Part shown: positions 1 through 64,000 of the stretch, piece after piece | Layout of the letters: every line of letters begins with the position of its first letter | Position numbering within the stretch: the first letter of the stretch is position 1 | NCBI RefSeq assembly: GCF_900143675.1 | Contig: NZ_FRFC01000004.1 | Location: forward strand, 124,001 to 188,000 | From: Candidatus Nitrosotalea sinensis | GTDB taxonomy: Archaea; Thermoproteota; Nitrososphaeria; Nitrososphaerales; Nitrosopumilaceae | Reading direction: 5' to 3' | DNA: 64,000 nucleotides | Made by a program: the position numbers and the translations under genes | The notes under the pieces: generated by a model | The model's input: the letters and a program-made list of their open reading frames with translations, nothing else | Told to the model about the DNA's origin: nothing | Database searches by the model: none

Positions 1-226
1 ATGTCTTTGTCAGTTTAGCCTTGATTGTAATACTGTCCTCAGAATGTGTTATCTCTATGTTCTTCTTGTCCACCATGGGCAAGTCCATGTCAAGTATCCA
101 ACTGGAATGTCTCTCCTTTAGATGAGACAAGGGAATCAATTCCTTGTGGATAAAATCATTAAAGACTGTATCATCAAAAAACGAGCCCATCTGTTTTTCA
201 ATGAATTTTCCAAAATCACTCATCAT
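1..226 (-). CDS. Hsp20/alpha-crystallin family small heat-shock protein, C-terminus off window
   Basis: The first 75 codons are visible on the minus strand and the rest runs off the left edge. The visible part is a short N-terminal arm followed by a beta-rich stretch (SSWILDMDLPMVDKKNIEI, then SITIKAKL) that matches the start of an alpha-crystallin domain. Small heat-shock proteins are ATP-independent holdases. The start ATG lies 3 nt after the PAC2 stop codon, so the two genes are almost certainly co-transcribed; a second ATG follows directly. The pairing with a proteasome-chaperone homologue and the nearby thermosome suggests a proteostasis cluster. Confidence 0.75.
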   Translation of the reverse strand, partial: MMSDFGKFIEKQMGSFFDDTVFNDFIHKELIPLSHLKERHSSWILDMDLPMVDKKNIEITHSEDSITIKAKLTKT

Positions 227-229
227 ATA

Positions 230-964
230 TCACTTGTATATCTGCGGGGGAACAGTTGATGGCTCTTTTTGCGCTTGTAATACATTCAATGTATCCTCCA
301 TGAGTTGCCTGTTTTGCAATCTCAGATAGTCAATTTGTTTTTTAAACTCGTCAAGGTTTATCTCTTTTTTTATTATTTGGGAAACAGTCTTGATTGTCTG
401 CATTGCAGCATCAGGATCTGGAAAGAAATAGTTGCACTCGGTATGAAATGTAATTGTGGGTATTGCAGAGCTTCTCAAATATGACAGAATGGTAGCATCA
501 GGGCCACTTATCACACCTGAGAGAAACTTTGGTATGGAATTATCGTACAATAATTTCTCAAGGCTTTCATGTGTTACCAAGCCATATGTTTTCAAATGCA
601 TAACATCTCTGTCTGGAACATGAATCCCAGACAAGAACACAATCAAATCAATGCGGTTCTTTTTTGAAAAATCCACAACAGATTCTGTAAACTCTATTGC
701 ATTTTCATAATCTATTGGAATGTCTGACAAAATTGCATAAATGTTCTCTTTTTGATATATCCGTACAGGACCTACCATTTGTCCATTGTCTACAAAGATT
801 ATGGATGCCGGACTGTCCTGTATCTCACCTATCAATTCCATCTTTAATGTATGAATGACATATGTGATTGACATTGTACCTATCAGCCCAGGTCCTGGCA
901 AGCCAAGAAGCAACACTCTGGGAGTTTTTACCAATTCTGTTTTTTTCATCTTGGAGCTCTGCAT
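230..964 (-). CDS. PAC2 family protein (proteasome assembly chaperone-like)
   Basis: A protein of about 244 aa with the PAC2 signature near the N-terminus (LLLGLPGPGLIGTM), followed by conserved stretches such as IIFVDNGQMVGPVRIY and YAILSDIPID. PAC2-fold proteins in archaea are related to proteasome assembly chaperones, but their exact role is not settled. An upstream in-frame TTG at 1018 would give a longer protein, but the TATA-like box at about 990-1000 places transcription start near 968. The ATG at 964 or the one at 949 is therefore the better start. It is upstream of the Hsp20 gene in the same operon. Confidence 0.85.
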   Translation of the reverse strand: MQSSKMKKTELVKTPRVLLLGLPGPGLIGTMSITYVIHTLKMELIGEIQDSPASIIFVDNGQMVGPVRIYQKENIYAILSDIPIDYENAIEFTESVVDFSKKNRIDLIVFLSGIHVPDRDVMHLKTYGLVTHESLEKLLYDNSIPKFLSGVISGPDATILSYLRSSAIPTITFHTECNYFFPDPDAAMQTIKTVSQIIKKEINLDEFKKQIDYLRLQNRQLMEDTLNVLQAQKEPSTVPPQIYK

Positions 965-989
965 TTCCTTGTTGTTTATTGTATTTGAC

Positions 990-1060
990 GTATAAAAATA
1001 ACATGCCTGCTTTACCATTAATGATTATCATTGTTGGAAATCTCCATCATGTTATAAAAT
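990..1060. promoter_or_regulatory. Divergent promoter region, PAC2/Hsp20 operon and thermosome
   Basis: Two TATA-like boxes face away from each other. The minus-strand box (TATTTTTATA, 1000-991) is about 30 nt before the PAC2 start. The plus-strand box (GTTATAAAAT, 1051-1060) is about 25 nt before the thermosome ATG. The spacing implies near-leaderless transcripts both ways and possible co-regulation of proteostasis genes. Confidence 0.6.
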
Positions 1061-1082
1061 TAAAAAATATCATGGTTCTATT

Positions 1083-2720
1083 ATGGCATCAGTCCAAACA
1101 ACCTCTGAAGGCATCCCGGTTATAGTGCTAAAAGAGGGCTCAAAGCAAGCCCGCGGAAGAGATGCACAGCGAAGCAACATCGCAGCTGCAAAACTAATTG
1201 CAGAGATTGTTAGTACAAGCCTGGGCCCACGCGGGATGGATAAAATGCTAGTAGATTCTGTTGGAGATATTACAATAACAAATGATGGCGCAACTATCCT
1301 AAAAGAGATTGATGTCCAGCATCCTGCAGCAAAGATGATGGTAGAGGTTGCCAAAGCAACTGACAGCGAGGTTGGAGACGGCACAACATCTGCCGTAGTC
1401 TTGGCAGGAGCGCTGCTTGAAAAGGCAGAAAGTCTTATCGATAATGACATTCATCCGGTAATAATTGCAGACGGTTACAAAAAAGCCGCTATGAGGGCAA
1501 TCTCACTGCTTGGAGAGATTTCACAAAAAGTCGAACCAAAAAACAGGGACATTCTTGAAAAAATTGCAATAACTACAATGCAGACCAAATTGATATCAGT
1601 AGAAGCAGCAGATCTTGCAAAACTTGTAGTAGATGCAGCCTTGTCAGTTGTCACACAGAAAGCATCTGGGAACAATGTTGATTTGAACAACATAAAAATT
1701 GAAAAAAAGACCGGAGGTTCTGTACTTGATAGCACCCTGATATCAGGTATAGTTTTAGACAAGGAAATTGTGCACAGCGGAATGCCAAGAAAAATTGAGA
1801 ATGCAAGAATTGCCCTAGTTACTGCACCACTTGAAATTGAAAAGACAGAATTTGAAGCCAAGATAAACATCTCAAGTCCTGATCAAATCAAGTCCTTCAT
1901 GGAAGAAGAAGATAGCATTCTTCGAGGAATGGTGGAGAAAATAAAATCATCCGGGGCAAATGTACTTCTCTGTCAAAAAGGAATTGATGATATTGCTCAG
2001 CACCACCTGTCAAAGGCTGGCATACTTGCAGTAAGGAGAATAAAAGAAAGCGACATGTCCAAGCTTGCAAAAGCAACAGGCGGAAGAATAGTAGGCAGCG
2101 TAAATGATTTGACTGGGAAAGATTTGGGCGAATCTGCAACAGTTGAAGAAAAAACAATTGAAAATGACAACTGGGTGTTCATTGAAGGATGCAAGAATCC
2201 AAAAGCTGTCACATTATTGATACGGGGAGGATCTCAGAGGGTAATCGATGAGGTAGATAGGTCGTTGCATGACGCATTGATGGTTGTAAAAGACGTAATT
2301 GAAAAACCGCTTATTGTGTATGGAGGGGGCTCACCTGAGGCATTTGTTTCACACAATCTCAGACTTTGGGCTCAGACCTTGTCCGGTAGGGAACAGCTTG
2401 CAGTAGAAAAATTTGCAGAGGCACTAGAATCAATACCCTTGGCACTTGCAAGAAATGCAGGCATGAATCCAATTGATGCAATAACTCAATTGCGCTCAAG
2501 ACAAAACTCTGGTGAAAAATGGGCCGGAATTGATACAATAAACGGGCAAGTAGGAAATATTGAAAAATTACAGATTATCGAGCCTTCCAAAGTAAAAGAA
2601 CAAGTCATAAAATCTGCAACAGAGACTGCCAACATGATACTGCGAATTGACAATGTCGTAGCATCATCAAAAGGACCATCAACACCGCCTGGCATGCCTC
2701 AAGGTCCAGAAATGGGGTAA
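1083..2720 (+). CDS. Thermosome subunit (group II chaperonin)
   Basis: A 545-aa group II chaperonin, normal length for the family, that folds proteins in the cytoplasm with ATP in a double ring with a built-in lid. Conserved nucleotide-binding motifs are visible: [11 protein letters not shown] (46-56), NDGATIL (67-73) and GDGTTS (98-103). The C-terminus ends in a Pro/Met/Gly tail ([15 protein letters not shown]), a variant of the GGM-rich tail that lies inside the ring. The ATG sits about 25 nt after a TATA-like box, consistent with a leaderless mRNA. The gene is monocistronic and convergent with htpX. Confidence 0.97.
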
Positions 2721-2733
2721 TTGTTTTTCTAAA

Positions 2734-3642
2734 CTAAATTCCAAGATTGTCAGAGTTGCGCAACTCTTGTTCTATTCTCATCAAACGCTTTACACGTTCC
2801 GTAACTGGTGGATGTGTAGAGAAAAGTTGTGCTATGCTCTGACCTGATACTGCAGGTATGATGAAAAACGCATTCATTCCCTCTACTTTTTGAAGTTGTT
2901 GTACTGGAGCAGTCTTTATTTCTCCGCTTATCTTCATTAATGCGCGGGATAGATTCATTGGTTTTCCTGTCAAGTATGCACCTCCACGGTCTGCCGCAAA
3001 TTCTCTGTATCGAGAGATGGCTCGTATGATGAGAAAACTCAGGAACCAAACAATTCCAGCTACAATTAGTACGATAAACATATTTCCATTTTGTTGCTGC
3101 CTTCCACCATATCCATAGCCTCCCCACATGGAGCTAAACATGGAAGATTGCATAAGATACCATGCTATTGTTGAAAATAGGCTGGCCAAAGTTATGATTG
3201 TTACATCTCGGTTTCTAATATGCGTCAATTCATGCGACAACACACCCTCTAGCTCATCTTTTGTCAGTATCTTCATTATTCCTGTACTTGCAACCACTAC
3301 GGAACTTTTTGGACCCTTGCCTGTGGCAAATGCGTTTGGTACGTCACTTGTCATGACACCTACTCTTGGCTTTGGAATCTTTGCCTTTTGTGCCAGATCT
3401 TCAATTATTTGATGCAATATTGGATACTCTTCTTTTGACACAATCTTGGTTCCAGTACTCCATAGTACCAATCTGTCAGAGAAGAACCATTGTGCACCAA
3501 TCATCAATCCTGCAATTATTGAAATTGGAACTATGCCTAGCCCGAAATACATGGAAATAAAACTCAAAAATGCCAAATAGATGATAGTTAGAGCAAAAAA
3601 GCTAATTGCCATTCTCAAAGTTAGCTGAAGGTCGCGTTGCAT
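2734..3642 (-). CDS. htpX: HtpX-like M48 membrane metalloprotease
   Basis: A 302-aa membrane zinc protease for quality control of membrane proteins. It has two hydrophobic segments near the N-terminus, the zinc motif HELTHIRNRD, further membrane segments, and the downstream glutamate ligand region REFAADRGGAYL. A C-terminal HPPVTERVKRL is typical of HtpX. A Gly/Gln/Asn-rich loop lies between the motif and the last membrane segments. A TATA-like TTTTAAATTAAG about 27 nt upstream supports the start. It ends 14 nt from the thermosome stop. Confidence 0.93.
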   Translation of the reverse strand: MQRDLQLTLRMAISFFALTIIYLAFLSFISMYFGLGIVPISIIAGLMIGAQWFFSDRLVLWSTGTKIVSKEEYPILHQIIEDLAQKAKIPKPRVGVMTSDVPNAFATGKGPKSSVVVASTGIMKILTKDELEGVLSHELTHIRNRDVTIITLASLFSTIAWYLMQSSMFSSMWGGYGYGGRQQQNGNMFIVLIVAGIVWFLSFLIIRAISRYREFAADRGGAYLTGKPMNLSRALMKISGEIKTAPVQQLQKVEGMNAFFIIPAVSGQSIAQLFSTHPPVTERVKRLMRIEQELRNSDNLGI

Positions 3643-3736
3643 TCTCTGATACTATATGCTGATTCTTAATTTAAAACTTGAGAAGATCCAATTAGATCTT
3701 ACGATAAGATTTTTTCAAATCAAAAGATATGAAGGT

Positions 3737-4906
3737 CTAGAAGATATCTTTCTTGTCTACTTTTCTAATAGTAGTCTTCCAGCGTTTCTTGCTTCTCTGG
3801 GATAGGTTTCTTACCACTTTGCTTCCAATTGCGTCGAAAATCTTTGAGAGATCCCATCCACTTTCTGTATAGTTGTAAGTCCTGTATGGGCTTGCTATTC
3901 TGACTGCTACTTGGTAATGTGGTCTGTTAGTTGAAGGATTGTGAATTGTCTTGATTGATGCTTTTGCTTGTTCTACTTCTGGATAGACCTTTGAGAGATT
4001 TCGAATTATCTTGTCAAACTTTGTTTTGACAATCTCAGAGCTGTCATAATCTTCTGGCAGTCCTACTATGTAAAGTGGAACTTCACTTGGTATCTTGGAC
4101 TCTAGTATGTTGATGATGTCCTTGTATGTTATTATTCCATGTATATTCCCCCACAATGACAACAAACAACATGATGTGTCATTTTTGAGCATTGATTCTA
4201 TGACTGAACTAAGTGGAGCATTGGTATTCAAGTTTGGAATTCGTGTGCTGCCGATATTTCCAATCTGTGTCTGGTATTTCTTTTTTAGATTCAAACCTCG
4301 GAGTCCTGAACCGAGTCTTTCGCCAGGTTTTATCACTTGCAATAAATGCATTGATGTCAAGACTTGGGTAACTTTGCCATTTTTTACTATTGGTAAATGA
4401 TCAATTCTTTTTGTTGTCATTATCTTTCGTGCAGTTGCAATAGAATCACTGCTGTTTGCCGTGATTGGGTCTGCAGTAAGTATTGTATTTGCTGATATCC
4501 ATTTCAAATCCTGCTTGTGTAATAATTCTACAATGTCTTTGCCATTTACTATGCCAACAATTTCATCTCTTTCAACTACTGGGACAGAACGCATTCTATA
4601 ATGAGACAATATCGCAGCTGCTTTTTCTATCGTATCATTTTTAGAAAGTGGCTGAATCTTTCGTAGTAATGATCTTATCTTTGTACTTTCAATGTCTTTG
4701 ACGCCTAATAGTTCTCGTGCACTAATTGTCAAGACGTCTTTTCCTTCCATACAAAATGCGTCATAAGAATCAGAATTTACCAGCACTCCGATTGTCTTTG
4801 ATGCTACAAAAGATGAATCAAGGATTGTTGGCTTTTTCATTATTTTTGCTACTTTTAATTCTCTTACATCTTTGAGATGTTGGTATATTACTTGGGGTGA
4901 GCTCAT
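3737..4906 (-). CDS. Four-CBS protein with C-terminal ribosome-hibernation-factor-like domain
   Basis: A 389-aa protein. CBS motifs lie at about residues 18-75, 77-130, 138-193 and 220-270; CBS pairs usually sense adenine nucleotides. Residues about 276-380 look like the RaiA/HPF fold: an alternating hydrophobic strand and helix, then HYQVAVRIASPYRTYNYTE, then WDLSKIFDAIGSKVVRNL followed by a basic end, as in the HPF pattern of an Asp-initiated helix leading into Lys/Arg. From general knowledge, CBS-containing ribosome inactivation factors have been described in other archaea; I have not checked orthology. The inferred role is energy-sensing ribosome hibernation. The domain call for the tail is from pattern only. 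Confidence 0.75.
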   Translation of the reverse strand: MSSPQVIYQHLKDVRELKVAKIMKKPTILDSSFVASKTIGVLVNSDSYDAFCMEGKDVLTISARELLGVKDIESTKIRSLLRKIQPLSKNDTIEKAAAILSHYRMRSVPVVERDEIVGIVNGKDIVELLHKQDLKWISANTILTADPITANSSDSIATARKIMTTKRIDHLPIVKNGKVTQVLTSMHLLQVIKPGERLGSGLRGLNLKKKYQTQIGNIGSTRIPNLNTNAPLSSVIESMLKNDTSCCLLSLWGNIHGIITYKDIINILESKIPSEVPLYIVGLPEDYDSSEIVKTKFDKIIRNLSKVYPEVEQAKASIKTIHNPSTNRPHYQVAVRIASPYRTYNYTESGWDLSKIFDAIGSKVVRNLSQRSKKRWKTTIRKVDKKDIF

Positions 4907-4996
4907 TTTGTTATCTTGTCCTCAATTGTGACAGAATGATGGCGTATAAAAACAAACCACTTGGTTTTTGTTCGTGATAATTACTTGATTATATTG

Positions 4997-5524
4997 TTAT
5001 TGGATCCTAAAAGAATGGCCTGCTTTTACATAAAATATCAGGGTGGCCATAATTGATATTGCAAATATCATAGCAGCAAGTGGGCCAAACTCCGGGATTG
5101 CAGGAACTGTTTGGCCTTGAGAAGATGTAGCATTGTTTGTTGGAGGGATAGTTTGTGTTGTACCAGTATATTGGAATGTTGTCTTTGCTGTTTTATCAGG
5201 TCCTCCGTAGGTGACATCAATCTCATATGTTCCAGCACTTTTCCACAAGTTTCCACCTGCAACAGCTTGAACTGAATACGAGTATGTGCTAGGATCAACA
5301 TCTGCTTGTGCAATGTAAACAGGTGTCTGTCCATTTTTTATCACTATTGATATTGGTATATTCAATTGGTCGGTTACCTTTCCTGAAATTATCATGGTAT
5401 CACCATCTGCATATGACGACTTGTCTGTTTGTACTGTTATAGGACTTGTCTGACCAAATGCTGGATATGACGTAAACATGGCACCTATGACTAGTAATAA
5501 TACAAGTGATCTGATTTGCAACAC
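4997..5524 (-). CDS. PEFG-CTERM surface protein with Ig-like domain
   Basis: A 175-aa exported protein. It has a signal peptide (about 1-24, ending near AFG), a beta-rich ectodomain starting ITVQTDKSSYADGDTM, a Thr/Ser/Gln/Pro linker, then IPEFGPLA, a hydrophobic segment and a short basic tail. That is the thaumarchaeal PEFG-CTERM sorting signal, probably cleaved by an archaeosortase. The protein at 41695-42468 has the same domain layout and opening motif, so the two are paralogues. A TATA-like CTTAAATAA lies about 25 nt upstream. Confidence 0.85.
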   Translation of the reverse strand: MLQIRSLVLLLVIGAMFTSYPAFGQTSPITVQTDKSSYADGDTMIISGKVTDQLNIPISIVIKNGQTPVYIAQADVDPSTYSYSVQAVAGGNLWKSAGTYEIDVTYGGPDKTAKTTFQYTGTTQTIPPTNNATSSQGQTVPAIPEFGPLAAMIFAISIMATLIFYVKAGHSFRIQ

Positions 5525-5612
5525 CTAGGACTTGATTTGTGATTATTTAAGATTCTCGATTCATAACATTGATCCCATCTGAGATTTTTTCCACACTGAT
5601 TAAACTAGAAGA

Positions 5613-5681
5613 GACGGAAACGTGTTTTTACCTGCCATACCTCTGTACGTCACGTTGGGTCAATACCCCGCGTTTCCGTCC
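5613..5681 (-). ncRNA. Candidate structured small RNA (strand uncertain)
   Basis: A 69-nt element closed by a long stem: 5613-5624 pairs with 5669-5680 (10 perfect bp plus one wobble and one more pair in the plus sense). Inside is a GGGT-CAAT-ACCC hairpin. It lies in a 450-bp gap without a strong gene. On the minus strand a TATA-like TTAAATAATT (5711-5702) lies about 25 nt before the stem, so transcription would start at its first base; this is why minus is preferred. The wobble pair would favour plus, so the strand is not certain. The class is unknown. Confidence 0.5.
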
Positions 5682-5706
5682 AATATACAATACGTGTACA
5701 AATTAT

Positions 5707-5901
5707 TTAAGACTGATCCTGGTTATCATACAAGATTTCTGACACAATGTTGAAATGACATTTTGCAATCTTCTCACATTCTTGATGGATACATGAAAGT
5801 TGCCATGTGAATCTCTCACTGTTTTTTCTGTTTTTCTCCGACGTCGTATTTTTTGGGATTATCTTTTTTGATATTGTTCTTTTCTTTATTTTGCTTGTCA
5901 C
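5707..5901 (-). CDS. Doubtful small Lys- and Cys-rich ORF
   Basis: An open frame of 64 codons from a GTG (a longer version starts at 5982). The N-terminal half is Lys-rich; the C-terminal half has CIHQECEKIAKCHF, which could bind a metal. It overlaps the promoter of the gene at 5977 in its longer form, and its stop codon lies inside the TATA-like box of the RNA candidate. I do not recognise it. It may be chance. Confidence 0.25.
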   Translation of the reverse strand: MTSKIKKRTISKKIIPKNTTSEKNRKNSERFTWQLSCIHQECEKIAKCHFNIVSEILYDNQDQS

Positions 5902-5976
5902 ATTGTAGTGTGCTACACTGACAGCGACATTTGGTAAAGGTGAGCTTAAAATAGAATGGTTCCCAGATGGCTTAAC

Positions 5977-6333
5977 ATGCAAGGCTCAAATGCACTTGAT
6001 AACTATGATTCAAAAAAGGCAGAAAAATCTCTAAAGATGCTATTTACTGACAAGAGTAACGAATTTCGCGAATTGGCTAATGGGATAGGATATCCTACAT
6101 CAAACAAAGGATGGGAATTAATCATACTAAATTTCTGTCTTGATTTTAGCGATTGTTTCAAAGCATGGTCAAGCAAAGACAATAGTGCTGATCATATGCA
6201 GGTACACAAATGTAATACCATGATGAGACAAATTGGTCTTGGCAAGACCAACATGACTGAAGTAACTCATCTTGAAAACATTGCATATAGACTTGCAGAA
6301 GATTTCAAGGCAATATACAAGAGAATAGAATAA
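5977..6333 (+). CDS. Hypothetical helical protein, 118 aa
   Basis: I do not recognise the family. The predicted protein is mostly helical and charged, with no membrane segment and three cysteines, ending in a basic helix. An upstream in-frame ATG (5956) exists, but the TATA-like CTTAAAATAG at about 5943-5952 lies only a few nt from it and 25-30 nt from the ATG at 5977, so the shorter form is preferred. It is convergent with the SDR gene. Confidence 0.65.
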   Translation: MQGSNALDNYDSKKAEKSLKMLFTDKSNEFRELANGIGYPTSNKGWELIILNFCLDFSDCFKAWSSKDNSADHMQVHKCNTMMRQIGLGKTNMTEVTHLENIAYRLAEDFKAIYKRIE

Positions 6334-6358
6334 ATTTCCAGAAGTTTTTTAGAAAAAA

Positions 6359-7126
6359 CTATCCTTCTGAAGCTGATTTTCCGCCGTCTACGTTGAGTAT
6401 CACACCTGAAATCCACTTGGCGTCATCAGATGCCAGATACGTCACAGCGTTTGCTACATCTGTCGGTTCCCCAATTTTATTCAAAGGTTGTCTATCTTCC
6501 AATACTTTTCTTGCCTCAGGATAGTCTAGGTATGATTTTATCATTCCTGCATTTACTATTCCCGGATTGACACAATTGCATCTGATGTTTCTTCGTGCAT
6601 ATTCTACTGCCAAGCCCTTCGTGAACATGTTTATGGCTGCTTTTGTGGTGCAATATACTGTCAGATGCACCTTCGGTATTGCTCTTTCTGCAGATATTGA
6701 GCCAATGTTAATTATTGAACCACCATTTTTGTTTTCAAGCATTTTCACTAGAACTGACTTTGTGATTCTGAATGTACCAAACAAGTTGGTGTCTACCAAT
6801 AAATTGCAATCATCGTCAGTCATTTCGTGAAAATGTATTGGGTCTGTAATTATTCCTGCATTGTTTACTAGAATGTCTATTCTTCCATAATGATCCATTA
6901 TCTGATTTACCGTTTGAATAACTTGCGGTTCTTTTGTTATGTCACACGCAAGTGCAACTGTTTTTGTAGCATAATCTTTGATAGTTTTCCTGGCTTTTTC
7001 TAACTTGGGTAGGTCTCTCCCAAGTAATACTACGTTTGCACCTTCTTCCACAAACTTTTTTGATATTTCCAATCCGATGTCACTTGATGCACCTGTGACA
7101 ATTGCAATTTTGTCTTTTAGTTTCAT
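6359..7126 (-). CDS. Short-chain dehydrogenase/reductase (FabG/glucose-dehydrogenase-like)
   Basis: A 255-aa classical SDR with an N-terminal Rossmann fold (IVTGASSDIGLEI), the NNAG motif (LVNNAGI), the active-site Ser in NIGSIS and YCTTK as the YxxxK catalytic pair. The C-terminus (ISGVILNVDGGKS) is typical of the 3-oxoacyl-ACP reductase/glucose-1-dehydrogenase group. The substrate cannot be told from sequence. The TGxxxGxG loop has Asp where Gly is usual (TGASSDIG), which may affect cofactor binding. Confidence 0.9.
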   Translation of the reverse strand: MKLKDKIAIVTGASSDIGLEISKKFVEEGANVVLLGRDLPKLEKARKTIKDYATKTVALACDITKEPQVIQTVNQIMDHYGRIDILVNNAGIITDPIHFHEMTDDDCNLLVDTNLFGTFRITKSVLVKMLENKNGGSIINIGSISAERAIPKVHLTVYCTTKAAINMFTKGLAVEYARRNIRCNCVNPGIVNAGMIKSYLDYPEARKVLEDRQPLNKIGEPTDVANAVTYLASDDAKWISGVILNVDGGKSASEG

Positions 7127-7244
7127 GGAAGTATATTCAATACCATACTATATGAATAATTAAGTTCTCAGGTTCTTATCGTGGCTGGGAAATATGCATA
7201 CAAGTTAAAAATACATCCAGGTTGTAGACACTATCTTGTACTGC

Positions 7245-7259
7245 AAGGATATGATCCTT
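7245..7259. repeat. Short dyad in the eamA leader
   Basis: AAGGAT-ATG-ATCCTT is a perfect 6-bp inverted repeat with a 3-nt loop. It lies between a TATA-like GTTAAAAATACA (7204-7215) and the TTG start at 7298, so it would be in a leader of about 60 nt. It could be a hairpin or an operator. Evidence is structural only. Confidence 0.3.
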
Positions 7260-7297
7260 CATAACACTTTCATAACAAATTGTCTTGATTTGCAATA

Positions 7298-8191
7298 TTG
7301 AATTTCAAATCGCGTGGTTTTGGATATTTTGCAGCAGTGCTTTCTGCACTGTGTTTTGGTTCGGTAACTACTCTTGCAAAGCCTACCTTGGATGCCATGA
7401 ATCCTCTTGTCCTGACCTGCATAGTATATCTTGTCTCAGCAATAGCACTTACACCTGCCACTGTTACCAAGAAAACAACCCTTCAAAGAAAGGATCTCTT
7501 GAAAATAATACTAATTGCCATGGCAGGGGCAGTAATTGCGCCGCTTTTGTTTTTTAGTGGGCTTCGCCTTACATCTGCATCAAATACTGCTGTTTTATCA
7601 AATGTTGAGATTGTATTTACAGTAATAATTGCAATATTGTTTTTCAAAGAAAAAATCAACCGTGTTGGTTACATTGGACTTGCAATGGTAACTGTAGGAG
7701 CGACAGTCGTTACAAGTACTCCGGAATTAACAGGCATTATAAATCTGGATATTGGAAGTTTGATGGTCATTGGCTCGTCTCTTTTTTGGGCAATTGATAA
7801 CAATGTCAGCAAAATAATTACAAAAAAAGTTGATGTATTGAAGATAGCCCAATTCAAGTCAGGCATAGGTGGTCTAATTTTACTCATTATTGTATTTGCT
7901 GCAAATATTCCTATCTTGATTCCTTCAGGTGACATACCATTCATACTCTTGTTAGGAATAGTTGGATTTGCATTATCATTGTTCTTATTTTTGAAATCAC
8001 TTCACATAATAGGAGTTGTCAAAACAATAGTGATCTTTGCAACATCATCAGTATTTGGATTGATTTTTGCAATTTTATTTTTGCATGAAAAGATAAGTGA
8101 ATTTCAGATATCTGCAATCTGTGTCATGATTGTTGGAATTTATCTCATAAACAGAAAAGGGCAAGCAGATACCAGTCTAACTCCGCCATGA
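7298..8191 (+). CDS. EamA/DMT superfamily transporter
   Basis: A 297-aa integral membrane protein with about ten transmembrane helices in two homologous halves, as expected for EamA drug/metabolite transporters. It opens with a Gly-rich first helix (FAAVLSALCFGSVTTLAKP). Each half contains the FxEK-type end (ILFFKEKINRVGYIGL; ILFLHEKISEFQI). The substrate is unknown. The start is TTG at 7298; there is no good in-frame ATG nearby. It ends 8 nt from the frameshifted USP gene on the other strand. Confidence 0.88.
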   Translation: MNFKSRGFGYFAAVLSALCFGSVTTLAKPTLDAMNPLVLTCIVYLVSAIALTPATVTKKTTLQRKDLLKIILIAMAGAVIAPLLFFSGLRLTSASNTAVLSNVEIVFTVIIAILFFKEKINRVGYIGLAMVTVGATVVTSTPELTGIINLDIGSLMVIGSSLFWAIDNNVSKIITKKVDVLKIAQFKSGIGGLILLIIVFAANIPILIPSGDIPFILLLGIVGFALSLFLFLKSLHIIGVVKTIVIFATSSVFGLIFAILFLHEKISEFQISAICVMIVGIYLINRKGQADTSLTPP

Positions 8192-8199
8192 TCTTTGTA

Positions 8200-8660
8200 C
8201 TAATGCACAATCGTTACAGGACATTTTGCCATCTCTGAAATCTTTCTACTTGTACTTCCCAGTGTCATTATTTTTGAGATTCCAGATAGGCCCTGCTTCC
8301 AATTATTATAAAGTCGATTTCTTTATCTTGTGCAAATTTCAATAATTTGTCAACAGTATTTCCCTCTAAAACAAATTCTTTCATAGATACTCCTGAATCT
8401 CGATATTTTTCATGTATCTTTTTTAATTGCAGTTCTGATGTATTTTTTACAGATTTTGTTATCTGGGAAATAGTTTTTCTGGTTCCCTGTGAGAGATTCC
8501 AACCAGGAGGACTCACAGTACTCAAATCTGCCACATTTACCACATATAATGTGGAGCCAAACATACTTCCAATGTCCACTGCCATCCCTAATGCTTTCTG
8601 AGAATGTTTGGAACCATCATATGGCACCAAGATATTCTTGTATTTTCTATTCATCATCAT
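8200..8660 (-). pseudogene. Universal stress protein (UspA), frameshifted near the C-terminus
   Basis: The N-terminus (NILVPYDGSKHSQKALG) is typical of UspA. The intact frame stops at 8268 after IIIGSRAYLESQK. One base earlier in frame the DNA reads on as GLSGISKIMTLGSTSRKISE and ends with CPVTIVH at 8200, which is the normal USP C-terminus with its nucleotide-loop glycines. The break is at a G/C run (8289-8293, GGCCC on plus); one extra C would restore a 153-aa protein. It is either a real lesion or a base-call error. A TATA-like CATAAAATTT lies about 25 nt upstream. Confidence 0.8.
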
Positions 8661-8803
8661 AGTTTGACAACTTTCAAAATTAAATTTTATGATTGATTGT
8701 CACAGATGATAATCTAGATATTTGTTTTACGATAGACAATTACCATGTCTGATAATCTGAGTGATGCTTCAAATATTTTATACTTGAATGTTAGTGGATC
8801 AAA

Positions 8804-9448
8804 ATGAAATTCAGAGATAGAGTAGATGCGGCACAACGACTTGCAAAGAATCTGGAAGGGATACAAAACGAAGATCCTGTAATCTTGGCAGTTCCTAGAG
8901 GAGGTGTTGTAACGGGGGATGTAATCGCAAAGACGTTTGGATTGCAATTGGATATTGTAGTATCACGAAAAATTGGATCACCATACAATCCAGAGCTTGC
9001 TATAGGTGCAGTCATGCATGATGGGAGTTTTTTTCCAAACTCTGATCTGATAAATTCACTAGGAGTTACGCAGGATTACATTGATGAGCAAATTGCGGAA
9101 CAACTCCAAGAAATCAAAAGAAGGTTGACAAAATTTCGAGGAAGGCTTGACTATGATCTAAAAAACAAAACTGTCGTAGTTGTAGATGATGGTATTGCAA
9201 CAGGTGCCACAGTATTTGCAACACTTGGATGGATAAAAAAGCAAAATCCAAAAAGAATCATAATTGCTATACCTGTTGGGCCTAGGGATACTGTTGAAAA
9301 ATTACGTCAAGTAGCAGAAGTTGTAGTACTACATGAGCCGGTAATATTTGGTGCAGTGGGAGAGTTTTATGATTCGTTTGATCAAGTAGAGGATAGTCAA
9401 GTTGTTGAGATAATGCGTAGCTATGGGCATCACAAAAACATGAAATGA
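8804..9448 (+). CDS. Phosphoribosyltransferase domain protein
   Basis: A 214-aa type I PRTase fold. The PRPP-binding loop is VVVVDDGIATGAT, preceded by an N-terminal VPRGGVVTGDVIA element. This form is often encoded next to stress or hydrolase genes in archaea. The base substrate cannot be told. A TATA-like TTTTATACTTG lies about 25 nt upstream, so the mRNA is probably leaderless. It is divergent from the USP and convergent with the P-type ATPase, with 4 nt between stops. Confidence 0.88.
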   Translation: MKFRDRVDAAQRLAKNLEGIQNEDPVILAVPRGGVVTGDVIAKTFGLQLDIVVSRKIGSPYNPELAIGAVMHDGSFFPNSDLINSLGVTQDYIDEQIAEQLQEIKRRLTKFRGRLDYDLKNKTVVVVDDGIATGATVFATLGWIKKQNPKRIIIAIPVGPRDTVEKLRQVAEVVVLHEPVIFGAVGEFYDSFDQVEDSQVVEIMRSYGHHKNMK

Positions 9449-9452
9449 AAAA

Positions 9453-11306
9453 TCATCTTGCTCGTAATGCATTCAAGATGACGCTGACATCTAGTGCTTC
9501 TTGTATCATTGCGCCTATTGCAGGTGGAAGATGACCAAACATGGCAATACCCATGAACAAGAAACTGCATCCAAGACCAACTATGATACTTTGTTTTGCA
9601 ACAGAAATAGTCCTTTTTCCTATTTCTATCACATCTACAACTTTGGAAACCTTGTCTACAAGCAAAACTATGTCTGCCGCCTCTGCAGATATTGCAGTTC
9701 CTTTTGCTCCCATTGCTATTCCAACTGTTGATGCAGCCAGTGCCGGTGCATCATTAATTCCATCTCCAACCATAGTTACATTTTCAAACTCTTGACGTAG
9801 TTTCTTTATTGCAATCACCTTCTCTTCAGGTACTAATTCTGCTTCATAATGAGAAATCCCTGCTTGTTCTGAAATGTTTTTGGCATTACTTGTAGCATCA
9901 CCTGTCAACAAGATTGTTTTTTTGATTCCAATTGATTCAAGTTTTTTTATCATGGATTTTGCATCAGGTCGTATCTCATCTCCAAATACTATTGCACCCG
10001 ACAACTTTCCATTTATTGCTACAAATGCAACCATGCGTCCTTCTGGTTTTACAGTATCTGTCAGTACCCCATTACTCAAAATATCTATTCCTGTATTTTC
10101 AAATATGCTGGGAGCTCCAACCAGGATGTAATCTGAACCAATTCTTCCTTCTACTCCTGCTCCTGCTATTTCTCGAAAACTCTCTGGCTCTAGCAGTTTT
10201 TGAAATTTTTCTTTTCCCTTTTGGACAATCATGGAAGCTATTGGATGAGAAGAGAGTTGTTCAAGACTTGCGGTCTTTAAGAGGATATCTTCGCTTGAAA
10301 TTCCATCAAAAGATATTATTTTTTCAACTACAGGCGTGCCATGAGTGATAGTTCCAGTTTTATCAAAGACTGCAACCTGAGTTCTAGCAGCTTGCTCTAT
10401 TGCAGCACCTGTTTTTATTATAATTCCTGATTTTGCAGCTCTGTTTATTCCACTGATTACTGCAACAGGGGTGGCAAAGATGAGAGAACATGGTGTTGCC
10501 ACAACAAGAACAGACAATATTGTCTCAAAATTATTTGTGACAAGCCATCCTATTCCACTTATTGCAAGCGTAAGTGGGGTAAACCATACTGCATACTTGT
10601 CTGCAAGTCTTTGAATCGGGGCTTTTTCCTGCTGGGCTTTTTTTACAAGTTCTACAATTTTTGAATATTGACTTTCCTCACTTTTTCTTGTTGCCCTGAT
10701 GTCAAATGCATCTCCGATGTTTATTGTTCCACTAAACACAGGATCTCCATTTAATTTTGTTTTTGGTAGTGGTTCACCAGTAAGCGAAGATTCATCAATT
10801 CTAGCATGCTTGCTTGTTATCTCTCCGTCTACTGGAATCAAATCTCCAGGTTTGATTACCAAAAGATCTCCTGTGTTTATCTCAGACACGGGAATCTCTT
10901 TTATGGTGTGATCAATTTTCTTATGTGCAACCCTTGGGGCTCGAGATAATAAATTGTCAAGTGAGGATGATGCTCTTCTATACGCATAATCTTCCAATGC
11001 CTTGCCGCCTGATTGCATCAAGACAATTATGACTCCGGGAAAAGCATCGTTGAGTATAACTGATACAATGATTGCAAGCATTGCTACTATGTCTGAAACA
11101 AAATGTTTGTGTAAAATCTCCCGTATTGTCTGCCAGATAACAGGGATTCCACCCCCAATCAATGTTATCATCCACGCAATTTTTCCATACTGGTCGTCAT
11201 GTATTACATACAGAACTATTCCTACCACAAGTCCAATTAAGGATAAGACTGGGACAGGATAATGCCTTGTGAACCAAGTTACTTTCTGAAATTTACTAAT
11301 TGTCAT
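9453..11306 (-). CDS. Heavy-metal P1B-type ATPase lacking N-terminal metal-binding domain
   Basis: A 617-aa metal pump with actuator motif SSLTGEPLPK, phosphorylation motif FDKTGTITHG, the P1B His-Pro motif (SSHPIAS), hinge GDGINDAPALAA, and C-terminal helix MIQEALDVSVILNALRA. No HMA domain precedes the first membrane helix. The membrane metal motif is TPC (VVATPCSLIFATP) rather than CPC, so it may not be a copper or zinc pump of the usual type; specificity cannot be assigned. A TATA-like element lies about 27 nt upstream. Confidence 0.93.
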   Translation of the reverse strand: MTISKFQKVTWFTRHYPVPVLSLIGLVVGIVLYVIHDDQYGKIAWMITLIGGGIPVIWQTIREILHKHFVSDIVAMLAIIVSVILNDAFPGVIIVLMQSGGKALEDYAYRRASSSLDNLLSRAPRVAHKKIDHTIKEIPVSEINTGDLLVIKPGDLIPVDGEITSKHARIDESSLTGEPLPKTKLNGDPVFSGTINIGDAFDIRATRKSEESQYSKIVELVKKAQQEKAPIQRLADKYAVWFTPLTLAISGIGWLVTNNFETILSVLVVATPCSLIFATPVAVISGINRAAKSGIIIKTGAAIEQAARTQVAVFDKTGTITHGTPVVEKIISFDGISSEDILLKTASLEQLSSHPIASMIVQKGKEKFQKLLEPESFREIAGAGVEGRIGSDYILVGAPSIFENTGIDILSNGVLTDTVKPEGRMVAFVAINGKLSGAIVFGDEIRPDAKSMIKKLESIGIKKTILLTGDATSNAKNISEQAGISHYEAELVPEEKVIAIKKLRQEFENVTMVGDGINDAPALAASTVGIAMGAKGTAISAEAADIVLLVDKVSKVVDVIEIGKRTISVAKQSIIVGLGCSFLFMGIAMFGHLPPAIGAMIQEALDVSVILNALRAR

Positions 11307-11390
11307 TTGTAACTTTAAAGAGATTCAAAAATTAAAACTACTCTATTGGTACCATGCGTGATAACAACGGGTTTACAAAGTATTCTAATA

Positions 11391-12620
11391 CTATTTTGCT
11401 AATTTTTGAATCTCTTGTGTGACAAGAGGCAGGAATGCACCCACATCTGTAACTATTCCTAATGCTTGCCATGTACCCCTGTCCATAAGTTTTGTAACAG
11501 TTGGCTGGCTAATGTCCACTACAATTACTTTGACATCTGCTGGAAGCATATTTCCAGTTGCAATTGAATGAAGCATTGTGGAAACCATAATGACAAGTTT
11601 TGCATCTTTTACAATCTCCTTGTACCTGCGTTGAGCCACTGTCATGTCTGTAATAACATCAGGTAATGGTCCATCATCTCGAAGTGAACCTGCCAATACA
11701 AACGGAACTTTATTTTTTACACATTCATACATTATGCCTTTGGTCAATGTCTTGTTTTTGACCATGTTGAGAATTGATCCTGCTTTGAAAACTGAGTTTA
11801 TTGCTTGCATGTGATTTCGATGTCCTCGCACTGCAAGTGTCCCATCCTGGACATTCATTCCAAGTGATGTACCAAGTGTAGAATATTCAATGTCATGAAC
11901 TGCTAGTGCATTTCCTGCAAGAATTGCATTGATGTACCCTGCTTTTATCAATGATGCAACAGAATCCGATGCTCCAGTGTGTACAATTGCAGGGCCTCCA
12001 ACAAGTACAATCTTCCCACCTTGTTTTTTTATCTTGTAAATATCTTCTGCAACTTTTCTTGCAATGTGTTGTGTTGGTCTTTCACTTGAGCTTCCACTAC
12101 TCATGAACTGGAATAGATTTACTCCTTCTCTTGGTCTTTCTGGAGGAGTTACACGAATTCCCTTTTCGCCAATTATTATCATGTCTCCTTTTTTGATATC
12201 ACGTATTGGTGTACAAAATGCACGATTGTTTTTTACAACGATGCACTTGTCCATCATCATGTTTTCTACTCGTATCCACTTGCCTTTGTAGAAGATCTCG
12301 GTATGATTGTTGGTAGTACTGTAAAAATCATCAGGCATAACCATGTTCTTTGCTGCAGGTTTGAGTGAAATTTCTTGCTGAATCTTTGAGGTAGCCCCTT
12401 CACGATATACTGCTTCCAATATTTTGTCCAGATGTTCTTGCGAGTTTCCCTGGATGGCAAGTTTTGCATAACTTTCATCTTTTTTCTGTTTTCCAACTTT
12501 GAACTCTTGTACTTGAAACTCTCCTTTAAGATCCATTATGACATCAAAAATTTTAGTAAGTATCATGGAATCAATGAGATGACCTCTAACCTCTATCTCA
12601 TGAGAAAACTTTTTTGTCAT
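11391..12620 (-). CDS. TIGR00300 family protein (LOR/SDH domain; archaeal ornithine cyclodeaminase-like)
   Basis: A 409-aa protein. The N-terminal 100 residues look like the LOR/SDH regulatory domain (FSHEIEVRGHLIDS). The central part carries SERPTQHIARKVAEDI and a Rossmann-like glycine segment (KIVLVGGPAIVHTGA). The C-terminal half has conserved LAVRGHRNHMQAIN and LAGSLRDDGPLPDV. Members have been linked to ornithine/arginine catabolism in archaea and cyanobacteria. The agmatinase at 30560 is another arginine-related enzyme in the window. The exact reaction here is an inference. Confidence 0.85.
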   Translation of the reverse strand: MTKKFSHEIEVRGHLIDSMILTKIFDVIMDLKGEFQVQEFKVGKQKKDESYAKLAIQGNSQEHLDKILEAVYREGATSKIQQEISLKPAAKNMVMPDDFYSTTNNHTEIFYKGKWIRVENMMMDKCIVVKNNRAFCTPIRDIKKGDMIIIGEKGIRVTPPERPREGVNLFQFMSSGSSSERPTQHIARKVAEDIYKIKKQGGKIVLVGGPAIVHTGASDSVASLIKAGYINAILAGNALAVHDIEYSTLGTSLGMNVQDGTLAVRGHRNHMQAINSVFKAGSILNMVKNKTLTKGIMYECVKNKVPFVLAGSLRDDGPLPDVITDMTVAQRRYKEIVKDAKLVIMVSTMLHSIATGNMLPADVKVIVVDISQPTVTKLMDRGTWQALGIVTDVGAFLPLVTQEIQKLAK

Positions 12621-12694
12621 TTCCTAAAATGTGATGTCTGTACTAATTTAACCTTGATGTTGACTCGTATTTTGTATTTACAAAATGTGATTTC

Positions 12695-13042
12695 TCATAC
12701 TGGGAGTACTACATCACCGACATGTTCCGGAACATTGTCTGCCTTTAGTCTTGATACAATTGCATCCTTTCTTTCAGTATCAAGACCTCGAACCAGAGCT
12801 TTTGATATTCCGTTTTTATCACATATTACGACCATAAATCCGGTGGTCTCAGATAAAACATACCCTCCCGCATCACTCAAGACTGCATAAAGATTATCTT
12901 GTCCTACTGGTTCCCAAATGTTTGTTTTATTGTCCCGGAGTGCTAAGGCTGGCATGGCTTGATCATTACATAATTTGTTTAGGTACTCACGAGCTTCTTT
13001 GACTCGCTTTTCTCCCATCTTCAGGGCAACAAAATATTGCAT
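12695..13042 (-). CDS. Conserved hypothetical protein, 115 aa
   Basis: Not recognised. It is a mixed alpha/beta protein with a basic first helix (KMGEKRVKEAREYLNKL) and a beta-rich middle (NIWEPVGQDNLYAVLSDAGG), with no membrane segment. An in-frame TTG precedes at 13048, but the TATA-like CATATAAATAAC at about 13061-13073 puts transcription start at the ATG at 13042. It is downstream of the HD gene but has its own promoter in the short gap. Confidence 0.75.
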   Translation of the reverse strand: MQYFVALKMGEKRVKEAREYLNKLCNDQAMPALALRDNKTNIWEPVGQDNLYAVLSDAGGYVLSETTGFMVVICDKNGISKALVRGLDTERKDAIVSRLKADNVPEHVGDVVLPV

Positions 13043-13063
13043 ATACAAAAAAACTGTTTCTTG

Positions 13064-13594
13064 TTATTTATATGATATCGTATCTAATATGTCGTGAATT
13101 TCTTTAGATTTTATTTCATTTTTAGCCGATTCTAAAAATGTACGCAATTTTTCGTTAGAAAAACCCTCTGAGGAATATTTGACAGCTTGTATTGCCATTT
13201 CTAGTTTATCTACATCATGCAACAACACAGATTCTTTTGTTTGTAATTCTGAATATTCTTTCCATAATTCTGAATATTGGTTTGCGACATCGCGTGGAAT
13301 TTTTGAGAGAATTTCTTTCATCGCGTCATCTTCTACTGTTTTTTTATTTTCTTTTGATATTTCTCCCGGCATGAAATCGCCAGTAATTGATTCTGCCAAG
13401 TCATGTAATAACGCCATTTTGATAATTTTCTCAGTATCGAAATTATGTAAATCGGACAAGACCATTGCCATCACAGCTGTGCCATATGAGTGATCTGCAA
13501 CAGATTCGGGATGTTCTATTCCAACCTTGTTTTTCCACCCGCTACGAGGCACTTTTTTGAGCTCAGCAACAAGATAAAAAAAATCAAACAACAT
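13064..13594 (-). CDS. HD-domain hydrolase (YfbR/HDDC2-like 5'-nucleotidase)
   Basis: A 176-aa HD-superfamily protein. The metal-binding residues are visible: HPESVADHSYG for the first His, ALLHDLAESITGD for the HD pair, and DVDKLEMAIQ for the last Asp. The pattern fits the HDDC2/YfbR group, which removes phosphate from deoxynucleoside monophosphates. Length is normal. The substrate is inferred from the family. Confidence 0.9.
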   Translation of the reverse strand: MLFDFFYLVAELKKVPRSGWKNKVGIEHPESVADHSYGTAVMAMVLSDLHNFDTEKIIKMALLHDLAESITGDFMPGEISKENKKTVEDDAMKEILSKIPRDVANQYSELWKEYSELQTKESVLLHDVDKLEMAIQAVKYSSEGFSNEKLRTFLESAKNEIKSKEIHDILDTISYK

Positions 13595-13688
13595 TATGGT
13601 GTAATATCTTGCCTGTTTTAATCTTTGACGGTATTATCTTGAAAATATTTCAAACAAGATTAAAATGACAATTACAATATGTAATAAC

Positions 13689-14225
13689 ATGAAAATATAC
13701 ACAAAAACAGGCGATGATGGTACTACTGGATTGATAGGAAACAAACGTGTAAAAAAATCAAGCCCTAGAATTTTATCATATGGAACCGTTGATGAGCTTA
13801 ATGCATCAATCGGTATAATTCTGTCAACAGGTCCTGAAAAAGATATTCAGGATTTGCTAGTGCAAATACAAAATGATCTTTTTGTAGTAGGGGCTGATCT
13901 TGCAAATCCGAATCTGGAAAATAAATCAAATAGAATAACTTCTGAAATAATATTGTTTTTAGAAAAGGAAATTGATAGATTAGAAGAAAAATTATCTCCC
14001 ATAACTTATTTCATACTTCCAGGGGGAGACTCTGTTGCAGCACATATTCATCTTGCACGTGCAATATGCAGGAGAGCAGAAACAAATATTGTAAGTTTGG
14101 CAGAAAACGAGAAAATCAATAACAATTGTCTAGTTTACATGAATCGATTATCAGATCTTCTTTTCGTACTAGCTAGAACCGTAAATAAAAGAAAAGAAAT
14201 TTCAGATATTGCTTGGAAGAAATAA
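13689..14225 (+). CDS. PduO-type cob(I)yrinic acid a,c-diamide adenosyltransferase
   Basis: A 178-aa enzyme that adds the adenosyl group to cob(I)alamin to make coenzyme B12. The ATP-binding N-terminus is IYTKTGDDGTTGLIG, followed by SYGTVDELNASIG; the C-terminal active-site helix is AAHIHLARAICRRAE. Thaumarchaeota make cobalamin and need it for methylmalonyl-CoA mutase in carbon fixation. The ATG at 13689 is preferred over the one at 13665, because GATTAAAATG lies about 27 nt before it and the conserved N-terminus starts there. Confidence 0.93.
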   Translation: MKIYTKTGDDGTTGLIGNKRVKKSSPRILSYGTVDELNASIGIILSTGPEKDIQDLLVQIQNDLFVVGADLANPNLENKSNRITSEIILFLEKEIDRLEEKLSPITYFILPGGDSVAAHIHLARAICRRAETNIVSLAENEKINNNCLVYMNRLSDLLFVLARTVNKRKEISDIAWKK

Positions 14226-14268
14226 GAAAGACACACTTTAATTCCCCGAAAATTGGAGATTGTGATGT

Positions 14269-14342
14269 GCCGCCGTAGCTCAGCCCGGGAGAGCACTCGG
14301 CTGAAGACCGAGCTGTCGCATGTTCAAGTCTTGCCGGCGGCA
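14269..14342 (+). tRNA. tRNA-Phe (GAA)
   Basis: The acceptor arms GCCGCCG and CGGCGGC pair fully, the D-arm is GCTC/GAGC, the anticodon arm is CTCGG-CTGAAGA-CCGAG with GAA, and the T-loop is TTCAAGT. The discriminator is A at 14342. CCA is only partly matched (CC then T), so it is added after transcription. The T-stem GCATG/CTTGC has one T-T mismatch. A TATA-like CTTTAATT (14236-14243) lies about 26 nt upstream. No intron. Confidence 0.95.
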
Positions 14343-14411
14343 CCTTCTAGTTCAAAAATACCTCAAAAGAGTGCACAAATTATTAAAAAACGTGAAAAAT
14401 TGCAGCGTGAA

Positions 14412-14777
14412 TCATTGTGTAACGCGGGTTTTTTTGTATTCTTGTAATGACCTCGCATTTGAAACAAGTAACAATCCTTGTAATATGTATCCTCCAACTA
14501 TTAACACAATTGCGTTGTAAAAAGGATGAAAAGTAGACATTATTTCAAGGTGTTTTGGAGAGACGGTATTTCCAATAATTACAACTAGTGCTATTATGAA
14601 GTTTGGAATGTATGCATAACGGAATTTTTTAAATGAAATTGCTGCTAGCGCTATAAATGAAAATTCCAGCGAAAATGCTTGTATTATAAATTTTGGATCT
14701 CCTAGGGGAATTCCAAAAGCTCCTACTATACTAATTGCACACAATACGGATACAAGAAATTTTTGATTTTTTTCCAA
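14412..14777 (-). CDS. Small four-helix membrane protein
   Basis: A 121-aa protein with four predicted transmembrane segments, starting LVSVLCAISIVGAFGIPL, with a basic C-terminal tail (YKKTRVTQ). I do not recognise the family and there is no motif to suggest a function. It ends about 70 nt from tRNA-Phe on the other strand. Confidence 0.7.
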   Translation of the reverse strand: MEKNQKFLVSVLCAISIVGAFGIPLGDPKFIIQAFSLEFSFIALAAISFKKFRYAYIPNFIIALVVIIGNTVSPKHLEIMSTFHPFYNAIVLIVGGYILQGLLLVSNARSLQEYKKTRVTQ

Positions 14778-14881
14778 TTTGATTTAAAATCAAATGATAC
14801 AATTAATAAAATTAATCCTGATGCTTCGTGATTGAAAATATCTTATATAGTATAGCCTCATTAAGATGAATGTAATTCAAA

Positions 14882-15229
14882 ATGAGTTCAACTGAGGTTG
14901 CAAATTATGCAAAAAAAGTATTGGCACTTGACCCAAAGATTAGATTTGCAGGCAAGATAGTCAATGGTGAACTAGTATCAACTGCAAGAAAAGATGGGGT
15001 AATTCCTTTGCTTGACAAAGATCTGGCAGCATTAGCACACCATCAGGTTTCAGTCAAAGCAATGATGGACAAGATGTTTACTGATAAGCTTGGAAATACG
15101 GATTGGATTGTAGAATCAAAAGGAAAAGTAAAACTGTTGACAATATTTCAAAAAGATGGAATACTTATTCTGTCAACTGAACCAACATCTGACCATCACG
15201 CAATAATTGAAAAGATAAAAACACTCTAG
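14882..15229 (+). CDS. Thaumarchaeal roadblock/profilin-like small protein (DUF6659-type)
   Basis: A 115-aa soluble protein: an N-terminal helix, FAGKIVNGELVSTARKDG, a long middle helix, then strands (VKLLTIFQKDGILILSTEP) and a final helix. The same plan (helix; RYVGLINEYGRTLTG; strand VTVIIFQRKEGIYYISI; helix) is found in the gene at 16533, so the two look like paralogues of a thaumarchaeal sensor-like family. The family name is from memory. The function is unknown. A TATA-like ATATCTTATATAG lies upstream. Confidence 0.75.
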   Translation: MSSTEVANYAKKVLALDPKIRFAGKIVNGELVSTARKDGVIPLLDKDLAALAHHQVSVKAMMDKMFTDKLGNTDWIVESKGKVKLLTIFQKDGILILSTEPTSDHHAIIEKIKTL

Positions 15230-15353
15230 CAGTTCAAATCGATTTAACTAGTACGAAAATCGTCTTTTTTTCATTATTTATGTCTCAAATGATCATTATT
15301 GCAATAATAAGACAAGTTTAAAAGGATGATACTACTTGTTGGATAATCGTCTT

Positions 15354-15584
15354 ATGACAAAGGATAAGAAAAAAGAGACTAAAAAGCCTGCAAAAAAAGA
15401 GGCTCCAAAGAAGGAGACCAAGGCCAAGCCAAAAGAGAAAACAAAACTCAAAGAAGACATTATTCAAGAAGATGATGGAATAATTGTTGTAGAGGATGAC
15501 ACAGGTCTTGATAAAGAAGCAGAGCTTGAAGCAAGAAAAGCATACTTGGAAGAGGCACGTTCACAAGAAGCAAGTGACGATTAG
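15354..15584 (+). CDS. Small highly charged protein, Lys-rich head and acidic tail
   Basis: A 76-aa protein. Residues 1-35 are almost all Lys, Glu, Pro and Ala; the second half is acidic, with IIVVEDDTGLDKEAELEARKA. It is probably disordered, or a binding tail for nucleic acid or ribosome; the function is unknown. An upstream TTG (15336) is in frame, but the TATA-like AAGTTTAAAAGG at about 15314-15325 favours the ATG at 15354. Confidence 0.7.
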   Translation: MTKDKKKETKKPAKKEAPKKETKAKPKEKTKLKEDIIQEDDGIIVVEDDTGLDKEAELEARKAYLEEARSQEASDD

Positions 15585-15632
15585 TTTTTTCAGATCAAAA
15601 AGACTTATCCGTGATCATGCCATATTGGCTCT

Positions 15633-15881
15633 ATGAGAGCCCTTTGTTTAATTACTGTCAAGCCAGGAAAGGTTGATCCTGTAATATCTTCGCTCAAAAA
15701 AGCAAGAAAAATAGTCAAAGAGATAATGGTTGTAACAGGAAGAGCAGATATTGCCGTAGTGTTACAAGGTACAATTGATGAAATAAACAACATTGTGATT
15801 GATTTTAAAAAGATAAAAGAGATTGTTTCTACAGAAACTCTGATTGAAGTGGAGGTGGATATGGGTTGGTCAAAGCCGTAG
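15633..15881 (+). CDS. Stand-alone Lrp/AsnC ligand-binding (RAM) domain protein
   Basis: An 82-aa protein that is only the RAM/AsnC_trans_reg sensor domain: ALCLITVKPGKVDPVISSLKK, then VTGRADIAVVLQG, then a final strand. There is no HTH. Such domains bind amino acids or pair with full-length Lrp regulators. It overlaps the next gene by 16 nt, and the two are the same family, so they are probably translated together and may form hetero-oligomers. Confidence 0.88.
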   Translation: MRALCLITVKPGKVDPVISSLKKARKIVKEIMVVTGRADIAVVLQGTIDEINNIVIDFKKIKEIVSTETLIEVEVDMGWSKP

Positions 15882-16084
15882 TACTGGTAAAATCTCCAAA
15901 AAAACTCATAGCCGCGAGACTCAGAATGGTCAAGTCAGTGTATAGCTCCTTTGCAGTAAGTGGCCAATTTGATGCAGTAGCCCTGATAGATGTCAAAGAC
16001 TTGTCAGAAATAAAAGATGTTACAACTGAGATACAGAGCATAAAAGGTGTAGAACGTACTGAAACTCTTGTTCAAGTAGTGTAA
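15866..16084 (+). CDS. Second stand-alone Lrp/AsnC RAM-domain protein
   Basis: A 72-aa RAM domain with VKAVVLVKSPKKLIAARLRM, then VSGQFDAVALIDVKDLS and RTETLVQVV. The start is TTG, 16 nt inside the end of the upstream RAM gene, which implies coupled translation. A third stand-alone RAM gene is at 43049. It has no DNA-binding domain. Confidence 0.85.
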   Translation: MVKAVVLVKSPKKLIAARLRMVKSVYSSFAVSGQFDAVALIDVKDLSEIKDVTTEIQSIKGVERTETLVQVV

Positions 16085-16125
16085 TCACCATCACTCTTTT
16101 AACGCTCCTAGTGCATATTGTGTGT

Positions 16126-16536
16126 ATGAATATAAGACATCTTGGGAGCGTAATTCTTGCAGTCTCAGACCTTGAGAAATCCACAAAGTTTTACCATGAA
16201 GTAATTGGACTGCCAATCAAAAACAAACATGGAAATTGGGTAGAATTGGCAAAAGAGGGAGCCACAGTAATACTCCATCCTGCCAGTAAACAAATCAACA
16301 CAGGAACTTCAATTGAGAACGGGATTGTAATAGGACTGATAGTCGGAGACATGGATTCAGCTGTAAAAGAACTCAAGTCAAAAAATGTAACTGTTTACAG
16401 AGAGGTAGAATCTCACAAGGCAGGAAAGAATTGCATAGTATTAGATCCTGACAAGTACATGATTTCCTTATTTGAGCCATCATTTGATGATGGTGCAAAA
16501 CAAGCTCGTGGTTTTCATGGGTTTGCCCCACTCTAA
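16126..16536 (+). CDS. VOC/glyoxalase family protein
   Basis: A 136-aa vicinal-oxygen-chelate fold protein: GSVILAVSDLEKSTKFYHEVIGL opens the first module, GNWVELAKEGATVILHP follows, and VLDPDKYMISLFEP closes the second. Such proteins bind a metal and act as dioxygenases, isomerases or resistance proteins; which one is not clear. A GTG at 16111 is in frame, but the TATA-like CTTTTAACG lies about 25 nt before the ATG at 16126. Its stop overlaps that of the next, convergent gene by 4 nt. Confidence 0.87.
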   Translation: MNIRHLGSVILAVSDLEKSTKFYHEVIGLPIKNKHGNWVELAKEGATVILHPASKQINTGTSIENGIVIGLIVGDMDSAVKELKSKNVTVYREVESHKAGKNCIVLDPDKYMISLFEPSFDDGAKQARGFHGFAPL

Positions 16537-16931
16537 ATAATTTTTTTAATTTTTCCAATAATTTCGTTTACAGCATCTGGTGTTACAGATTTGTTAATTG
16601 AGATATAGTAAATCCCTTCTTTTCTCTGAAATATGATAACTGTAACTTTGTCATGTCTTAGTACCGCACTGTCCATATCTCCAATTGCAGAACTTGTCTT
16701 GTTTCTCATAGTAAGCATTGTTGAAACAAGAAAGAATTCATTTCTTGCAGGTTCGTTTGATAGAAATGTAGAAAGGCCTGGTCTTATTATACCTGTTAAA
16801 GTTCTTCCATATTCATTTATCAATCCAACATACCTAATTGATTTTGATAACTCCATTATTTTCTGACATTGGTTTCTATGCTTTGCAATCTTTTCGTTCC
16901 ATTTTTGATTTGGAGTCTTGTTCACAGTCAT
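16533..16931 (-). CDS. Thaumarchaeal roadblock/profilin-like small protein (DUF6659-type)
   Basis: A 132-aa soluble protein, apparently a paralogue of the gene at 14882: a basic N-terminal helix, RYVGLINEYGRTLTGII, a middle helix ending NKTSSAIGDMDSAVLRHD, a strand pair and a final helix. The family is abundant in Thaumarchaeota (from memory). The function is unknown. A TATA-like TTTTATAAAG lies about 25 nt upstream. Confidence 0.75.
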   Translation of the reverse strand: MTVNKTPNQKWNEKIAKHRNQCQKIMELSKSIRYVGLINEYGRTLTGIIRPGLSTFLSNEPARNEFFLVSTMLTMRNKTSSAIGDMDSAVLRHDKVTVIIFQRKEGIYYISINKSVTPDAVNEIIGKIKKII

Positions 16932-16964
16932 AATTAAAACACATTACTTTATAAAAGTTGGAAG

Positions 16965-17333
16965 TTACTTTTTCTTTTCTTTTCCAAGGTCTGCTTTTAG
17001 TGTAAGATTTTCTCTTTTCAGCCTTTCATTTTCTTCGCTGAGCATATCAATTGCATGCATCCTTGAATGCATAGGATGCCCAGGCATGAACATGTTTGGT
17101 GTCATGTTGAAAAGACCTGCTGCATATCTCTGAAACATTATGTTATGCTCTGCAAGTTTTTGTGTCATCATATCTGCATCTTTTACTATGCGGTTTTTCA
17201 CGTTTCCTGCACTTGATAGGCCTGATGGTATGTTTACACGTGGTGGTAATCTTGGAAATGCAAAAGGAGAATTCATCATATCCATTGGTTGTCCAAAGAC
17301 TTCCATCATTCTTCTCAAATCATAAGGCCACAT
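16965..17333 (-). CDS. Met/Pro-rich protein with C-terminal coiled coil
   Basis: A 122-aa protein. The first 35 residues are Met/Pro-rich (MMEVFGQPMDMMNSPFAFP), the middle is rich in Met and Phe (NMTPNMFMPGHPMH), and the last 30 form a charged coiled coil (MLSEENERLKRENLTLKAD) ending in a Lys run. The many Met and His residues could bind copper, but this is speculation. Not recognised. Confidence 0.7.
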   Translation of the reverse strand: MWPYDLRRMMEVFGQPMDMMNSPFAFPRLPPRVNIPSGLSSAGNVKNRIVKDADMMTQKLAEHNIMFQRYAAGLFNMTPNMFMPGHPMHSRMHAIDMLSEENERLKRENLTLKADLGKEKKK

Positions 17334-17476
17334 AATGAAATTTTTCCCATTCCTCTATTTCATGTTTACTCACAAAATCAGGCATTAGATATAGAGACAT
17401 GTCAAGTACTAGTCATTTTTTATCAAATTCTATCGATCTCCGATCCTTATAGAATGCCCGGATCGACTTTAATTTA

Positions 17477-17626
17477 ATGTCAAAAACAATATCAATGCAT
17501 TGTATAAAGTGTAAAAAAAATATAGATTCTAATGATTTATACAAAATTGTAATGTATATTGTTGACCAAAAATTTACAGATCATCATTATGAACATGTAG
17601 AATGTCCTGGTAAATTCACAATCTAA
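17477..17626 (+). CDS. Zinc-finger-like microprotein, 49 aa
   Basis: A small gene with a CxxC near the N-terminus (MHCIKCKKN) and an HH...H...C group near the end (FTDHHYEHVECPG), so one metal site is likely. A TATA-like CCTTATAG (17444-17451) lies about 26 nt before the ATG, supporting real, leaderless expression. It overlaps the stop of the convergent cyclase by 4 nt. The function is unknown. Confidence 0.65.
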   Translation: MSKTISMHCIKCKKNIDSNDLYKIVMYIVDQKFTDHHYEHVECPGKFTI

Positions 17627-18414
17627 GTATGCATTGCGTAAACTCTGTACGCTTTACCTGTCTTCTTGTCTTGATATGACCAAACATGATCATTCCAGCT
17701 CATAAGTTCAAAGAGATTCTTTAGTGAAGGATGAAGTTTTTCATAAATGTCTTCTCCAATTAAAATTTGATTGGGTTTTGCAAGTGCAGTTATTTTTGCT
17801 GCGATACTTACAGCTGGACCTAATATGTCTACATGTGATTTTATTTGGTCAGAGCCATATCGAACAATTACATTTTCTCCAAAATCCATGCCTATCTTTA
17901 CACGAAGTTCTGGATAATCATACTCACTCAGTATTGGATTTATTCCTCTTTCTATGACATCAATCATGGTTCGTGCACAATTTACCGCACTATCTGAGAC
18001 CACAAGAGGACTTTCTTCTGCAATGAAATATCCAATTACTGCATCTCCAACATATTTGAGAACATAACCGCCATGATGACGTATCACTGATCGCATCTCT
18101 TGTGAAAATGAACTGATTATAATTCCGAGTTTCTCTGGTGGTAAAAGTAATGCCATGTCAGTAGAGCCTACAAGATCTACAAACATCACAAGCATGTGGA
18201 TTTTTTGAGCAACGTGCTTTCGAAGAAATGAATCTGATTCATCTACTGAATAATCATACTCGTATCCTTTTTTGAGCGAACTCCATACTCGTTTCTGAGT
18301 TTCTTTTATGAGAGTTTCAGTGTCAAGAATGCCAGATTTACCGCCTCCTAACATCATGTCAACTATGTTCATAGTAGTCTTTTCATCTGGCTTGGATTCT
18401 TTCTCATTGCTCAT
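17623..18414 (-). CDS. Class III adenylate/guanylate cyclase-like protein
   Basis: A 263-aa soluble protein. About 70 N-terminal residues precede a class III catalytic domain. The metal-binding aspartates are present in MFVDLVGST (D80) and KYVGDAVIGYF (D124), with GMDFGENVIVRYG following. The transition-state pair, normally Asn and Arg in VNxAAR, is Ser203 and Lys207 here (VSIAAK). Activity may be weak, altered or lost. The neighbouring gene at 18421 is a zinc microprotein 6 nt upstream on the same strand, so they are an operon. Confidence 0.9.
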   Translation of the reverse strand: MSNEKESKPDEKTTMNIVDMMLGGGKSGILDTETLIKETQKRVWSSLKKGYEYDYSVDESDSFLRKHVAQKIHMLVMFVDLVGSTDMALLLPPEKLGIIISSFSQEMRSVIRHHGGYVLKYVGDAVIGYFIAEESPLVVSDSAVNCARTMIDVIERGINPILSEYDYPELRVKIGMDFGENVIVRYGSDQIKSHVDILGPAVSIAAKITALAKPNQILIGEDIYEKLHPSLKNLFELMSWNDHVWSYQDKKTGKAYRVYAMHT

Positions 18415-18420
18415 TTTGAA

Positions 18421-18567
18421 TCATTCCAGTGGGAAATTGGCTCCGCACACAGGACATACTCCTCTTTCTCCCTTGTATTTTATATCAAAGTATTGGATTA
18501 TCTCCACGTTACAGTTCCAACATATAATCTTCTTAAACGATGATTTTGAGGTTTTTTGCCTTCTCAT
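18421..18567 (-). CDS. Zinc-ribbon microprotein, 48 aa, upstream of the cyclase
   Basis: A small basic protein with two knuckles, CWNC (residues 16-19) and CPVC (38-41), spaced like a zinc ribbon. A TATA-like TTTATATAC (18597-18589) lies about 25 nt before the ATG. It is the first gene of the cyclase operon, with its stop 6 nt before the cyclase ATG. It could be a partner or regulator of the cyclase, which is inference. Confidence 0.75.
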   Translation of the reverse strand: MRRQKTSKSSFKKIICWNCNVEIIQYFDIKYKGERGVCPVCGANFPLE

Positions 18568-18636
18568 GGTAAATTTGTGCGTAAATAGTATATAAAGTGC
18601 ATACCGATTTTATGTGGCAAATTCTACAAAATTGAT

Positions 18637-19473
18637 GTGCAGATACCATCAAGCAATCCAGAACCTTTTGTAAAATTGTTGAGCGAAAAGGCAGAACTTG
18701 TTCGTACCTTATTTCTTGAACACGTTACCGCTTTGACAAAAAAGGCATCCATAAAAGTGATGCTCGGAGATGGAACAGTTACAGATCAAGAGTCATTTGA
18801 TCCGGCTTTGATACGACAATTCTTTGCTAATCTTCTAAAAAGTGTACCTGATTGGGACAACCAAGGGGTATCATCTACAGTAGAAAAAGATCTTAGACGC
18901 ATATTTATTAAATTTGAGATAAAAGAAGGAAACTATCTTCTTTCAGCACACATGTCATTGCAGTACCATGCGTTGTTATTTTACAAACTTGATCACAAGG
19001 TAATAGAAATACAAAAGGAACTAGCAGATATTTCAGACATGATATCTAATTTACAGGTCAAGGTAGGACCTGAAAATGACAAGATAATACAGGAAAAATT
19101 ACAAAAAGAAGGATATGCCGACCTTGATGAACAAAAACTATTCGAAGTTTTGTTCAATCGAGAAGACATGACTCAGGAGATTGTAAAATCAATAGAGGTC
19201 TCACACCAAGAACATACCCGGCTCGTATCAAACAGAGACAGACTATTCAAAGAGTTAGATAATATGTTAATTGAGATATATCACACCACGCCAGTCTTAA
19301 TTGATGAAAATAAAATGATCGCTGCCGAAGAAGGATGTCTGTGCAATTTCAATTTGGAATATCTAAAAAACAACATACGTGAGGGAAATATCAATCTGAC
19401 AAGAATTGCAGAGCAAACAAAGACAAATTTACTTTCACATTTGGATAATATCATAAAAATTTTAAAAAATTAA
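18637..19473 (+). CDS. Hypothetical coiled-coil protein, 278 aa
   Basis: A soluble, mostly helical protein with a long coiled-coil region around residues 115-215 (KVIEIQKELADISDMISNL). The N-terminal third is mixed alpha/beta; CLCNF near residue 235 adds two cysteines. The start is GTG, placed about 26 nt after a TATA-like ATTTTATG; there is no nearby ATG in frame. It is divergent from the cyclase operon with only 69 bp between starts. The family is not recognised. Confidence 0.8.
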   Translation: MQIPSSNPEPFVKLLSEKAELVRTLFLEHVTALTKKASIKVMLGDGTVTDQESFDPALIRQFFANLLKSVPDWDNQGVSSTVEKDLRRIFIKFEIKEGNYLLSAHMSLQYHALLFYKLDHKVIEIQKELADISDMISNLQVKVGPENDKIIQEKLQKEGYADLDEQKLFEVLFNREDMTQEIVKSIEVSHQEHTRLVSNRDRLFKELDNMLIEIYHTTPVLIDENKMIAAEEGCLCNFNLEYLKNNIREGNINLTRIAEQTKTNLLSHLDNIIKILKN

Positions 19474-19513
19474 AAAATTGTTTATATTAAAGTGATTTTA
19501 CAAAATAATACAA

Positions 19514-19600
19514 TTAGTCAAGAGGTCAAGGCCATTTTTCATGGTGTCACAGTTTGGGGAGTAGACACCACAGAAAGACGTTATGACACTCTTGACTTAG
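19514..19600 (+). ncRNA. Probable structured small RNA of unknown class
   Basis: An 85-nt element with a 13-bp basal helix: 19516-19528 pairs with 19584-19597, all Watson-Crick with one bulged A at 19588. Inside, TGGTGTC (19542-19548) pairs with GACACCA (19564-19570). The two strands between the helices are 13 nt each, like the pocket of an H/ACA guide RNA, but no clear K-turn or ACA end is seen. A TATA-like TTTATATTAAAG (19481-19492) lies 25 nt before the helix, and T-rich DNA follows. There is no coding frame. Confidence 0.65.
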
Positions 19601-19779
19601 ATCTCTAATTTTCTCAGAATATTATTTAGGCCTTTCTTGATCCCTTAAAACTTTGGTAAATAATGCATTAATTTCATATTTTCTCATTAGAATATCAATA
19701 AATTCTATAAATTATAGATTGTTTTTTGGGTTCAACACAATCAATAACCCAAATATACTAAGACGGGATGAAAAATCTG

Positions 19780-20988
19780 ATGAATGTAACTTTTGATGAC
19801 ATACTAAAATCACAAAAAATTCAACGCAATGTTATCCGTAGGACTCCTCTTGAGAGTTCACACTCATTTAGCATGATGACAGGCTCAAAGATATATCTAA
19901 AATCAGAATGTCTACAAAAAACTGGCTCGTTTAAGGTACGTGGAGCTTATGCAAAGATTGCGAGTTTGTCAAAAGAAGAAAAACGAAAAGGGGTCATTAC
20001 AGCTTCTGCAGGAAATCATGCTCAAGGAGTTGCATACGCATCAGCCTTGGAAAAAATTTCATGTACAATTGTAATGCCTGTCAATGCTTCTCCTGCCAAA
20101 GTCTCTGCCACAAGATCCTATGGAGCAAATGTGATATTGGAAGGATCAGTCTATGACGAATCTTCAGCAAAAGCAGCAGAACTTGCACAAAAGACTGGTG
20201 CTACAATAGTTCACGCATTTGATGATGAGACAGTAATTGCGGCTCAAGGAGTAATAGGACTTGAAATCATGGAAGACCTTCCAGATGTTGATGAAATTTA
20301 TGTTCCTATTGGTGGCGGAGGTCTTGCAGCAGGAATTTTAAAAGCAGTCAAGACCAAAAAACCCAAGGTAAAGGTAGTAGGAGTACAATCTACTGGTTTT
20401 CCAGCAATGAAAAAATCATTTGATGCAGGAAGATTGCAATCAGTATCAGGACACAGAACTATTGCAGATGGAATATCAGTAAAAACACCTGGTCAATCCA
20501 CATTTAAGATAATTAATGAACTAATCGACGATATTGTGCTAGTTGACGATTCTACAATCGTAAAAGCAATGTTTCTTTTGATGGAAAGATCAAAGATGGT
20601 CGTAGAACCCGCAGGAGCAGTTGCGTTAGCATATCTTCTTGACAAAAAACCTGCAAAGGGAAAGAAGGTGGTTCCAATCCTATCTGGAGGAAACATTGAC
20701 ATGTACTTGTTAGGACAAATTGTATCAAAAGGCCTCACAGAGATGGGCAGAATGGTAAAGATATTTGTCCTCCTGACTGACAAACCAGGGGCATTAAGAG
20801 AAGTAGTAGACCAAATATCTTCACTTAGCGTAAACATTGTCGATGTAATTCATGATAGACTTAGCTCAAGTATACCTGCAGGAACAGCAGGAGTAACATT
20901 GAGCCTTGAAACTCAAGATCAAAAACATGCGGAACAATTGATTGGTTTTCTTAAAAAGAAAAACATCCAATTCAAGGTAGTCACATAG
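19780..20988 (+). CDS. ilvA: Threonine ammonia-lyase with C-terminal ACT domain
   Basis: A 402-aa PLP enzyme that deaminates threonine to 2-oxobutanoate, the first step to isoleucine. The PLP lysine is in KTGSFKVRGAYAK; the phosphate-binding loop is PIGGGGLAAGI. The last 75 residues are an ACT domain (KIFVLLTDKPGALREVVDQ), probably an allosteric site. The ATG at 19780 is preferred over 19768 because the AAATATAC box is about 27 nt upstream. It fits with the ThrRS and threonine synthase elsewhere in the window. Confidence 0.94.
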   Translation: MNVTFDDILKSQKIQRNVIRRTPLESSHSFSMMTGSKIYLKSECLQKTGSFKVRGAYAKIASLSKEEKRKGVITASAGNHAQGVAYASALEKISCTIVMPVNASPAKVSATRSYGANVILEGSVYDESSAKAAELAQKTGATIVHAFDDETVIAAQGVIGLEIMEDLPDVDEIYVPIGGGGLAAGILKAVKTKKPKVKVVGVQSTGFPAMKKSFDAGRLQSVSGHRTIADGISVKTPGQSTFKIINELIDDIVLVDDSTIVKAMFLLMERSKMVVEPAGAVALAYLLDKKPAKGKKVVPILSGGNIDMYLLGQIVSKGLTEMGRMVKIFVLLTDKPGALREVVDQISSLSVNIVDVIHDRLSSSIPAGTAGVTLSLETQDQKHAEQLIGFLKKKNIQFKVVT

Positions 20989-20996
20989 AAATGGTT

Positions 20997-22250
20997 TTAC
21001 TGTCTGCCTACAAGTGATAGGACGTTAAATGACAAGATTATTCCAACAAAAATACAGGATACTATTGTAGTTATTTTTCTATTTGCAAATTCACCCATTA
21101 TTTTTTTATTCATAGTCAAAATTACGACAGGTATTACTGCAAGTGGGATTAACATGCTTAAGATGAACTGGCTATACACCAATATGTGCAACGGGTCAAA
21201 TCCAAAAAGTATGGCTAGACTTGTAGGCACTACGTTGATGAATCGTGTTATGATTCTTCGTAACCAGACGTTTATTTTTTTTCCTAGAAATCCTTCCATT
21301 ATTATTTGACCTGACAATGTTCCTGCAACAGATGATGCAATACCTGATGAGAGTAAAGTAATGAGAAATACCACTCCTGCAGATATTCCAAATAGCGGTA
21401 CAAGAGTCTTGTATGCCTCCGAGATTGATTGAATTTGAGAATTATGTGGATAAAAGGCTACTGCGGCCATCAACAATATTGCAGCATTTACAAGCGCAGC
21501 AATGGTGAGCAAAAATATGGTTTCTGCAAGATGAAATCTGCGCATTCTTTTCTTTTCTTCAGCCGTTTTGTTGTTTGCTTTTTCTTTTGTCAAAAAAGAA
21601 TGTAAGAATACAACGTGTGGCATCACAGTGGCGCCAATTATTCCAACTGATACAAACAATGCATTCGGATTAGCAAAGTGTGGCAAAAGTGAGCCACTGA
21701 GTATCTCTTCTATACTTGGAGGTGCCACAGACAGTTCGTAGATGTATCCAAAACTAATGATAGACACAAAGAGCAAGAAGATTTGTTCTAAAACCCTGAA
21801 CTTTTTGTATGTGAGTGCAAGTATTAGAATTACATCAACTGCGCCAAATATTGCAGCATAAATCATTGGAACTCCAAATAAGAGATTTAATGCAATTACA
21901 GTACCAAGGTATTCTGCCAAGTCCGTGGCAGCAGCCATTATTTCTGTACTCAACCAATATGGTATGACAAACATTTTTTTCCCTAATTTTTCTCGCAATA
22001 ATTCAGCAAGACTTTTGCCTGTAGCAATTCCTAACTTTCCCGATAGATACTGAACCAGCATTGCCATGGCGCTAGAGAGCCACACTACCCACAATAATGA
22101 ATATCCAAAGGCTGAACCTCCCTGAAGATCAGTTCCATAATTCCCAGGATCAATGTACGCAATACTGACAATCAATGCAGGTCCAGAATACGCTATGAAT
22201 CTTTTAAGGGAATGAACAAGGTTTGAGAATCTAGAACTAGGCAAGGACAT
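20997..22250 (-). CDS. NRAMP family divalent metal transporter
   Basis: A 417-aa membrane protein with about eleven helices. The TM1 metal motif DPGN is in SIAYIDPGNYGTDLQGG, and the TM6 motif is ATVMPHVVFLHS. Together these give the Asp, Asn and Met ligands of Mn2+/Fe2+ NRAMP transporters. It is probably a manganese or iron importer. It is convergent with ilvA, with 8 nt between stops. Confidence 0.93.
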   Translation of the reverse strand: MSLPSSRFSNLVHSLKRFIAYSGPALIVSIAYIDPGNYGTDLQGGSAFGYSLLWVVWLSSAMAMLVQYLSGKLGIATGKSLAELLREKLGKKMFVIPYWLSTEIMAAATDLAEYLGTVIALNLLFGVPMIYAAIFGAVDVILILALTYKKFRVLEQIFLLFVSIISFGYIYELSVAPPSIEEILSGSLLPHFANPNALFVSVGIIGATVMPHVVFLHSFLTKEKANNKTAEEKKRMRRFHLAETIFLLTIAALVNAAILLMAAVAFYPHNSQIQSISEAYKTLVPLFGISAGVVFLITLLSSGIASSVAGTLSGQIIMEGFLGKKINVWLRRIITRFINVVPTSLAILFGFDPLHILVYSQFILSMLIPLAVIPVVILTMNKKIMGEFANRKITTIVSCIFVGIILSFNVLSLVGRQ

Positions 22251-22376
22251 TGTGCGGTAGTTTACATGATGGTTTATTCTTCATATAAAAGTTAGCTATG
22301 GCTAAATTATTTAGTGCAATCTAAATTATGGATTTTTTCAAAATAATTAATAATATACAAAATAAACCAAGTCCAA

Positions 22377-22814
22377 TTGACAACAAAGAATGACTGGAAG
22401 GGAAGCTCTTACCTAACTTGGAAAGAGATAGAACAACACGTATCATTACTGGTAAAAAAAATAGAAAAAACAGGTTTTGAGTTTGACAAAATTGCAACAG
22501 TATCGCGTGGAGGACTAGTTCCTGCAAGACTTGTTGCTGATTATTTCAACATAAAGGTAATTCAAGTAGATGGAAAGAAAATCTTCAAGAAGACTTTGTT
22601 TGTTGACGACATTTATGATTCAGGTAATACATTTAGGAAAATATTTCCCAGAGTAGAACACCCAAAAAAATTTTTGTATGCAACACTTGTTGCTAGAAAA
22701 GGCATCACATATCCAGAAAATTTAGTATATGGGAAGAAAACACGCGGATGTGAATATGTTGTTTTCCCATGGGATAAGATTGAATTTGAAAGAGCTCACT
22801 TGACTAAAGATTAA
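22377..22814 (+). CDS. Xanthine/hypoxanthine phosphoribosyltransferase-like protein
   Basis: A 145-aa PRTase close to the archaeal and proteobacterial Gpt/HGPRT group: KIATVSRGGLVPARLVADYF, the PRPP loop TLFVDDIYDSGNT, and VFPWDKIEFER at the end. It is likely to salvage a purine base. The start is TTG, at 25-30 nt from a TATA-like AATATAC, so a leaderless TTG start is suggested. Confidence 0.88.
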   Translation: MTTKNDWKGSSYLTWKEIEQHVSLLVKKIEKTGFEFDKIATVSRGGLVPARLVADYFNIKVIQVDGKKIFKKTLFVDDIYDSGNTFRKIFPRVEHPKKFLYATLVARKGITYPENLVYGKKTRGCEYVVFPWDKIEFERAHLTKD

Positions 22815-22838
22815 GTACCAGAAGACAAATAGAACATC

Positions 22839-22955
22839 ATGAATCCATTTGCATGCTCAAAATGTTTTGTAGGATACAGACCTGGAGAATTGATATCATG
22901 TCCTAAATGTGGACAAGAGTTTTGTGGAAACTGCTTTAAGCAGCACAGTCACTAG
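22839..22955 (+). CDS. AN1-like zinc-finger microprotein, 38 aa
   Basis: Cys/His spacing: C6-x2-C9, C21-x2-C24, C29-x2-C32, H36-x-H38. This resembles AN1/treble-clef fingers. A TATA-like GATTAAGTACC about 25 nt upstream supports a separate leaderless transcript, though it also follows the PRTase by only 24 nt. The function is unknown; a nucleic-acid or protein-binding role is likely. Confidence 0.7.
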   Translation: MNPFACSKCFVGYRPGELISCPKCGQEFCGNCFKQHSH

Positions 22956-22990
22956 AAAAATTAAGTAATGGACCAAATCCACTAGATATC

Positions 22991-23470
22991 ATGTCTGCTT
23001 TTGGCGGAGATGATGTTGATACATTAGCCCTGATGTTTGACAAGTTACAATACATCTTTCGTGGATATGATCCTTATATTCAGACATTTACCGAGATGAT
23101 GCAGGCATACAAGGAAGGTAGAATTTCTGAGAGAGAGTATTACAACGCAATGATTGATGCAGTATTCAAATATTCTGCCCTAGAATTTCTCGGTCTAAAG
23201 GCCATGTTTGAGATTAAAAAAGCACTAAACAGAATGAACAATCCATCACACAGAAGACAATCTGTGCCGGGTATGATATCTGGAAATACCATGGGTCAAC
23301 CAGTCTCAGGGCCTCAAAATTCTATTGCATCATTTATCAATGCAAAAAGCCTTCCAGGAAGAGATGAAATGACTCAGATCATAACAAGTACAGACAAGAA
23401 ATGCGTTTCATGTGGAAAAACACTGTCTAGCACTGCAAAATTTTGTACCTCTTGTGGCAACAAAGTGTAA
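22991..23470 (+). CDS. Hypothetical protein with C-terminal zinc ribbon
   Basis: A 159-aa protein. Residues 1-85 are helical and acidic to neutral (LMFDKLQYIFRGYDPYIQTF), followed by a Ser/Gly/Pro linker. The last 25 residues are a zinc ribbon (CVSCGKTLSSTAKFCTSCG). The N-terminal domain is not recognised. It is downstream of the AN1-like gene and just upstream of tRNA-Val. Confidence 0.8.
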   Translation: MSAFGGDDVDTLALMFDKLQYIFRGYDPYIQTFTEMMQAYKEGRISEREYYNAMIDAVFKYSALEFLGLKAMFEIKKALNRMNNPSHRRQSVPGMISGNTMGQPVSGPQNSIASFINAKSLPGRDEMTQIITSTDKKCVSCGKTLSSTAKFCTSCGNKV

Positions 23471-23525
23471 AAAACCGAGGAAGATAATTCAAGAACTAAA
23501 TAATCCCATATTAGAAAGAAAATTC

Positions 23526-23600
23526 GGATCGGTAGTCTAGCCTGGTTAGGATATCGCACTCACACTGCGGGGGTCGCTGGTTCAAATCCGGCCCGATCCA
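23526..23600 (+). tRNA. tRNA-Val (CAC)
   Basis: The acceptor arms GGATCGG and CCGATCC pair perfectly, the anticodon arm is TCGCA-CTCACAC-TGCGG with CAC, the T-arm is GCTGG-TTCAAAT-CCGGC, and the discriminator is A. CCA is not encoded here (TTC follows). The last 12 nt are repeated at 27049-27060, where CCA does follow; see the tRNA-bounded element. No intron. Confidence 0.95.
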
Positions 23601-23898
23601 TTCTCTTTATTTAATTCTTAATTTCTTCTCATACATATCAAGCAACATATCTACAAGCTCGCTTGTGTGCATAATACGATCTTTCATCTTGCCCTTGGAA
23701 TTCTATCTTAGGTCTCATTTCGCAATGTAAGTATACTTATTCTCCATCGGTAACTATTTCGGGTTGTATGATATAATTGATAAACTATTTGGCTAATATT
23801 TGACATAAATGTTTTCTATGAGCACATGTGTGTTATAGAGCAATCATAAGGATCACTTAAATAGGAATGTCCGGGATATTATATGGTGTAAAGAATTC
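23601..23898. other. Intergenic region after tRNA-Val, no convincing gene
   Basis: Nearly 300 bp of AT-rich DNA. Only fragments of up to about 33 codons are open on the minus strand (23620-23730), in frames broken by stops; they might be remnants of a lost gene. A TATA-like ACTTAAATAGG lies at about 23856-23866, ahead of the next gene. Confidence 0.4.
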
Positions 23899-24426
23899 TT
23901 GCTTACAAAAGAGAACAACAAAACAATTCCGTATTCATTTAGAATAGATAATGAAGTTTATCTTGAATTGGAATCTGAAGCAAGAAAGAAAAGTGTATCA
24001 ATAAATTCTCTATTAAATCAAGTAACAAAAGACTACTTTTTTAAGAAAAATTTTGAAAAACTTGCATGCATCCCAGTTCCACTAGATATACTTCGCAATG
24101 TATTTGATAGTGCAGATGAAAATATTCTAGCCAAAAAGGCAGACAAATTGGGGTCAAACCATGCAATAGAATATGTCCAGTCTTTATACCACGATATGAC
24201 CAAGGCTACTGCCATAAAGTTCTTAGATGTCTGGTTTGGAAGATTCTTTAAATTCGAGCATGAGATTCATGGTTCTACTCACTCATATTCTGTCCAACAT
24301 GACATTAACGAGAAATATTCTGTATTTATGAAAGAGTTTGTCAAATCATTTTGTGAGACAATACTACGTGTGCCTGTGAAGATCCAAGCAACTCAAAGAA
24401 TGATTACGTTTTCTTTTTCTAGTTAA
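23899..24426 (+). CDS. Ribbon-helix-helix-headed hypothetical protein, 175 aa
   Basis: Residues 10-48 fit an RHH DNA-binding fold: YSFRIDNEVYLELESEARKK, then SVSINSLLNQV. The rest (about 125 aa) is mixed alpha/beta with no motif I recognise. The likely start is TTG at 23899, since the only near upstream ATG is followed by a stop. It may be a regulator specific to this segment. Confidence 0.65.
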   Translation: MLTKENNKTIPYSFRIDNEVYLELESEARKKSVSINSLLNQVTKDYFFKKNFEKLACIPVPLDILRNVFDSADENILAKKADKLGSNHAIEYVQSLYHDMTKATAIKFLDVWFGRFFKFEHEIHGSTHSYSVQHDINEKYSVFMKEFVKSFCETILRVPVKIQATQRMITFSFSS

Positions 24427-24734
24427 TTTGTTAAAATGATTGTTGTATATTATTTTAATTATCAAATTATTGCGACGATTGTTGGAAAACTAGAACAAAC
24501 ATTTTCTATTTACAATTAGTAGGTGGTATCATTACATTGTTAGATACGTGATATCATAATGAGCTACTTTGAGCTAGAATAATCCTACCATTTTATTAAC
24601 TAGTTTTTTGGTATACCGTACATGCTTTACCATAACCACGATATGTCATGTAAAATACATGACATGACTAGTAAATCGTGTGGTATGAAGACGAAGTCAC
24701 TTCATACAAACAAAAAGCAAAAGGAGAAAATAAA
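24427..24734. other. AT-rich intergenic region with palindromes
   Basis: No gene is seen. The region contains GGTATACC (about 24610-24617) and the strong 10-bp dyad at 24643-24665. A Shine-Dalgarno-like AAGGAGAAAATAAA sits directly before the ATG at 24735, so the peptidase gene, unlike most here, may have had a leadered mRNA. Confidence 0.4.
24643..24665. promoter_or_regulatory. Perfect 10-bp dyad, candidate operator
   Basis: ATGTCATGTA-AAA-TACATGACAT is a perfect inverted repeat with a 3-nt centre. The centre (TGTAAAATACA) is TATA-like, so a protein on the dyad would block the promoter of the peptidase gene. The RHH-headed protein just upstream is a candidate binder, which is inference. Confidence 0.5.
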
Positions 24735-25966
24735 ATGAAAATACAACAAAATAAAATAAAAACCGCAACAATAATCTTAGGTGCTGTGATAATTGGATTG
24801 ATGCTCTTATCTCCTATGACTGTACTGCCTAGTGTTAATGCACAAAGTCAGTTACCTTCTGGCTCATGTAGTTCAATATCAAAAAAAGAAATACACGACA
24901 AAGCTACTTCTTTAGATAACTCTAAAGCAAAATTGATGGCAGAGAACTCTAATAACTTTAAAACAAAAATACAAGGGCACGGTTACAGATTCAATAGCAT
25001 ATTCAATACATGGTCTCTTGACAAGACGAGTTGTAATCTGACATGGAAAACTACCAATATAGTATATTCCTTCAATGACACTAAAGGTTCAATGAAAAAT
25101 ATAGTTGTAACAGAGGATCCAGCATTAACAAAAATAATTAGTGTAACAGAGCAAGTAGTATCGCGTGCTTCAACGTCTACTAATTCATACAATTGGGCTG
25201 GTTATGAACCATACGCCATGAGTAGTCCTACAACCAAATATCCGGTGTATGAAGCAACTACAACATTCACGTTACCTAGTATTACCTATCCGTCAAATCC
25301 TACTAATGCTTGCAAAACAAATCTGGGATATCAGCCCTGTGATCTACTATCTGGGACGGCATCGAAGACAGCCTTGGAGGAAGTAATAATCTGGCTCAAG
25401 CCGGAGCAGATGAGGATATAACCTATAATGGAGGGTATCAATATTCGTATTATCTCTGGTATGAATTTCTGACTACTTCCCCTGGAGGTTTAACACAATG
25501 TACTGGATTGACAATAAATCCCAGCGATTCTATCACATCTGATGTATATGGTGAAAATACATATGGTGAAAATACATATGGTGGAAGTAACACTTCATAT
25601 GACATATCGATAACCGATAACACATCCAATCCGGTTCAGCTATGTACTGTTACTGGTCAGAGCTTTTTCACAACCTCTACTCCTTATTATGGTACATTCA
25701 TAGATGAGAGACTGTGCAATACAAATGCAAATCCATGTCCTACGAGTTCAATGTCAACTTTACCTTCGTTTACCTCTGATACATTTAGTAGCACTACAAT
25801 GTATTATAATGGTGGAACTCAGTCCATTGATTCATCCTTTGGTGTGAATGGATGGTATAATGAAGATAAAATGAATTTGAATGGTTCCAACCCTCCAAAC
25901 ATAAGCAATGGCGCAGAAAGTAGTAGCTCGTTTACAGAAACCTACAGAAATAGTCTTGGTACATAG
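24735..25966 (+). pseudogene. Secreted G1 (eqolisin)-like peptidase with a frameshift
   Basis: The first frame (24735-25421) has a signal peptide, a prodomain, then the mature start NSYNWAGYEPYA and TTFTLPSITYP, as in G1 peptidases. At about 25345-25357 the homology moves to another frame: IWDGIEDSLGGSNNLAQAG, then SYYLWYEFLTTSPGG, which hold the expected catalytic Gln and Glu, and runs to 25966. The joined protein would be about 410 aa. A 15-bp in-frame tandem repeat (25550-25579) encodes YGENT twice. The break is either a lesion or a base-call error; no slippery site is seen. G1 peptidases are rare in archaea. Confidence 0.75.
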
Positions 25967-26214
25967 TAAGTACCTACCACATATTTTTATAATTTTACTT
26001 TTTTGTTATTAGATAGATAAAAATAACAGGATTTCCATATGGTAAATTTTTATTGTTATTTGATCATTTTCTATGTAATTAAATTTATATAAAAAAATAA
26101 ACGGAAAATCAAACCCCTCATTTGAGAAATTAGATGTAAAAAAATGTATTAAATTGGATGATTAGAACAAATCTACACCAAATTTTTAAAGTAGATATCC
26201 AGTACATATAACAT

Positions 26215-26961
26215 ATGAGTAGACCATATTTTTACATAATTATGGTATTATCATCAATTATTCTTGTATGCATACCAGGATCATATGCAGATAGCGGCTC
26301 TGTACTTTTCATGAAACAAAATTCAACTGCCAAAATCTATGTAAATTTCACATTTCCAGTACTGAATAACGAAACCCATACTCTGAGACCACAAATACTT
26401 ACAGGTTTGACTTATCCTAATTCTTTTGCTAACGGCTTGAGTATAAATGCAGTCCCAAGTTTACTTGTTGCTAACAAAAGTAATGTTGGAGTTACATATG
26501 TAATAGCAGCAAAAGATGATACCAAAGGTGTTTATGCTATTTCCTTATATTGGTGTGGACTTTTGCCTCTGGTAGTAGGATTCAATGACTCTGAAGTCAG
26601 TCCTGTAATTTTTAACGAATTTTTTACTGCAAAATATAGTTGCCCAAATTTTTCCCAGTCCACCCCCAAAATGAATATCATAGGATATTCTAACATGATT
26701 CATAAAATTATACATGCTAATTCAAATAGCAATAACAGTAACAATGACCATCTAGTGAATCAATTAGGTCAATTACCGGAGAGTCCTCTAAAACAAATCA
26801 AGTCTGGAGTAAAATCATCAGATGTAAAATGTAAAAAAGACTTTATTCTTATAACAAAACACGAGGATGACAAGCCTGCCTGTGTCACAATCTCTACTGC
26901 AATCGTATTAGCAGAACGTGGATGGACTACTAGTCTCCAAATTCATCCTGCAGGGAATTAA
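26215..26961 (+). CDS. Secreted hypothetical protein with thaumarchaeal Cys-containing C-terminal motif
   Basis: A 248-aa protein. It has a signal peptide (1-25, ending SYADS), a beta-rich ectodomain, and an Asn/Ser-rich linker. The last 55 residues begin SPLKQIKSGVKSSDVKCKKD and continue PACVTISTAIVLAERGW. This C-terminal block occurs in many exported thaumarchaeal proteins (from memory). The function is unknown. A TATA-like TTTTTAAAG lies about 27 nt upstream. Confidence 0.78.
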   Translation: MSRPYFYIIMVLSSIILVCIPGSYADSGSVLFMKQNSTAKIYVNFTFPVLNNETHTLRPQILTGLTYPNSFANGLSINAVPSLLVANKSNVGVTYVIAAKDDTKGVYAISLYWCGLLPLVVGFNDSEVSPVIFNEFFTAKYSCPNFSQSTPKMNIIGYSNMIHKIIHANSNSNNSNNDHLVNQLGQLPESPLKQIKSGVKSSDVKCKKDFILITKHEDDKPACVTISTAIVLAERGWTTSLQIHPAGN

Positions 26962-27048
26962 TCAAGCGATTTTTAAGCCAACTTAAAGAGTAGGTATAAA
27001 ACAATGAAACATAATGGAACCGAAAAATGTACTCCACAGACCCATACT

Positions 27049-27063
27049 CGGCCCGATCCACCA
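27049..27063 (+). repeat. Direct copy of the tRNA-Val 3' end followed by CCA
   Basis: CGGCCCGATCCA is identical to the last 12 nt of tRNA-Val and is followed by CCA, which the tRNA gene itself lacks. If the segment was inserted, this would be the original chromosomal 3' end. It also lies inside a 23-codon ORF (27004), so the match could be fortuitous. Confidence 0.5.
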
Positions 27064-27110
27064 CTAAAACAATAGCAAACCAGTAATACTTCTCCTACAT
27101 GAGATAAGTA

Positions 27111-27530
27111 ATGTCTGAGAGACAAAAAATCAAAAAGATCTTGGTACCATTGGACGGTTCAAAAAATTCTATACGTGGTTTAAAAACTGGAATACATCTT
27201 GCAAAAGAACATGAAGCATCACTCACCGTCATCCATGTAGTACACACGTCACACAAAAAAGAACTCAAGCAAAAAAAACTTGAAGAAGACATTCCCCCGG
27301 AATTCATACTTTTCGCAAAGAGTCTTGCAGTTAAAAATGCAGTTCCATTTTACAGTAGAATACTAACAGGAGATCCAGGATATTCCATAGTAGAGTATTC
27401 CAATACACACAACATAGATGTCATTGTAATAGGTGCCAGAGGCTTGAGCACTCTTAAGAAGATCTTTCTTGGTAGTGTTTCAAGTTATGTAATGCACAAG
27501 TCCAAGGTTGCAGTAATGCTGATAAAGTGA
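27111..27530 (+). CDS. Universal stress protein (UspA family)
   Basis: A 139-aa intact USP: KILVPLDGSKNSIRGLKTG at the start and VIGARGLSTLKKIFLGSVS near the end, giving the ATP-binding G-x2-G-x9-G-S pattern. Role in stress response is by family. It is the intact counterpart of the broken USP at 8200. Confidence 0.93.
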   Translation: MSERQKIKKILVPLDGSKNSIRGLKTGIHLAKEHEASLTVIHVVHTSHKKELKQKKLEEDIPPEFILFAKSLAVKNAVPFYSRILTGDPGYSIVEYSNTHNIDVIVIGARGLSTLKKIFLGSVSSYVMHKSKVAVMLIK

Positions 27531-27645
27531 TTTGAAATATTTTGAATCATATATAGTTAAGAAATCATGGACATTCTCAAACTTGGAGAAAATTAGGCTG
27601 ATTTTTATTCACTCTACATCTATCAAAACATAAGATGATCACATA

Positions 27646-27846
27646 ATGGATGGATGGATTTACCCATTATTATTGAGCATAATTGGAGGCCCTGCTGCCA
27701 TTATTTTTAGACGATGGTACAGCAAAAAAGAAACTACACCCAGCAAATTCAGAGATGCTGGAACATATGTACGAGATGACTCTCTGTATTCATATGATGA
27801 CGAAGAAAAAGATTCAGACAAATCAAGTAAAAACAAAGACGCCTAA
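27646..27846 (+). CDS. Small single-pass membrane protein, 66 aa
   Basis: One N-terminal transmembrane helix (WIYPLLLSIIGGPAAIIF) followed by a basic stop-transfer (RRWYSKK) and an acidic, Ser/Asp/Lys-rich cytoplasmic tail. No family recognised. Confidence 0.65.
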   Translation: MDGWIYPLLLSIIGGPAAIIFRRWYSKKETTPSKFRDAGTYVRDDSLYSYDDEEKDSDKSSKNKDA

Positions 27847-27923
27847 TTGTGTTTGACGATGATTTACATCCTAATGCATGTGACGCAACCATTTTTATAA
27901 TTGCCAATCACAAAAATTACTAA

Positions 27924-28169
27924 ATGTCTATTTCAGAATCAAATTCCATTGCTTGTTCTCTGTTAATTGACATGAAAGGATGTCAAGAGATCAAAAAAAC
28001 CAAACAGGGAACACAGTACTCCATAGATCCAACCAAAGAGCCTACCATAATTTTCAAAGATTCTGTAGGGAACAAAAAAGAAATGAAATTCAAGCAAAAT
28101 TGTACAATTACCATCACGCATGAAAAAATACTATACAATCGAGATGATGTGATCATAAAGGCCGTATGA
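27924..28169 (+). CDS. Small hypothetical protein, 81 aa
   Basis: A beta-rich protein with three Cys (SIACSLLIDMKGCQ and KQNCTIT) and a basic C-terminal half. Not recognised. The ATG follows AT-rich promoter-like DNA (TTTTTATAATTG) by about 25 nt. Confidence 0.65.
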   Translation: MSISESNSIACSLLIDMKGCQEIKKTKQGTQYSIDPTKEPTIIFKDSVGNKKEMKFKQNCTITITHEKILYNRDDVIIKAV

Positions 28170-28217
28170 TCACTAGATGATGAAAATACTTATTGACACC
28201 AAAAAACAGACAAAGGC

Positions 28218-28349
28218 ATGGAAAACCTACTGAACAATGAAGAGATAGATTGGCTGATAAAATTCCTATCTGGAAAAGGTAGCAACAACGAAATAATTGA
28301 AAAAATAGTCAGGATAACAACTAAACTTGAAAAAATGAAGCGACGGTAA
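28218..28349 (+). CDS. Short helical ORF, 43 aa
   Basis: A charged, probably all-helical protein (EIDWLIKFLSGKGSNNEIIE) ending KMKRR. An ATACTTATTG element about 25 nt upstream could be the promoter. It lies between two expressed-looking genes; there is no family evidence. Confidence 0.4.
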   Translation: MENLLNNEEIDWLIKFLSGKGSNNEIIEKIVRITTKLEKMKRR

Positions 28350-28442
28350 ACATCTGTTTTTCAAAGTTTTATAATTACAATATCTTCACATTCAATTTTT
28401 ATGGCATAAAGTTTAATTCAACAACCAGAACAAAAGCAGAAC

Positions 28443-30293
28443 ATGAGAATACTGCAATTACATTGTGACTATGTCGAGTACACTCCAGTAAAAAAGGAAA
28501 TTAGGTCTGCAGAAGACCTTGATCCTCAATCAAAACGCCTGGAGGAAATTGTGGTTGCATTTGTGGCAGTAGAAGAATCAGATAATGTCGAAGTTGCAAA
28601 AAAAGCAATAAATGAGATTTCTGAATCCATGAAAAAAATAGGCTGCTCCAAATTATTGTTGTATCCTTATGCCCATCTAAGCTCAAAACTTGCTTCTCCT
28701 ACAACTGCATTGTTGGTATTACAAGAAATGGAGAAAAATGCTACTGGACTTGAGGTCCACAGAGCACCGTTTGGATGGACAAAATCATACAAGATTCAAG
28801 TAAAAGGACACCCTCTTGCTGAAAACTCGAAAACAATTACAGCTGGAGAAGAAAAAGAATCATCATCAAATGCACTAAAAGCAGAATCCAAGATCAAATC
28901 TTATTGGCATATACTTACACCAGATGGACAGCTTCATGACATTGAAAAATTCAATTTTGCAAAACATCAAAACCTTGAAGTTTTAGCAAAATACGAAGCA
29001 GCAAAGAAAAGATCAGTAGACGAACCGCCGCCTCATGTAAAGTTAATGAAAAAATTGGCAATTGCAGATTATGAACCAGCATCAGATGCAGGAAATATGC
29101 GATTTTATCCAAATGGAAGACTGATGAAGTCACTCATAGAGCGATATGTTACGGACAAAGTGATGGAATACGGAGGATTCGAGGTCGAGACTCCAATTAT
29201 GTATGACTCACATCATCCAAGTATGGAAAGTTATTTCCATAGATTCCCTGCCAGACAATACAGTATTGATTCAGAAGGAAAACATCTTTTCTTGAGGTTT
29301 GCTGCATGTTTTGGACAATTCCTCATGGCAAAAGATTTCCAGCTATCTTACAAGAACCTACCCCTAAAACTATATGAGCTTACAAGGTATAGTTTCAGAC
29401 GAGAGCAATCAGGAGAACTAGTAGGTCTTCGAAGATTGCGTGCATTTACCATGCCAGATTGCCATGCCATGTGCAAGGACATGAATCAAGCAAAAGAGGA
29501 ATTTAGAAAAAGATTTGATTTATCAAGAGATGTGCTAAAAGGCCTGGGCATTGAAAACGATGATTACGAAATGGCAATCAGATTTACTGAAGAATTTTAC
29601 AATGAAAATAAACCACTGATTCAAGAATTGGTATCAAAGCTTGGAAAACCAGTTCTTGTCGAAATGTGGAAAGAGAGATTCTTTTACTTTGTACTTAAAT
29701 GGGAGTTTAACTATGTAGACAACCTTGGAAAAGCTTCCGCATTATCTACTGATCAAATTGACGTAGAAAATGGTCATAGATATAAAATTGATTTCATGGA
29801 TGATGCAAACAAGCCTCAAAATCCAATAATCTTGCACAATTCCCCAAGTGGTGCAATTGAGAGAGTCATGTACACCTTACTTGAAAAAGCCGCCAAGGAC
29901 CAAAGAGAAGGACGAAAACCAATATTTCCACTGTGGCTTGCCCCTACTCAAGTGCGATTAATTCCTGTTAAACCTGAATTTCTAGACCATTGTGAAAAAC
30001 TTGCAGACAAGCTTACCGAAAACAACATTCGAGCAGACATTGATGATAGAAATGAAAGTGTAGGAAAAAGCATCAGAGATGCAGAGACTGAATGGATAAG
30101 ATACATAATAGTAATAGGTGAAAAAGAAGTAAACTCTACTACCTTATCCATACGAGACAGAAAATCAAAAGATTCTCAAAATCTTTCAATAGATGATTTC
30201 ATTGCAAGCATCAAAGAAGAAACAAAAGGCAAGCCGTTCATGAGAATAAACATGGGCCGAAGTTTGTCAAAAAGACCACAAATCATGGTCTAG
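28443..30293 (+). CDS. thrS: Threonyl-tRNA synthetase, archaeal type
   Basis: A 616-aa class II synthetase. Residues 1-135 are the archaeal N-terminal editing domain (MRILQLHCDYVEYTP; LLLYPYAHLSS; GLEVHRAPFGWTKSY), related to D-aminoacyl-tRNA deacylases, which removes mischarged serine. The catalytic core has motif 2 (YELTRYSFRREQSGELVGL) and motif 3 (SGAIERVMYTLLE). The C-terminus is the anticodon-binding domain (PLWLAPTQVRLIPV). Length is normal for the archaeal form. Confidence 0.96.
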   Translation: MRILQLHCDYVEYTPVKKEIRSAEDLDPQSKRLEEIVVAFVAVEESDNVEVAKKAINEISESMKKIGCSKLLLYPYAHLSSKLASPTTALLVLQEMEKNATGLEVHRAPFGWTKSYKIQVKGHPLAENSKTITAGEEKESSSNALKAESKIKSYWHILTPDGQLHDIEKFNFAKHQNLEVLAKYEAAKKRSVDEPPPHVKLMKKLAIADYEPASDAGNMRFYPNGRLMKSLIERYVTDKVMEYGGFEVETPIMYDSHHPSMESYFHRFPARQYSIDSEGKHLFLRFAACFGQFLMAKDFQLSYKNLPLKLYELTRYSFRREQSGELVGLRRLRAFTMPDCHAMCKDMNQAKEEFRKRFDLSRDVLKGLGIENDDYEMAIRFTEEFYNENKPLIQELVSKLGKPVLVEMWKERFFYFVLKWEFNYVDNLGKASALSTDQIDVENGHRYKIDFMDDANKPQNPIILHNSPSGAIERVMYTLLEKAAKDQREGRKPIFPLWLAPTQVRLIPVKPEFLDHCEKLADKLTENNIRADIDDRNESVGKSIRDAETEWIRYIIVIGEKEVNSTTLSIRDRKSKDSQNLSIDDFIASIKEETKGKPFMRINMGRSLSKRPQIMV

Positions 30294-30299
30294 CAAAAA

Positions 30300-30530
30300 T
30301 TATGATGCGTCCAAGTCTCTTGGATCAATTTGCAATGATTTATTGAAACACTCTAACGCTTCATCATACCTGCCAAGTGCACGAAGTACAACTCCTTTTT
30401 TGTTTAACAAGTCTGGATTGTTCTTATTTTCAACAAGTGCCTTCTCAGTATCGACAAGTGCTTGATCAAAATCGCCGTTTTCTATAAGTTGTGATATTTT
30501 TAGGACAAGTGATTCAATATCTTTCTTCAT
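30300..30530 (-). CDS. Small TPR protein, 76 aa
   Basis: Two tetratricopeptide repeats, e.g. GDFDQALVDTEKALVENKNNPDLL and the next unit GVVLRALGRYDEALECFNKSL. TPRs are protein-interaction modules. The partner is unknown. Its stop is 7 nt from the ThrRS stop (convergent). Confidence 0.88.
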   Translation of the reverse strand: MKKDIESLVLKISQLIENGDFDQALVDTEKALVENKNNPDLLNKKGVVLRALGRYDEALECFNKSLQIDPRDLDAS

Positions 30531-30559
30531 TAATGATATAATGGAGTTTCTGCCTTAAG

Positions 30560-31447
30560 TTACTTACGGGAGATATTCATCGCAATTACTTCAGACATGA
30601 GTTTTGCAGCAATAGATGCTGTTGCACCGTTATCATAAAGAGGGCATAATTCTACAATATCCATGCAACGAATGGTGTTACCTTCTAATGCATATATCAT
30701 ATCAAATAATTCTCGCGATGTTATGCCCATGGCCTCTGGATTTCCTACACCAGGCGCAAATGCTGGGTCAAGCACATCTAGGTCTATGCTTACGTATATT
30801 TTATCAAAAGTTGACATGAAATCTTTTACCATTTTTGGACCTCTTCCTTCTCGTATGTCCTTGTCTGTTACTGTGTTTATCTTGTGTTCTGTTTTAAATG
30901 CAAGTTCCTCTTTTACAAATGACCTTGCACCTACATGAACAATATTTTCTGCCCCCCTCTTCTCAACAATTCTTCGCAGATATGCAGCATGGCTTAGTTT
31001 GATATCAGCGTAGGAGTCTCTCAAGTCATAATGAGCATCAAACACAATGTAGCCAGTCTCTTTTGGAAATGCCATGTATGTGCCATATGTTATCAAATGT
31101 TCTCCGCCCAGGATTATCATTTGCCTGTCTCTTGCTGCAAGCTCACCTGTAATCTTTCCAATCATGTCAAGCACCTCTGTTGCAACTACGGTATGGTAGG
31201 TATTTCCAAGGTCTTCTATGTTGACACTTTCTAGATCAACATTGAATCTCGTAGAGAATATTTCGATATTGTTAAAGGCTTGTCTTACTGCGTCAGGGCC
31301 AAATCTTGTTCCAGGTCTAAAAGAGTGAGTAGAATCAAAAGGAATTCCATAAACTATTGCAGATACTTCGCCGTCTTCACTTGGACTAGTAATCAACGGG
31401 TTTCTATTCATGTATAGATCAAGAAAACTCATTTGTGTATCGCTCAT
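30560..31447 (-). CDS. speB: Agmatinase/arginase family ureohydrolase
   Basis: A 295-aa manganese enzyme. Metal ligands are in GGEHLITYG, FDAHYDLRDSY and SIDLDVLDPAFAPGVG. The typical activity in archaea is agmatine to putrescine plus urea, part of polyamine synthesis. Arginase or guanidinobutyrase activity cannot be excluded. Length is normal. Confidence 0.9.
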   Translation of the reverse strand: MSDTQMSFLDLYMNRNPLITSPSEDGEVSAIVYGIPFDSTHSFRPGTRFGPDAVRQAFNNIEIFSTRFNVDLESVNIEDLGNTYHTVVATEVLDMIGKITGELAARDRQMIILGGEHLITYGTYMAFPKETGYIVFDAHYDLRDSYADIKLSHAAYLRRIVEKRGAENIVHVGARSFVKEELAFKTEHKINTVTDKDIREGRGPKMVKDFMSTFDKIYVSIDLDVLDPAFAPGVGNPEAMGITSRELFDMIYALEGNTIRCMDIVELCPLYDNGATASIAAKLMSEVIAMNISRK

Positions 31448-31490
31448 TTTATCGTGATATAATAATATTTCATTGATTATGATTTAGCAC

Positions 31491-34166
31491 TTAATTCTTT
31501 GACCAGAATTTTTGAATCTGTATTGGCGTTCCACCCATTGTTCCAGTTGCACAACTTTCATCACTACACTCAGTGAATTTTGTAATTCTGATAGAGTCAC
31601 TTGTAAATGAGCCTTGGGCTGTAAAACTATTAGGACCTGTTACTTGGAATAGTGTACCACTTATTGTACCTGCAAAGGGAAAATCAGGTGCATTCCAAGT
31701 ACAAAAGTCGTTTGACGGATAATCCGGAGAACTTGCAGAAGTAATACTCAACACTCCTTTCAAATTATTACCTGTTTGAACAAAGTCTGCCTGCCATTGT
31801 CCATTGAAAGTGCAACCATCTGAAGTGGTATCATGCATTGTGAAATATCCACCCCACTTTCCGGTGACGTTTACCTGTGAAGTCAGAACTGATGTTAAAG
31901 CTGGTCTAGAGTTTTGATTTTGAGCTACATTTACTGCAATATTTGCAGGGTTGAGACTCCAATTTGATCCAGTACCATAATCAATTTGTCCGCAGACTGG
32001 AAGACATTTGTTTGCAACATTGTAAGCATTTTGAGGATCAAAAGTTGGATTGCCATTTTTGCTATTTTGCTTTGCCGAGTCTACAATTGCACTATGTATA
32101 TCAGATTGAGACAAATTCGGATTATTTGCCCAAATTGCAGCAGCACCTACAGCTAAATTAGGTGCTGTAAATGATGTACCAAGGGGACAGCATGATGCAG
32201 TTGATGAATCATAAATTATCCCAGTACCATAATTAGAACCCAAGGTATTGTCATTTGTATATTTTTTAGGTTGATTAGTAGAAGGGTCTGTTTGTCCAAC
32301 TAGAGTAAAGATATTTTTGTACAAGGCACTTTGATCTGATTTTGTTTCTAGTTTTTGCACTGCATTTGATAAATCTACGTTATCGTTTCCAGCAGATTGG
32401 TAAAACAATACATTATTTTTTTGAACCCAATCAAGATTTGCAAGAGATTCAAGACGTGTGTTAATTGAATTATAATATTTTTCATCTGCTTGATCAACAA
32501 CCTGTCCATTTGCATCCCTGAGGCCTTGAGACATTGATAAATTGATGACAAGTTTTTGGTTATTTTCTTGTGCTGTAGCTACTGCTCTCATAATATTCCA
32601 GTTTATGTCATTACTGGTAAAGACCTCTTGTACATTCCCTTTTTCATCTTTTACAGTCGTGGGTGGAACCTGTAGTGCAAGTATTGAAATATCTGAATTT
32701 TTTGACTGTATCTCATTTATCACTTGACAGCCATGAGGAAGTGCTACATATCCGTTACATCCTCCTCTAAAATCGTCAATTATTGCCATAATTACGTGTG
32801 CGTTAGGGTTTGGATTTTTAGCAGGATCTGATATAGAGTTAATTATCGTAGGAGATGTTGCTCCGAACAAATTAGTAGACAAGATAAAGTTAGGATGTGC
32901 ATCTATTACAAACGATTTTTGCAATGCACTTGAAATGAAATTTTTTACATCATTGACTTGAACAAGATAATAGCCAGTCAAAGGAATAGATGACAAGATT
33001 TTTCCAGAATTATCTGCGACAAGACTAGAGATATCATCATCATTGGAATTGGCATAAACATATAGTAAAACTTGATTAGGAATAGCTTGAACAGTCAAGG
33101 TAACCCCATCCTTGTCAGTATATTCTATCATTTGAGGGGCTGTACCATTTGTTGGAAATGCGGTAGCACCACTCAATATCCCCGTCATATTCTGTTGTGA
33201 TGATATTGGTGCAGATATTATTCCGTTTTCTACCATGTATTTAATTCCGTTTAGAAAATCAGAATCTCCAATCTGTCCCTCAGACCAATACTTGGCATTG
33301 TTTTTCACCCAGGAAGGAATTGTCTTTTGCGAATTAGGGTTTGCATGAGTTGATGATATTGAGATTATTCCGGATTGTATAAGATATTGTATAGAATTTA
33401 CAAAATCACTATCTCCAATAGAACTGTTTGACCACAATTTGGCAATATTTTTGATCCAGGTTGGAATATGGGCAGTCGAAGTGTTTGCAACATTTGAGAT
33501 TGCCGGTGGCATCTGTTTCACATCTGCAATGTCAAAAGAATCAGATATCGCTGACACAATTTGTGAATTTTGAATCAATTCAGCCTGAGAGCCTTCGATG
33601 ATTAGTACCCACACATCATTTGAATGCGGTATCAACATCCAAGTGGAGATCCATGGTAGAGATTGACCACTGGAAGATGTCTTGTCCCAAGTCATTGTAA
33701 CCCCATATGCTGTTGTCCCTCTATAGTTAGTCACATTTGGAAAGAATTGAGAATTGGAACATGTAAATCCGCGATTTTGAAGATTTGCGTTAGTGCATCC
33801 AGCTTGCATCGTATTTTTAATTTGTCCTAAAATGTCTGCGGATGATTTTCCATTGTACGGATTATTTCCTTGCAATATGCCTGCATTAATTTGTAGATTA
33901 CTGTCAGGATATAGAAGATCTGATTTTATAGCATACTGGGAACTTACATGTTCTACAATATGCCAATCAGAGGGATACTGTATAGAAAATCCATATGATG
34001 TATTCTGATAAGTTTGATATGTCGTAGAATCACTAGAAGATAAAGCAGATACATGACTTGTCATCAACACAGTTGGGAAAAGAAACAATACTGCAAACAA
34101 AAGACCTACAAACTTTCGATAAAGCACGGTCAGAATATCGCATCGTCTATCTAATAAATAGTCCAT
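31491..34166 (-). CDS. Large secreted S8 (subtilisin-like) protease with thaumarchaeal repeats
   Basis: An 891-aa exported protein. Domains: signal peptide (1-43), PsbP-like domain (55-215, GFSIQYPSDWHIVEH), two repeats of about 45 aa (IPTWIKNIAKLWSNSSIGD at 234; IPSWVKNNAKYWSEGQIGD at 283), a region like an I9 propeptide (350-425), and an S8 catalytic domain with Asp in MAIIDDF (about 464), His in LPHG (478), Asn in SAGND (594) and Ser in GTSFTAP (665). A C-terminal beta-domain follows. A TATA-like CTTATATTTTTC lies about 25 nt upstream. It may degrade proteins at the cell surface. Confidence 0.88.
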   Translation of the reverse strand: MDYLLDRRCDILTVLYRKFVGLLFAVLFLFPTVLMTSHVSALSSSDSTTYQTYQNTSYGFSIQYPSDWHIVEHVSSQYAIKSDLLYPDSNLQINAGILQGNNPYNGKSSADILGQIKNTMQAGCTNANLQNRGFTCSNSQFFPNVTNYRGTTAYGVTMTWDKTSSSGQSLPWISTWMLIPHSNDVWVLIIEGSQAELIQNSQIVSAISDSFDIADVKQMPPAISNVANTSTAHIPTWIKNIAKLWSNSSIGDSDFVNSIQYLIQSGIISISSTHANPNSQKTIPSWVKNNAKYWSEGQIGDSDFLNGIKYMVENGIISAPISSQQNMTGILSGATAFPTNGTAPQMIEYTDKDGVTLTVQAIPNQVLLYVYANSNDDDISSLVADNSGKILSSIPLTGYYLVQVNDVKNFISSALQKSFVIDAHPNFILSTNLFGATSPTIINSISDPAKNPNPNAHVIMAIIDDFRGGCNGYVALPHGCQVINEIQSKNSDISILALQVPPTTVKDEKGNVQEVFTSNDINWNIMRAVATAQENNQKLVINLSMSQGLRDANGQVVDQADEKYYNSINTRLESLANLDWVQKNNVLFYQSAGNDNVDLSNAVQKLETKSDQSALYKNIFTLVGQTDPSTNQPKKYTNDNTLGSNYGTGIIYDSSTASCCPLGTSFTAPNLAVGAAAIWANNPNLSQSDIHSAIVDSAKQNSKNGNPTFDPQNAYNVANKCLPVCGQIDYGTGSNWSLNPANIAVNVAQNQNSRPALTSVLTSQVNVTGKWGGYFTMHDTTSDGCTFNGQWQADFVQTGNNLKGVLSITSASSPDYPSNDFCTWNAPDFPFAGTISGTLFQVTGPNSFTAQGSFTSDSIRITKFTECSDESCATGTMGGTPIQIQKFWSKN

Positions 34167-34218
34167 AAAAAATCAAATCTGATTTTGAAAAATATAAGAT
34201 ATAAACAAATGTGATATT

Positions 34219-34923
34219 TTATTTGCCAGTATGTCCAATATTATGAGTAAGGAATCTATAACTGACTGCAGCTATGCTCGACCCAACAAAAGTTGCTGTC
34301 CAATACAACCATAGATCATTTACATATCCTGATACCAACGCAGGTGCCAGAGATCTTGCTGGATTCATCGATGCGCCGGAAACAAATGCCAAAAAGAAAA
34401 TGTCAAGACCTACCATGCAGCCAATCATAATACTTCCAAATCCTCGAAATCCCTTTTTGTGTACAACTAATAGAATCATAGACATTAACAATGCAGTAGC
34501 CAAAACTTCAACTCCGATGATCAGAGGTATTGGATAATGATAATCAGGTGCATTAGCACCAAGATTTGCATCTGCGCCTATGATATATTTTACAAACAAG
34601 CTTCCCAATATGGCCCCAATTATTTCAGCTCCAAGATATAATGGAAAAAGATGTCTAGGAGTATGCCTAGTGATTAAAAACCCAACTGTTACTGCAGGAT
34701 TAAAGTGCGCCATGGATATCTTGGCAAACAAATACACCATTAAAGCAACTGCTACTGCAGGAGCAAGAGCTACAAACCACAATCCGAACTTTCCAGCATA
34801 TCTTACATCTAACACAACAGAGCCTGTTGCAAATACTACAATCACAAATGTGCCTAGCAATTCTGCAAAAAACCTCTTTTGGTTGGAAGTTAATCTGTTA
34901 ATTAGATTCAATTTTTGTAACAA
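34219..34923 (-). CDS. Aquaporin/MIP family channel in the arsenic operon
   Basis: A 234-aa six-helix channel with the two NPA motifs, HFNPAVTVG and SMNPARSLAP. It is the last gene of an apparent operon with arsC and arsM and overlaps arsC by 26 nt. In that context it probably lets arsenite (or other arsenic species) leave the cell, like AqpS, rather than water alone; this is inference from neighbours. Confidence 0.9.
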   Translation of the reverse strand: MLQKLNLINRLTSNQKRFFAELLGTFVIVVFATGSVVLDVRYAGKFGLWFVALAPAVAVALMVYLFAKISMAHFNPAVTVGFLITRHTPRHLFPLYLGAEIIGAILGSLFVKYIIGADANLGANAPDYHYPIPLIIGVEVLATALLMSMILLVVHKKGFRGFGSIMIGCMVGLDIFFLAFVSGASMNPARSLAPALVSGYVNDLWLYWTATFVGSSIAAVSYRFLTHNIGHTGK

Positions 34924-35326
34924 GTTCTAATACCTTTTCTTCTATCTTGTTTCTAATCTCTCGAACTTTTTCTAGAGGTTTGCCTTTTGGATCTTCAATA
35001 CCCCAGTCTTCAAACTTGCCAACAAAGATGGCAGGACATTCTGTTTTGTCAATACATCCCATGCTTATGTTCAACCATGAATCACGAATCAATTCTTCTG
35101 ATAATTCTTTTGGTTTTTGATTGCTGATATCTATCCCAACTTCTTTCATGGCTTGAACTGCAAGAGGATTGATTTGTGGGGTAGGCCTAGACCCTGCGCT
35201 AATTGGAGCCCATCCCCTTGGTGCATATTTTCTAAAAAAACCTTCGGCCATCTGACTTCTGCCTGCATTCTCAACACATACAAAGAGAATCTTTTTCAAG
35301 TTTTGTTGTTTTCCAAGGAATTTCAT
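34898..35326 (-). CDS. arsC: Arsenate reductase ArsC (low-MW phosphatase/thioredoxin type)
   Basis: A 142-aa enzyme reducing arsenate to arsenite. The nucleophile loop CVENAGRSQ is CX5R. The second cysteine pair is in SMGCIDKTECP, and EDWGIEDPKGK follows, all typical of the thioredoxin-coupled family. It lies between arsM and the aquaporin. The start may also be the downstream codon before KKILFVC. Confidence 0.94.
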   Translation of the reverse strand: MKFLGKQQNLKKILFVCVENAGRSQMAEGFFRKYAPRGWAPISAGSRPTPQINPLAVQAMKEVGIDISNQKPKELSEELIRDSWLNISMGCIDKTECPAIFVGKFEDWGIEDPKGKPLEKVREIRNKIEEKVLELVTKIESN

Positions 35327-35330
35327 GGTA

Positions 35331-36089
35331 TCACTTTATTGCCTTGATGACCAGGCTTGTAATTTTTCGTCCATTGACCCTTTCGCCCTCCATGTACACT
35401 CTCTCATCTAGGACACTGATATTGTGAAACCCTGCCTTTTTGATGCATTCAATATAATGCTCCCGTGTAAGTGCACCATCTATACAGCTACACCATTGCT
35501 CATGATTTACCTGATCACCACTTAATTCCGTATCTGTTATTAGATCAGAAATAACCATCCTACCCCCATCTCTTAGTATCCTGTAAACTTCCTTGAATGC
35601 ATTTGTCTTATCAGTTACAAGATTAATCACACAATTACTTGTTACAACATCAACAACATTGTCATCAATTGGAATGCCATTTTCAACATCTCCTTTTCTG
35701 AATTCAACATTAGTATATTTTCCATTGGCTGCATTTTGTCTTGCTTTTTCAATCATTTCGCCAGTCATGTCTATGCCAATTACCTTGCCAGAGTGAGATA
35801 CCTTGTTTGCAGAAAGAAACACATCAATTCCCGCACCAGATCCTAAATCTACTACCATTTCGCCCTCCTTAAGATCAGCAAATTTTATTGGGGCACCACA
35901 TCCAACACCCAATACAGATTCTCCGGGTATCGACTTTAGATCTTCTTGAGAATATCCGATTAATTTGGCAGCATCAATCGGAGCATCACCTGTAGTACAA
36001 CCTCCAGGCATGCAGCAACAATCAGAATTACCAGTTAAAGCGATCTTTCCATATCTTTCCTTTACTTTGTCCTTGATTATATCCATCAT
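35331..36089 (-). CDS. arsM: Arsenite S-adenosylmethionine methyltransferase
   Basis: A 252-aa methyltransferase. The SAM motif is VVDLGSGAGIDVF; arsenic-binding cysteines are seen in SDCCCMPGGC, TSNCVINL and HEQWCSCIDGA. It converts arsenite to methylated forms. It is the first gene of the ars operon, 4 nt from arsC. Two start ATGs are adjacent (36089, 36086). The operator-like dyad sits directly upstream. Confidence 0.94.
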   Translation of the reverse strand: MMDIIKDKVKERYGKIALTGNSDCCCMPGGCTTGDAPIDAAKLIGYSQEDLKSIPGESVLGVGCGAPIKFADLKEGEMVVDLGSGAGIDVFLSANKVSHSGKVIGIDMTGEMIEKARQNAANGKYTNVEFRKGDVENGIPIDDNVVDVVTSNCVINLVTDKTNAFKEVYRILRDGGRMVISDLITDTELSGDQVNHEQWCSCIDGALTREHYIECIKKAGFHNISVLDERVYMEGERVNGRKITSLVIKAIK

Positions 36090-36090
36090 T

Positions 36091-36111
36091 ATGGTTTATC
36101 TAGTAAACCAT
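36091..36111. promoter_or_regulatory. Perfect operator-like dyad between arsM and the HxlR regulator
   Basis: ATGGTTTA-TCTAG-TAAACCAT has perfect 8-bp arms. It covers the DNA between the arsM ATG (36089) and its TATA box (ACTTAAA, 36117-36111), so a bound protein would block transcription start. The same A/T box read the other way could serve the regulator gene at 36151. Confidence 0.7.
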
Positions 36112-36150
36112 TTAAGTTGTCAAGGAGAAACTATTACAGTTAGTGTAAAA

Positions 36151-36528
36151 ATGGAAACTAAAAGAAAATCTCTTCCAATGGCAAAAGAAAATTGTAATTT
36201 TGAAGGCTATGACGTTATTTCTTTAATGTCAGAAACTTCAAAGCTTAGAAAAATAATTACAAAAAGAGGTACACTTGAGATCCTGATTCCTTTATGCTGT
36301 ACAACCAAACCTGTAAGATACAAACAATTCAAACAATCCTTGAAAGGAATAAGCAGTAAGACACTTACAACAAGACTAAAGGAGCTTGAAAAAAATGGAG
36401 TTCTAGAGCGACTAGCATATAATGAAATTCCGCCAAGAGTCGAATACAAGCTGACTAGTAAGGGGCAGGATCTTGTAGAATCCATAATTGACTTGCTACA
36501 ATGGATGAAAAAATGGTCTAGAAAATAA
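36151..36528 (+). CDS. HxlR-type winged-helix regulator, probably of the ars operon
   Basis: A 125-aa HxlR-family protein: VRYKQFKQSLKGISSKTLTT, LKELEKNGVLERLAYNE, then PPRVEYKLTSKGQDL. It has Cys residues before the HTH (KENC and IPLCCTT) that could bind arsenite. It is divergent from arsM with the dyad between. Typical ars regulators are ArsR-family; an HxlR member is unusual but the location argues for it. A longer frame extends upstream into arsM and is rejected. Confidence 0.85.
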   Translation: METKRKSLPMAKENCNFEGYDVISLMSETSKLRKIITKRGTLEILIPLCCTTKPVRYKQFKQSLKGISSKTLTTRLKELEKNGVLERLAYNEIPPRVEYKLTSKGQDLVESIIDLLQWMKKWSRK

Positions 36529-36577
36529 AGAGTTTAAAACATTCTTCAACATGTCTAGACGGGCAAGCGCCGCATCT

Positions 36578-36745
36578 CTAGTTGTATAATACCTGTTTTG
36601 CGATCTGATTACACTTGACATGAACCTGCTCGTCGCTAGATTTCCTGCACAGTGAGCACACGAACTGGTTTACCATGCTACATACGGTGCAACGTTGGAA
36701 TTCTTCCATAGTAACACCACAGTTTCTACATGAATCTCTTCGCAT
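36578..36745 (-). CDS. Zinc-finger microprotein, 55 aa
   Basis: Cys-rich: SCRNCG, RCTVC, FVCSLC, then H and C near VHVKCN, so two metal sites are likely. A TATA-like TTTATAAAG (36776-36768) lies about 25-30 nt before the ATG. Not recognised; it is a likely nucleic-acid or protein adaptor. Confidence 0.72.
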   Translation of the reverse strand: MRRDSCRNCGVTMEEFQRCTVCSMVNQFVCSLCRKSSDEQVHVKCNQIAKQVLYN

Positions 36746-36910
36746 AGTTGTAATTTCTATAACTTTCTTTATAAATTATAGCACTCACAGACTTGACACA
36801 CATGTGTAAATATTTGACCAATTTTTTATTTTTAATAGCAAAAAAGGCAGAATTAACAAAAAAAGCGATCATAAAAATACAGTCATAATCAACATTCTAG
36901 GCAAGGAGTT

Positions 36911-39463
36911 CTATTTCCAGAAGAACTGGTCCAATCCCGTCTGTTTTGGTTCTCCAATCAGGCTTGCAAAATCAAGGTCCATGGACGACAGAATCTGATC
37001 AAATGTGCTTTCCATAAATTCCACATATTTTGAAGTATCCACTTCATCAGGTCTTGCAAGTTCCACCGGTTTGACCCCAGGTTTGTTTATTATTTTGACA
37101 TATGCTATGATATCGCCTTTTTTTATCTCTCTTATCTGTTCAAGCAATTTAGCAGCCCTGATATGTTGAGGAATAGTCTTGACATATTCTGACGGCGATT
37201 TACTAATCATCACATGAAATGCAAGATCGGTGAGCGGAATTTGCTTTGATTTTAATTTCTTGGCATAACTTGAGATCATATCGCCAATCTTTGTTTTTGA
37301 CTGGACAAACTCTTGCTCATTTTGTACTTTTGATAATATCTCTAGTATTTCATAAAAGAGATTTTTAATAAATGGCGGAGTGTGTGATTTTTTTCCAGTT
37401 AGTCCCTTGACATCTACTTTGCCATCCTTTTGCACACCAAGATAATTTTTCTTTCTTGTGCTAAATACGACATAACGATATTCCTTGTCAAGATCAAGGT
37501 CAACACCAAATTCTGTCTTTGCCCATTCGACAACTTTCTGTACTTGATCTCTTGAGGGTGCCTTGAGGAAGAGAGAGTCAGTATCCCCATATAGTACATC
37601 AATTCCAAAAGATTTGCATTTTTCAATAGTTTCCACAATCGTATATCTACCAACAGCAGTTGTTGCCTCTGCTACTGGAAGACAGTATAATGGAAATATC
37701 TCAGCACCCATTACACCATAGCTTGCATTCAAGATGACCTTGAGCGCTTGGCTTACTACAGTATAGAGCTGCTTTTGATCAGAAGAAAGACTGGGGTTTT
37801 TTGAGAGGCTTTTGTAATAGTTCACTCTCAAGTCCCGTAGAGAGCCAATCAATATTGCAGTAAGACCATTTTTTTTGGCACATACCCAGTGAGGAGTACC
37901 TGGAATTAAGTTATTTTTGCACTCGTCATGTATGCAACGTACTGTCTCGTATGAGAGGTTTCGTACTTTGATTATGCTGGGATATAGACTTGCAAAATCC
38001 ATTACAGATACGTTAAAGTGAATTCCTTCAGTCGGCTCTACAACCAACCCTCCTCGATATTTCTTGTCTTTTATTACTGCCTCAGTTGATGCAGCGCCAG
38101 ATTTTTGATCAAGTTCTTCTCGCCTTGGAATCAAATAGTTATGTTTTCTATGTTCAAAATAAAACAGACTACGAATCCATTGTGACACTCCCATTCTTGA
38201 GATATCATCAATTGGCATGCGACCAATTCTTGTAATTACAACAAGCAAATTCATTAGAAGATCATTGTTGAAACTTGTCAGTTTCTGCGTGATCCTAGCG
38301 TCATTAAAACAATAGTTTGCAAGTTCGTAAAATGATAGATCTTCCAATTCCCCATCATATTCAGTTTTAGATTCTTCAATAAGTCCCTCACATATGCTGT
38401 TTAATGAAAAGTCAGAATACTTGTGCGAGAATGCATATATCTGAAATGAACGATTTGAGAAAGTTCTGTACAAATCAATATGTACGCCTTTTTTTAGAGT
38501 GGCAGAATCCCTCATCATAATAAGTGGAATATCTTTTAGAGGAATTCCAAGACGTTCGCCTCTGTTATACATAAACGGCATATCAAACTCATCCCCGTTG
38601 AATGTAATTACAAATGGATAATTTTCTAAAACCTTGAATGCATCTCTTATCATATCTACTTCCTTGTCTTCCTCGTAGAAGACTACCTTTACATCAGCAG
38701 GTAATTCACTTGTACCCATCTGCCTGCCGGCTCTTTTTAGAACAAAGACTGACTTGAAATCATCACTTCCACAAAATCCTATTGCAGTGATTTTCTTATC
38801 TGCAACTTTTGGATCAGGAATCCTGCCTGTCTCAGACTCTACCTCAATATCAAATGTAATTCTACGAATGTTTGGAACAGGTTGGTTGAGTAGATTTGCC
38901 CAATCGCTGATATGATTTTGAAATTCTTTGGTATCAATTATTCCAATATTTGTAACCTTGTCAAATAATAGTCCCTTTAGTGCAAGCTGTACCTCATCAG
39001 GTATCTGATATGAGAATTCTTTGAGTTTTCCATCCTCGATGGTATAGTATCTGCCGACTATCAGAGAATTGTCATACAGATAATTTTCATAATACTTGAT
39101 ATCAGACTCCCAAGTATCCATAATGTTTCTTATACTCTTGTCAGTCTGAGTTCCACCAATTGCCAGAGGATCAGTTACAACAATTTTTGTCATGTCAATA
39201 ATACGGTCTTTTAGCAAATCTTGTCTTTTGACACCCTCAAGTTTTAGTACATCAGTTCTATCGGACAAGAACTTCAACTCTTCAGGATTTAATTTCGAAT
39301 AACAGTACGGCTTGTGTCCAGTGTTGTCCATCCATAGTTTCAATGTTTGTGATTTTGGCTCATAGAATTTGAGAACTGCCGATTTTTTCATTCCATCATA
39401 TGCTGCTGACACAAGAAGTGCAGGAGGCATTGTTGTAGTTACTTCTTCTACTGCGTTTGACAT
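36911..39463 (-). CDS. polB: Family B DNA polymerase
   Basis: An 850-aa replicative or repair polymerase. Exonuclease motifs: FDIEVE (204-209), FNGDEFDMP (288-296) and YCFNDA (384-389). Polymerase motifs: DFASLYPS (489-496), KVILNASYG (575-583) and YGDTDS (625-630). The C-terminus ends QTGLDQFFWK, a consensus PCNA-interacting (PIP) box. It follows dCMP deaminase by 5 nt, so the two are an operon linking dTTP supply to DNA synthesis. Confidence 0.97.
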   Translation of the reverse strand: MSNAVEEVTTTMPPALLVSAAYDGMKKSAVLKFYEPKSQTLKLWMDNTGHKPYCYSKLNPEELKFLSDRTDVLKLEGVKRQDLLKDRIIDMTKIVVTDPLAIGGTQTDKSIRNIMDTWESDIKYYENYLYDNSLIVGRYYTIEDGKLKEFSYQIPDEVQLALKGLLFDKVTNIGIIDTKEFQNHISDWANLLNQPVPNIRRITFDIEVESETGRIPDPKVADKKITAIGFCGSDDFKSVFVLKRAGRQMGTSELPADVKVVFYEEDKEVDMIRDAFKVLENYPFVITFNGDEFDMPFMYNRGERLGIPLKDIPLIMMRDSATLKKGVHIDLYRTFSNRSFQIYAFSHKYSDFSLNSICEGLIEESKTEYDGELEDLSFYELANYCFNDARITQKLTSFNNDLLMNLLVVITRIGRMPIDDISRMGVSQWIRSLFYFEHRKHNYLIPRREELDQKSGAASTEAVIKDKKYRGGLVVEPTEGIHFNVSVMDFASLYPSIIKVRNLSYETVRCIHDECKNNLIPGTPHWVCAKKNGLTAILIGSLRDLRVNYYKSLSKNPSLSSDQKQLYTVVSQALKVILNASYGVMGAEIFPLYCLPVAEATTAVGRYTIVETIEKCKSFGIDVLYGDTDSLFLKAPSRDQVQKVVEWAKTEFGVDLDLDKEYRYVVFSTRKKNYLGVQKDGKVDVKGLTGKKSHTPPFIKNLFYEILEILSKVQNEQEFVQSKTKIGDMISSYAKKLKSKQIPLTDLAFHVMISKSPSEYVKTIPQHIRAAKLLEQIREIKKGDIIAYVKIINKPGVKPVELARPDEVDTSKYVEFMESTFDQILSSMDLDFASLIGEPKQTGLDQFFWK

Positions 39464-39468
39464 TCACA

Positions 39469-40005
39469 TCACTTTGGTGTCAAGTTGGAATTTGGTTCTT
39501 CAAGTAGAACCTGTATCCAGCGGTTTATTCGCTTTTTGTCAAGAATTACAATTTCAAGCCCTGCTTGACGTAACAAATCATAATCAGTTTCAGGATAGTT
39601 TCCAAGGCATACTATTTTTTTTATCCCTATTGTGATTGCCATCTTGCTACATTCCAAGCACGTGATAAATGTGGTATATAGAGTAGAGTCCTTTGTGCCA
39701 GACCCAACTCCCAAGATAGCACAATGCATTATTGCATTTGCTTCAGCATGATTGCACAGACATCTATCAAGACCTTCACCTGATGCTATTTTTCCCTCCA
39801 TTCTCATTTGGCATCTCTTGCAGCCGCCCTCAAAGCAGTTTTTTACTCCAGGAGGTGTTCCATTATACCCGGTAGCAATTTGCCTGTTATTTCGAACAAT
39901 TACTGCTCCAACTTGTCTTGTGATACAGTTAGAACGCAATTTTGCAAGTTCTGCCTGGAGCATGAAGTATTCATCCCAAGTAGGTCGGTCAAATGCCTTG
40001 TCCAT
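39469..40005 (-). CDS. dCMP deaminase family protein
   Basis: A 178-aa zinc deaminase with CNHAEANAI and TCLECSK for the zinc site, plus additional cysteines (GGCKRCQM) often seen in dCMP deaminases. It makes dUMP for thymidylate synthesis. The ATG at 40005 is preferred; the upstream TTG (40029) lies in the TATA-like CTTATATTGG, which is about 25 nt before 40005. Confidence 0.9.
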   Translation of the reverse strand: MDKAFDRPTWDEYFMLQAELAKLRSNCITRQVGAVIVRNNRQIATGYNGTPPGVKNCFEGGCKRCQMRMEGKIASGEGLDRCLCNHAEANAIMHCAILGVGSGTKDSTLYTTFITCLECSKMAITIGIKKIVCLGNYPETDYDLLRQAGLEIVILDKKRINRWIQVLLEEPNSNLTPK

Positions 40006-40125
40006 ATAGGAACTGGTCCAACCCTCCAATATAAGATTACAAATCTAGTCAAAACACAATCGAGTACAGCATAGCTATTGATCCTAAACAAGCTTTTTAC
40101 CAAGATGTTGTAAATTGTAAATTAA

Positions 40126-41640
40126 TTGAGCGATAATTTCGTAGAACACAGGTACATCAAAAAGTCAACCATAGAGCACAGAGATTACCAACATAATCTT
40201 GCCAAGCAAGCAATTGCAGAAAATTGCCTAATAGTATTACCAACAGGACTTGGAAAAACCACAGTAGCATTACATGTGATTGCCGAGTTTGTATCACGTG
40301 GAAAAGGAGGAGTCTTGTTCTTGGCTCCCACCAGAGTCTTGGCACATCAACATTATGAATTTTTGAAAAACAACTTGTTGATAGACGATATTGCTCTTGT
40401 CACTGGAGAAGATCTACTTGCCAAGAGAAAAAAACTTTGGATAAACAGCATAATCTGTGCAACACCTGAGATTGTAAAAAATGATCTAGATAGACAGATT
40501 GTATCCCCTGAACAATTTTCTCTAGTCATCTTTGATGAAGCACATAGAACAGTTGGAGATTATGCTTACTCAGGAATTGCAGAACGTTTTGCAGATATGG
40601 ATGTGCGAATAATTGGAATGACTGCAACCCTTCCAAGTGAAAAACAAAAAGCAGAGGAAATGGTCAAGATATTAAAAATTGCAAGTATTGCCCAGAGAAC
40701 AGAAGAAAGTCCAGATGTAAGCCCGTATGTACAGCAGACAGATACACAATGGATAACAGTAGAGCTTCCACCGGAGATGAAAGAGATTCAATCATTGATC
40801 AAAGCTGCAATTGATTCTAGGTACACGGAACTTAAGCGACTTGGTCTGAATCTTTCAGGAGGCAGATCCATGTCAGAGCTACTACGGGTCAGAGACTTTG
40901 TAATACGACAAAATCGTCGTGCTGCCAAACCACTCTTTACTGCAATACGTCTTATTCATGCACTAAATGTCTTTGAATCACATGGAGTGACATCTTTTCT
41001 GCGATTCTGTGAGAGAACTCAAGAGAAGAAAGGTGCCGGAATTAGAGACTTGTTTGAAAATGACTTGAATTTTGGCAAGGCAGTAAGACTTGCACAACAG
41101 GCACAGCAAAAAGGAATTGAACACTCCAAGATCGACAAACTAAGAGATGTCTTACAAGGAATATCTGGAAAGGCACTTGTTTTTACAAGCTATAGGGACT
41201 CTGTAGATATAATACATCAGAAACTAAATGAGATGGGAATCCCTTCTGGGTTTTTAATAGGAAAAGCTGGCGAGACAGGACTCAAGCAAAAAAAACAGAT
41301 AGAAACAATACAAAAATTCCGAGATGATCAATACAAGGTTCTAATTGCAACAAGAGTAGGAGAAGAAGGATTAGACATATCTGAAGTCAACCTAGTGGTC
41401 TTTTTTGATAATGTCCCAAGCTCTATTCGTTACATACAGCGAAAGGGTAGAACTGGAAGAAAAGATTACGGAAAACTCGTAGTTTTAATTGCAAAAGACA
41501 CCACTGATGAAACCTATTACTGGATAGGAAAACGCAAAGTCACTGCAGCAAAAAACATGGGAGAAAAAATGAACAGATTCCTAGAGCAACAAGAGACTCC
41601 AAAGATAAAGAACAAGACAGGCCTTGATTCATTTTTCTAG
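40126..41640 (+). CDS. Hef-type (FANCM/MPH1) DNA helicase without nuclease domain
   Basis: A 504-aa SF2 helicase: Walker A PTGLGKTT (39-46), DEAH box (137-140), GMTATLP, then a helicase C domain with TRVGEEGLDISEV and QRKGRTGR. The region between the two RecA folds is the Hef-type insertion. The XPF nuclease seen in euryarchaeal Hef is absent. It ends KTGLDSFF, a PIP-like peptide with Lys in place of Gln. It acts at stalled forks. The start is TTG. Confidence 0.93.
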   Translation: MSDNFVEHRYIKKSTIEHRDYQHNLAKQAIAENCLIVLPTGLGKTTVALHVIAEFVSRGKGGVLFLAPTRVLAHQHYEFLKNNLLIDDIALVTGEDLLAKRKKLWINSIICATPEIVKNDLDRQIVSPEQFSLVIFDEAHRTVGDYAYSGIAERFADMDVRIIGMTATLPSEKQKAEEMVKILKIASIAQRTEESPDVSPYVQQTDTQWITVELPPEMKEIQSLIKAAIDSRYTELKRLGLNLSGGRSMSELLRVRDFVIRQNRRAAKPLFTAIRLIHALNVFESHGVTSFLRFCERTQEKKGAGIRDLFENDLNFGKAVRLAQQAQQKGIEHSKIDKLRDVLQGISGKALVFTSYRDSVDIIHQKLNEMGIPSGFLIGKAGETGLKQKKQIETIQKFRDDQYKVLIATRVGEEGLDISEVNLVVFFDNVPSSIRYIQRKGRTGRKDYGKLVVLIAKDTTDETYYWIGKRKVTAAKNMGEKMNRFLEQQETPKIKNKTGLDSFF

Positions 41641-41694
41641 ACAAGCCACATACAAATCACAAGTTAAATATCATTAAAATCTCACAAACTTTTG

Positions 41695-42468
41695 ATGAAA
41701 ACCGCAAGGAATGCCCTTCTGTTACTTTGTATTATTTTACCATCACTCTTAGTTCCAATCTATGCTGATAGCTCTTCAGGACTTGCAGTATCTACAAACA
41801 AAGATTCCTATCAACCAGGAGACAAGGTTACAATCAGCGGTTCTGTGTCCCAAATAATTGACAACAATCCTGTCACCATCATAGTAAGAAATCCAATGGG
41901 AAATGTCTATGATGTAGGACAGGTCAAACTATTGAATAATCTCTTTGTTCACGATTTTGTGATAAATGATGATTCTCTTGGTGGTACGTATACAGTGAAT
42001 GTAAAATACGGAACATCATCAAACCAATTGCACTTTGTTTTAAATGCCGGAGTTCTCACTACTATTCCAATCTATGACAGTGAAATAAAGATTAGAACAA
42101 ACAGTACAAATCCAATAAAATATGGAGATGTCTCAGTATCCACAGTTGATAAGACAATCAACATATTTATGGATACATCAGACATTACAGGAAGTTCAAC
42201 ATATCAACAGTACCAAATTCCAAAACAAGTCATTGATACACCAGGAGGAAATATCATTGTAAAAATAGACGGTAAACAAACACTATGTCCTCAGAGTGAG
42301 ACAGACACTATGAGAATACTTGATTGTACCATTCCTGCCAACTCTAAAGAAATTGAATTTACAGGAACAATAGTTATTCCAGAGTTTGGTCCCCTGGCAG
42401 GACTTGTAATACTGGCATCAATATCATCTGTAATAGTTTTCTCAAGAATTACCAAGACACGTTTTTGA
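41695..42468 (+). CDS. PEFG-CTERM surface protein with Ig-like domains
   Basis: A 257-aa exported protein with a signal peptide (1-24), VSTNKDSYQPGDKVTISGS opening a beta-sandwich, a second beta domain, then VIPEFGPLAG, a hydrophobic helix and a basic end: the PEFG-CTERM signal. It is the same architecture as 4997-5524. A TATA-like AGTTAAATATC lies about 25-30 nt before the ATG (a TTG precedes). Confidence 0.88.
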   Translation: MKTARNALLLLCIILPSLLVPIYADSSSGLAVSTNKDSYQPGDKVTISGSVSQIIDNNPVTIIVRNPMGNVYDVGQVKLLNNLFVHDFVINDDSLGGTYTVNVKYGTSSNQLHFVLNAGVLTTIPIYDSEIKIRTNSTNPIKYGDVSVSTVDKTINIFMDTSDITGSSTYQQYQIPKQVIDTPGGNIIVKIDGKQTLCPQSETDTMRILDCTIPANSKEIEFTGTIVIPEFGPLAGLVILASISSVIVFSRITKTRF

Positions 42469-42474
42469 AAAATA

Positions 42475-42705
42475 TTAGGACAGGTTTGCCCTAGATGCAA
42501 TTTCACGTATCTTGTCCCGCATATCAGAGATCTCATTCCTATAATTTTCAATCTCTTTTTTTGCAAGATAGTTGTCTTTTTGAAATTTATCCAGATGAGA
42601 TTCACATATCCAAAGAAATTCTAGATCATAAGATATAGAATCATGTGAGTAATTTTCTGAAATTGCGTCAGGATGTTCTTTTTCAAACAACATCATCTCA
42701 GGCAA
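42475..42705 (-). CDS. Small coiled-coil protein, 76 aa
   Basis: N-terminal acidic region, then a charged coiled coil of about 45 residues (KEIENYRNEISDMRDKIREI). It overlaps the upstream gene by 13 nt, so the two are translationally linked. Not recognised. Confidence 0.7.
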   Translation of the reverse strand: MPEMMLFEKEHPDAISENYSHDSISYDLEFLWICESHLDKFQKDNYLAKKEIENYRNEISDMRDKIREIASRANLS

Positions 42706-42932
42706 GTAACCAAGTTATTTCTGACCATTTCCAAGAAAGAATCCAATTCTTTTTTTAGAGATTTGTTATCTCGAATTTTCTGGGTCCAAACAGGTTTGGT
42801 CCTGTCATGATGAACAAGTTCTTCACATGCCAAGTCAACACCAAACACATTCAAGACATCTTTTGTTATTTCATCATGAATATTTTCAGATATTTTTATC
42901 AAATCACTAGTAGAATCATCCTTGAATTTCAT
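42693..42932 (-). CDS. Small helical protein, 79 aa
   Basis: Predicted all-helical, with two internal cysteines (VDLACEELVHHDRTKPVW and LVTCLR). First gene of a two-gene unit with the coiled-coil protein. Not recognised. Confidence 0.7.
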   Translation of the reverse strand: MKFKDDSTSDLIKISENIHDEITKDVLNVFGVDLACEELVHHDRTKPVWTQKIRDNKSLKKELDSFLEMVRNNLVTCLR

Positions 42933-43048
42933 ACACTATACGGTAATTTGCTCCTGATACTTGGCTATGTCCAAATAATGTAACAAATTAGTGTAAGGAT
43001 AACACAATAATCAAAAAGTTATTTAACATCAAGTTTTGCCTAGCTTGT

Positions 43049-43300
43049 ATGATTACATACGTTCTTGCAACATGCATACCAGGAAATGAAAAGGAAGTAA
43101 TCCAAGAAATAAAAAAACTTCCAAATGTGGTCGAAGTAAACGGAATAATGGGCAAGTATGACATATTTGTAAAGGTCCAATCAAGTGATGTAACAAAGGT
43201 TGATTCCACCATAGGCAAACTGCGAAGTGTTCCACATGTCACAGGCACCGTTTCAATACCCGTCCTTTACGGTCAAGGCGGAACAGTAGACAACGAATAA
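43049..43300 (+). CDS. Stand-alone Lrp/AsnC RAM-domain protein
   Basis: An 83-aa AsnC_trans_reg domain: TYVLATCIPGNEKEVIQEI, then IMGKYDIFVKVQ and HVTGTVSIPVL. No HTH. It is the third of this kind in the window (15633, 15866). A sensor or a partner for a full Lrp protein. Confidence 0.88.
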   Translation: MITYVLATCIPGNEKEVIQEIKKLPNVVEVNGIMGKYDIFVKVQSSDVTKVDSTIGKLRSVPHVTGTVSIPVLYGQGGTVDNE

Positions 43301-43370
43301 TCTCCAGTATATTTTTCCTTTATTTTAACAAAAACGCCAAGATTATCTATGTTGAGTACAATATTATATC

Positions 43371-43766
43371 ATGGACAGGATAATAGAGGTCTCAGACCCA
43401 CATAGGATAAACAGAGCACCTGACAAAACAGTTGTTTTGCTGTCAAATGGTAAGTTTTTTGAGCGAGGTCATATTGTCAAAAATATTTGTTTGAATCTAT
43501 ACATACAACACAGAACTGAGAATATTGGCCCTTATTCCTTGATAACAGTGCTTGTGGAAACAGACAAGGGAACAATAGAGATGACATACGACGAAGGATA
43601 CAGAGGAGTAAATGCATTGGAAGAAGCAGTAGCATTTCTAACCTCTCACATAGGAATATCAGGTTTGATTCTAAGGTCCATCATACAACTAGACCAGTCA
43701 TTAAATAGAAACAATTTATTGGTGATAGCGCCAAGTGAGCAGGATCTTGAGTTTTATGAAGTTTGA
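43371..43766 (+). CDS. Conserved hypothetical protein, 131 aa
   Basis: A soluble mixed alpha/beta protein with Arg-rich N-terminus (DPHRINRAPDKTVVLLS) and strands such as SLITVLVETDKGTIEMTY. I do not recognise the family. Its last 11 nt overlap the start of the zinc microprotein at 43756. Confidence 0.7.
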   Translation: MDRIIEVSDPHRINRAPDKTVVLLSNGKFFERGHIVKNICLNLYIQHRTENIGPYSLITVLVETDKGTIEMTYDEGYRGVNALEEAVAFLTSHIGISGLILRSIIQLDQSLNRNNLLVIAPSEQDLEFYEV

Positions 43767-43884
43767 AAGAAAGCCAATAATATCAATTCCCACATGTGCC
43801 ATGTGCGCCAAACCTGTCAAAGAGCACAGTCCAGAACAGATGAAATTATGTACGGAAGAAAGACGCAAATCTCTTGCAAAATAA
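43756..43884 (+). CDS. Zinc-finger microprotein, 42 aa (C-x2-C-x6-H-x7-C)
   Basis: TCAMCAKPVKEHSPEQMKLC carries the spacing C-x2-C-x6-H-x7-C. The microprotein at 44173 on the other strand has the same spacing and similar sequence (CPICRKPFAEHSGLQEQIC), so these are a family. It overlaps the upstream gene by 11 nt. Confidence 0.75.
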   Translation: MKFERKPIISIPTCAMCAKPVKEHSPEQMKLCTEERRKSLAK

Positions 43885-43906
43885 TTTTAAAGCGAGTATA
43901 AAAAAT

Positions 43907-44167
43907 TTGGTACAATACATTGCAGTCCCACCAGATACATACGTCAGAGTAAAAAGAGGACTGCAAGAAGACCACATGGTGTCACAGTATCCATCATTTC
44001 ATGAATCCATGTATGATTCATTTGAGATAATATCAATAGAAGGAAGGGCAGCAATCCATTATTACAAAAATGGAAGACTAGCATTGGAAGGAGATGAGAA
44101 CAATTCATTTTTCCGGAGAATAGTTCGTCAGGTAAACAAGATTGTTTCAACAAGAGATTATCTCTAA
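43907..44167 (+). CDS. Hypothetical protein, 86 aa
   Basis: A basic small protein with VQYIAVPPDTYVRVKRGL at the start and a mixed alpha/beta fold. The start is TTG at 43907, about 20 nt after a TATA-like TTTTAAAG; a TTG at 43874 is also in frame but lies before this box. Not recognised. Confidence 0.65.
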   Translation: MVQYIAVPPDTYVRVKRGLQEDHMVSQYPSFHESMYDSFEIISIEGRAAIHYYKNGRLALEGDENNSFFRRIVRQVNKIVSTRDYL

Positions 44168-44172
44168 AGGCC

Positions 44173-44328
44173 TTATTTTGAATCAGTGCCGGGCCAATTT
44201 TCCACATCAAACCCAGGACAATTTCCGGAAAACTCTCGTACCATTATGACACGACAAATTTGTTCTTGTAATCCCGAGTGTTCAGCAAACGGTTTTCTAC
44301 ATATAGGACAGCGCGTTTTCTTGAACAA
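44173..44328 (-). CDS. Zinc-finger microprotein, 51 aa (C-x2-C-x6-H-x7-C)
   Basis: RCPICRKPFAEHSGLQEQIC matches the 43756 microprotein in spacing and residues (KP and EHS shared). The start is TTG at 44328, exactly 25 nt after a TATA-like CATTAAGAG, so a leaderless TTG start. The last 20 residues are acidic. It is convergent with 43907 (5 nt between stops). Confidence 0.72.
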   Translation of the reverse strand: MFKKTRCPICRKPFAEHSGLQEQICRVIMVREFSGNCPGFDVENWPGTDSK

Positions 44329-44367
44329 TACAAGATACACTCATGATTCTCTTAATGAAATTTTCTC

Positions 44368-45027
44368 TCACAAATCAAGTTCACTTGCATCTTGCAGTTT
44401 GCCAGTAAGTTCAAGATACGTATACGGGTCTAGTTGCTTTGCAAATCCCTTGTCAATATTAATCAGATATATCGAATGCAAGTGAGCGTTTAGAATATCT
44501 TCTTCCTCAATTGGCGGATTTTTGTAAAACCGGTCTACAAGCGACTTTATTTTTGCAACTTCTTCTGGTTTTCTATCCTTTGGAGGTTTCAAGAAGATTT
44601 TTGGAATAGGCAGGATGCCAACAACAGGTGTTGCCATTGCAAACTTGGAACAATGTTTACTATATCGAGCTATCTTGCTCGCTATTCTTGCCACATAATA
44701 ATCGATAGTATCAAGTGCATGATCAGGAGGTGTAAATCCTGTCTCAATTTCCAGGATAAATGTACCATCACCTTTTGTTGCAAAGACATCACATACAAGT
44801 ATGCTTGAGAGTTGCTTTTCAATGTCAACGGTATATCCATGAGATATCAAATTAGAGGCACAGATTATCTCAAGTACCGAGTGATTTATCTTGACAAGAT
44901 TTTTTTTGTATAGTTCTATCAATCGCTCCCTTACAAAATTTATCTTGGATTTTACTTCAGAAGATTGACCGCTTGCAAGTTTTTCAGCTACTGTGTAAAT
45001 ATCGTCTGTAAATTTTTCTATATCCAA
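44368..45027 (-). CDS. Hypothetical protein, possible PD-(D/E)XK nuclease-like fold
   Basis: A 219-aa protein. Residues about 60-105 read SHGYTVDIEKQLSSILVCDV, then a turn and FILEIETGF. An Asp followed by ExE at this distance is the look of a PD-(D/E)XK core, but the final Lys is not in place (ExE then T), so this is tentative. Thaumarchaeal conserved protein by appearance. Confidence 0.65.
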   Translation of the reverse strand: MDIEKFTDDIYTVAEKLASGQSSEVKSKINFVRERLIELYKKNLVKINHSVLEIICASNLISHGYTVDIEKQLSSILVCDVFATKGDGTFILEIETGFTPPDHALDTIDYYVARIASKIARYSKHCSKFAMATPVVGILPIPKIFLKPPKDRKPEEVAKIKSLVDRFYKNPPIEEEDILNAHLHSIYLINIDKGFAKQLDPYTYLELTGKLQDASELDL

Positions 45028-45150
45028 AATCTACTCTACAAATCAAGGTCGGGGTTTAAGAGGATAGCTGTGAGAACTTGAAGAATTCAAACCACACCAA
45101 ATCGGTTTTAGATCGTATGGCATGTAGTATAAAAAAGCGTTTACGGATCT

Positions 45151-45348
45151 TTGTATCGAAGTGGTTTTATTCTAGAACCACAATATTTGTCTGTGATAAA
45201 ACAGATAATACAAATTCTTTCAAGAAAACGACAATTAGGAAAGTATAGGAAAACAGAATCAAACAACCATGTCCCTCTTAGCATCTATGATGACGGAATA
45301 ACTTTTGGATACGCAAGAGATGGCGAATCCATAGACGACCTTGTGTGA
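45151..45348 (+). CDS. Small hypothetical protein, 65 aa, leaderless TTG start
   Basis: A basic N-terminal helix (VIKQIIQILSRKRQLGKY) and an acidic C-terminal part (DDGITFGYARDGESIDDL). A clear TATA-like AGTATAAAAAAG (45127-45138) is about 20-25 nt before the TTG, which supports a leaderless start. Not recognised. Confidence 0.6.
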   Translation: MYRSGFILEPQYLSVIKQIIQILSRKRQLGKYRKTESNNHVPLSIYDDGITFGYARDGESIDDLV

Positions 45349-45352
45349 AAGA

Positions 45353-45472
45353 CTAGTCTTTATGCAGATGCTTTCCAAGCCTGCACGAGGAACAAATGTA
45401 TCTTCCATCCTTATCAGCAGCATAAAGTTGTGACATGCAATTACAATCATGACACTGACACTTTTCTGCCAT
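45353..45472 (-). CDS. Cys-rich microprotein, 39 aa (CxCxxC)
   Basis: KCQCHDCNC near the start (C-x-C-x2-C plus one more) and CSSC near the end with two His (GKHLHKD), so metal binding is likely. The C-x-C-x2-C element is shared with the microproteins at 45979 and 59197. It is convergent with 45151 (4 nt apart). Confidence 0.7.
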   Translation of the reverse strand: MAEKCQCHDCNCMSQLYAADKDGRYICSSCRLGKHLHKD

Positions 45473-45561
45473 GAGTCTTATTTCATATAACCTAGTACAA
45501 AAACAATTTCCAAAATTCCAAGTTTGGAAAAATCTATAAAATTAAAAATATTACAAACAGT

Positions 45562-45969
45562 ATGAACTATTGGCTTTTAAAACAAGAACCTACTGGATAT
45601 AATCTAGATAGCCTAGAAAAAGAAAAGAAAACTGTCTGGGACGGAGTCCACAACAATCTGGCCCTAAAGCACATGCGTGCTGCAAAGAAAGGAGACCAAG
45701 CAATATTTTACCACACAGGAGATGAAAGACAAGCAGTTGGAATTGTAGAGATAACAACAGACCCATATCCAAATCCGAAAGAGATTGAAAAAAGGTTCAT
45801 CGTGTTTGACGTCAAGTTTGTCAAAAGGCTAAAACGTCCAGTTACACTTGATGAAATAAAAAATGATTCTAAATTCAAAAATTGGGAGCTAGTAAAAAAT
45901 TCCAGACTTTCTGCAATGCCTGTTCCAAAACCACTCTGGGATGATATAATCAAAAAATCAAATAGTTAA
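45562..45969 (+). CDS. EVE domain protein
   Basis: A 135-aa EVE (DUF55) protein: NYWLLKQEPTGYNLDSL, then VWDGVHNNLALKHMRAAKKG and IFYHTGDERQAVGIVEI, all typical. EVE domains resemble PUA and YTH folds and bind modified bases in RNA or DNA. Length is normal. It would read or handle a base modification; the target is unknown. Confidence 0.95.
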   Translation: MNYWLLKQEPTGYNLDSLEKEKKTVWDGVHNNLALKHMRAAKKGDQAIFYHTGDERQAVGIVEITTDPYPNPKEIEKRFIVFDVKFVKRLKRPVTLDEIKNDSKFKNWELVKNSRLSAMPVPKPLWDDIIKKSNS

Positions 45970-45978
45970 GCAGCATCA

Positions 45979-46146
45979 TCATACAAGACATATTTCACAA
46001 TCACATGTCTTATCGATGTCATTTTTTGCAAGACATTTACTGTGCTGTCCTGCCTGACATTGGACACATATGGAATTTTTGTTTTCAAGATCGGAATATT
46101 TTGGAGCACCATCAAAACCAAATCCTCCGTCCTGTGGACCTACCAT
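45979..46146 (-). CDS. Cys-rich microprotein, 55 aa (CxCxxC at C-terminus)
   Basis: A Gly-rich N-terminus, then C27-x2-C30, H35, C38 and C48-x-C50-x2-C53 at the end (KTCDCEICLV). The end matches the CxCxxC element in 45353 and 59197. Convergent with the EVE gene (9 nt apart). Not recognised. Confidence 0.7.
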   Translation of the reverse strand: MVGPQDGGFGFDGAPKYSDLENKNSICVQCQAGQHSKCLAKNDIDKTCDCEICLV

Positions 46147-46217
46147 ATTTTTTCTAGTTTTAGCTATTATTTTTGTATGACTAAAGATTTTTTATCAAGA
46201 GAAAATGAGGTATTAAC

Positions 46218-46472
46218 ATGATAGATCTATCAAATGATGACAAACTTGTACTATTACAACATGCAATTGCTAAATATGAAGATGAGAATACACTGATTGA
46301 AAAACTAAAGACCGTTCTAGTTCAAAAAGAGATTGACAGAGGCATTGCAACACTAATTGCAACCCAAAGAGTACGAAGAATAGGACCAGACGTGTTGCAA
46401 AATAATGTCAGCCATGTTGGCGAGCTCCCTGACATGCCAGAGCACATCAAGAGCATAGTGGACAATCTCTAA
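46218..46472 (+). CDS. Hypothetical helical protein, 84 aa
   Basis: Predicted all-helical: KLVLLQHAIAKYEDENTLIE then ATLIATQRVRRIG. No motif recognised; no Cys and no membrane segment. Confidence 0.65.
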   Translation: MIDLSNDDKLVLLQHAIAKYEDENTLIEKLKTVLVQKEIDRGIATLIATQRVRRIGPDVLQNNVSHVGELPDMPEHIKSIVDNL

Positions 46473-46599
46473 GATATCATTTAGATCTTTTAATCACATA
46501 TACAGAGATTAGTTTATCATAGAGATTGCACCATACCAAACAAGGTATAAGAAAATCATATCCCATATTGACAGGTTTTGTGCATGGACTTGTCCAACA

Positions 46600-46634
46600 A
46601 ATGGACAATTGACGTATAAAAATGGACAATTAAC
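46600..46634 (+). promoter_or_regulatory. Direct repeats around a TATA box upstream of the 3-hydroxybutyryl-CoA dehydrogenase gene
   Basis: AATGGACAATTGAC (46600-46613) and AATGGACAATTAAC (46621-46634) are 21 bp apart, two helical turns. The palindrome GGACTTGTCC (46586-46595) lies just upstream, giving more GGAC units. A TATA-like GTATAAAAAT (46614-46623) lies between and partly under the second repeat, so a bound regulator would control this promoter. Confidence 0.5.
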
Positions 46635-46667
46635 TGAAACATTCAAGCGAACATCAAAGCCAGTTAA

Positions 46668-46739
46668 ATGATTAAACAATTAAATAAAAAACAATCAGAT
46701 GCTAAAAACTTACAAATAGGCGGAATCTCAGAGCAGTAA
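46668..46739 (+). CDS. Possible 23-codon leader ORF before hbd
   Basis: An open frame (MIKQLNKKQSDAKNL...) that ends 2 nt before the 3-hydroxybutyryl-CoA dehydrogenase ATG. If transcription begins at the 46614 TATA box the mRNA would have this ORF in its leader and translation of the main gene could be coupled to it. Short length means it could be chance. Confidence 0.3.
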   Translation: MIKQLNKKQSDAKNLQIGGISEQ

Positions 46740-46741
46740 AG

Positions 46742-47878
46742 ATGACAATCAAAAACATTACAGTTCTAGGTTCAGGAATAATGGGCCATGGAATTGCCCA
46801 AGTTTCTGCAATGTCAGGATACCATGTGGTATTGCGTGACATTGAAAAACAATTCCTTGATAAAGCAATGGAAAAAATCAAGTGGTCTTTAGACAAGATG
46901 GTATCAAAACAAAAACTAACAGAAGAGCAAGGAAAAGAAATTTTTTCAAGAATTACGCCCATAGTTGATCTAGGTGAAGCATTGAAGGACTGCGATTTGA
47001 TGATAGAAGTAGTACCTGAAATAATGGACCTGAAGAAAAAAGTCTATGCTGAAGTTGACAAGGTCGTACCGCAAAAGACAGTCTTTGCATCAAACACAAG
47101 TACACTTCCAATAACAGAGATTGCAAACACTACATCAAGACCTGAGAGATTTATTGGCATACATTTCTTTAATCCGCCACAACTCATGAAACTAGTTGAG
47201 GTCATCCCGGGACAAAAGACAAAAAAAGAACTGGTAGATGATACAATAAATTTTGTAAAATCAGTATCAAAAGAACCAGTAGTATGCAAAAGAGACGTAC
47301 CTGGATTCATAGTAAACAGATTGTTTATCCCATTGGTGCATGAGGCAGCATATGCAATGGACCGCACAGGAGCTACAAAAGAAGAGATTGACTCGGCAGT
47401 CAAATTTATACTTCATTTCCCAATGGGAATTTTTGAACTTGCAGACTTTACTGGCATGGATGTAATTCACAAGGCTACAGTTGAGATGCATTCACGAGAC
47501 AAAAAAGTAATCAACCCACACCCATTAATTGAGAAACTATACGATGAAAAGAAACTAGGGCAGAAAAGTGGAGAAGGGTTTTACAAGTATTCAGGTGAAC
47601 AATATGAGAGAATCAACCTCAGCGAAGAAATTGCCAAGAAATTCAACCCAATCCAATTACTGGGGAATATTCTAAACAATGCAGCTTGGCTTATCACAAA
47701 CCAAGCAAGTGACCCTCAAGAAATAGAAAAGGCACTCTTACTTGGAATGGGACTCAAAAAACCATTGTTTGAAACTGCAAAACAATTCGGTATGAAAAAC
47801 ATTGTAGCGGAGCTTGAGAAATTGGCAAAGAATAACAAATTCTATGAGCCAGACCCGTACTTGGTCTCACTCATGTAG
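46742..47878 (+). CDS. 3-hydroxybutyryl-CoA dehydrogenase (3-hydroxyacyl-CoA dehydrogenase family)
   Basis: A 378-aa enzyme: NAD-binding GSGIMGHGIAQVSAMSGY, then the catalytic His region FIGIHFFNPPQLMKLVEV and PGFIVNRLFIPLVHEAAY. The C-terminal domain is complete plus an extra helical segment. In Thaumarchaeota such an enzyme oxidises 3-hydroxybutyryl-CoA to acetoacetyl-CoA in the 3-hydroxypropionate/4-hydroxybutyrate cycle. The thiolase at 62443 could perform the next step. Its end overlaps the convergent LOG-like gene by 8 nt. Confidence 0.93.
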   Translation: MTIKNITVLGSGIMGHGIAQVSAMSGYHVVLRDIEKQFLDKAMEKIKWSLDKMVSKQKLTEEQGKEIFSRITPIVDLGEALKDCDLMIEVVPEIMDLKKKVYAEVDKVVPQKTVFASNTSTLPITEIANTTSRPERFIGIHFFNPPQLMKLVEVIPGQKTKKELVDDTINFVKSVSKEPVVCKRDVPGFIVNRLFIPLVHEAAYAMDRTGATKEEIDSAVKFILHFPMGIFELADFTGMDVIHKATVEMHSRDKKVINPHPLIEKLYDEKKLGQKSGEGFYKYSGEQYERINLSEEIAKKFNPIQLLGNILNNAAWLITNQASDPQEIEKALLLGMGLKKPLFETAKQFGMKNIVAELEKLAKNNKFYEPDPYLVSLM

Positions 47879-48389
47879 TGTTTGATTTAATTTTTTCAAG
47901 TATTGTTTGTACTGCTTCCTTTGGAGTAGACACGCCAATTATCAAAACATTTTTTCTATGATCAATGTATTGGTCTGCAAACTTGTCGGCAATTCCTCCA
48001 GTATTTTTTATTGCAACAATGGGTTTTTTGTACATGTATGCAGCACATGTCTCAGATAAAGTTCCGGATCCTCCGCCAATTACAATTACACCATCACCTG
48101 CCAATGCATTTAGAAAATCCCTTGCGAGACCAACTCCACTTGGAATTACAATATCACAATATGGATTTGCAAAAGAGGCTTCATTTTGCGGTATTATCCC
48201 AACGGTTATTCCGCCTGCATCTTTTGCCCCCTGTGATGCTGCCTCCATAACTCCTTTGAGTCCCCCAGTTATCAAAACAGCACCAGACTTGGCAACTTCG
48301 GCACCTGTCTCATATGCAATCTTACCAACCTCATGGGTGTAACCATTCTCATTGTGTCCTACAATTAGAATTTGGATTTTTTTTGCCAA
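47871..48389 (-). CDS. TIGR00725 (LOG/lysine-decarboxylase-like) family protein
   Basis: A 172-aa Rossmann protein. ITGGLKGVMEAASQGAKDAGG and IVIGGGSGTLSETCAAY correspond to the conserved PGGxGTxxE-type motif of LOG-family phosphoribohydrolases, with GGGSGTLSE here. Its substrate may be a nucleotide; the family is only partly characterised. Confidence 0.88.
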   Translation of the reverse strand: MAKKIQILIVGHNENGYTHEVGKIAYETGAEVAKSGAVLITGGLKGVMEAASQGAKDAGGITVGIIPQNEASFANPYCDIVIPSGVGLARDFLNALAGDGVIVIGGGSGTLSETCAAYMYKKPIVAIKNTGGIADKFADQYIDHRKNVLIIGVSTPKEAVQTILEKIKSNTT

Positions 48390-48458
48390 TCAACAAAATA
48401 AAAAATAAAGCTAATAAAAATTATATTTTAAAAAACGAAGAAAGAAAAACTAGTAGTT

Positions 48459-50147
48459 TTATGTACTAGTTTCTGTTTTCGGGGTCGTGGTTGTCGTGCT
48501 TGGCTGAGTTGTTGTAGTATCTGCAGGTTTTACCACTACATCAGTTTTTTTCTTTCGTGGTGCACGCGGTTTTTTTACCTTGACTTCCTTTGACTCTGAT
48601 TTTGTAGGAGCTGTCTGTGGTTTTGGTTGTTGTGGTTTTTGTTGCTGTTGAGGCTTTTGTTGTTGAGGAGGTCTCTGACCCTGTGGCTTTTGACCTTGTT
48701 GAGGTCTGTTACCTTGTTGTGGACGTTGTCCCGGTCTCTGACCTTGTTGTGGTTTATTTCCCTGTGGTCTATTGCCTTGTGGTCTCTGACCTGGTCTTTG
48801 ACCCTGTTGAGGTCTGTTACCTTGTGGCTTTTGTCCTGGTCGTTGACCTTGTTGAGGTCGCTGACCCTGCTGTGGTCTTTGTTGAGGAGGTCTCTGACCC
48901 TGTGGCTTTTGACCTTGTTGAGGTCTGTTACCTTGTTGTGGACGTTGTCCCGGTCTCTGACCTGGTCTTTGACCCTGTTGAGGTCTGTTACCTTGTGGCT
49001 TTTGTCCTGGTCGTTGACCCTGTTTTGGTGCATTGGGTTTTGATCCCGGAATCGGTCTCATCTTGCTCCAAAGCACACTCATTCTTGCACGATATCCAAC
49101 AGCATATTCTAGCTCATCTGGAACCAGTGTTGCAGGATGCACAAAGCCTTGGCTTCTAATTGCAATTGCTCTTTTCATTGCAATGTTTCTGATATAGTCC
49201 CAGTCTGCAGATGCAAATCCGTCAACAGGACCTGTCAGTATTCCATCATGCATTGAAAATACAAGTGCCGATACAATTGGAATTGCATAGTTGATGCTTG
49301 CAGGAGAGTTTATCTTCACAGGCATTAGTGGCATGTGGTGACTTCCTCTTGTGTTTCCTGCCACAAGATGTGGATTGTTAAATGCACTTCCTGCTTCTTC
49401 TGTTGCAGGAAAGTCCTTTTGAGTTCTTACTATGCATATAGGATCATCTTTTCCAACATAGGTTCCAGCAATATTGTGTAACCTGTCAGTTGATGCAGCC
49501 AAGATTGGCTGGTTGTCCTTGGTTGTTACTGTCGATATGACATATCTTCCAGGATACATCAATGCTGCTTCCAATGTCGGTTTGTCTTCCCACATGTTCA
49601 GTGTGGCGACTTTGCCTTTTTCGACATCCATTACTGTTATTCTAACACCTTTTGCCAAGTTTTGGTTTACAATCAATCCGGTGTTTGACAAGGTATCTAC
49701 AAACATTCTGTAGAAAGGATAGTTAAATGCACCAGGCTCTGTTTTGTCTGCAGCATAAATTGTAAATGCTTCATTTGGTCTTTCGTCAAAAGTCATCTCT
49801 GCAACGCCAGGTCCCATACCTTTTACGTTTCCAGAAAATGAATCTTTAAGCAAGTCTTGTCCTGCACCATAAAGACCTTCATTCTTTGCAACACGTGTTG
49901 CAGCTTCAAATGCGCGCCATGCTAATCCATGAATTTGAGAATTGTTGATACCTTTGGTATGAGTCATGACAATGTGAATATCATCTCCACAATATCCGAT
50001 ATAGGAGTCAATCAAGAGTCCTTTACCATCTTTTCTTACTTGGGGCTTCACAAGATTTCTAACAGCATTTAGTAGACCATCACTTGGTCTTGTGTGTCCG
50101 CCGATTCCACCTACATCAGCTTTGATCACTGTTACTGTAATTTTCAT
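48459..50147 (-). CDS. fbp: Fructose-1,6-bisphosphate aldolase/phosphatase with long Pro/Gln/Arg tail
   Basis: 562 aa. Residues 1-367 are a complete archaeal FBP aldolase/phosphatase: ITVTVIKADVGGIGGHTRPS, IGYCGDDIHIVMTHTKGI, AADKTEPGAFNYPFYRMF and GNTRGSHHMPLMP. It makes fructose-6-phosphate in gluconeogenesis. Residues 368-562 are an added low-complexity tail: about 140 residues of Gln-Gly-Gln-Arg-Pro units, a basic block (KVKKPRAPRKKK), then a Thr-rich acidic-neutral end. The core family is usually near 360-390 aa, so the tail is unusual. The frame is fully open, so this is not an error. Confidence 0.93.
   Translation of the reverse strand: MKITVTVIKADVGGIGGHTRPSDGLLNAVRNLVKPQVRKDGKGLLIDSYIGYCGDDIHIVMTHTKGINNSQIHGLAWRAFEAATRVAKNEGLYGAGQDLLKDSFSGNVKGMGPGVAEMTFDERPNEAFTIYAADKTEPGAFNYPFYRMFVDTLSNTGLIVNQNLAKGVRITVMDVEKGKVATLNMWEDKPTLEAALMYPGRYVISTVTTKDNQPILAASTDRLHNIAGTYVGKDDPICIVRTQKDFPATEEAGSAFNNPHLVAGNTRGSHHMPLMPVKINSPASINYAIPIVSALVFSMHDGILTGPVDGFASADWDYIRNIAMKRAIAIRSQGFVHPATLVPDELEYAVGYRARMSVLWSKMRPIPGSKPNAPKQGQRPGQKPQGNRPQQGQRPGQRPGQRPQQGNRPQQGQKPQGQRPPQQRPQQGQRPQQGQRPGQKPQGNRPQQGQRPGQRPQGNRPQGNKPQQGQRPGQRPQQGNRPQQGQKPQGQRPPQQQKPQQQQKPQQPKPQTAPTKSESKEVKVKKPRAPRKKKTDVVVKPADTTTTQPSTTTTTPKTETST
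48660..48963. repeat. In-frame internal repeats in the fbp tail
   Basis: A block of about 85 bp at 48660-48744 recurs exactly at 48879-48963 (offset 219 bp, 73 codons). A second block of about 68 bp at 48781-48848 recurs from 48952 (offset 171 bp, 57 codons). All offsets are multiples of three, so the tail grew by in-frame duplication. Open frames on the other strand here are a by-product. Confidence 0.85.
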
Positions 50148-50291
50148 TAACCCTTGTGATGAAATAGTTCGATTTATACCATGTGAAAAAAATTGATCTA
50201 GATGATCGAGTCAGAAAATAATTCAATTTTTGGTCGAAAAAAAATCAAAAAATGAAAATGCTAATAAAGCCCTTCTCAAGTAACATCCTTC

Positions 50292-51602
50292 ATGAGTAGC
50301 GCAGCAGCAAGAAAACCTCACTTGAATATGATTGTCGTAGGACATATCGATAATGGAAAATCTACAACCATGGGTCACTTTTTAATGGACTTGGGACTTG
50401 TAGATGAAAGAACAATCGCAGCACATGCAGCCGAATCCGAGAAGACCGGAAAAGGTGATACTTTCAAATATGCATGGGTTATGGACAATATCAAAGACGA
50501 AAGAGAAAGAGGTATCACAATTGACTTAGCATTTCAAAAGTTTGAATCTCCAAAGTACTTCTTCACATTAATTGATGCACCAGGTCACAGAGACTTTATC
50601 AAGAACATGATCACAGGAGCTTCTGAAGCAGACTGTGCAGTCTTGGTCTTGTCTGCAAAAGAAGGTGAAACAGATACAGCAACCGCACCAGGTGGACAAG
50701 CGAGAGAACACGCTTTCTTGCTCAGAACATTGGGTGTAGGCCAATTAGTAGTTGCAATCAACAAAATGGATGACAGCAACTATTCTGAAGCAGCATACAA
50801 AGTTGCAAAAGAAAAGGCTGAGAAATTATTAAAATCAGTAGGTTACAAGCTTGAAAATGTTGCAATCATTCCAGTATCAGGCTGGAAGGGTGACAACTTG
50901 GTAAAGAAGTCAGAGAACATGAAATGGTGGACAGGAAAGACACTGTTTGAAGCATTTGACGACTTTAAACTACCAGACAAGCCAACAGGTAAGCCACTTA
51001 GAATTCCAATTCAAGATGTTTACACAATCACCGGTGTCGGTACAGTCCCAGTAGGACGTGTCGAAACAGGAGTTGCCAAACCAGGTCAAAAGATAGTTGT
51101 TATGCCATCAGGTGCAACTGGTGAAATCAAGTCAATCGAGACTCACCACACTGAGATGCCATCTGCAGAACCAGGCGACAACATAGGATTCAACCTCAGA
51201 GGCATAGAGAAGAAAGACATCAAGAGAGGAGATGTAATCGGAACACCCGACTCACCACCAAACGTAGCAAAAGAATTCCGTGCACAAATCATAGTTATTC
51301 ACCATCCAACAGCAATCGCACCTGGATACACACCAGTCATGCATGCACACACAGCTCAAGTCGCTGCCACCATAGTAGCATTTGAAGCAAAGATAAATCC
51401 ACAATCAGGTGCAATCGAGGAAAAAGATCCAAAGTTCTTAAAGGCAGGTGATTCTGCAATTGTAAGAATCAAGCCAGTAAGACCATTGCCAATCGAGACC
51501 TTCCAAGACTTTCCAGAAATGGGAAGATTTGCACTCAGAGATATGGGTGCAACAATTGCAGCTGGTATCGTAAAAGAGATTACTGAGAAATACACAAAAT
51601 AG
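50292..51602 (+). CDS. tuf: Translation elongation factor 1-alpha
   Basis: A 436-aa GTPase that brings aminoacyl-tRNA to the ribosome. G1 GHIDNGKST, switch region DERERGITID, G3 DAPGHRDF and G4 NKMD are present; domains 2 and 3 are complete. A TATA-like GCTAATAAAG is about 25-30 nt upstream. It is the first gene of a unit with rps10 and rpoP (8 nt, then 13 nt spacing). Confidence 0.97.
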   Translation: MSSAAARKPHLNMIVVGHIDNGKSTTMGHFLMDLGLVDERTIAAHAAESEKTGKGDTFKYAWVMDNIKDERERGITIDLAFQKFESPKYFFTLIDAPGHRDFIKNMITGASEADCAVLVLSAKEGETDTATAPGGQAREHAFLLRTLGVGQLVVAINKMDDSNYSEAAYKVAKEKAEKLLKSVGYKLENVAIIPVSGWKGDNLVKKSENMKWWTGKTLFEAFDDFKLPDKPTGKPLRIPIQDVYTITGVGTVPVGRVETGVAKPGQKIVVMPSGATGEIKSIETHHTEMPSAEPGDNIGFNLRGIEKKDIKRGDVIGTPDSPPNVAKEFRAQIIVIHHPTAIAPGYTPVMHAHTAQVAATIVAFEAKINPQSGAIEEKDPKFLKAGDSAIVRIKPVRPLPIETFQDFPEMGRFALRDMGATIAAGIVKEITEKYTK

Positions 51603-51610
51603 GGACCTGA

Positions 51611-51919
51611 ATGACCCAGACAGCCCGAATCAAATTAACAAGTACAAGTCTTCAAAGACTTGACGGGGTCTGTACTGAAATTAAAGGAATCGGAGAAAAG
51701 ACAGGAGTCAAAGTAAAAGGTCCAACACCCTTACCAGTAAAAACACTTAACGTAGTTACAAGAAAGTCTCCATGCGGTCAAGGTACAAATACTTATGAAA
51801 AATGGGAGATGAGAATCCACCGAAGAGTAATTGATCTTGGCGCAGACGATAGAGCAATAAGACAACTCATGAGAATCAAAATTCCAAATGACGTTTACAT
51901 TGAGTTGACTCTCAAATAA
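51611..51919 (+). CDS. rps10: 30S ribosomal protein S10 (uS10)
   Basis: A 102-aa uS10: LPVKTLNVVTRKSPCGQGT, then WEMRIHRRVIDL and PNDVYIELTL at the end. It is 8 nt after EF-1A, the common archaeal order. Length is normal. Confidence 0.97.
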   Translation: MTQTARIKLTSTSLQRLDGVCTEIKGIGEKTGVKVKGPTPLPVKTLNVVTRKSPCGQGTNTYEKWEMRIHRRVIDLGADDRAIRQLMRIKIPNDVYIELTLK

Positions 51920-51932
51920 GGAAAAAAAGAAC

Positions 51933-52127
51933 ATGTCAGAACCAACACAAGAAATTCCAGCTGATGAAAAACCAACAAGCTTTAGCGTATTTTATTCATG
52001 CATGCGTTGCGGTACACAAGTCTCACAATCAGAATTAACAAGATTGCCTGAAATAAAATGCATCTGTGGTTTTAGAGTATTTACCAAGGTAAGACCACCA
52101 GTAGTAAAGACAATCAAAGCATTCTAG
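51933..52127 (+). CDS. rpoP: DNA-directed RNA polymerase subunit P (Rpo12)
   Basis: A 64-aa RPB12-like zinc subunit: FYSCMRCGTQV, IKCICGFRVFTKVRPP. It is longer at the N-terminus than most (about 20 extra residues). It binds zinc and helps assembly of the polymerase. Third gene after EF-1A and S10. Its stop shares 4 nt with the convergent C2H2 gene. Confidence 0.92.
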   Translation: MSEPTQEIPADEKPTSFSVFYSCMRCGTQVSQSELTRLPEIKCICGFRVFTKVRPPVVKTIKAF

Positions 52128-52324
52128 ACGTCTCTTTTTCCACGATAAGTGTGGAATCTTTGCATATGCGTTCTCATTGCTTCCATGCTCTGGAAATTTT
52201 GATTGCACATTTTACAGTCATATGCTTTTTCACTATGGTATAGTTGCTGATGTTGCATTAGATATTCTTGCTGTCTAAATTTTGCACCGCATACATCGCA
52301 CTTGAATTTCTTGAATATATTCAA
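52124..52324 (-). CDS. Two-finger C2H2 zinc protein, 66 aa
   Basis: Two classical fingers, each C-x2-C-x12-H-x4-H: CDVCGAKFRQQEYLMQH with LYH, and CKMCNQNFQSMEAMRTH with RFH. Classical C2H2 pairs bind DNA or RNA. A longer frame to 52381 overlaps the upstream gene; the TTG at 52324 directly after the upstream stop is the better start (1-nt gap, coupled translation). Confidence 0.85.
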   Translation of the reverse strand: MNIFKKFKCDVCGAKFRQQEYLMQHQQLYHSEKAYDCKMCNQNFQSMEAMRTHMQRFHTYRGKRDV

Positions 52325-52325
52325 T

Positions 52326-52736
52326 CTATCCCAACTTTGCCTTGTGTGAATCCCAACATTCTCTACACAATTGTCCATCAAGAACCCATTTCGTCTTCGG
52401 ATTGTATCGTATCATACCAAGTTTTTTTCCACAAACACTGCAATTTTCTCTCCTGTTTTTGTATTCAATATCTTTTTTATCAAAACAAGATTTGCACAAT
52501 AATCCAGTCATGTCCCATTGGTATCTTGGCTCCCACAAGTCAGGAACATCTTTTTCAATGCCACATGTGACACATTTTTGCCTCAGACTCTGTTCATAAA
52601 ACTTTTTCATCTGAATCACATAACAATCTCCACAAAGTGGTCCTTCCACATTCCACTCACTTTTTGGCTTGTTCTTGTGACTAGTCTCTTTGTTACACAT
52701 TTTGCATATCACAGTCTTATTTCCAAAGAGTTTCAT
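52326..52736 (-). CDS. Triple Cys4 zinc-module protein, 136 aa
   Basis: Three tandem modules of about 43 aa, each C-x2-C, a basic linker, W, then G-x-LC-x2-C: CKMCNKE...EWNVEGPLCGDC; CVTCGIE...QWDMTGLLCKSC; CSVCGKK...KWVLDGQLCREC. Each can hold one zinc. It forms a two-gene unit with the C2H2 protein. Not recognised beyond that; nucleic-acid binding is likely. Confidence 0.82.
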   Translation of the reverse strand: MKLFGNKTVICKMCNKETSHKNKPKSEWNVEGPLCGDCYVIQMKKFYEQSLRQKCVTCGIEKDVPDLWEPRYQWDMTGLLCKSCFDKKDIEYKNRRENCSVCGKKLGMIRYNPKTKWVLDGQLCRECWDSHKAKLG

Positions 52737-52811
52737 GATATGATATCCAGATATGGTAGATCCGTTAAATAGTTATCATAAAGGAAAAGGATTTGAGAAC
52801 AGTGTTCTCTT

Positions 52812-52934
52812 TTATTGTTCTAGTGCTTCTTCGAGAAGCTGGCCTGCGTTTAGCATGCCTTTTTGTTTTGCAATTGTTTCAATAATTGCATACTGCTCAG
52901 CTGTAAAACAGACTGGCATTGAACGGTCTTTCAT
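52812..52934 (-). CDS. Small ribbon-helix-helix-like protein, 40 aa
   Basis: RSMPVCFTAEQYAIIETIAK then KGMLNAGQLLEEALEQ: a short strand followed by two helices, like RHH regulators such as CopG/Arc. A TATA-like ATATAAAATC (52967-52958) lies about 25 nt before the ATG. It lies upstream of nothing on its strand except the zinc genes; it may regulate neighbouring genes. Confidence 0.7.
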   Translation of the reverse strand: MKDRSMPVCFTAEQYAIIETIAKQKGMLNAGQLLEEALEQ

Positions 52935-53004
52935 GAATTTGAAAAGTCTTTTTGATTTTATATCCTTTTTGTTGATTTACTTTGATCGACTAGATCGATT
53001 ATGC

Positions 53005-54417
53005 TTATTCTTTAAAGATGTATTTACGCTGGCCCCTCAATTCGGGGCTACTTCCAACACCTATGAGTACGAATTCTTTCTTGCCCTCAAGGATGTTCTG
53101 TGTCGGGCTTAGCTTGCTTTCATGTATCTGCTCATATTCTTCAAGTGAGACTTTACGTCTGTTACCAATCTCTGCTTCAAGGTTCATGTTCTTTACAATT
53201 TCCTTGTATGTAGGCATGATTACACCACTAAAGACCATGGCGCTGCTTCCACTCCCATATGAGCCAAATCCAAACCTTTTTGCTTCAAGGTCTGTGCCTT
53301 TCTGGAACTCAAATTCAAGGCAGCTTCTAAAGCCCATGTAAAGTGATGCAGTGTAAAGGTTGCCGACCATGCTTGATGCAATAAGTGAGCTTGCAAGTTT
53401 GGAATCATATGCTTCCTGGAATTCTTCAGTCATTGTGAATCGTTTTGTAAACTCGTGATCTTTTTGCATAAATTCCTCGTCTGCAAGTATTGATTCAATT
53501 GTACCTCGCGGGTCTTTAGGAATCGGTTCTTGCATTCCCATCTTGTCTACAATTCCTTTCCATCTTGGAAGACTTCGCCATTCATGTCGTAAAAGATATG
53601 TCAATGCCTTTTTGCCCATGTTGCTGTATGGAAGATGCATGTTGATAAAATCAATATAATCCAAAATTGTCTCACCTTCCCTTAGTTTGATGATTCCAGT
53701 TGAGATTGCTTTTTCCTTGTATGCCATCAGTGCCTTTTTGACCTGAATCATGTAAAGCAAGTTAGAGTACTGGCCATTTACTATCGGTGTCTCTTTTCCA
53801 AATGGTCGGTAGAAATCATATTCATTCTTGATTGAAGTAGAAGTTACTTTAGGATCAAATGTCATTAATCTAGGAGTATCATTTAGAAGCATTGCAACTG
53901 CACCTGCCCCTTGGGTGTATTCACCACTAGAACCTAGGTCGTATTTTGCAATGTCAGAGACTACGACAATTGCATACTTGCCTTCTGCTTCACCTGCCCT
54001 AATCCAATTAGTGTTATCATATAATGCGTAAGAACCGCTCACACATGCAAATTTGCATTCAATTCCACCACAGTGACCAAAAGAATCTGCACCATAGACC
54101 TGCTCGAGCATTCCAATCACATAGGAATTCATGGCCTTTGATTCATCAAGTGATGATTCAGTTGCAACATAGAGTCTTCCTACATCTTTTGGAGAAAGTT
54201 TGTTGCGTTCCATTATCCTAAGGCATGCATTTGCTGCCATACACGCTGGGTCTTGATTAGTATCCACTATTGCCATCTTTGATACACCTAGCCCTCGCTG
54301 TAGCTTGTCAGGGTCCATTCCCCTGGCTTGAGCAAAATCTCTTGCATCTACAAACAGTTTTGGGATGTAGATTGCAATATCGTCAATACCTGCGGCCAAT
54401 AGCTTTTCAGCTTCCAA
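53005..54417 (-). CDS. Hydroxymethylglutaryl-CoA synthase
   Basis: A 470-aa enzyme of the mevalonate pathway: acetoacetyl-CoA plus acetyl-CoA to HMG-CoA. The nucleophile Cys is in KFACVSGSYAL (C125), the base Glu in VATESSLDESKA (E87), and His in NMHLPYSNMGK. It is longer than the 350-aa archaeal type and of the length of eukaryotic or bacterial forms. This is the entry to isoprenoid lipids. Confidence 0.93.
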   Translation of the reverse strand: MEAEKLLAAGIDDIAIYIPKLFVDARDFAQARGMDPDKLQRGLGVSKMAIVDTNQDPACMAANACLRIMERNKLSPKDVGRLYVATESSLDESKAMNSYVIGMLEQVYGADSFGHCGGIECKFACVSGSYALYDNTNWIRAGEAEGKYAIVVVSDIAKYDLGSSGEYTQGAGAVAMLLNDTPRLMTFDPKVTSTSIKNEYDFYRPFGKETPIVNGQYSNLLYMIQVKKALMAYKEKAISTGIIKLREGETILDYIDFINMHLPYSNMGKKALTYLLRHEWRSLPRWKGIVDKMGMQEPIPKDPRGTIESILADEEFMQKDHEFTKRFTMTEEFQEAYDSKLASSLIASSMVGNLYTASLYMGFRSCLEFEFQKGTDLEAKRFGFGSYGSGSSAMVFSGVIMPTYKEIVKNMNLEAEIGNRRKVSLEEYEQIHESKLSPTQNILEGKKEFVLIGVGSSPELRGQRKYIFKE

Positions 54418-54502
54418 TTACAGATATAAGGATTATGAGAATTGATATTGATCTCAAAGATTGATAATTTTTATTCTATTATGAAAATATGTGTAAAATC
54501 TT

Positions 54503-55216
54503 TCATGAATTTAGCTTAGATTTGAATAGATTATCAAAAACCTCGTATGGTTGTGCTCCAACTATTTTAGTAATGGAATGATCCGGAGCTACTATGAAAA
54601 AGTCAGGTGTTCCTGTAAGGCCAAGGCCCTTTGCATCAGACATGCTTCCCTGTATCATAGGCAGATATCTAGATTGAGACATACAATTTGAGAATTGTGT
54701 GCCATTAAGACCCACCTTTGTTGCAAATGATGTCAAGTTATTAGATGACGCCCAGCCAGTGTTCTCACCTGCCCAGTTATCATACAAAGCATCATGATAC
54801 TCCCAAAACTTGCCCTGCTCCTGAGCACAGTGTGCCGCATGTGCCGCATTTACAGAATCTTGTCCAATAATTACAAAGTCTTTGAAGACCATGCGTACCT
54901 TGCCTGTGTTGATGTAATTTTTCACTATATCAGGTTCAATGGTATGATAGAATTTGTTACAGTAAAAACACTGGTAGTCTCCAAACTCTATCATGGTTAT
55001 AGGTGCATCTTTTGAGCCAAGTATTGGAGATGTGTTATCTACAAGAAAATTAACTGAAGCCTGTGTCATGTTGCCTTGTGCAGGTGTCACAGTAAATGAA
55101 GTTCCAGGAATCTGTGTTGAGGGTTTCTCAAATGCGTGCCCTAAGAGCAGAACTACAAACGCAATGCCAATTACGGCGCCCACTCCTATACCTACAGAGG
55201 GCAGGTGAATCTTCAA
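54503..55216 (-). CDS. Membrane-anchored DsbA/thioredoxin-fold protein
   Basis: A 237-aa protein with an N-terminal membrane anchor (10-28), then a DsbA-like domain: FGDYQCFYCNKFYHT has the CxxC, and GTPDFFIV the cis-Pro. It probably acts in disulfide formation or reduction outside the cell membrane. Similar proteins are plentiful in Thaumarchaeota. Confidence 0.9.
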   Translation of the reverse strand: MKIHLPSVGIGVGAVIGIAFVVLLLGHAFEKPSTQIPGTSFTVTPAQGNMTQASVNFLVDNTSPILGSKDAPITMIEFGDYQCFYCNKFYHTIEPDIVKNYINTGKVRMVFKDFVIIGQDSVNAAHAAHCAQEQGKFWEYHDALYDNWAGENTGWASSNNLTSFATKVGLNGTQFSNCMSQSRYLPMIQGSMSDAKGLGLTGTPDFFIVAPDHSITKIVGAQPYEVFDNLFKSKLNS

Positions 55217-55297
55217 GGATCAATCTTGTCGTACAAGATTATTTAGTCCTTGTTTTGATGGCAATCCAAATAAATAGGATTTACAGTCAGAAAAATT

Positions 55298-56347
55298 ATG
55301 AAGAAGGTTTTCGTTAACGGTTATGGTTCAATCGGTAGCAGAATAACTCAATTTATTGCAGATGACAGAGATATCGAAGTTTTAGGTGTAGGCAAATACT
55401 CCCCCGATGAGAAAGTTAGTGACGCAATATCACGAGGTTTTCATGTCTATGTCCCAAAAGCAAAGGTTGATGCTTTTAAAAATTACAAGATATCTGGTAC
55501 AATAGAAGATGCTCTTTCCAAATGTGATCTTGTGATAGATGCAGCACCAGGAGGAGTAGGATATCAAAATAAAAAATCATACTATGAACCAAAAAATGTA
55601 AGTGCAATATTCCAAGGCGGTGAAAAGATTGGCGGTGATGAATCAGTTGCAAGTTTGATATTCAATTCTCGTGTGAACTATGAAAAGGCCTTTGGTGCAA
55701 AATACGTCATGCAAGGAAGTTGCAATGTGACAGGTATGGGAAGAATACTCCAGCCTCTCAAGGAGAAATACGGAAAGAGACTAAAGCGATTTGATGCTAC
55801 ATTGCTAAGAAGATGGGCAGACCTTGAGGATTCAAAGGCACAAGTAAAAGACTCCATAGAATGGACCAGAAGGCCACATCACAATGAAGATGTCAAAAGC
55901 TACATGGGTGCAGACACTCCATTATTCATCAGGGCATTCAAGGTGCCTACAAGACAGATGCACGTACACTTGATGGACATACGCTTTGATGGTCCCGCAC
56001 CAAGTTCTCAAGAGATAATTGATTTGTACAAAAACGAATACGGTGTTGCAACACTGTACAATGTCAAAGGTACAAAAGATATTCGAGATTATGCAGAATC
56101 AATTAAATTCAATTTCAAGGACACAAACATGATTCACATTCATGCAGACATGACCGAAGTCCAAGACGACATTGTAAAGATGACATATTCAGACGACCAA
56201 ACAGGAATTGTGGTACCAGAAAATCACCTGTTGATGCAAGCAATGCTGTTTAACAGAAAAAGAGAAGACGCCTTCAAACATACCGAAGAATTGTTCCACA
56301 TGGAAGAGAAAAAGAAACTATTGCAGGAGCACTTTGCAAAGAAATAA
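55298..56347 (+). CDS. gap: Type II glyceraldehyde-3-phosphate dehydrogenase (archaeal)
   Basis: A 349-aa GAPDH: NAD(P)-binding VNGYGSIGSRITQFI, catalytic Cys in MQGSCNVTGMGR, and RRWADLED. It is the archaeal phosphorylating enzyme, here used in gluconeogenesis together with the FBP aldolase/phosphatase at 48459. Confidence 0.96.
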   Translation: MKKVFVNGYGSIGSRITQFIADDRDIEVLGVGKYSPDEKVSDAISRGFHVYVPKAKVDAFKNYKISGTIEDALSKCDLVIDAAPGGVGYQNKKSYYEPKNVSAIFQGGEKIGGDESVASLIFNSRVNYEKAFGAKYVMQGSCNVTGMGRILQPLKEKYGKRLKRFDATLLRRWADLEDSKAQVKDSIEWTRRPHHNEDVKSYMGADTPLFIRAFKVPTRQMHVHLMDIRFDGPAPSSQEIIDLYKNEYGVATLYNVKGTKDIRDYAESIKFNFKDTNMIHIHADMTEVQDDIVKMTYSDDQTGIVVPENHLLMQAMLFNRKREDAFKHTEELFHMEEKKKLLQEHFAKK

Positions 56348-56518
56348 TGCCCGCCTAAGCCAATTCTTATCAAAAAATCCTCCAAGTGAACTTATAAAAG
56401 AGACAAGATGAAAATACCATACATAACAATTTGTTTGAAATTCAATTAGACTGTTTACAGGCCAGAGCATATAACTTGAGAAAAACACACATCTGCAAAT
56501 CCAGAGGTAGTTGAAATC

Positions 56519-57778
56519 ATGGATGTAGTGATGATCTTCAAGATAATTCTGCTGGCACTTTTGGTTTCACTGTCTGCCCTTTTTAGTGGGGCAGAAGTAG
56601 CTCTTATTGGAACAAACAAGGCAAAGGTCAACCAGTTGGTAAAAGACAAGGTAAGAGGCTCGGCATCCCTTGCAAAGCTAAAATCAAATCCAAACAGAAT
56701 GCTTGCAACAATAAATCTTGGAACAGCACTAGCAAACGTAGGCTCTTCTGCACTTGCTACTGAAATTGCGCTTGGCCTACTTGGTAACAACGGACTTGCA
56801 ATATCTATAGGCATCATGACCTTCATACTTTTGGTCTTTGGCGAGAATGCCCCAAAATCATATTGTAATGCCAATCCCGTCAAAGTATCACTTTGGATAA
56901 GCGGTGTAACACTAACTTTTAGCTACATATTCTACCCATTTGTCATAGTGTTTGAAAAAATAACACATGCAATACTGTGGATGCTAAAAAGTCCATACCA
57001 TCCTCCCCCAGTAACAGAACAAGAAATCTATAATGTAATAGAACAAGGTCTTGAAGACAAGGCATTAAAAAAACACGAGCGTGAACTTGTTCATGGGGCA
57101 CTAAAGTTTGATGATATTGTAATAAGAGCAGTAATGACTCCGAGAACAAAGATGTTCATGCTTCCTGCAAAGATGATTCTTTTTGACGCAATGCCACTGA
57201 TAAGCAAAAGCGGATATTCTAGAATTCCGCTATACAAGGACACACCAGATCAAATTGTTGGAATACTAAATGTAAGAGACTTGCTCAAAAATTTAGAAAG
57301 GGATGAAAAGATAATCACTCTAGAATCTCTTGGGAGAAAACCAATCTTTGTTTCTCAGGAACAAAGAATCAGTAAGCTGCTCAAAGAAATGCAAGGTAGA
57401 CAAACCCACATGGCAATTGTTGTTGATGAATTTGGAGGAGTTGAAGGATGTGTCACTTTGGAAGATCTGTTAGAAGAAATTGTTGGTGAAATAATGGATG
57501 AAACTGACATGGAGGAGCTCAACTTTAAGATGCTAGACAAGAACACCATGCTTGCAAGTGGCGATGTTGAGATAGACACAGTAAACGAAGTTCTCAAGTC
57601 AGATATTCCACAAGGAGACGACTACTCTACACTAAATGGTCTTTTTCATGACAAACTAAAGGACATACCAAGAAAGGGAGACAGAGTGGTAATGGAATCA
57701 ATAAAAATGACAGTCGAAGATACTGCAAACAATCAAGCAACTAAAATCAAGATAGAAAAACTTCCAAGTTCAGATTAA
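56519..57778 (+). CDS. CNNM/CorC family protein (DUF21, CBS pair, CorC C-domain)
   Basis: A 419-aa membrane protein. DUF21 with four helices (LLALLVSLSALFSGAEVALIG), then two CBS domains (VMTPRTKMFMLP; GRKPIFVSQEQRISKLLKEMQ), and a CorC/HlyC C-terminal domain (MLASGDVEIDTVNEVL). Family members move or sense magnesium or other metals. Its stop shares 4 nt with threonine synthase. Confidence 0.92.
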   Translation: MDVVMIFKIILLALLVSLSALFSGAEVALIGTNKAKVNQLVKDKVRGSASLAKLKSNPNRMLATINLGTALANVGSSALATEIALGLLGNNGLAISIGIMTFILLVFGENAPKSYCNANPVKVSLWISGVTLTFSYIFYPFVIVFEKITHAILWMLKSPYHPPPVTEQEIYNVIEQGLEDKALKKHERELVHGALKFDDIVIRAVMTPRTKMFMLPAKMILFDAMPLISKSGYSRIPLYKDTPDQIVGILNVRDLLKNLERDEKIITLESLGRKPIFVSQEQRISKLLKEMQGRQTHMAIVVDEFGGVEGCVTLEDLLEEIVGEIMDETDMEELNFKMLDKNTMLASGDVEIDTVNEVLKSDIPQGDDYSTLNGLFHDKLKDIPRKGDRVVMESIKMTVEDTANNQATKIKIEKLPSSD

Positions 57779-59106
57779 GAGCGTGGCGGTATCGCAAACT
57801 GGTTTTGCGGATTTTTATGGTAATCCACAGGTATGCTAGAATCTTTTTGTCGTCCTGTAAGTATTCCTACAACGGATTCATCTTTTTTGATGATTCCTTG
57901 CTCAATTAGTTTTTTTACTCCTGCAGGTACTGCACCTGATGCCATTTCACAATCAAATCCATTTAGGCCAACAAGTGCCATGCCATCAAGCATCTCAGAA
58001 TCAGATACTTGGGTTACAATTCCATTTGTGAAATCAAGTGCTCGTAATCCTTTGAGTATGTTTGCAGGTTTTGCAATTTGGATTGCAGTAGCCTTTGTCT
58101 TCGGTCGTAGGTTGTTCTTATCCATGTGATCATAGTATCGTGACACAAGACCAGTATCGGGTTTTCCTTTATTCCAGCGTAACTCTGTATTTTCAAATTT
58201 TCCATTATACAGATTGTACAAAGTGTTTGCACCCTCAGAATTTACAATTGCAAGTCTTGGAATTTTTTTAATCCATCCCCATTCATATAGCTCCATCAAT
58301 GCCTTACCGCAACTTGAAGTATTACCAAGTGCGCCTCCAGGATATACAATCCAGTCAGGAGGATTCCAATCAAGATATTCGAGTACTCTAAATACAATTG
58401 TTTTTTGTCCTTCAATTCTAAACGGGTTTACAGAGTTTACAGTGTATCCTCCTATCTGTCCTGCTTGTTTTAATGAAGCAGACAAGGCATCATCAAAATT
58501 TCCTTTAATCTCTACTACTTGAGCACCAAACTGAAATGCCTGGCTTAATTTTCCAGGAGCCACTTCTCCTGCAGGTATGTATACATCACAATCCATATTT
58601 TCATTTGCAGCATACATTGCAGCAGAAGCAGAAGTGTTACCTGTTGATGCGCATATTATTTTTTTAATCTTGACAAGTTTTGCATGAGTCACAGCTGTTG
58701 TCATGCCGTTATCTTTGAAAGAACCGCTTGGATTATACCCTTCAGGTTGCAGCCACAGATTTTGTAGTCCTACATATTTCGATACACGGGACATGTGATA
58801 TGGTTTTGACAATCTTCCTTCTGCACCATCTAATGAAACAAGATATTTGGAACATTGATCAATATTTTCAGTATCTATCTGACAGAAATTCAACAGTTCT
58901 CTAAAACGCCACACTCCACTTTCATTGAAGATATTGTTGGAGTGATTACGTCTTTTGTAAAAGACTTCTTTTAGAGATACTGGAGGAGCTGAAGCATACT
59001 TGACATCTAACAAATGACCCTTTTCACATTCAATTCTAGTATCAGTTACAGGATACTCCAAACCACATGTTGGGTCTATACATTTTAGATATGCCTGAGA
59101 CTGCAT
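57775..59106 (-). CDS. thrC: Threonine synthase
   Basis: A 443-aa PLP enzyme, O-phosphohomoserine to threonine. N-terminal zinc-like Cys (LKCIDPTCGLEYP), PLP Lys in NPSGSFKDNGMT, phosphate loop CASTGNTSASAA. The extra C-terminal part is normal for this archaeal group. It supplies the threonine used by ThrRS and ilvA. Confidence 0.94.
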   Translation of the reverse strand: MQSQAYLKCIDPTCGLEYPVTDTRIECEKGHLLDVKYASAPPVSLKEVFYKRRNHSNNIFNESGVWRFRELLNFCQIDTENIDQCSKYLVSLDGAEGRLSKPYHMSRVSKYVGLQNLWLQPEGYNPSGSFKDNGMTTAVTHAKLVKIKKIICASTGNTSASAAMYAANENMDCDVYIPAGEVAPGKLSQAFQFGAQVVEIKGNFDDALSASLKQAGQIGGYTVNSVNPFRIEGQKTIVFRVLEYLDWNPPDWIVYPGGALGNTSSCGKALMELYEWGWIKKIPRLAIVNSEGANTLYNLYNGKFENTELRWNKGKPDTGLVSRYYDHMDKNNLRPKTKATAIQIAKPANILKGLRALDFTNGIVTQVSDSEMLDGMALVGLNGFDCEMASGAVPAGVKKLIEQGIIKKDESVVGILTGRQKDSSIPVDYHKNPQNQFAIPPRS

Positions 59107-59196
59107 TATGCAAAATTTAGTGGGTTTGTATTTAAATCTAGAGTTAGAAACTTCCGTTCAGAAACTAGAGTAAAAATTTACCACACCTAAAGTAGA

Positions 59197-59343
59197 CTAT
59201 TTTTTTGGTCCGGAACGCATATGAAAATTAATACAACACTTGCATTCTTTTGATACGCATTCTTCTTCAGATACATGGCCACAAATGCCACATTCACAGT
59301 GTGATTGCATAATTTCTTCTGAGAATACATCCCATTTAACCAA
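59197..59343 (-). CDS. Cys-rich microprotein, 48 aa (CxCxxC)
   Basis: HCECGICGH, then EECVSKECKCCINFH: seven cysteines and three His. The CxCxxC element recurs in 45353 and 45979. The start is TTG at 59343 (ATG at 59310 gives 37 aa); it is 21 nt from the stop of the upstream gene, so likely co-transcribed with it. Confidence 0.65.
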   Translation of the reverse strand: MVKWDVFSEEIMQSHCECGICGHVSEEECVSKECKCCINFHMRSGPKK

Positions 59344-59364
59344 TATGTTGGTTTTGATGCAAGA

Positions 59365-59727
59365 TTATTTTTTTGATTTTTTAGGTTTCTCGGTTGGTTT
59401 TTTCGCAGCTTTTGCCTTGTCTTCTAGATGTTTGGCTTTTGCCTCTTCAGTTTCTTTGCTCTTTTCATCTACTGCCTTCATGACTGCCTGTATTAGACCA
59501 TCAAGATCACTGTCAGAAACAGCAGGTTCCACAGCTGTGGCAATTTGTGTTATAGTATTAGATATGGCAGAGCTTACCTCATCAAAGCTTTCAGGATCTT
59601 CGTATGCAGCATTGTATAATGCCTTTAATCTCCTGACATCGGAAAGTACCTGATCGGTCAATGTTAAACGGTATTTCTTACCATTTATGGTAATTTCCTG
59701 GCTTATCATGCATGCATTCGCCATCAT
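59365..59727 (-). CDS. Hypothetical protein with Lys/Ala/Glu-rich tail, 120 aa
   Basis: ITINGKKYRLTLTDQVLSDV opens the protein; the last 45 residues are Glu/Ala then Lys-rich, helical, ending KKPTEKPKKSKK. Start: ATG at 59727 or 59724, about 25 nt after TCTTTTTTACA; the longer frame to 59775 starts before that box. Not recognised. Confidence 0.7.
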   Translation of the reverse strand: MMANACMISQEITINGKKYRLTLTDQVLSDVRRLKALYNAAYEDPESFDEVSSAISNTITQIATAVEPAVSDSDLDGLIQAVMKAVDEKSKETEEAKAKHLEDKAKAAKKPTEKPKKSKK

Positions 59728-59781
59728 GCTTTCATAAAGTTTTCTGTAAAAAAGAACATGTAGTAGGGCAATCAAGGAGTA

Positions 59782-60672
59782 ATGATGACAAGAAAACTTC
59801 CAGGTAAAGCAGAACGATATTTTACTACGGGAATATCCATGATCACATCACAAGGCCCACATGGATCAAATGTCATGGCAGCAGAATGGGTCATGCAGAT
59901 TTCATACAATCCAATTTTGATTGCGGCATTCATTCACAAAGGATCACAGACTCTCAAGAATATAGAAAAAACCAAAGAATTTGGAGTAAATGTGGCATCA
60001 GAAAAACAGACATCTCAAGTAAGTGTAGCAGGAGGATATTCGGGATCTGAGATAGACAAGATGCAAATCAAAAATCTCTTCAATATTATAAAATCAAAAA
60101 AGATCAATGCCCCATCAATATCAGGATGTACAATAAACGCAGAATGCATTCTTGTCAAAAAAGAAAAAATAGGGGATCATGTTATGCTGGTAGGAAAAGT
60201 AGTACGCATGCAACATGATGAATCCCAGAGTCCATTGATATACCATAGAAATAGATATTTTCAGATAGGTCCTGCAATAGAACCTCAACGAGAAGAAATA
60301 CTAGTAGACAAAGAAACTTTTGAATTTTTCAGTAACCTTGCACAAAAAAGATTTGTGTTAAAATGCATCGGTATCACAGTAAAATCAAAAAATAAAATTC
60401 TAGTAATAAAACAACCAAATAGTTCCATACAAACAATACCATTATGCATTCCATCCCCTGGAAAAAATCATGTCAGACATCTTGAGAGATTCCTAAAGAA
60501 CATAAAATTAGATTTAAAATTAGACTCGGAACCAATCATGAAAAGGCTAGTCTTAAAATACGAAAAAAATTTTCAGAGAATCAACATGATATTATACAAT
60601 GGAAAAATCAAGTCAGAGAAAGAGCATTCATTGAAATCTGTTAGTTTGGATCCAATCTTGAGTATACTTTAG
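59782..60672 (+). CDS. Flavin reductase-like protein with extra C-terminal domain
   Basis: A 296-aa protein. Residues 1-170 are an FMN-binding split barrel of the flavin-reductase family: RYFTTGISMITSQGPHG, ADIA-type strand NPILIAAFIHKGSQT and FGVNVASEKQ. Residues 185-296 form an added domain (KRFVLKCIGITVKSKNKILV, then a helical half), which looks like a Nudix-type strand pattern but lacks the catalytic box. Role unknown. Confidence 0.82.
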   Translation: MMTRKLPGKAERYFTTGISMITSQGPHGSNVMAAEWVMQISYNPILIAAFIHKGSQTLKNIEKTKEFGVNVASEKQTSQVSVAGGYSGSEIDKMQIKNLFNIIKSKKINAPSISGCTINAECILVKKEKIGDHVMLVGKVVRMQHDESQSPLIYHRNRYFQIGPAIEPQREEILVDKETFEFFSNLAQKRFVLKCIGITVKSKNKILVIKQPNSSIQTIPLCIPSPGKNHVRHLERFLKNIKLDLKLDSEPIMKRLVLKYEKNFQRINMILYNGKIKSEKEHSLKSVSLDPILSIL

Positions 60673-61028
60673 ATTGTAATATAATCAAGGGCTACAGCAT
60701 CTGCAAGCAATGAAGCATGCCTAGAGTTTACAATATAGCCATTTTTGATATCAGTTGTCGGAAGCCATCTATTTGTAGAGCTATAATGCCTTTTTTCTTT
60801 CATCTCTTTTTCAATTTCCCCGAGGTCACATTCGCCCTCTTCAATCTGTTGAGTATTGATGTGTTTTATTGTAATCAAGATTTTTTTTACTTTAACTCGC
60901 ACCCCAAATCTCCATATATGATCCGAAGTATCATCTTCAACTTCAAGTAACTTTAGTTTTATCTCCTTTGTACCAAGAGCATCCCTGCTCACCAAGATAC
61001 GTTCATCAACAAAGTCCTCAAAACTCAT
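60669..61028 (-). CDS. Hypothetical protein, 119 aa
   Basis: Soluble, beta-rich N-terminal half (IKLKLLEVEDDTSDHIWRFG; VKKILITIKHINTQ) and a C-terminal stretch ending VNSRHASLLADAVALDY. Not recognised. Its stop overlaps the flavin-reductase stop by 4 nt. Confidence 0.7.
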   Translation of the reverse strand: MSFEDFVDERILVSRDALGTKEIKLKLLEVEDDTSDHIWRFGVRVKVKKILITIKHINTQQIEEGECDLGEIEKEMKEKRHYSSTNRWLPTTDIKNGYIVNSRHASLLADAVALDYITI

Positions 61029-61079
61029 TATTTGGTATTTAATGCATCACATTAAAGAAGTATTCGGTCCTGTCTTTTT

Positions 61080-61631
61080 TCATTTAATAAAAGGCATTAC
61101 ACATGATTCTAAATTTAACGGCAGCCTTTTCCCTTCAGTCATGGCATATGTATCTCCATCATAAGTACAGATAAAATCAGTGACAGGATATTTTTCATCC
61201 CAGATCTTAAAGTATTCCCTTAGTTCTCGGTGTTCATATTTTCCAGTTCCTATTCTTTTCTTTGATGAAAACTTGAATGCTACCACCATTTTTCTTGTCT
61301 GATATAGTTCAAAGGTATGTATCCATTTCAGGCATCGTTGTATCTGATCAAATGGAACTCTCAAGGTGGTGTTTGTGCCGGATTTTGCCTCTATTGTGTA
61401 GATGACATTTTCTTTCGTGCTAACAGCTAGTATGTCTGGCAACCCTACACTAGGTGATCCCAATCGAAATGCCTTCCAACCTTCAACTGCATTAAATCTC
61501 TTCACAAGAGTATCTTCCCAATGGTACCCACGTTGCCTTCGAGTTCTTGCAATGCGCTGATTGACTGTTTTGCGGTTTTTGTTACGCACTGGTACTTTCT
61601 TGTCAAGTTCTGGATATTCTGCAAGTACCAT
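61080..61631 (-). CDS. hjc: Holliday junction resolvase Hjc-like
   Basis: A 183-aa protein with the Hjc core: RGYHWEDTLVKRFNAV, then FRLGSPSVGLPDILAVS and IYTIEAKSGTNTTLRVP, giving the E/GLPD/ExK active site. It resolves four-way DNA junctions. N- and C-terminal extensions add about 60 residues to the core. Confidence 0.9.
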   Translation of the reverse strand: MVLAEYPELDKKVPVRNKNRKTVNQRIARTRRQRGYHWEDTLVKRFNAVEGWKAFRLGSPSVGLPDILAVSTKENVIYTIEAKSGTNTTLRVPFDQIQRCLKWIHTFELYQTRKMVVAFKFSSKKRIGTGKYEHRELREYFKIWDEKYPVTDFICTYDGDTYAMTEGKRLPLNLESCVMPFIK

Positions 61632-61779
61632 TTTGTCTTATTTGATTAACAGAAATTTAGAGATATAGACTAGGTGGTAATTATACTAACACCTTGGTGC
61701 CTACTTTTGTACATCAAAGAATTACAAAAGTGAGTTTTCATCCTCAGCATTAATATGTCATGATACAAACAGACAGAGC

Positions 61780-62115
61780 ATGTCATCAATTGACAGTCAG
61801 ACCACATATCTCAAATACAGAGAATATTCAGATCTTCTTAAAGTCATTTTGTATTCATCACAGTCAGTATTGGGCGCAGTACCCTTGATTTACCACCTCA
61901 AACACAACAATCAAAACATAATATTCATACAAACTGGTACAATGGGTGGCAATGTCATACATTACTTAATCAGCAATGGGCCCCCATCAAAAAAATTCAT
62001 AGAATTAAAGAGACTGACAGGAGATTACACCTTTGTAGATAAAATTGGTACAGATGGAATGTCACTTTACATTCCCATACTGGAACTAGAGAAATCAAAC
62101 CTTGATTTTCCATGA
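61780..62115 (+). CDS. Hypothetical protein, 111 aa
   Basis: Mixed alpha/beta with LLKVILYSSQSVLGAVPLIY and NIIFIQTGTMGGNVIHYLI. No motif recognised. Convergent with the OB/Zn-ribbon gene. Confidence 0.65.
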   Translation: MSSIDSQTTYLKYREYSDLLKVILYSSQSVLGAVPLIYHLKHNNQNIIFIQTGTMGGNVIHYLISNGPPSKKFIELKRLTGDYTFVDKIGTDGMSLYIPILELEKSNLDFP

Positions 62116-62122
62116 GAGTATC

Positions 62123-62446
62123 TCATGAAATCTTGAAAACAAATTTTGGCGTTTTGTCATAAGTACAGTATTCCAAGATCAACATTTGACCTGGAATCAG
62201 ATCAGATATAGGCTCAGATATTGTTCCAATAACCCTTATGCTATTTTCAAATTCTGCAATACAAAAGTAAGCATCGCCTTTTCTTGAAAACTCTACAAGA
62301 GTTGCATTACTTGGGACATGTAACCATTCAACATTGCCTAGACATTTATTACAAAATTCACTCGGAGGCCATACCCAATGAATGCATTTCATGCATTTGC
62401 TGCACACAAAGTTATTGCGAGACAATTCATCTTCAAATCTAGTCAT
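62123..62446 (-). CDS. DUF35 OB-fold/zinc-ribbon acyl-CoA-associated protein
   Basis: A 107-aa protein: zinc ribbon FVCSKCMKCIHWVWPPSEFC with CNKC, then an OB fold (GDAYFCIAEFENSIRVIGTI). Such proteins are the partner of SCP2-type thiolases; in archaea the pair can join HMG-CoA synthase in one complex. It overlaps the thiolase by 4 nt. Confidence 0.92.
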   Translation of the reverse strand: MTRFEDELSRNNFVCSKCMKCIHWVWPPSEFCNKCLGNVEWLHVPSNATLVEFSRKGDAYFCIAEFENSIRVIGTISEPISDLIPGQMLILEYCTYDKTPKFVFKIS

Positions 62447-63552
62447 GATTCTAACACCAAAACTGTAGATGATGTTGCACCTGCCGACATATTGTGAACA
62501 AGACCAGTCTTTGCAGCAGGTACTTGTCTTTTACCTGCACTTCCTCCTAGCTGGCGACACACTTCAACAACTTGTGCTATTCCTGTAGCACCAAGAGGAT
62601 GTCCAGCTCCAAGTAAGCCTCCCCTTGGGTTTATTTTTTTATCACATGTATCATATAGAGAACGAACAAGTTTTGAACCCTCTCCTTTTTTACAAAATCC
62701 CATTTCTTCTAATCCAATGATTTCACATATACTAAATGCATCATGAAGCTCAACTACATCAACATCATCAGCAGTTTTTCCAGACATGTTGTATGCCTGA
62801 GTTACTGCATGTCTTGTAGATTCCATTGAAGAAAGATCATTATTTTTTGTAAAGCTTGCAGAGGTTGTCTGTTGTCCAATTCCAGAAATCCATACTGGTG
62901 TGTCAGTGATTTTTCTTGCCTTTTCTTCAGAACATACAAGTATTGCAGCAGCACCATCACATGGCATTGAACAGTCAAGCAATCGGACATTCTCTGTAAG
63001 ATTTTTGGATTTCATTACATCATCAAAGGAAAATGATTTATCAAAAAAGGCATCAGGGTTAGAAAGCGCATTGTCATGGTTTTTTACTGACACGTATGCA
63101 AGATCTTCCAAACTTGTTCCATATTTTCTCATGTGCGCACTTGTAAACATGGATGACCAGAATATTGGATGAGTGTATTCTCCTCTTGACATGTCCCAAT
63201 TTAGAACAAGACCAGGATTATTTGCCTTGTCAGCGCCCACTACAAGAACAACATCTGCAAGCCCTGATGAAACATATGCATATGCTGACACTAGAGAATT
63301 TGTTCCAGAATTACATAAACTCTCAACAGAATGAGATATTTTTGGTTTAATTCCTGACAATTCAGATATTATGTTTGCAATATAATTCCTGTTCGCATTT
63401 GTAGAGGCAAGAACTGCATCAATGTCATGTTGTTCAAGATTTTTCCCACTCTCAAACATTTTCTTGACTGCTGAGAGCATAATCATATCAAGTGGTCTTT
63501 CACTCTTGTCAAATTTTGTAATACCTGTTGCAACTATTGCTACTTTTCTCAT
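62443..63552 (-). CDS. SCP2-type thiolase (acetyl-CoA C-acetyltransferase-like)
   Basis: A 369-aa thiolase: nucleophile Cys in SVESLCNSGTNSLVSAY, and GAGHPLGATGIAQVVEV for the His. The last motif is HNMSAGATSS, not the bacterial CxGG, as expected of the archaeal SCP2-like type. It probably interconverts acetoacetyl-CoA and acetyl-CoA, which would serve both carbon fixation and HMG-CoA synthase. Its operon includes the DUF35 partner and an LLM-type gene. Confidence 0.9.
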   Translation of the reverse strand: MRKVAIVATGITKFDKSERPLDMIMLSAVKKMFESGKNLEQHDIDAVLASTNANRNYIANIISELSGIKPKISHSVESLCNSGTNSLVSAYAYVSSGLADVVLVVGADKANNPGLVLNWDMSRGEYTHPIFWSSMFTSAHMRKYGTSLEDLAYVSVKNHDNALSNPDAFFDKSFSFDDVMKSKNLTENVRLLDCSMPCDGAAAILVCSEEKARKITDTPVWISGIGQQTTSASFTKNNDLSSMESTRHAVTQAYNMSGKTADDVDVVELHDAFSICEIIGLEEMGFCKKGEGSKLVRSLYDTCDKKINPRGGLLGAGHPLGATGIAQVVEVCRQLGGSAGKRQVPAAKTGLVHNMSAGATSSTVLVLES

Positions 63553-64000
63553 ATCATCTCACTACGAAGTGTTTTTACAAGTAATTCAAACGAATCCTGC
63601 ACGTTGCCCACAGGGTTAAATTGTAAGATAGGCAGATTTACTCCTGCGTCCACAAATTTTGATATCTGTTTTCTTACATCGTCAGGAGTTCCACAAGCAG
63701 ACAACGAATTTACCATATCATCAGTTACAGAATAATGAGTATCTTTTAGACCATTTTTTTCATATTCTTCAAATATAGATTTAGTTTCATTATGAAATCC
63801 ATTGGATTCCAAAAATTCTCGATATATCTTCCCTACAGAGACATAGAATGAAATTGTTTGTTTGGCACGTAGTATTGCTTTTTCAGCATCATCAGATACA
63901 CATGTTATAACTTGGCAAGTAACATCAATTTTACGTCTTGATTGCATTTGAGATATTGTTGTTTTCAATTCGTGAAGTGGTCGTAAATAAAAAATCACAC
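63549..64000 (-). CDS. LLM-class (F420/FMN-dependent) oxidoreductase, partial
   Basis: C-terminal 150 residues of a luciferase-like TIM-barrel protein: VTCQVITCVSDDAEKAI, YVSVGKIYREFLESNG, and SACGTPDDVRKQISKFVDAG. The N-terminal part runs off the right edge. It overlaps the thiolase start by 4 nt, so it is the upstream gene of the thiolase/DUF35 operon. Confidence 0.8.
   Translation of the reverse strand, partial: VIFYLRPLHELKTTISQMQSRRKIDVTCQVITCVSDDAEKAILRAKQTISFYVSVGKIYREFLESNGFHNETKSIFEEYEKNGLKDTHYSVTDDMVNSLSACGTPDDVRKQISKFVDAGVNLPILQFNPVGNVQDSFELLVKTLRSEMI

Follow-up and report, generated by a model that had tools for sequence, protein, structure and literature searches.

The window analysed here is a stretch of 64,000 nucleotides from Candidatus Nitrosotalea sinensis (assembly GCF_900143675.1, contig NZ_FRFC01000004.1, positions 124,001 to 188,000), and the locus under study lies between two genes on its plus strand. 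The first is a conserved, uncharacterised ORF of 278 amino acids (18637-19473), which had no Pfam match and only sub-threshold matches in NCBIfam, one of them a weak match to Sul12a; a search of 28 genomes from the family and the order found homologs in 22, most of them adjacent to ilvA. The second encodes an ilvA-type threonine ammonia-lyase (19768-20988; PF00291, E 1.7e-86) and has its own conserved TATA-like box, CCAAATATACT. Relative to the RNA gene described below, the ORF is a convergent and ilvA a divergent neighbor, and neither is part of it. A protein with an adenylate/guanylate cyclase catalytic domain (PF00211) is encoded on the minus strand at 17623-18414, and its gene is kept near the 278-aa ORF in many relatives.

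The intergenic interval holds a stable hairpin. An earlier note on this DNA had proposed a plus-strand RNA with two helices, and both were recovered when 19514-19600 was folded (-33.5 kcal/mol, z = -5.7, equalled by none of 200 shuffles); the minus strand of this copy folds better still (-35.7, z = -7.0). Read as minus-strand RNA, the hairpin spans 19597 to 19516, with an outer helix formed by the 5' arm AGUCAAGAG (19589-19597) and the 3' arm CUCUUGACU (19516-19524), and an inner helix formed by GGUGUC (19564-19569) and GACACC (19543-19548). On the minus strand, the portion of the small RNA that is both structured and conserved covers 19514-19604. No family in Rfam 15 scored above its gathering threshold at the hairpin, and a search of 12 diverse member loci with E up to 1 gave only two sub-threshold matches to plant miRNAs, both outside the element. 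The absence of a coding frame, also claimed earlier, was borne out, since changes in interior length among relatives rule out a conserved frame. A pseudoknot between loop and bulge (AACU/AGUU) could form in many of the copies but not in every one, and is not claimed here.

The structure is supported by covariation. With the Nitrosotalea sequences in register, the ends of the outer stem are nearly invariant, ACUCCCCA is invariant and the interior varies freely. In an alignment of 75 rows fitted to the model (A3), which includes six antisense-strand matches, compensatory changes were observed in 11 of the 13 outer pairs, affecting both arms, with 70 doubly changed cells against 19 expected (0/500 shuffles). 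The signal was abolished when the pairing partner was slid, and the pair counts were similar once the antisense rows had been dropped. In the unfitted MAFFT alignment (A1), both the covariation score and the doubly changed cells were reached in 0/500 shuffles, while the number of doubly changed pairs was matched in 52/500. On the minus strand, both arms of the inner helix likewise show G-U pairs and compensatory changes. The symmetric pocket with two 13-nt strands that the earlier note had drawn between the helices is not conserved; within the genus, the interior strands range from 4 to 16 nt on the 5' side and from 10 to 16 nt on the 3' side.

The same alignments bear on the strand. When the Nitrosotalea alignment is read as minus-strand RNA, the non-Watson-Crick pairs consist of 51 G-U versus 4 A-C, and the counts are reversed (4 versus 51) when it is read as plus-strand RNA. 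The 42 non-redundant copies likewise contain 62 G-U and 10 A-C pairs on the minus-strand reading, and RNAalifold scored the Nitrosotalea alignment at -16.4 on the minus and -5.6 on the plus strand. On these results the plus-strand RNA proposed originally was rejected. We consider the identification of the conserved RNA with the minus strand to be strongly supported rather than proven, because the G-U bias could partly reflect strand-biased mutation and because the antisense strand folds at least as well in 13 of 69 copies. Two roles tied to the neighboring genes were also rejected: an ilvA leader or riboswitch, because the RNA is directed away from ilvA and that gene has a TATA-like box of its own, and a terminator between the neighbors, because copies differ in orientation relative to the adjacent genes.

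With the intergenic interval as query against 101 genomes, the element was identified in at least 26 genomes of the same genus, one of them being that of Ca. Nitrosotalea devanaterra. A covariance model built from 26 sequences (R1) found a single strong copy in the genome of origin (77 bits), and matched genera g1 and g6, where several genomes carry two to four copies. It missed syntenic versions in other genera, which were located via the neighboring uncharacterised gene. A second model (R2), restricted to the outer helix and trained on sequences representing several genera, also matched the window copy and placed the element in 59 of 250 genomes of the family, corresponding to 11 of 22 genera; there was no match in the other 191, among them most of the largest genus, g11. 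Among the R2 matches in g11, the promoter signature was seen in G257 only. That copy (L206) has the full promoter; its neighbors are an integrase-like gene and a TrmB-like regulator, and its genus is otherwise mostly without the element. The weak model matches in G245 and G167 lack the promoter signature and were rejected, and the assignment of the g19 copy (L127) rests on synteny.

Genomes outside the R2 training set (G102, G059, G104, G272, G275, G276, G270 and G277) also carry the element at the ilvA locus, and non-training genomes from g3, g12, g17 and g22 have it between the uncharacterised ORF and ilvA, a position common to Nitrosotalea and about ten further genera of its family. Elsewhere, the element is found between aroB (DHQS, PF01959) and a DNA methylase gene (PF01555), next to a secretion-type ATPase-like gene, and at a few further sites. 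The same promoter spacing recurs in at least four contexts. Judged by these comparisons, the element is probably an independent gene, because well-matched copies in other contexts keep the promoter spacing; a core promoter at a fixed distance, a conserved structure and no reading frame are the features found. A weak copy, L074, lacks a clear TATA-GATC and may have decayed. The copies mostly number one to four per genome and occupy orthologous places. Apart from the integrase-like gene beside L206, features of a mobile or phage-borne RNA were not found, and the 20 pattern matches on viral contigs all occurred without the promoter; these, and the single weak matches without promoter in two genomes outside the family (G436 and G318), were taken as chance and rejected as members.

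The promoter signals flank the hairpin at fixed distances. On the minus strand, the TATA box CTAAATAAT lies at 19621-19629 with an A-rich BRE upstream of it (~19630-19638). All 42 non-redundant copies have a TATA-like box (typically GAAAAGGCTAAATA) whose start lies about 30 nt ahead of the hairpin, as compared to 0-2 copies in other 8-nt bins, and the core CTAAATAAT recurs in identical form upstream of the tRNA-Val gene in the window. The expected start site, some 25 nt from where the box begins, carries AGATCT (19599-19604, minus strand). GATC was found between the TATA box and the hairpin in 40 of the 42 copies (shuffled mean 4.1, maximum 11) and on the other side of the hairpin in only one. 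AGATCT is likely to be both a site for regulator binding or methylation and the 5' end of the RNA, and the GATC element suggests a switchable promoter. On the plus strand, AAAAAATTGTTTATAT (19472-19487, TATA at 19481-19487) resembles a convergent antisense promoter, its TATA-like box beginning 35 nt before the helix base. An opposite-strand box of this kind, typically AAAAATTGTTTATATC, is situated 30-37 nt from the other base of the hairpin in 35 of the 42 copies, against 0-7 in other bins. The promoter at an exact distance reported earlier is this convergent antisense box on the plus strand; the sense TATA at 19629-19621 had been missed. The suggestion of a new thaumarchaeal ncRNA is supported by the conserved covarying structure, the absence from Rfam and the promoter signals at fixed distance.

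Inside the hairpin, a CUCCCC-type stretch is the sole sequence that is kept everywhere. In the window it occupies the apical loop (19556-19561, minus strand), and ACTCCCCA is invariant in the 26 Nitrosotalea sequences. It was recovered in 69 of 69 copies, with a mean unpaired probability of 0.86. Nitrosotalea copies carry it in the apical loop, those of several other genera in the 5' internal loop. Because it is kept everywhere and predicted to be unpaired, the stretch points to a contact site. The complementary seed TGGGGAGTW occurred 12 versus 7, 13 versus 13, 18 versus 15 and 14 versus 7 times relative to the reversed pattern in four genomes, mostly inside ORFs for this single seed. A simple target of this one seed is not supported, there being no clear excess over the reversed control; no target can therefore be named, and protein binding appears as likely as pairing.

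Comparative sequence analysis thus shows a family of structured elements with a favored strand, fixed promoter signals and an open C-rich patch. We think it probable that the locus is a minus-strand small-RNA gene with a GATC-linked promoter, a hairpin, and the open CUCCCC patch as its active part. TBP and TFB would bind the BRE and TATA box at 19638-19621, and transcription would begin near the conserved GATC (~19604). A hairpin of roughly 90 nt would be made first, and the gene probably runs past it to T-tracts at ~19479-19464, where the RNA would end; the complement of AAAAAATTGTTTATAT may be such a terminating T-tract. The GATC would probably make the promoter switchable, by a regulator or by DNA methylation. 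The RNA would keep CUCCCC open in the loop and would use this patch, and not the variable interior, to pair with GGGGAG-type sites or to bind a protein. From the convergent core promoter on the opposite strand, a complementary RNA would be made, which could titrate the minus-strand RNA or block it. Our best reading is accordingly that of a promoter-regulated, trans-acting small RNA that may act via CUCCCC, perhaps with an antisense partner.

A stronger version of the last idea is that both convergent promoters are active and yield two complementary hairpin RNAs from the same ~80 bp, whose loops (CUCCCC/GGGGAG) meet, so that the pair itself is the regulatory device. The 35 copies with an opposite-strand TATA at a fixed distance include paralogs in unrelated contexts, the outer stem is conserved beyond the needs of pairing, and the two RNAs would have almost identical starts, AGUCAAGG. 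However, several genera have a weak or displaced opposite-strand element, the stop codon of the g19 ORF lies only ~10 nt from the hairpin, the G-U bias favors one strand only, and the A-rich DNA could instead be kept as the T-tract terminator of the minus RNA. We therefore regard a pair of this kind as possible but rather doubtful. Equally tentative is the wider picture of a new archaeal regulatory module, in which one hairpin, flanked at fixed distances by two convergent core promoters of which the sense one is gated at GATC by a regulator or by DNA methylation, would produce complementary hairpin RNAs with C-rich and G-rich loops that meet, and would have spread to several chromosomal places in the ammonia-oxidising archaea.

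The element might also act as DNA, either as an inverted-repeat operator or as an intergenic palindrome resembling a terminator, and yield no functional RNA. The palindromic stem GTCAAGG/CCTTGAC is indeed strongly conserved and is flanked by two TATA boxes and GATC, but compensatory changes, a strand-specific G-U bias, an interior of variable length and a conserved unpaired loop are signatures of RNA, which makes this explanation very unlikely. An atypical guide RNA, which the earlier note had also considered, deserves hardly any credence, whether of the H/ACA or of the C/D type: the window copy does have two stacked helices split by internal loops, but the interior strands are free in sequence and length, the 3' strand is nearly absent in L126 and L127, and the trinucleotide at the end of the stem in the 26 Nitrosotalea sequences is ACU (22), GCU (3) or ACC (1), never the ACA whose absence had already been remarked upon. 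The looser ANA (as AAA) follows the stem in 13 of the 26, as expected of A-rich DNA, and the variable strands leave no conserved bipartite pocket. Matches to the C box RUGAUGA were found in 0/26 and to the D box CUGA in 5/26 of these sequences, a match to SNORD41 was far below the gathering score, and no conserved K-turn or K-loop was seen by eye in alignments A1 and A2. Guide RNAs of both types were rejected on the features tested.

The small-RNA gene favored here can be compared to several known systems. Some trans-acting bacterial small RNAs, such as those of Staphylococcus, have C-rich loops of the UCCC type. The hairpin RNA resembles them in that a stable hairpin with its own promoter presents a short, single-stranded C-rich stretch where contact probably takes place, but it is archaeal, no target pairing was found here and no RNA-chaperone partner is known. 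RNA-IN/RNA-OUT of IS10 and CopA/CopT, which control plasmid copy number, are antisense hairpin pairs, and one of the IS10 promoters contains GATC. The thaumarchaeal element shares with them a hairpin RNA with convergent overlapping promoters, here predicted, and with IS10 the GATC promoter; unlike them, it has no adjoining transposase or replication gene, most copies are at a stable chromosomal place across species, and the antisense transcript is a prediction. Archaeal H/ACA guide RNAs likewise have two helices with internal loops, whereas the hairpin RNA has no ACA, conserved pocket or Rfam match. Tan1, an abundant ncRNA of marine Euryarchaeota, is also an archaeal structured RNA of unknown function recognised by comparing homologs, but it is 229 nt long and from another phylum (PMC5069720).

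In soils and in the sea, ammonia-oxidising archaea are major nitrifiers, and our search of the literature found no paper describing regulatory small RNAs in them. Nor did it find a report of this hairpin RNA family or its transcript, within a coverage that excludes many journals. The elements thus apparently form an undescribed small-RNA gene family, present in about half of this archaeal family's genera, and a structured RNA gene family with such a strict promoter code provides a concrete handle. Expression, regulator and target are directly testable in Ca. Nitrosotalea devanaterra, whose complete genome contains the element.

The joint pattern of TATA, GATC and GTCARGG matched almost only hairpin loci in the 250 genomes. 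A further TATA-GATC-GTCAAGG match (G022:C45:17130-17167) may be one more copy. At the aroB locus (L197-L204, L075 and L076), the convergent neighbor of the RNA copies is an N6/N4 DNA methylase gene, which is of note given the GATC in the promoter. Finally, an ORF starting with MEFQMKDPVLIIGLGGAGCKL, tubulin/FtsZ-like by eye, follows the promoter CTAAATATTTTAGATCCGATCTTGGATC in L271 and L272 (G035 and G006); this promoter is conserved in the two species and possibly reflects the same GATC-type control as in the RNA promoters.

Follow-up and report, generated by a model that had tools for sequence, protein, structure and literature searches.

The arsenic switches in the literature that we compared belong to the ArsR family, in which cysteine sites have been placed independently several times. 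The ArsR/SmtB repressors R773, AfArsR, CgArsR and ArArsR are winged-helix ars regulators with three cysteines as likely ligands of trivalent arsenic. According to one source, the known ArsR sites have three thiols each, at several positions that evolved independently, and that of CgArsR joins the vicinal pair Cys15-Cys16 to Cys55 of the other subunit (PMC11868830). Redox sensing is the usual business of another family, HxlR/DUF24 (PMC6943732). Its redox regulators include HypR, YodB, CatR, QsrR and RrpA. On the transport side, ars operons of the Sinorhizobium aqpS type have an aquaporin as their sole ars transporter, and PMC4435449 reports that all 18 MIP channels of ars operons stand without a second transporter.

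The window analysed here, a stretch of 64,000 nucleotides from Candidatus Nitrosotalea sinensis, contains an arsM-arsC-aquaporin operon and, divergent from it across a gap of 61 bases, a gene of the HxlR family. The features are:

34219-34923, minus strand: aquaporin (MIP family), probable arsenite exit channel; 234 aa, two NPA motifs; PF00230 at 140.8 bits
34898-35326, minus strand: arsC, putative arsenate reductase from the low-molecular-weight phosphatase family; 142 aa; PF01451 at 67.2 bits
35331-36089, minus strand: arsM, arsenite methyltransferase; 252 aa; NCBIfam PRK11873 at 274.6 bits against a cut-off of 263
36091-36111, no strand: candidate operator dyad ATGGTTTA-TCTAG-TAAACCAT, read from the sequence and kept in relatives
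36110-36116, minus strand: TATA-like CTTAAAT of the putative arsM promoter, read from the sequence, with ATTTAA beside the dyad in relatives, where the alignment anchor imposed it; role assigned from the archaeal layout
36151-36528, plus strand: HxlR/DUF24-family regulator gene; 125 aa; PF01638 at 79.1 bits against a cut-off of 20.8

Like the ArsR/SmtB repressors, the HxlR protein of the window is a predicted winged-helix ars regulator with three cysteines as putative trivalent-arsenic ligands, and its Cys49-Cys50 and Cys15 resemble the pair-plus-single pattern of CgArsR. Unlike them, it belongs to another protein family, its cysteine positions are unshared and its candidate operator is different. 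With the HypR-type regulators it has family and fold in common, as well as the N-terminal cysteine column, but its CC pair stands at a new position and its predicted target is ars rather than oxidoreductases. ArsR genes in sister archaea (the gene at 5115-5417 of locus L236 and its relatives) have the same place, orientation and structural genes, and sometimes the same address beside truB; they differ in being of the PF01022 family, in having no dyad and in an operon without arsM. The operon resembles the Sinorhizobium type in its aquaporin, but is archaeal, carries arsM and is predicted to be HxlR-controlled. What is new is an ars operon under a predicted regulator of another family than ArsR. 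Such a regulator had been expected to be novel, and a literature search covering open-access rather than, for the most part, subscription papers returned no report of an HxlR/DUF24 arsenic regulator.

The original prediction had arsM-arsC-aquaporin transcribed away from the HxlR-family gene, and coordinates, strands and profile matches all agree with it. ArsM scores above the arsenite methyltransferase cut-off (PRK11873), and the aquaporin is clear at family level (MIP channel, PF00230). The assignment of ArsC is also clear at family level, with PF01451 (LMW phosphatase) above its cut-off; among the NCBIfam models arsenate reductases score best, at 77-89 bits, which is under their curated cut-offs of 157.6, 215 and 174.3. 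The 1.6-Mb genome has no match to Acr3 or ArsB anywhere, and in ars operons elsewhere aquaporins occur with no other transporter, so arsenite probably leaves through the aquaporin. The HxlR gene and a DNA polymerase-like gene flank a cysteine-rich ORF of 55 aa that resembles a zinc ribbon (36578-36745, minus strand); a small ORF similar to it adjoins the ArsR gene at locus L258. The anti-phage library gave no match.

PF01638 is the sole Pfam match of the HxlR protein, which has no match to HTH_5 (PF01022). Its AlphaFold2 model has a mean pLDDT of 81.8, and the best Foldseek matches are HxlR-family chains, for example 2fsw, 1z7u, 7bze, 5hs7 and 4a5m. The protein has only three cysteines: the CC pair already noted, which is Cys49-Cys50, and Cys15, which the earlier account had missed. 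None of the three varies among the 36 orthologues aligned, a set that excludes L093 (identical to L092) and the broken L098. The CC pair is absent from all 82 other HxlR proteins compared, namely 20 paralogues and 62 distant proteins (L124-L185; the truncated CC-bearing remnant L123 was excluded as a clade member). The Cys15 column is also Cys in 17 of the paralogues and 48 of the distant proteins. In the model Cys49 closes the helix 41-49 and Cys50 comes next, and the model has low confidence around Cys15 (mean pLDDT 57 over residues 11-20). The second cysteine of HypR, Cys49, aligns near residue 64 of the window protein, about 14 residues beyond the CC pair, so the pair occupies a new position. 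A HypR-like disulfide partner for Cys15 was accordingly rejected, the CC pair being off the column of HypR's second cysteine.

A perfect dyad had been described between the arsM TATA box and its ATG; it does lie there, and it fills the gap between them: on the left a single base separates it from the ATG of arsM (36089, minus strand), and on the right it touches the TATA-like CTTAAAT. The latter is about 24 bases from the ATG, a TATA-to-start spacing that in the archaeal promoter layout fits an mRNA starting at or beside the ATG, and this distance suggests a leaderless arsM transcript with such a start. A protein bound downstream of an archaeal TATA element should block polymerase. Among 5000 Markov simulations of the 61-bp gap, 54 contained a perfect arm of at least 8 bp, and among 5000 base shuffles 121 did; because chance arms appear in 1-2% of simulated gaps, the dyad taken alone is only mildly unusual. 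A chance palindrome, possible on those figures, is ruled out by the conservation in relatives described below.

When up to three mismatches are allowed the window has three sites for the dyad, one of them perfect (36091-36111), and the 17-bp core has a single exact copy in the 1.6-Mb genome. At up to two mismatches the core finds 58 genome sites, fewer than the 181 of a reversed control. Nothing therefore points to a wider regulon, and we rejected that candidate on the rarity of weak matches and the lack of a second exact genome copy.

Across the family the conserved core is GTTTAC-N3-GTAAAC, the window copy having T instead of the inner C. Relatives had been proposed as the place to look for the dyad upstream of ars genes, and a loose upstream scan (GTTTA-N4-6-AAAC) recovered it, at a fixed place, in 33 of 38 orthologous loci; among the five misses one locus is truncated by the end of its contig, and the other four differ at a base of the left arm. 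The same scan found it at none of the 20 paralogues and none of the 62 distant HxlR genes. A dyad-anchored alignment takes in 37 of the 38 loci and has the left arm GTTTA kept in 35 to 37 of 37 at each base. The left arm is the only independent evidence in it, because the pattern used as anchor itself dictated the right arm and the TATA stretch; symmetric covariation of the arms, judged by eye on this alignment, is weak. One relative, G030, has its arsM moved to another contig (L080), with the TATA stretch kept and the dyad lost; its HxlR gene remains beside arsC-aquaporin, where the dyad place is kept. On this one case we rejected the possibility that dyad conservation is mere TATA conservation.

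Orthologues of the HxlR protein (protein search, E 1e-36 or better) were found at 38 loci in 33 of 151 related genomes, and at 36 of these loci the gene is divergent from arsM, arsC or both. The exceptions are L076, cut by a contig end, and L096, an extra copy without ars genes. Operon orders in the relatives include arsM-arsC-aquaporin, arsC-arsM-arsC-aquaporin, arsC-aquaporin, tandem arsM and arsM alone, the second arsC ahead of arsM being found at L037, L062, L065, L066 and L068. A phylum-wide search matched 27 of 398 genomes and added nine loci to the whole-genome set. All seven intact loci among them have a divergent arsM, the three cysteines and the dyad at -57; the other two are broken HxlR remnants with neither ars neighbours nor dyad. 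G438 and G491 in this group match L112 and L123, and the wholly new intact loci number six. Named genomes, when scanned, contributed 17 entries (L106-L122), each beside ars genes; at least seven of these entries are genomes already in the other sets.

Several of these loci depart from the intact arrangement. L096 (genome G147; gene at 5034-5444 of the locus) is the fourth CC-bearing HxlR copy in one genome, with a dyad upstream and no arsenic genes nearby, and may control another target. At L072 (G022), L077 (G016) and L098 (G020) arsM is broken, with split or cut frames, and the adjoining arsC-aquaporin remains; at L098 the HxlR gene is broken as well.

The aquaporin was found by search in 82 of the 151 genomes, at 86 places. 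Of these, 34 are HxlR-type loci, and by coordinates the other 52 comprise 29 with an ArsR gene and 23 with neither regulator; this gene family is therefore not always regulator-dependent. From the 52 we examined 21 loci (L236 and L249-L268, the latter 20 chosen mostly by high identity). An ArsR-family gene of about 100 aa is divergent from arsC-aquaporin in 17 of them, and the two arsC-linked ArsR genes that were scanned both match PF01022 (50.5 bits for the L236 5115-5417 type). The remaining four, which are the loci examined from the 23 places with neither regulator, are L259, L261 and L264, without arsC, and L268, with arsC-aquaporin and without ArsR. The dyad is absent from all 21.

An orthologue of this ArsR gene is present in 29 of the 151 genomes, in every case in divergent orientation and no more than about 600 bases away from the aquaporin. 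The HxlR type is found in 33 genomes and no genome has both types, a mutual exclusion with a one-sided Fisher value of 3.2e-4 across the 151 genomes and, within the genus (37 genomes: 22 HxlR, nine ArsR, six neither), a Fisher value of 4.0e-5, kinship being ignored in both. Loci of both kinds share the same address beside truB: seven of the HxlR type (L062-L068) and four of the ArsR type (L249, L252, L254 and L256). The closest pairs there are L249 with L068 (88% identity for Aqp and 91% for ArsC) and L252 with L065 (89% for both); the remaining truB pairs compared are less alike, with ArsC down to 64%.

The Aqp tree and the ArsC tree, built from 56 loci, each show 11 changes of the regulator label, where shuffled labels gave a mean of about 14.8 and a minimum of 10. 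Changes on branches with support of at least 0.95 number six for Aqp, five for ArsC and six for the joined tree; at support of at least 0.99 they number three, two and four. The labels are interleaved on the trees, and we rejected the picture of two clean operon clades, one per regulator; recombination of Aqp or ArsC could add to the changes counted. Since the label changes repeatedly on the structural-gene trees, these trees indicate that HxlR and ArsR have traded places several times in front of a single structural-gene set. Such repeated swapping of unrelated regulators at the same operon provides matched natural pairs for studying the replacement of a regulator and its operator.

The genome of the window has 12 HTH_5 matches, nine of them above the cut-off. 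An ArsR gene elsewhere in the genome running the window operon was rejected as a candidate, since at E 1e-20 the arsC-linked ArsR has no orthologue among them; a more distant ArsR may run it.

The central claim of the original prediction, control of the arsenic operon by the HxlR protein via the dyad, came through the comparison of genomes: predicted control through the dyad is well supported, because the divergent linkage is conserved, the footprint has a fixed place and replacement by ArsR is mutually exclusive. As the HxlR gene occupies ArsR's place, its product likely keeps the operon off until trivalent arsenic appears, and repression fits because the dyad sits just after the TATA element of arsM and ahead of the start. 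The protein is very probably an ars repressor on this genomic evidence, and it probably does ArsR's job by an independently evolved route. The operon content, the exchange with ArsR and the three invariant cysteines point to arsenite as the signal; that the protein senses it through the cysteines is plausible, because all three are invariant and two of them are private to this HxlR clade.

In the mechanism we propose, an HxlR dimer would occupy GTTTAC-N3-GTAAAC between the TATA element and the transcription start and keep RNA polymerase off the arsM promoter. Trivalent arsenic, either incoming arsenite or the product of ArsC from arsenate, would bind Cys15, Cys49 and Cys50, within one subunit or across the dimer; arsenic-loaded HxlR would then leave the DNA and the operon would be switched on. 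ArsC would convert arsenate to arsenite, ArsM would carry out methylation and the aquaporin would allow arsenite to flow out down its gradient, a step proposed because the genome lacks an Acr3 or ArsB match. We consider it likely that the HxlR protein is a repressor of arsM-arsC-aquaporin released by trivalent arsenic on the three cysteines. The broader proposal of an independently evolved three-thiol sensor of trivalent arsenic that has been swapped repeatedly with ArsR, operator and regulator moving together and the structural genes staying, is in our estimate evenly balanced.

A sensor of methylarsenite or of thiol stress would leave much the same traces as a sensor of arsenite. The former is a variant of the repressor explanation in which the ligand alone differs, being methylarsenite from ArsM, or methylarsenite and arsenite. 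Because arsM is present in 26 of 33 HxlR-type genomes and in 1 of 29 ArsR-type genomes, methylarsenite may act as the signal or as an additional one, and it needs only two thiols, which the CC pair could supply (the two-ligand rule of PMC11868830). Set against this are six HxlR-type loci with arsC and aquaporin but no arsM (L070, L075, L078, L081, L082 and L084), which keep the regulator and the operator place (L070 and L078 with one changed left-arm base); the arsM of G030, which moved away and lost the dyad; and the third cysteine, which is as invariant as the pair. We hold methylarsenite to be a possible ligand, though a doubtful one. A general thiol-stress switch of the HypR, YodB and CatR sort, answering to oxidants, quinones or hypochlorite and to arsenic via thiol oxidation only, would explain why Cys15 occupies the N-terminal cysteine column of most paralogues, by which known DUF24 members detect oxidants (PMC6943732); the place of Cys15 in this ordinary column weighs against the arsenic-sensor reading. 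Arsenic and redox control can also overlap, as with the Paracoccus ArsR, which responds to both arsenite and diamide (PMC9137774). A thiol-stress switch is nevertheless unlikely given a CC pair specific to the clade (0/82 other HxlR proteins), the strict ars linkage of the HxlR gene and its exclusive interchange with an ArsR-family gene.

The role of the protein at the promoter can also be read otherwise. Bacillus HxlR is reported to be a positive regulator, and the window protein might be an activator as that protein is for hxlAB; we find this improbable with a dyad that extends from the downstream side of the arsM TATA element as far as the ATG, since a protein bound there would be expected to obstruct polymerase. 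It is highly improbable that the neighbourhood simply survives from a common ancestor and that the target of the HxlR protein is something else. The orphan copy L096 has no ars neighbour, and the related loci share ancestry, their counts being non-independent, but the linkage persists in two families and amid differing flanking genes, the place of the dyad is constant where the first operon gene varies (arsM or arsC), and the genome has no second exact dyad site.

If the preferred reading of an arsenic-released HxlR repressor is true, arsenic sensing can arise on a second winged-helix family, one otherwise known for sensing oxidants and aldehydes. Ammonia-oxidising archaea would gain a testable arsenic response, and the HxlR arsenic switch would be a potential new biosensor part.

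Other gene neighbourhoods came up in the searches. At L173 an ordinary Bathyarchaeota HxlR gene, without the CC pair, adjoins an arsC-like gene. At L100 (G119), from another family of the order, arsM adjoins an ArsR gene (EMCVCEV motif), a putative Acr3-like gene and arsC, which together form a conventional ars cluster.
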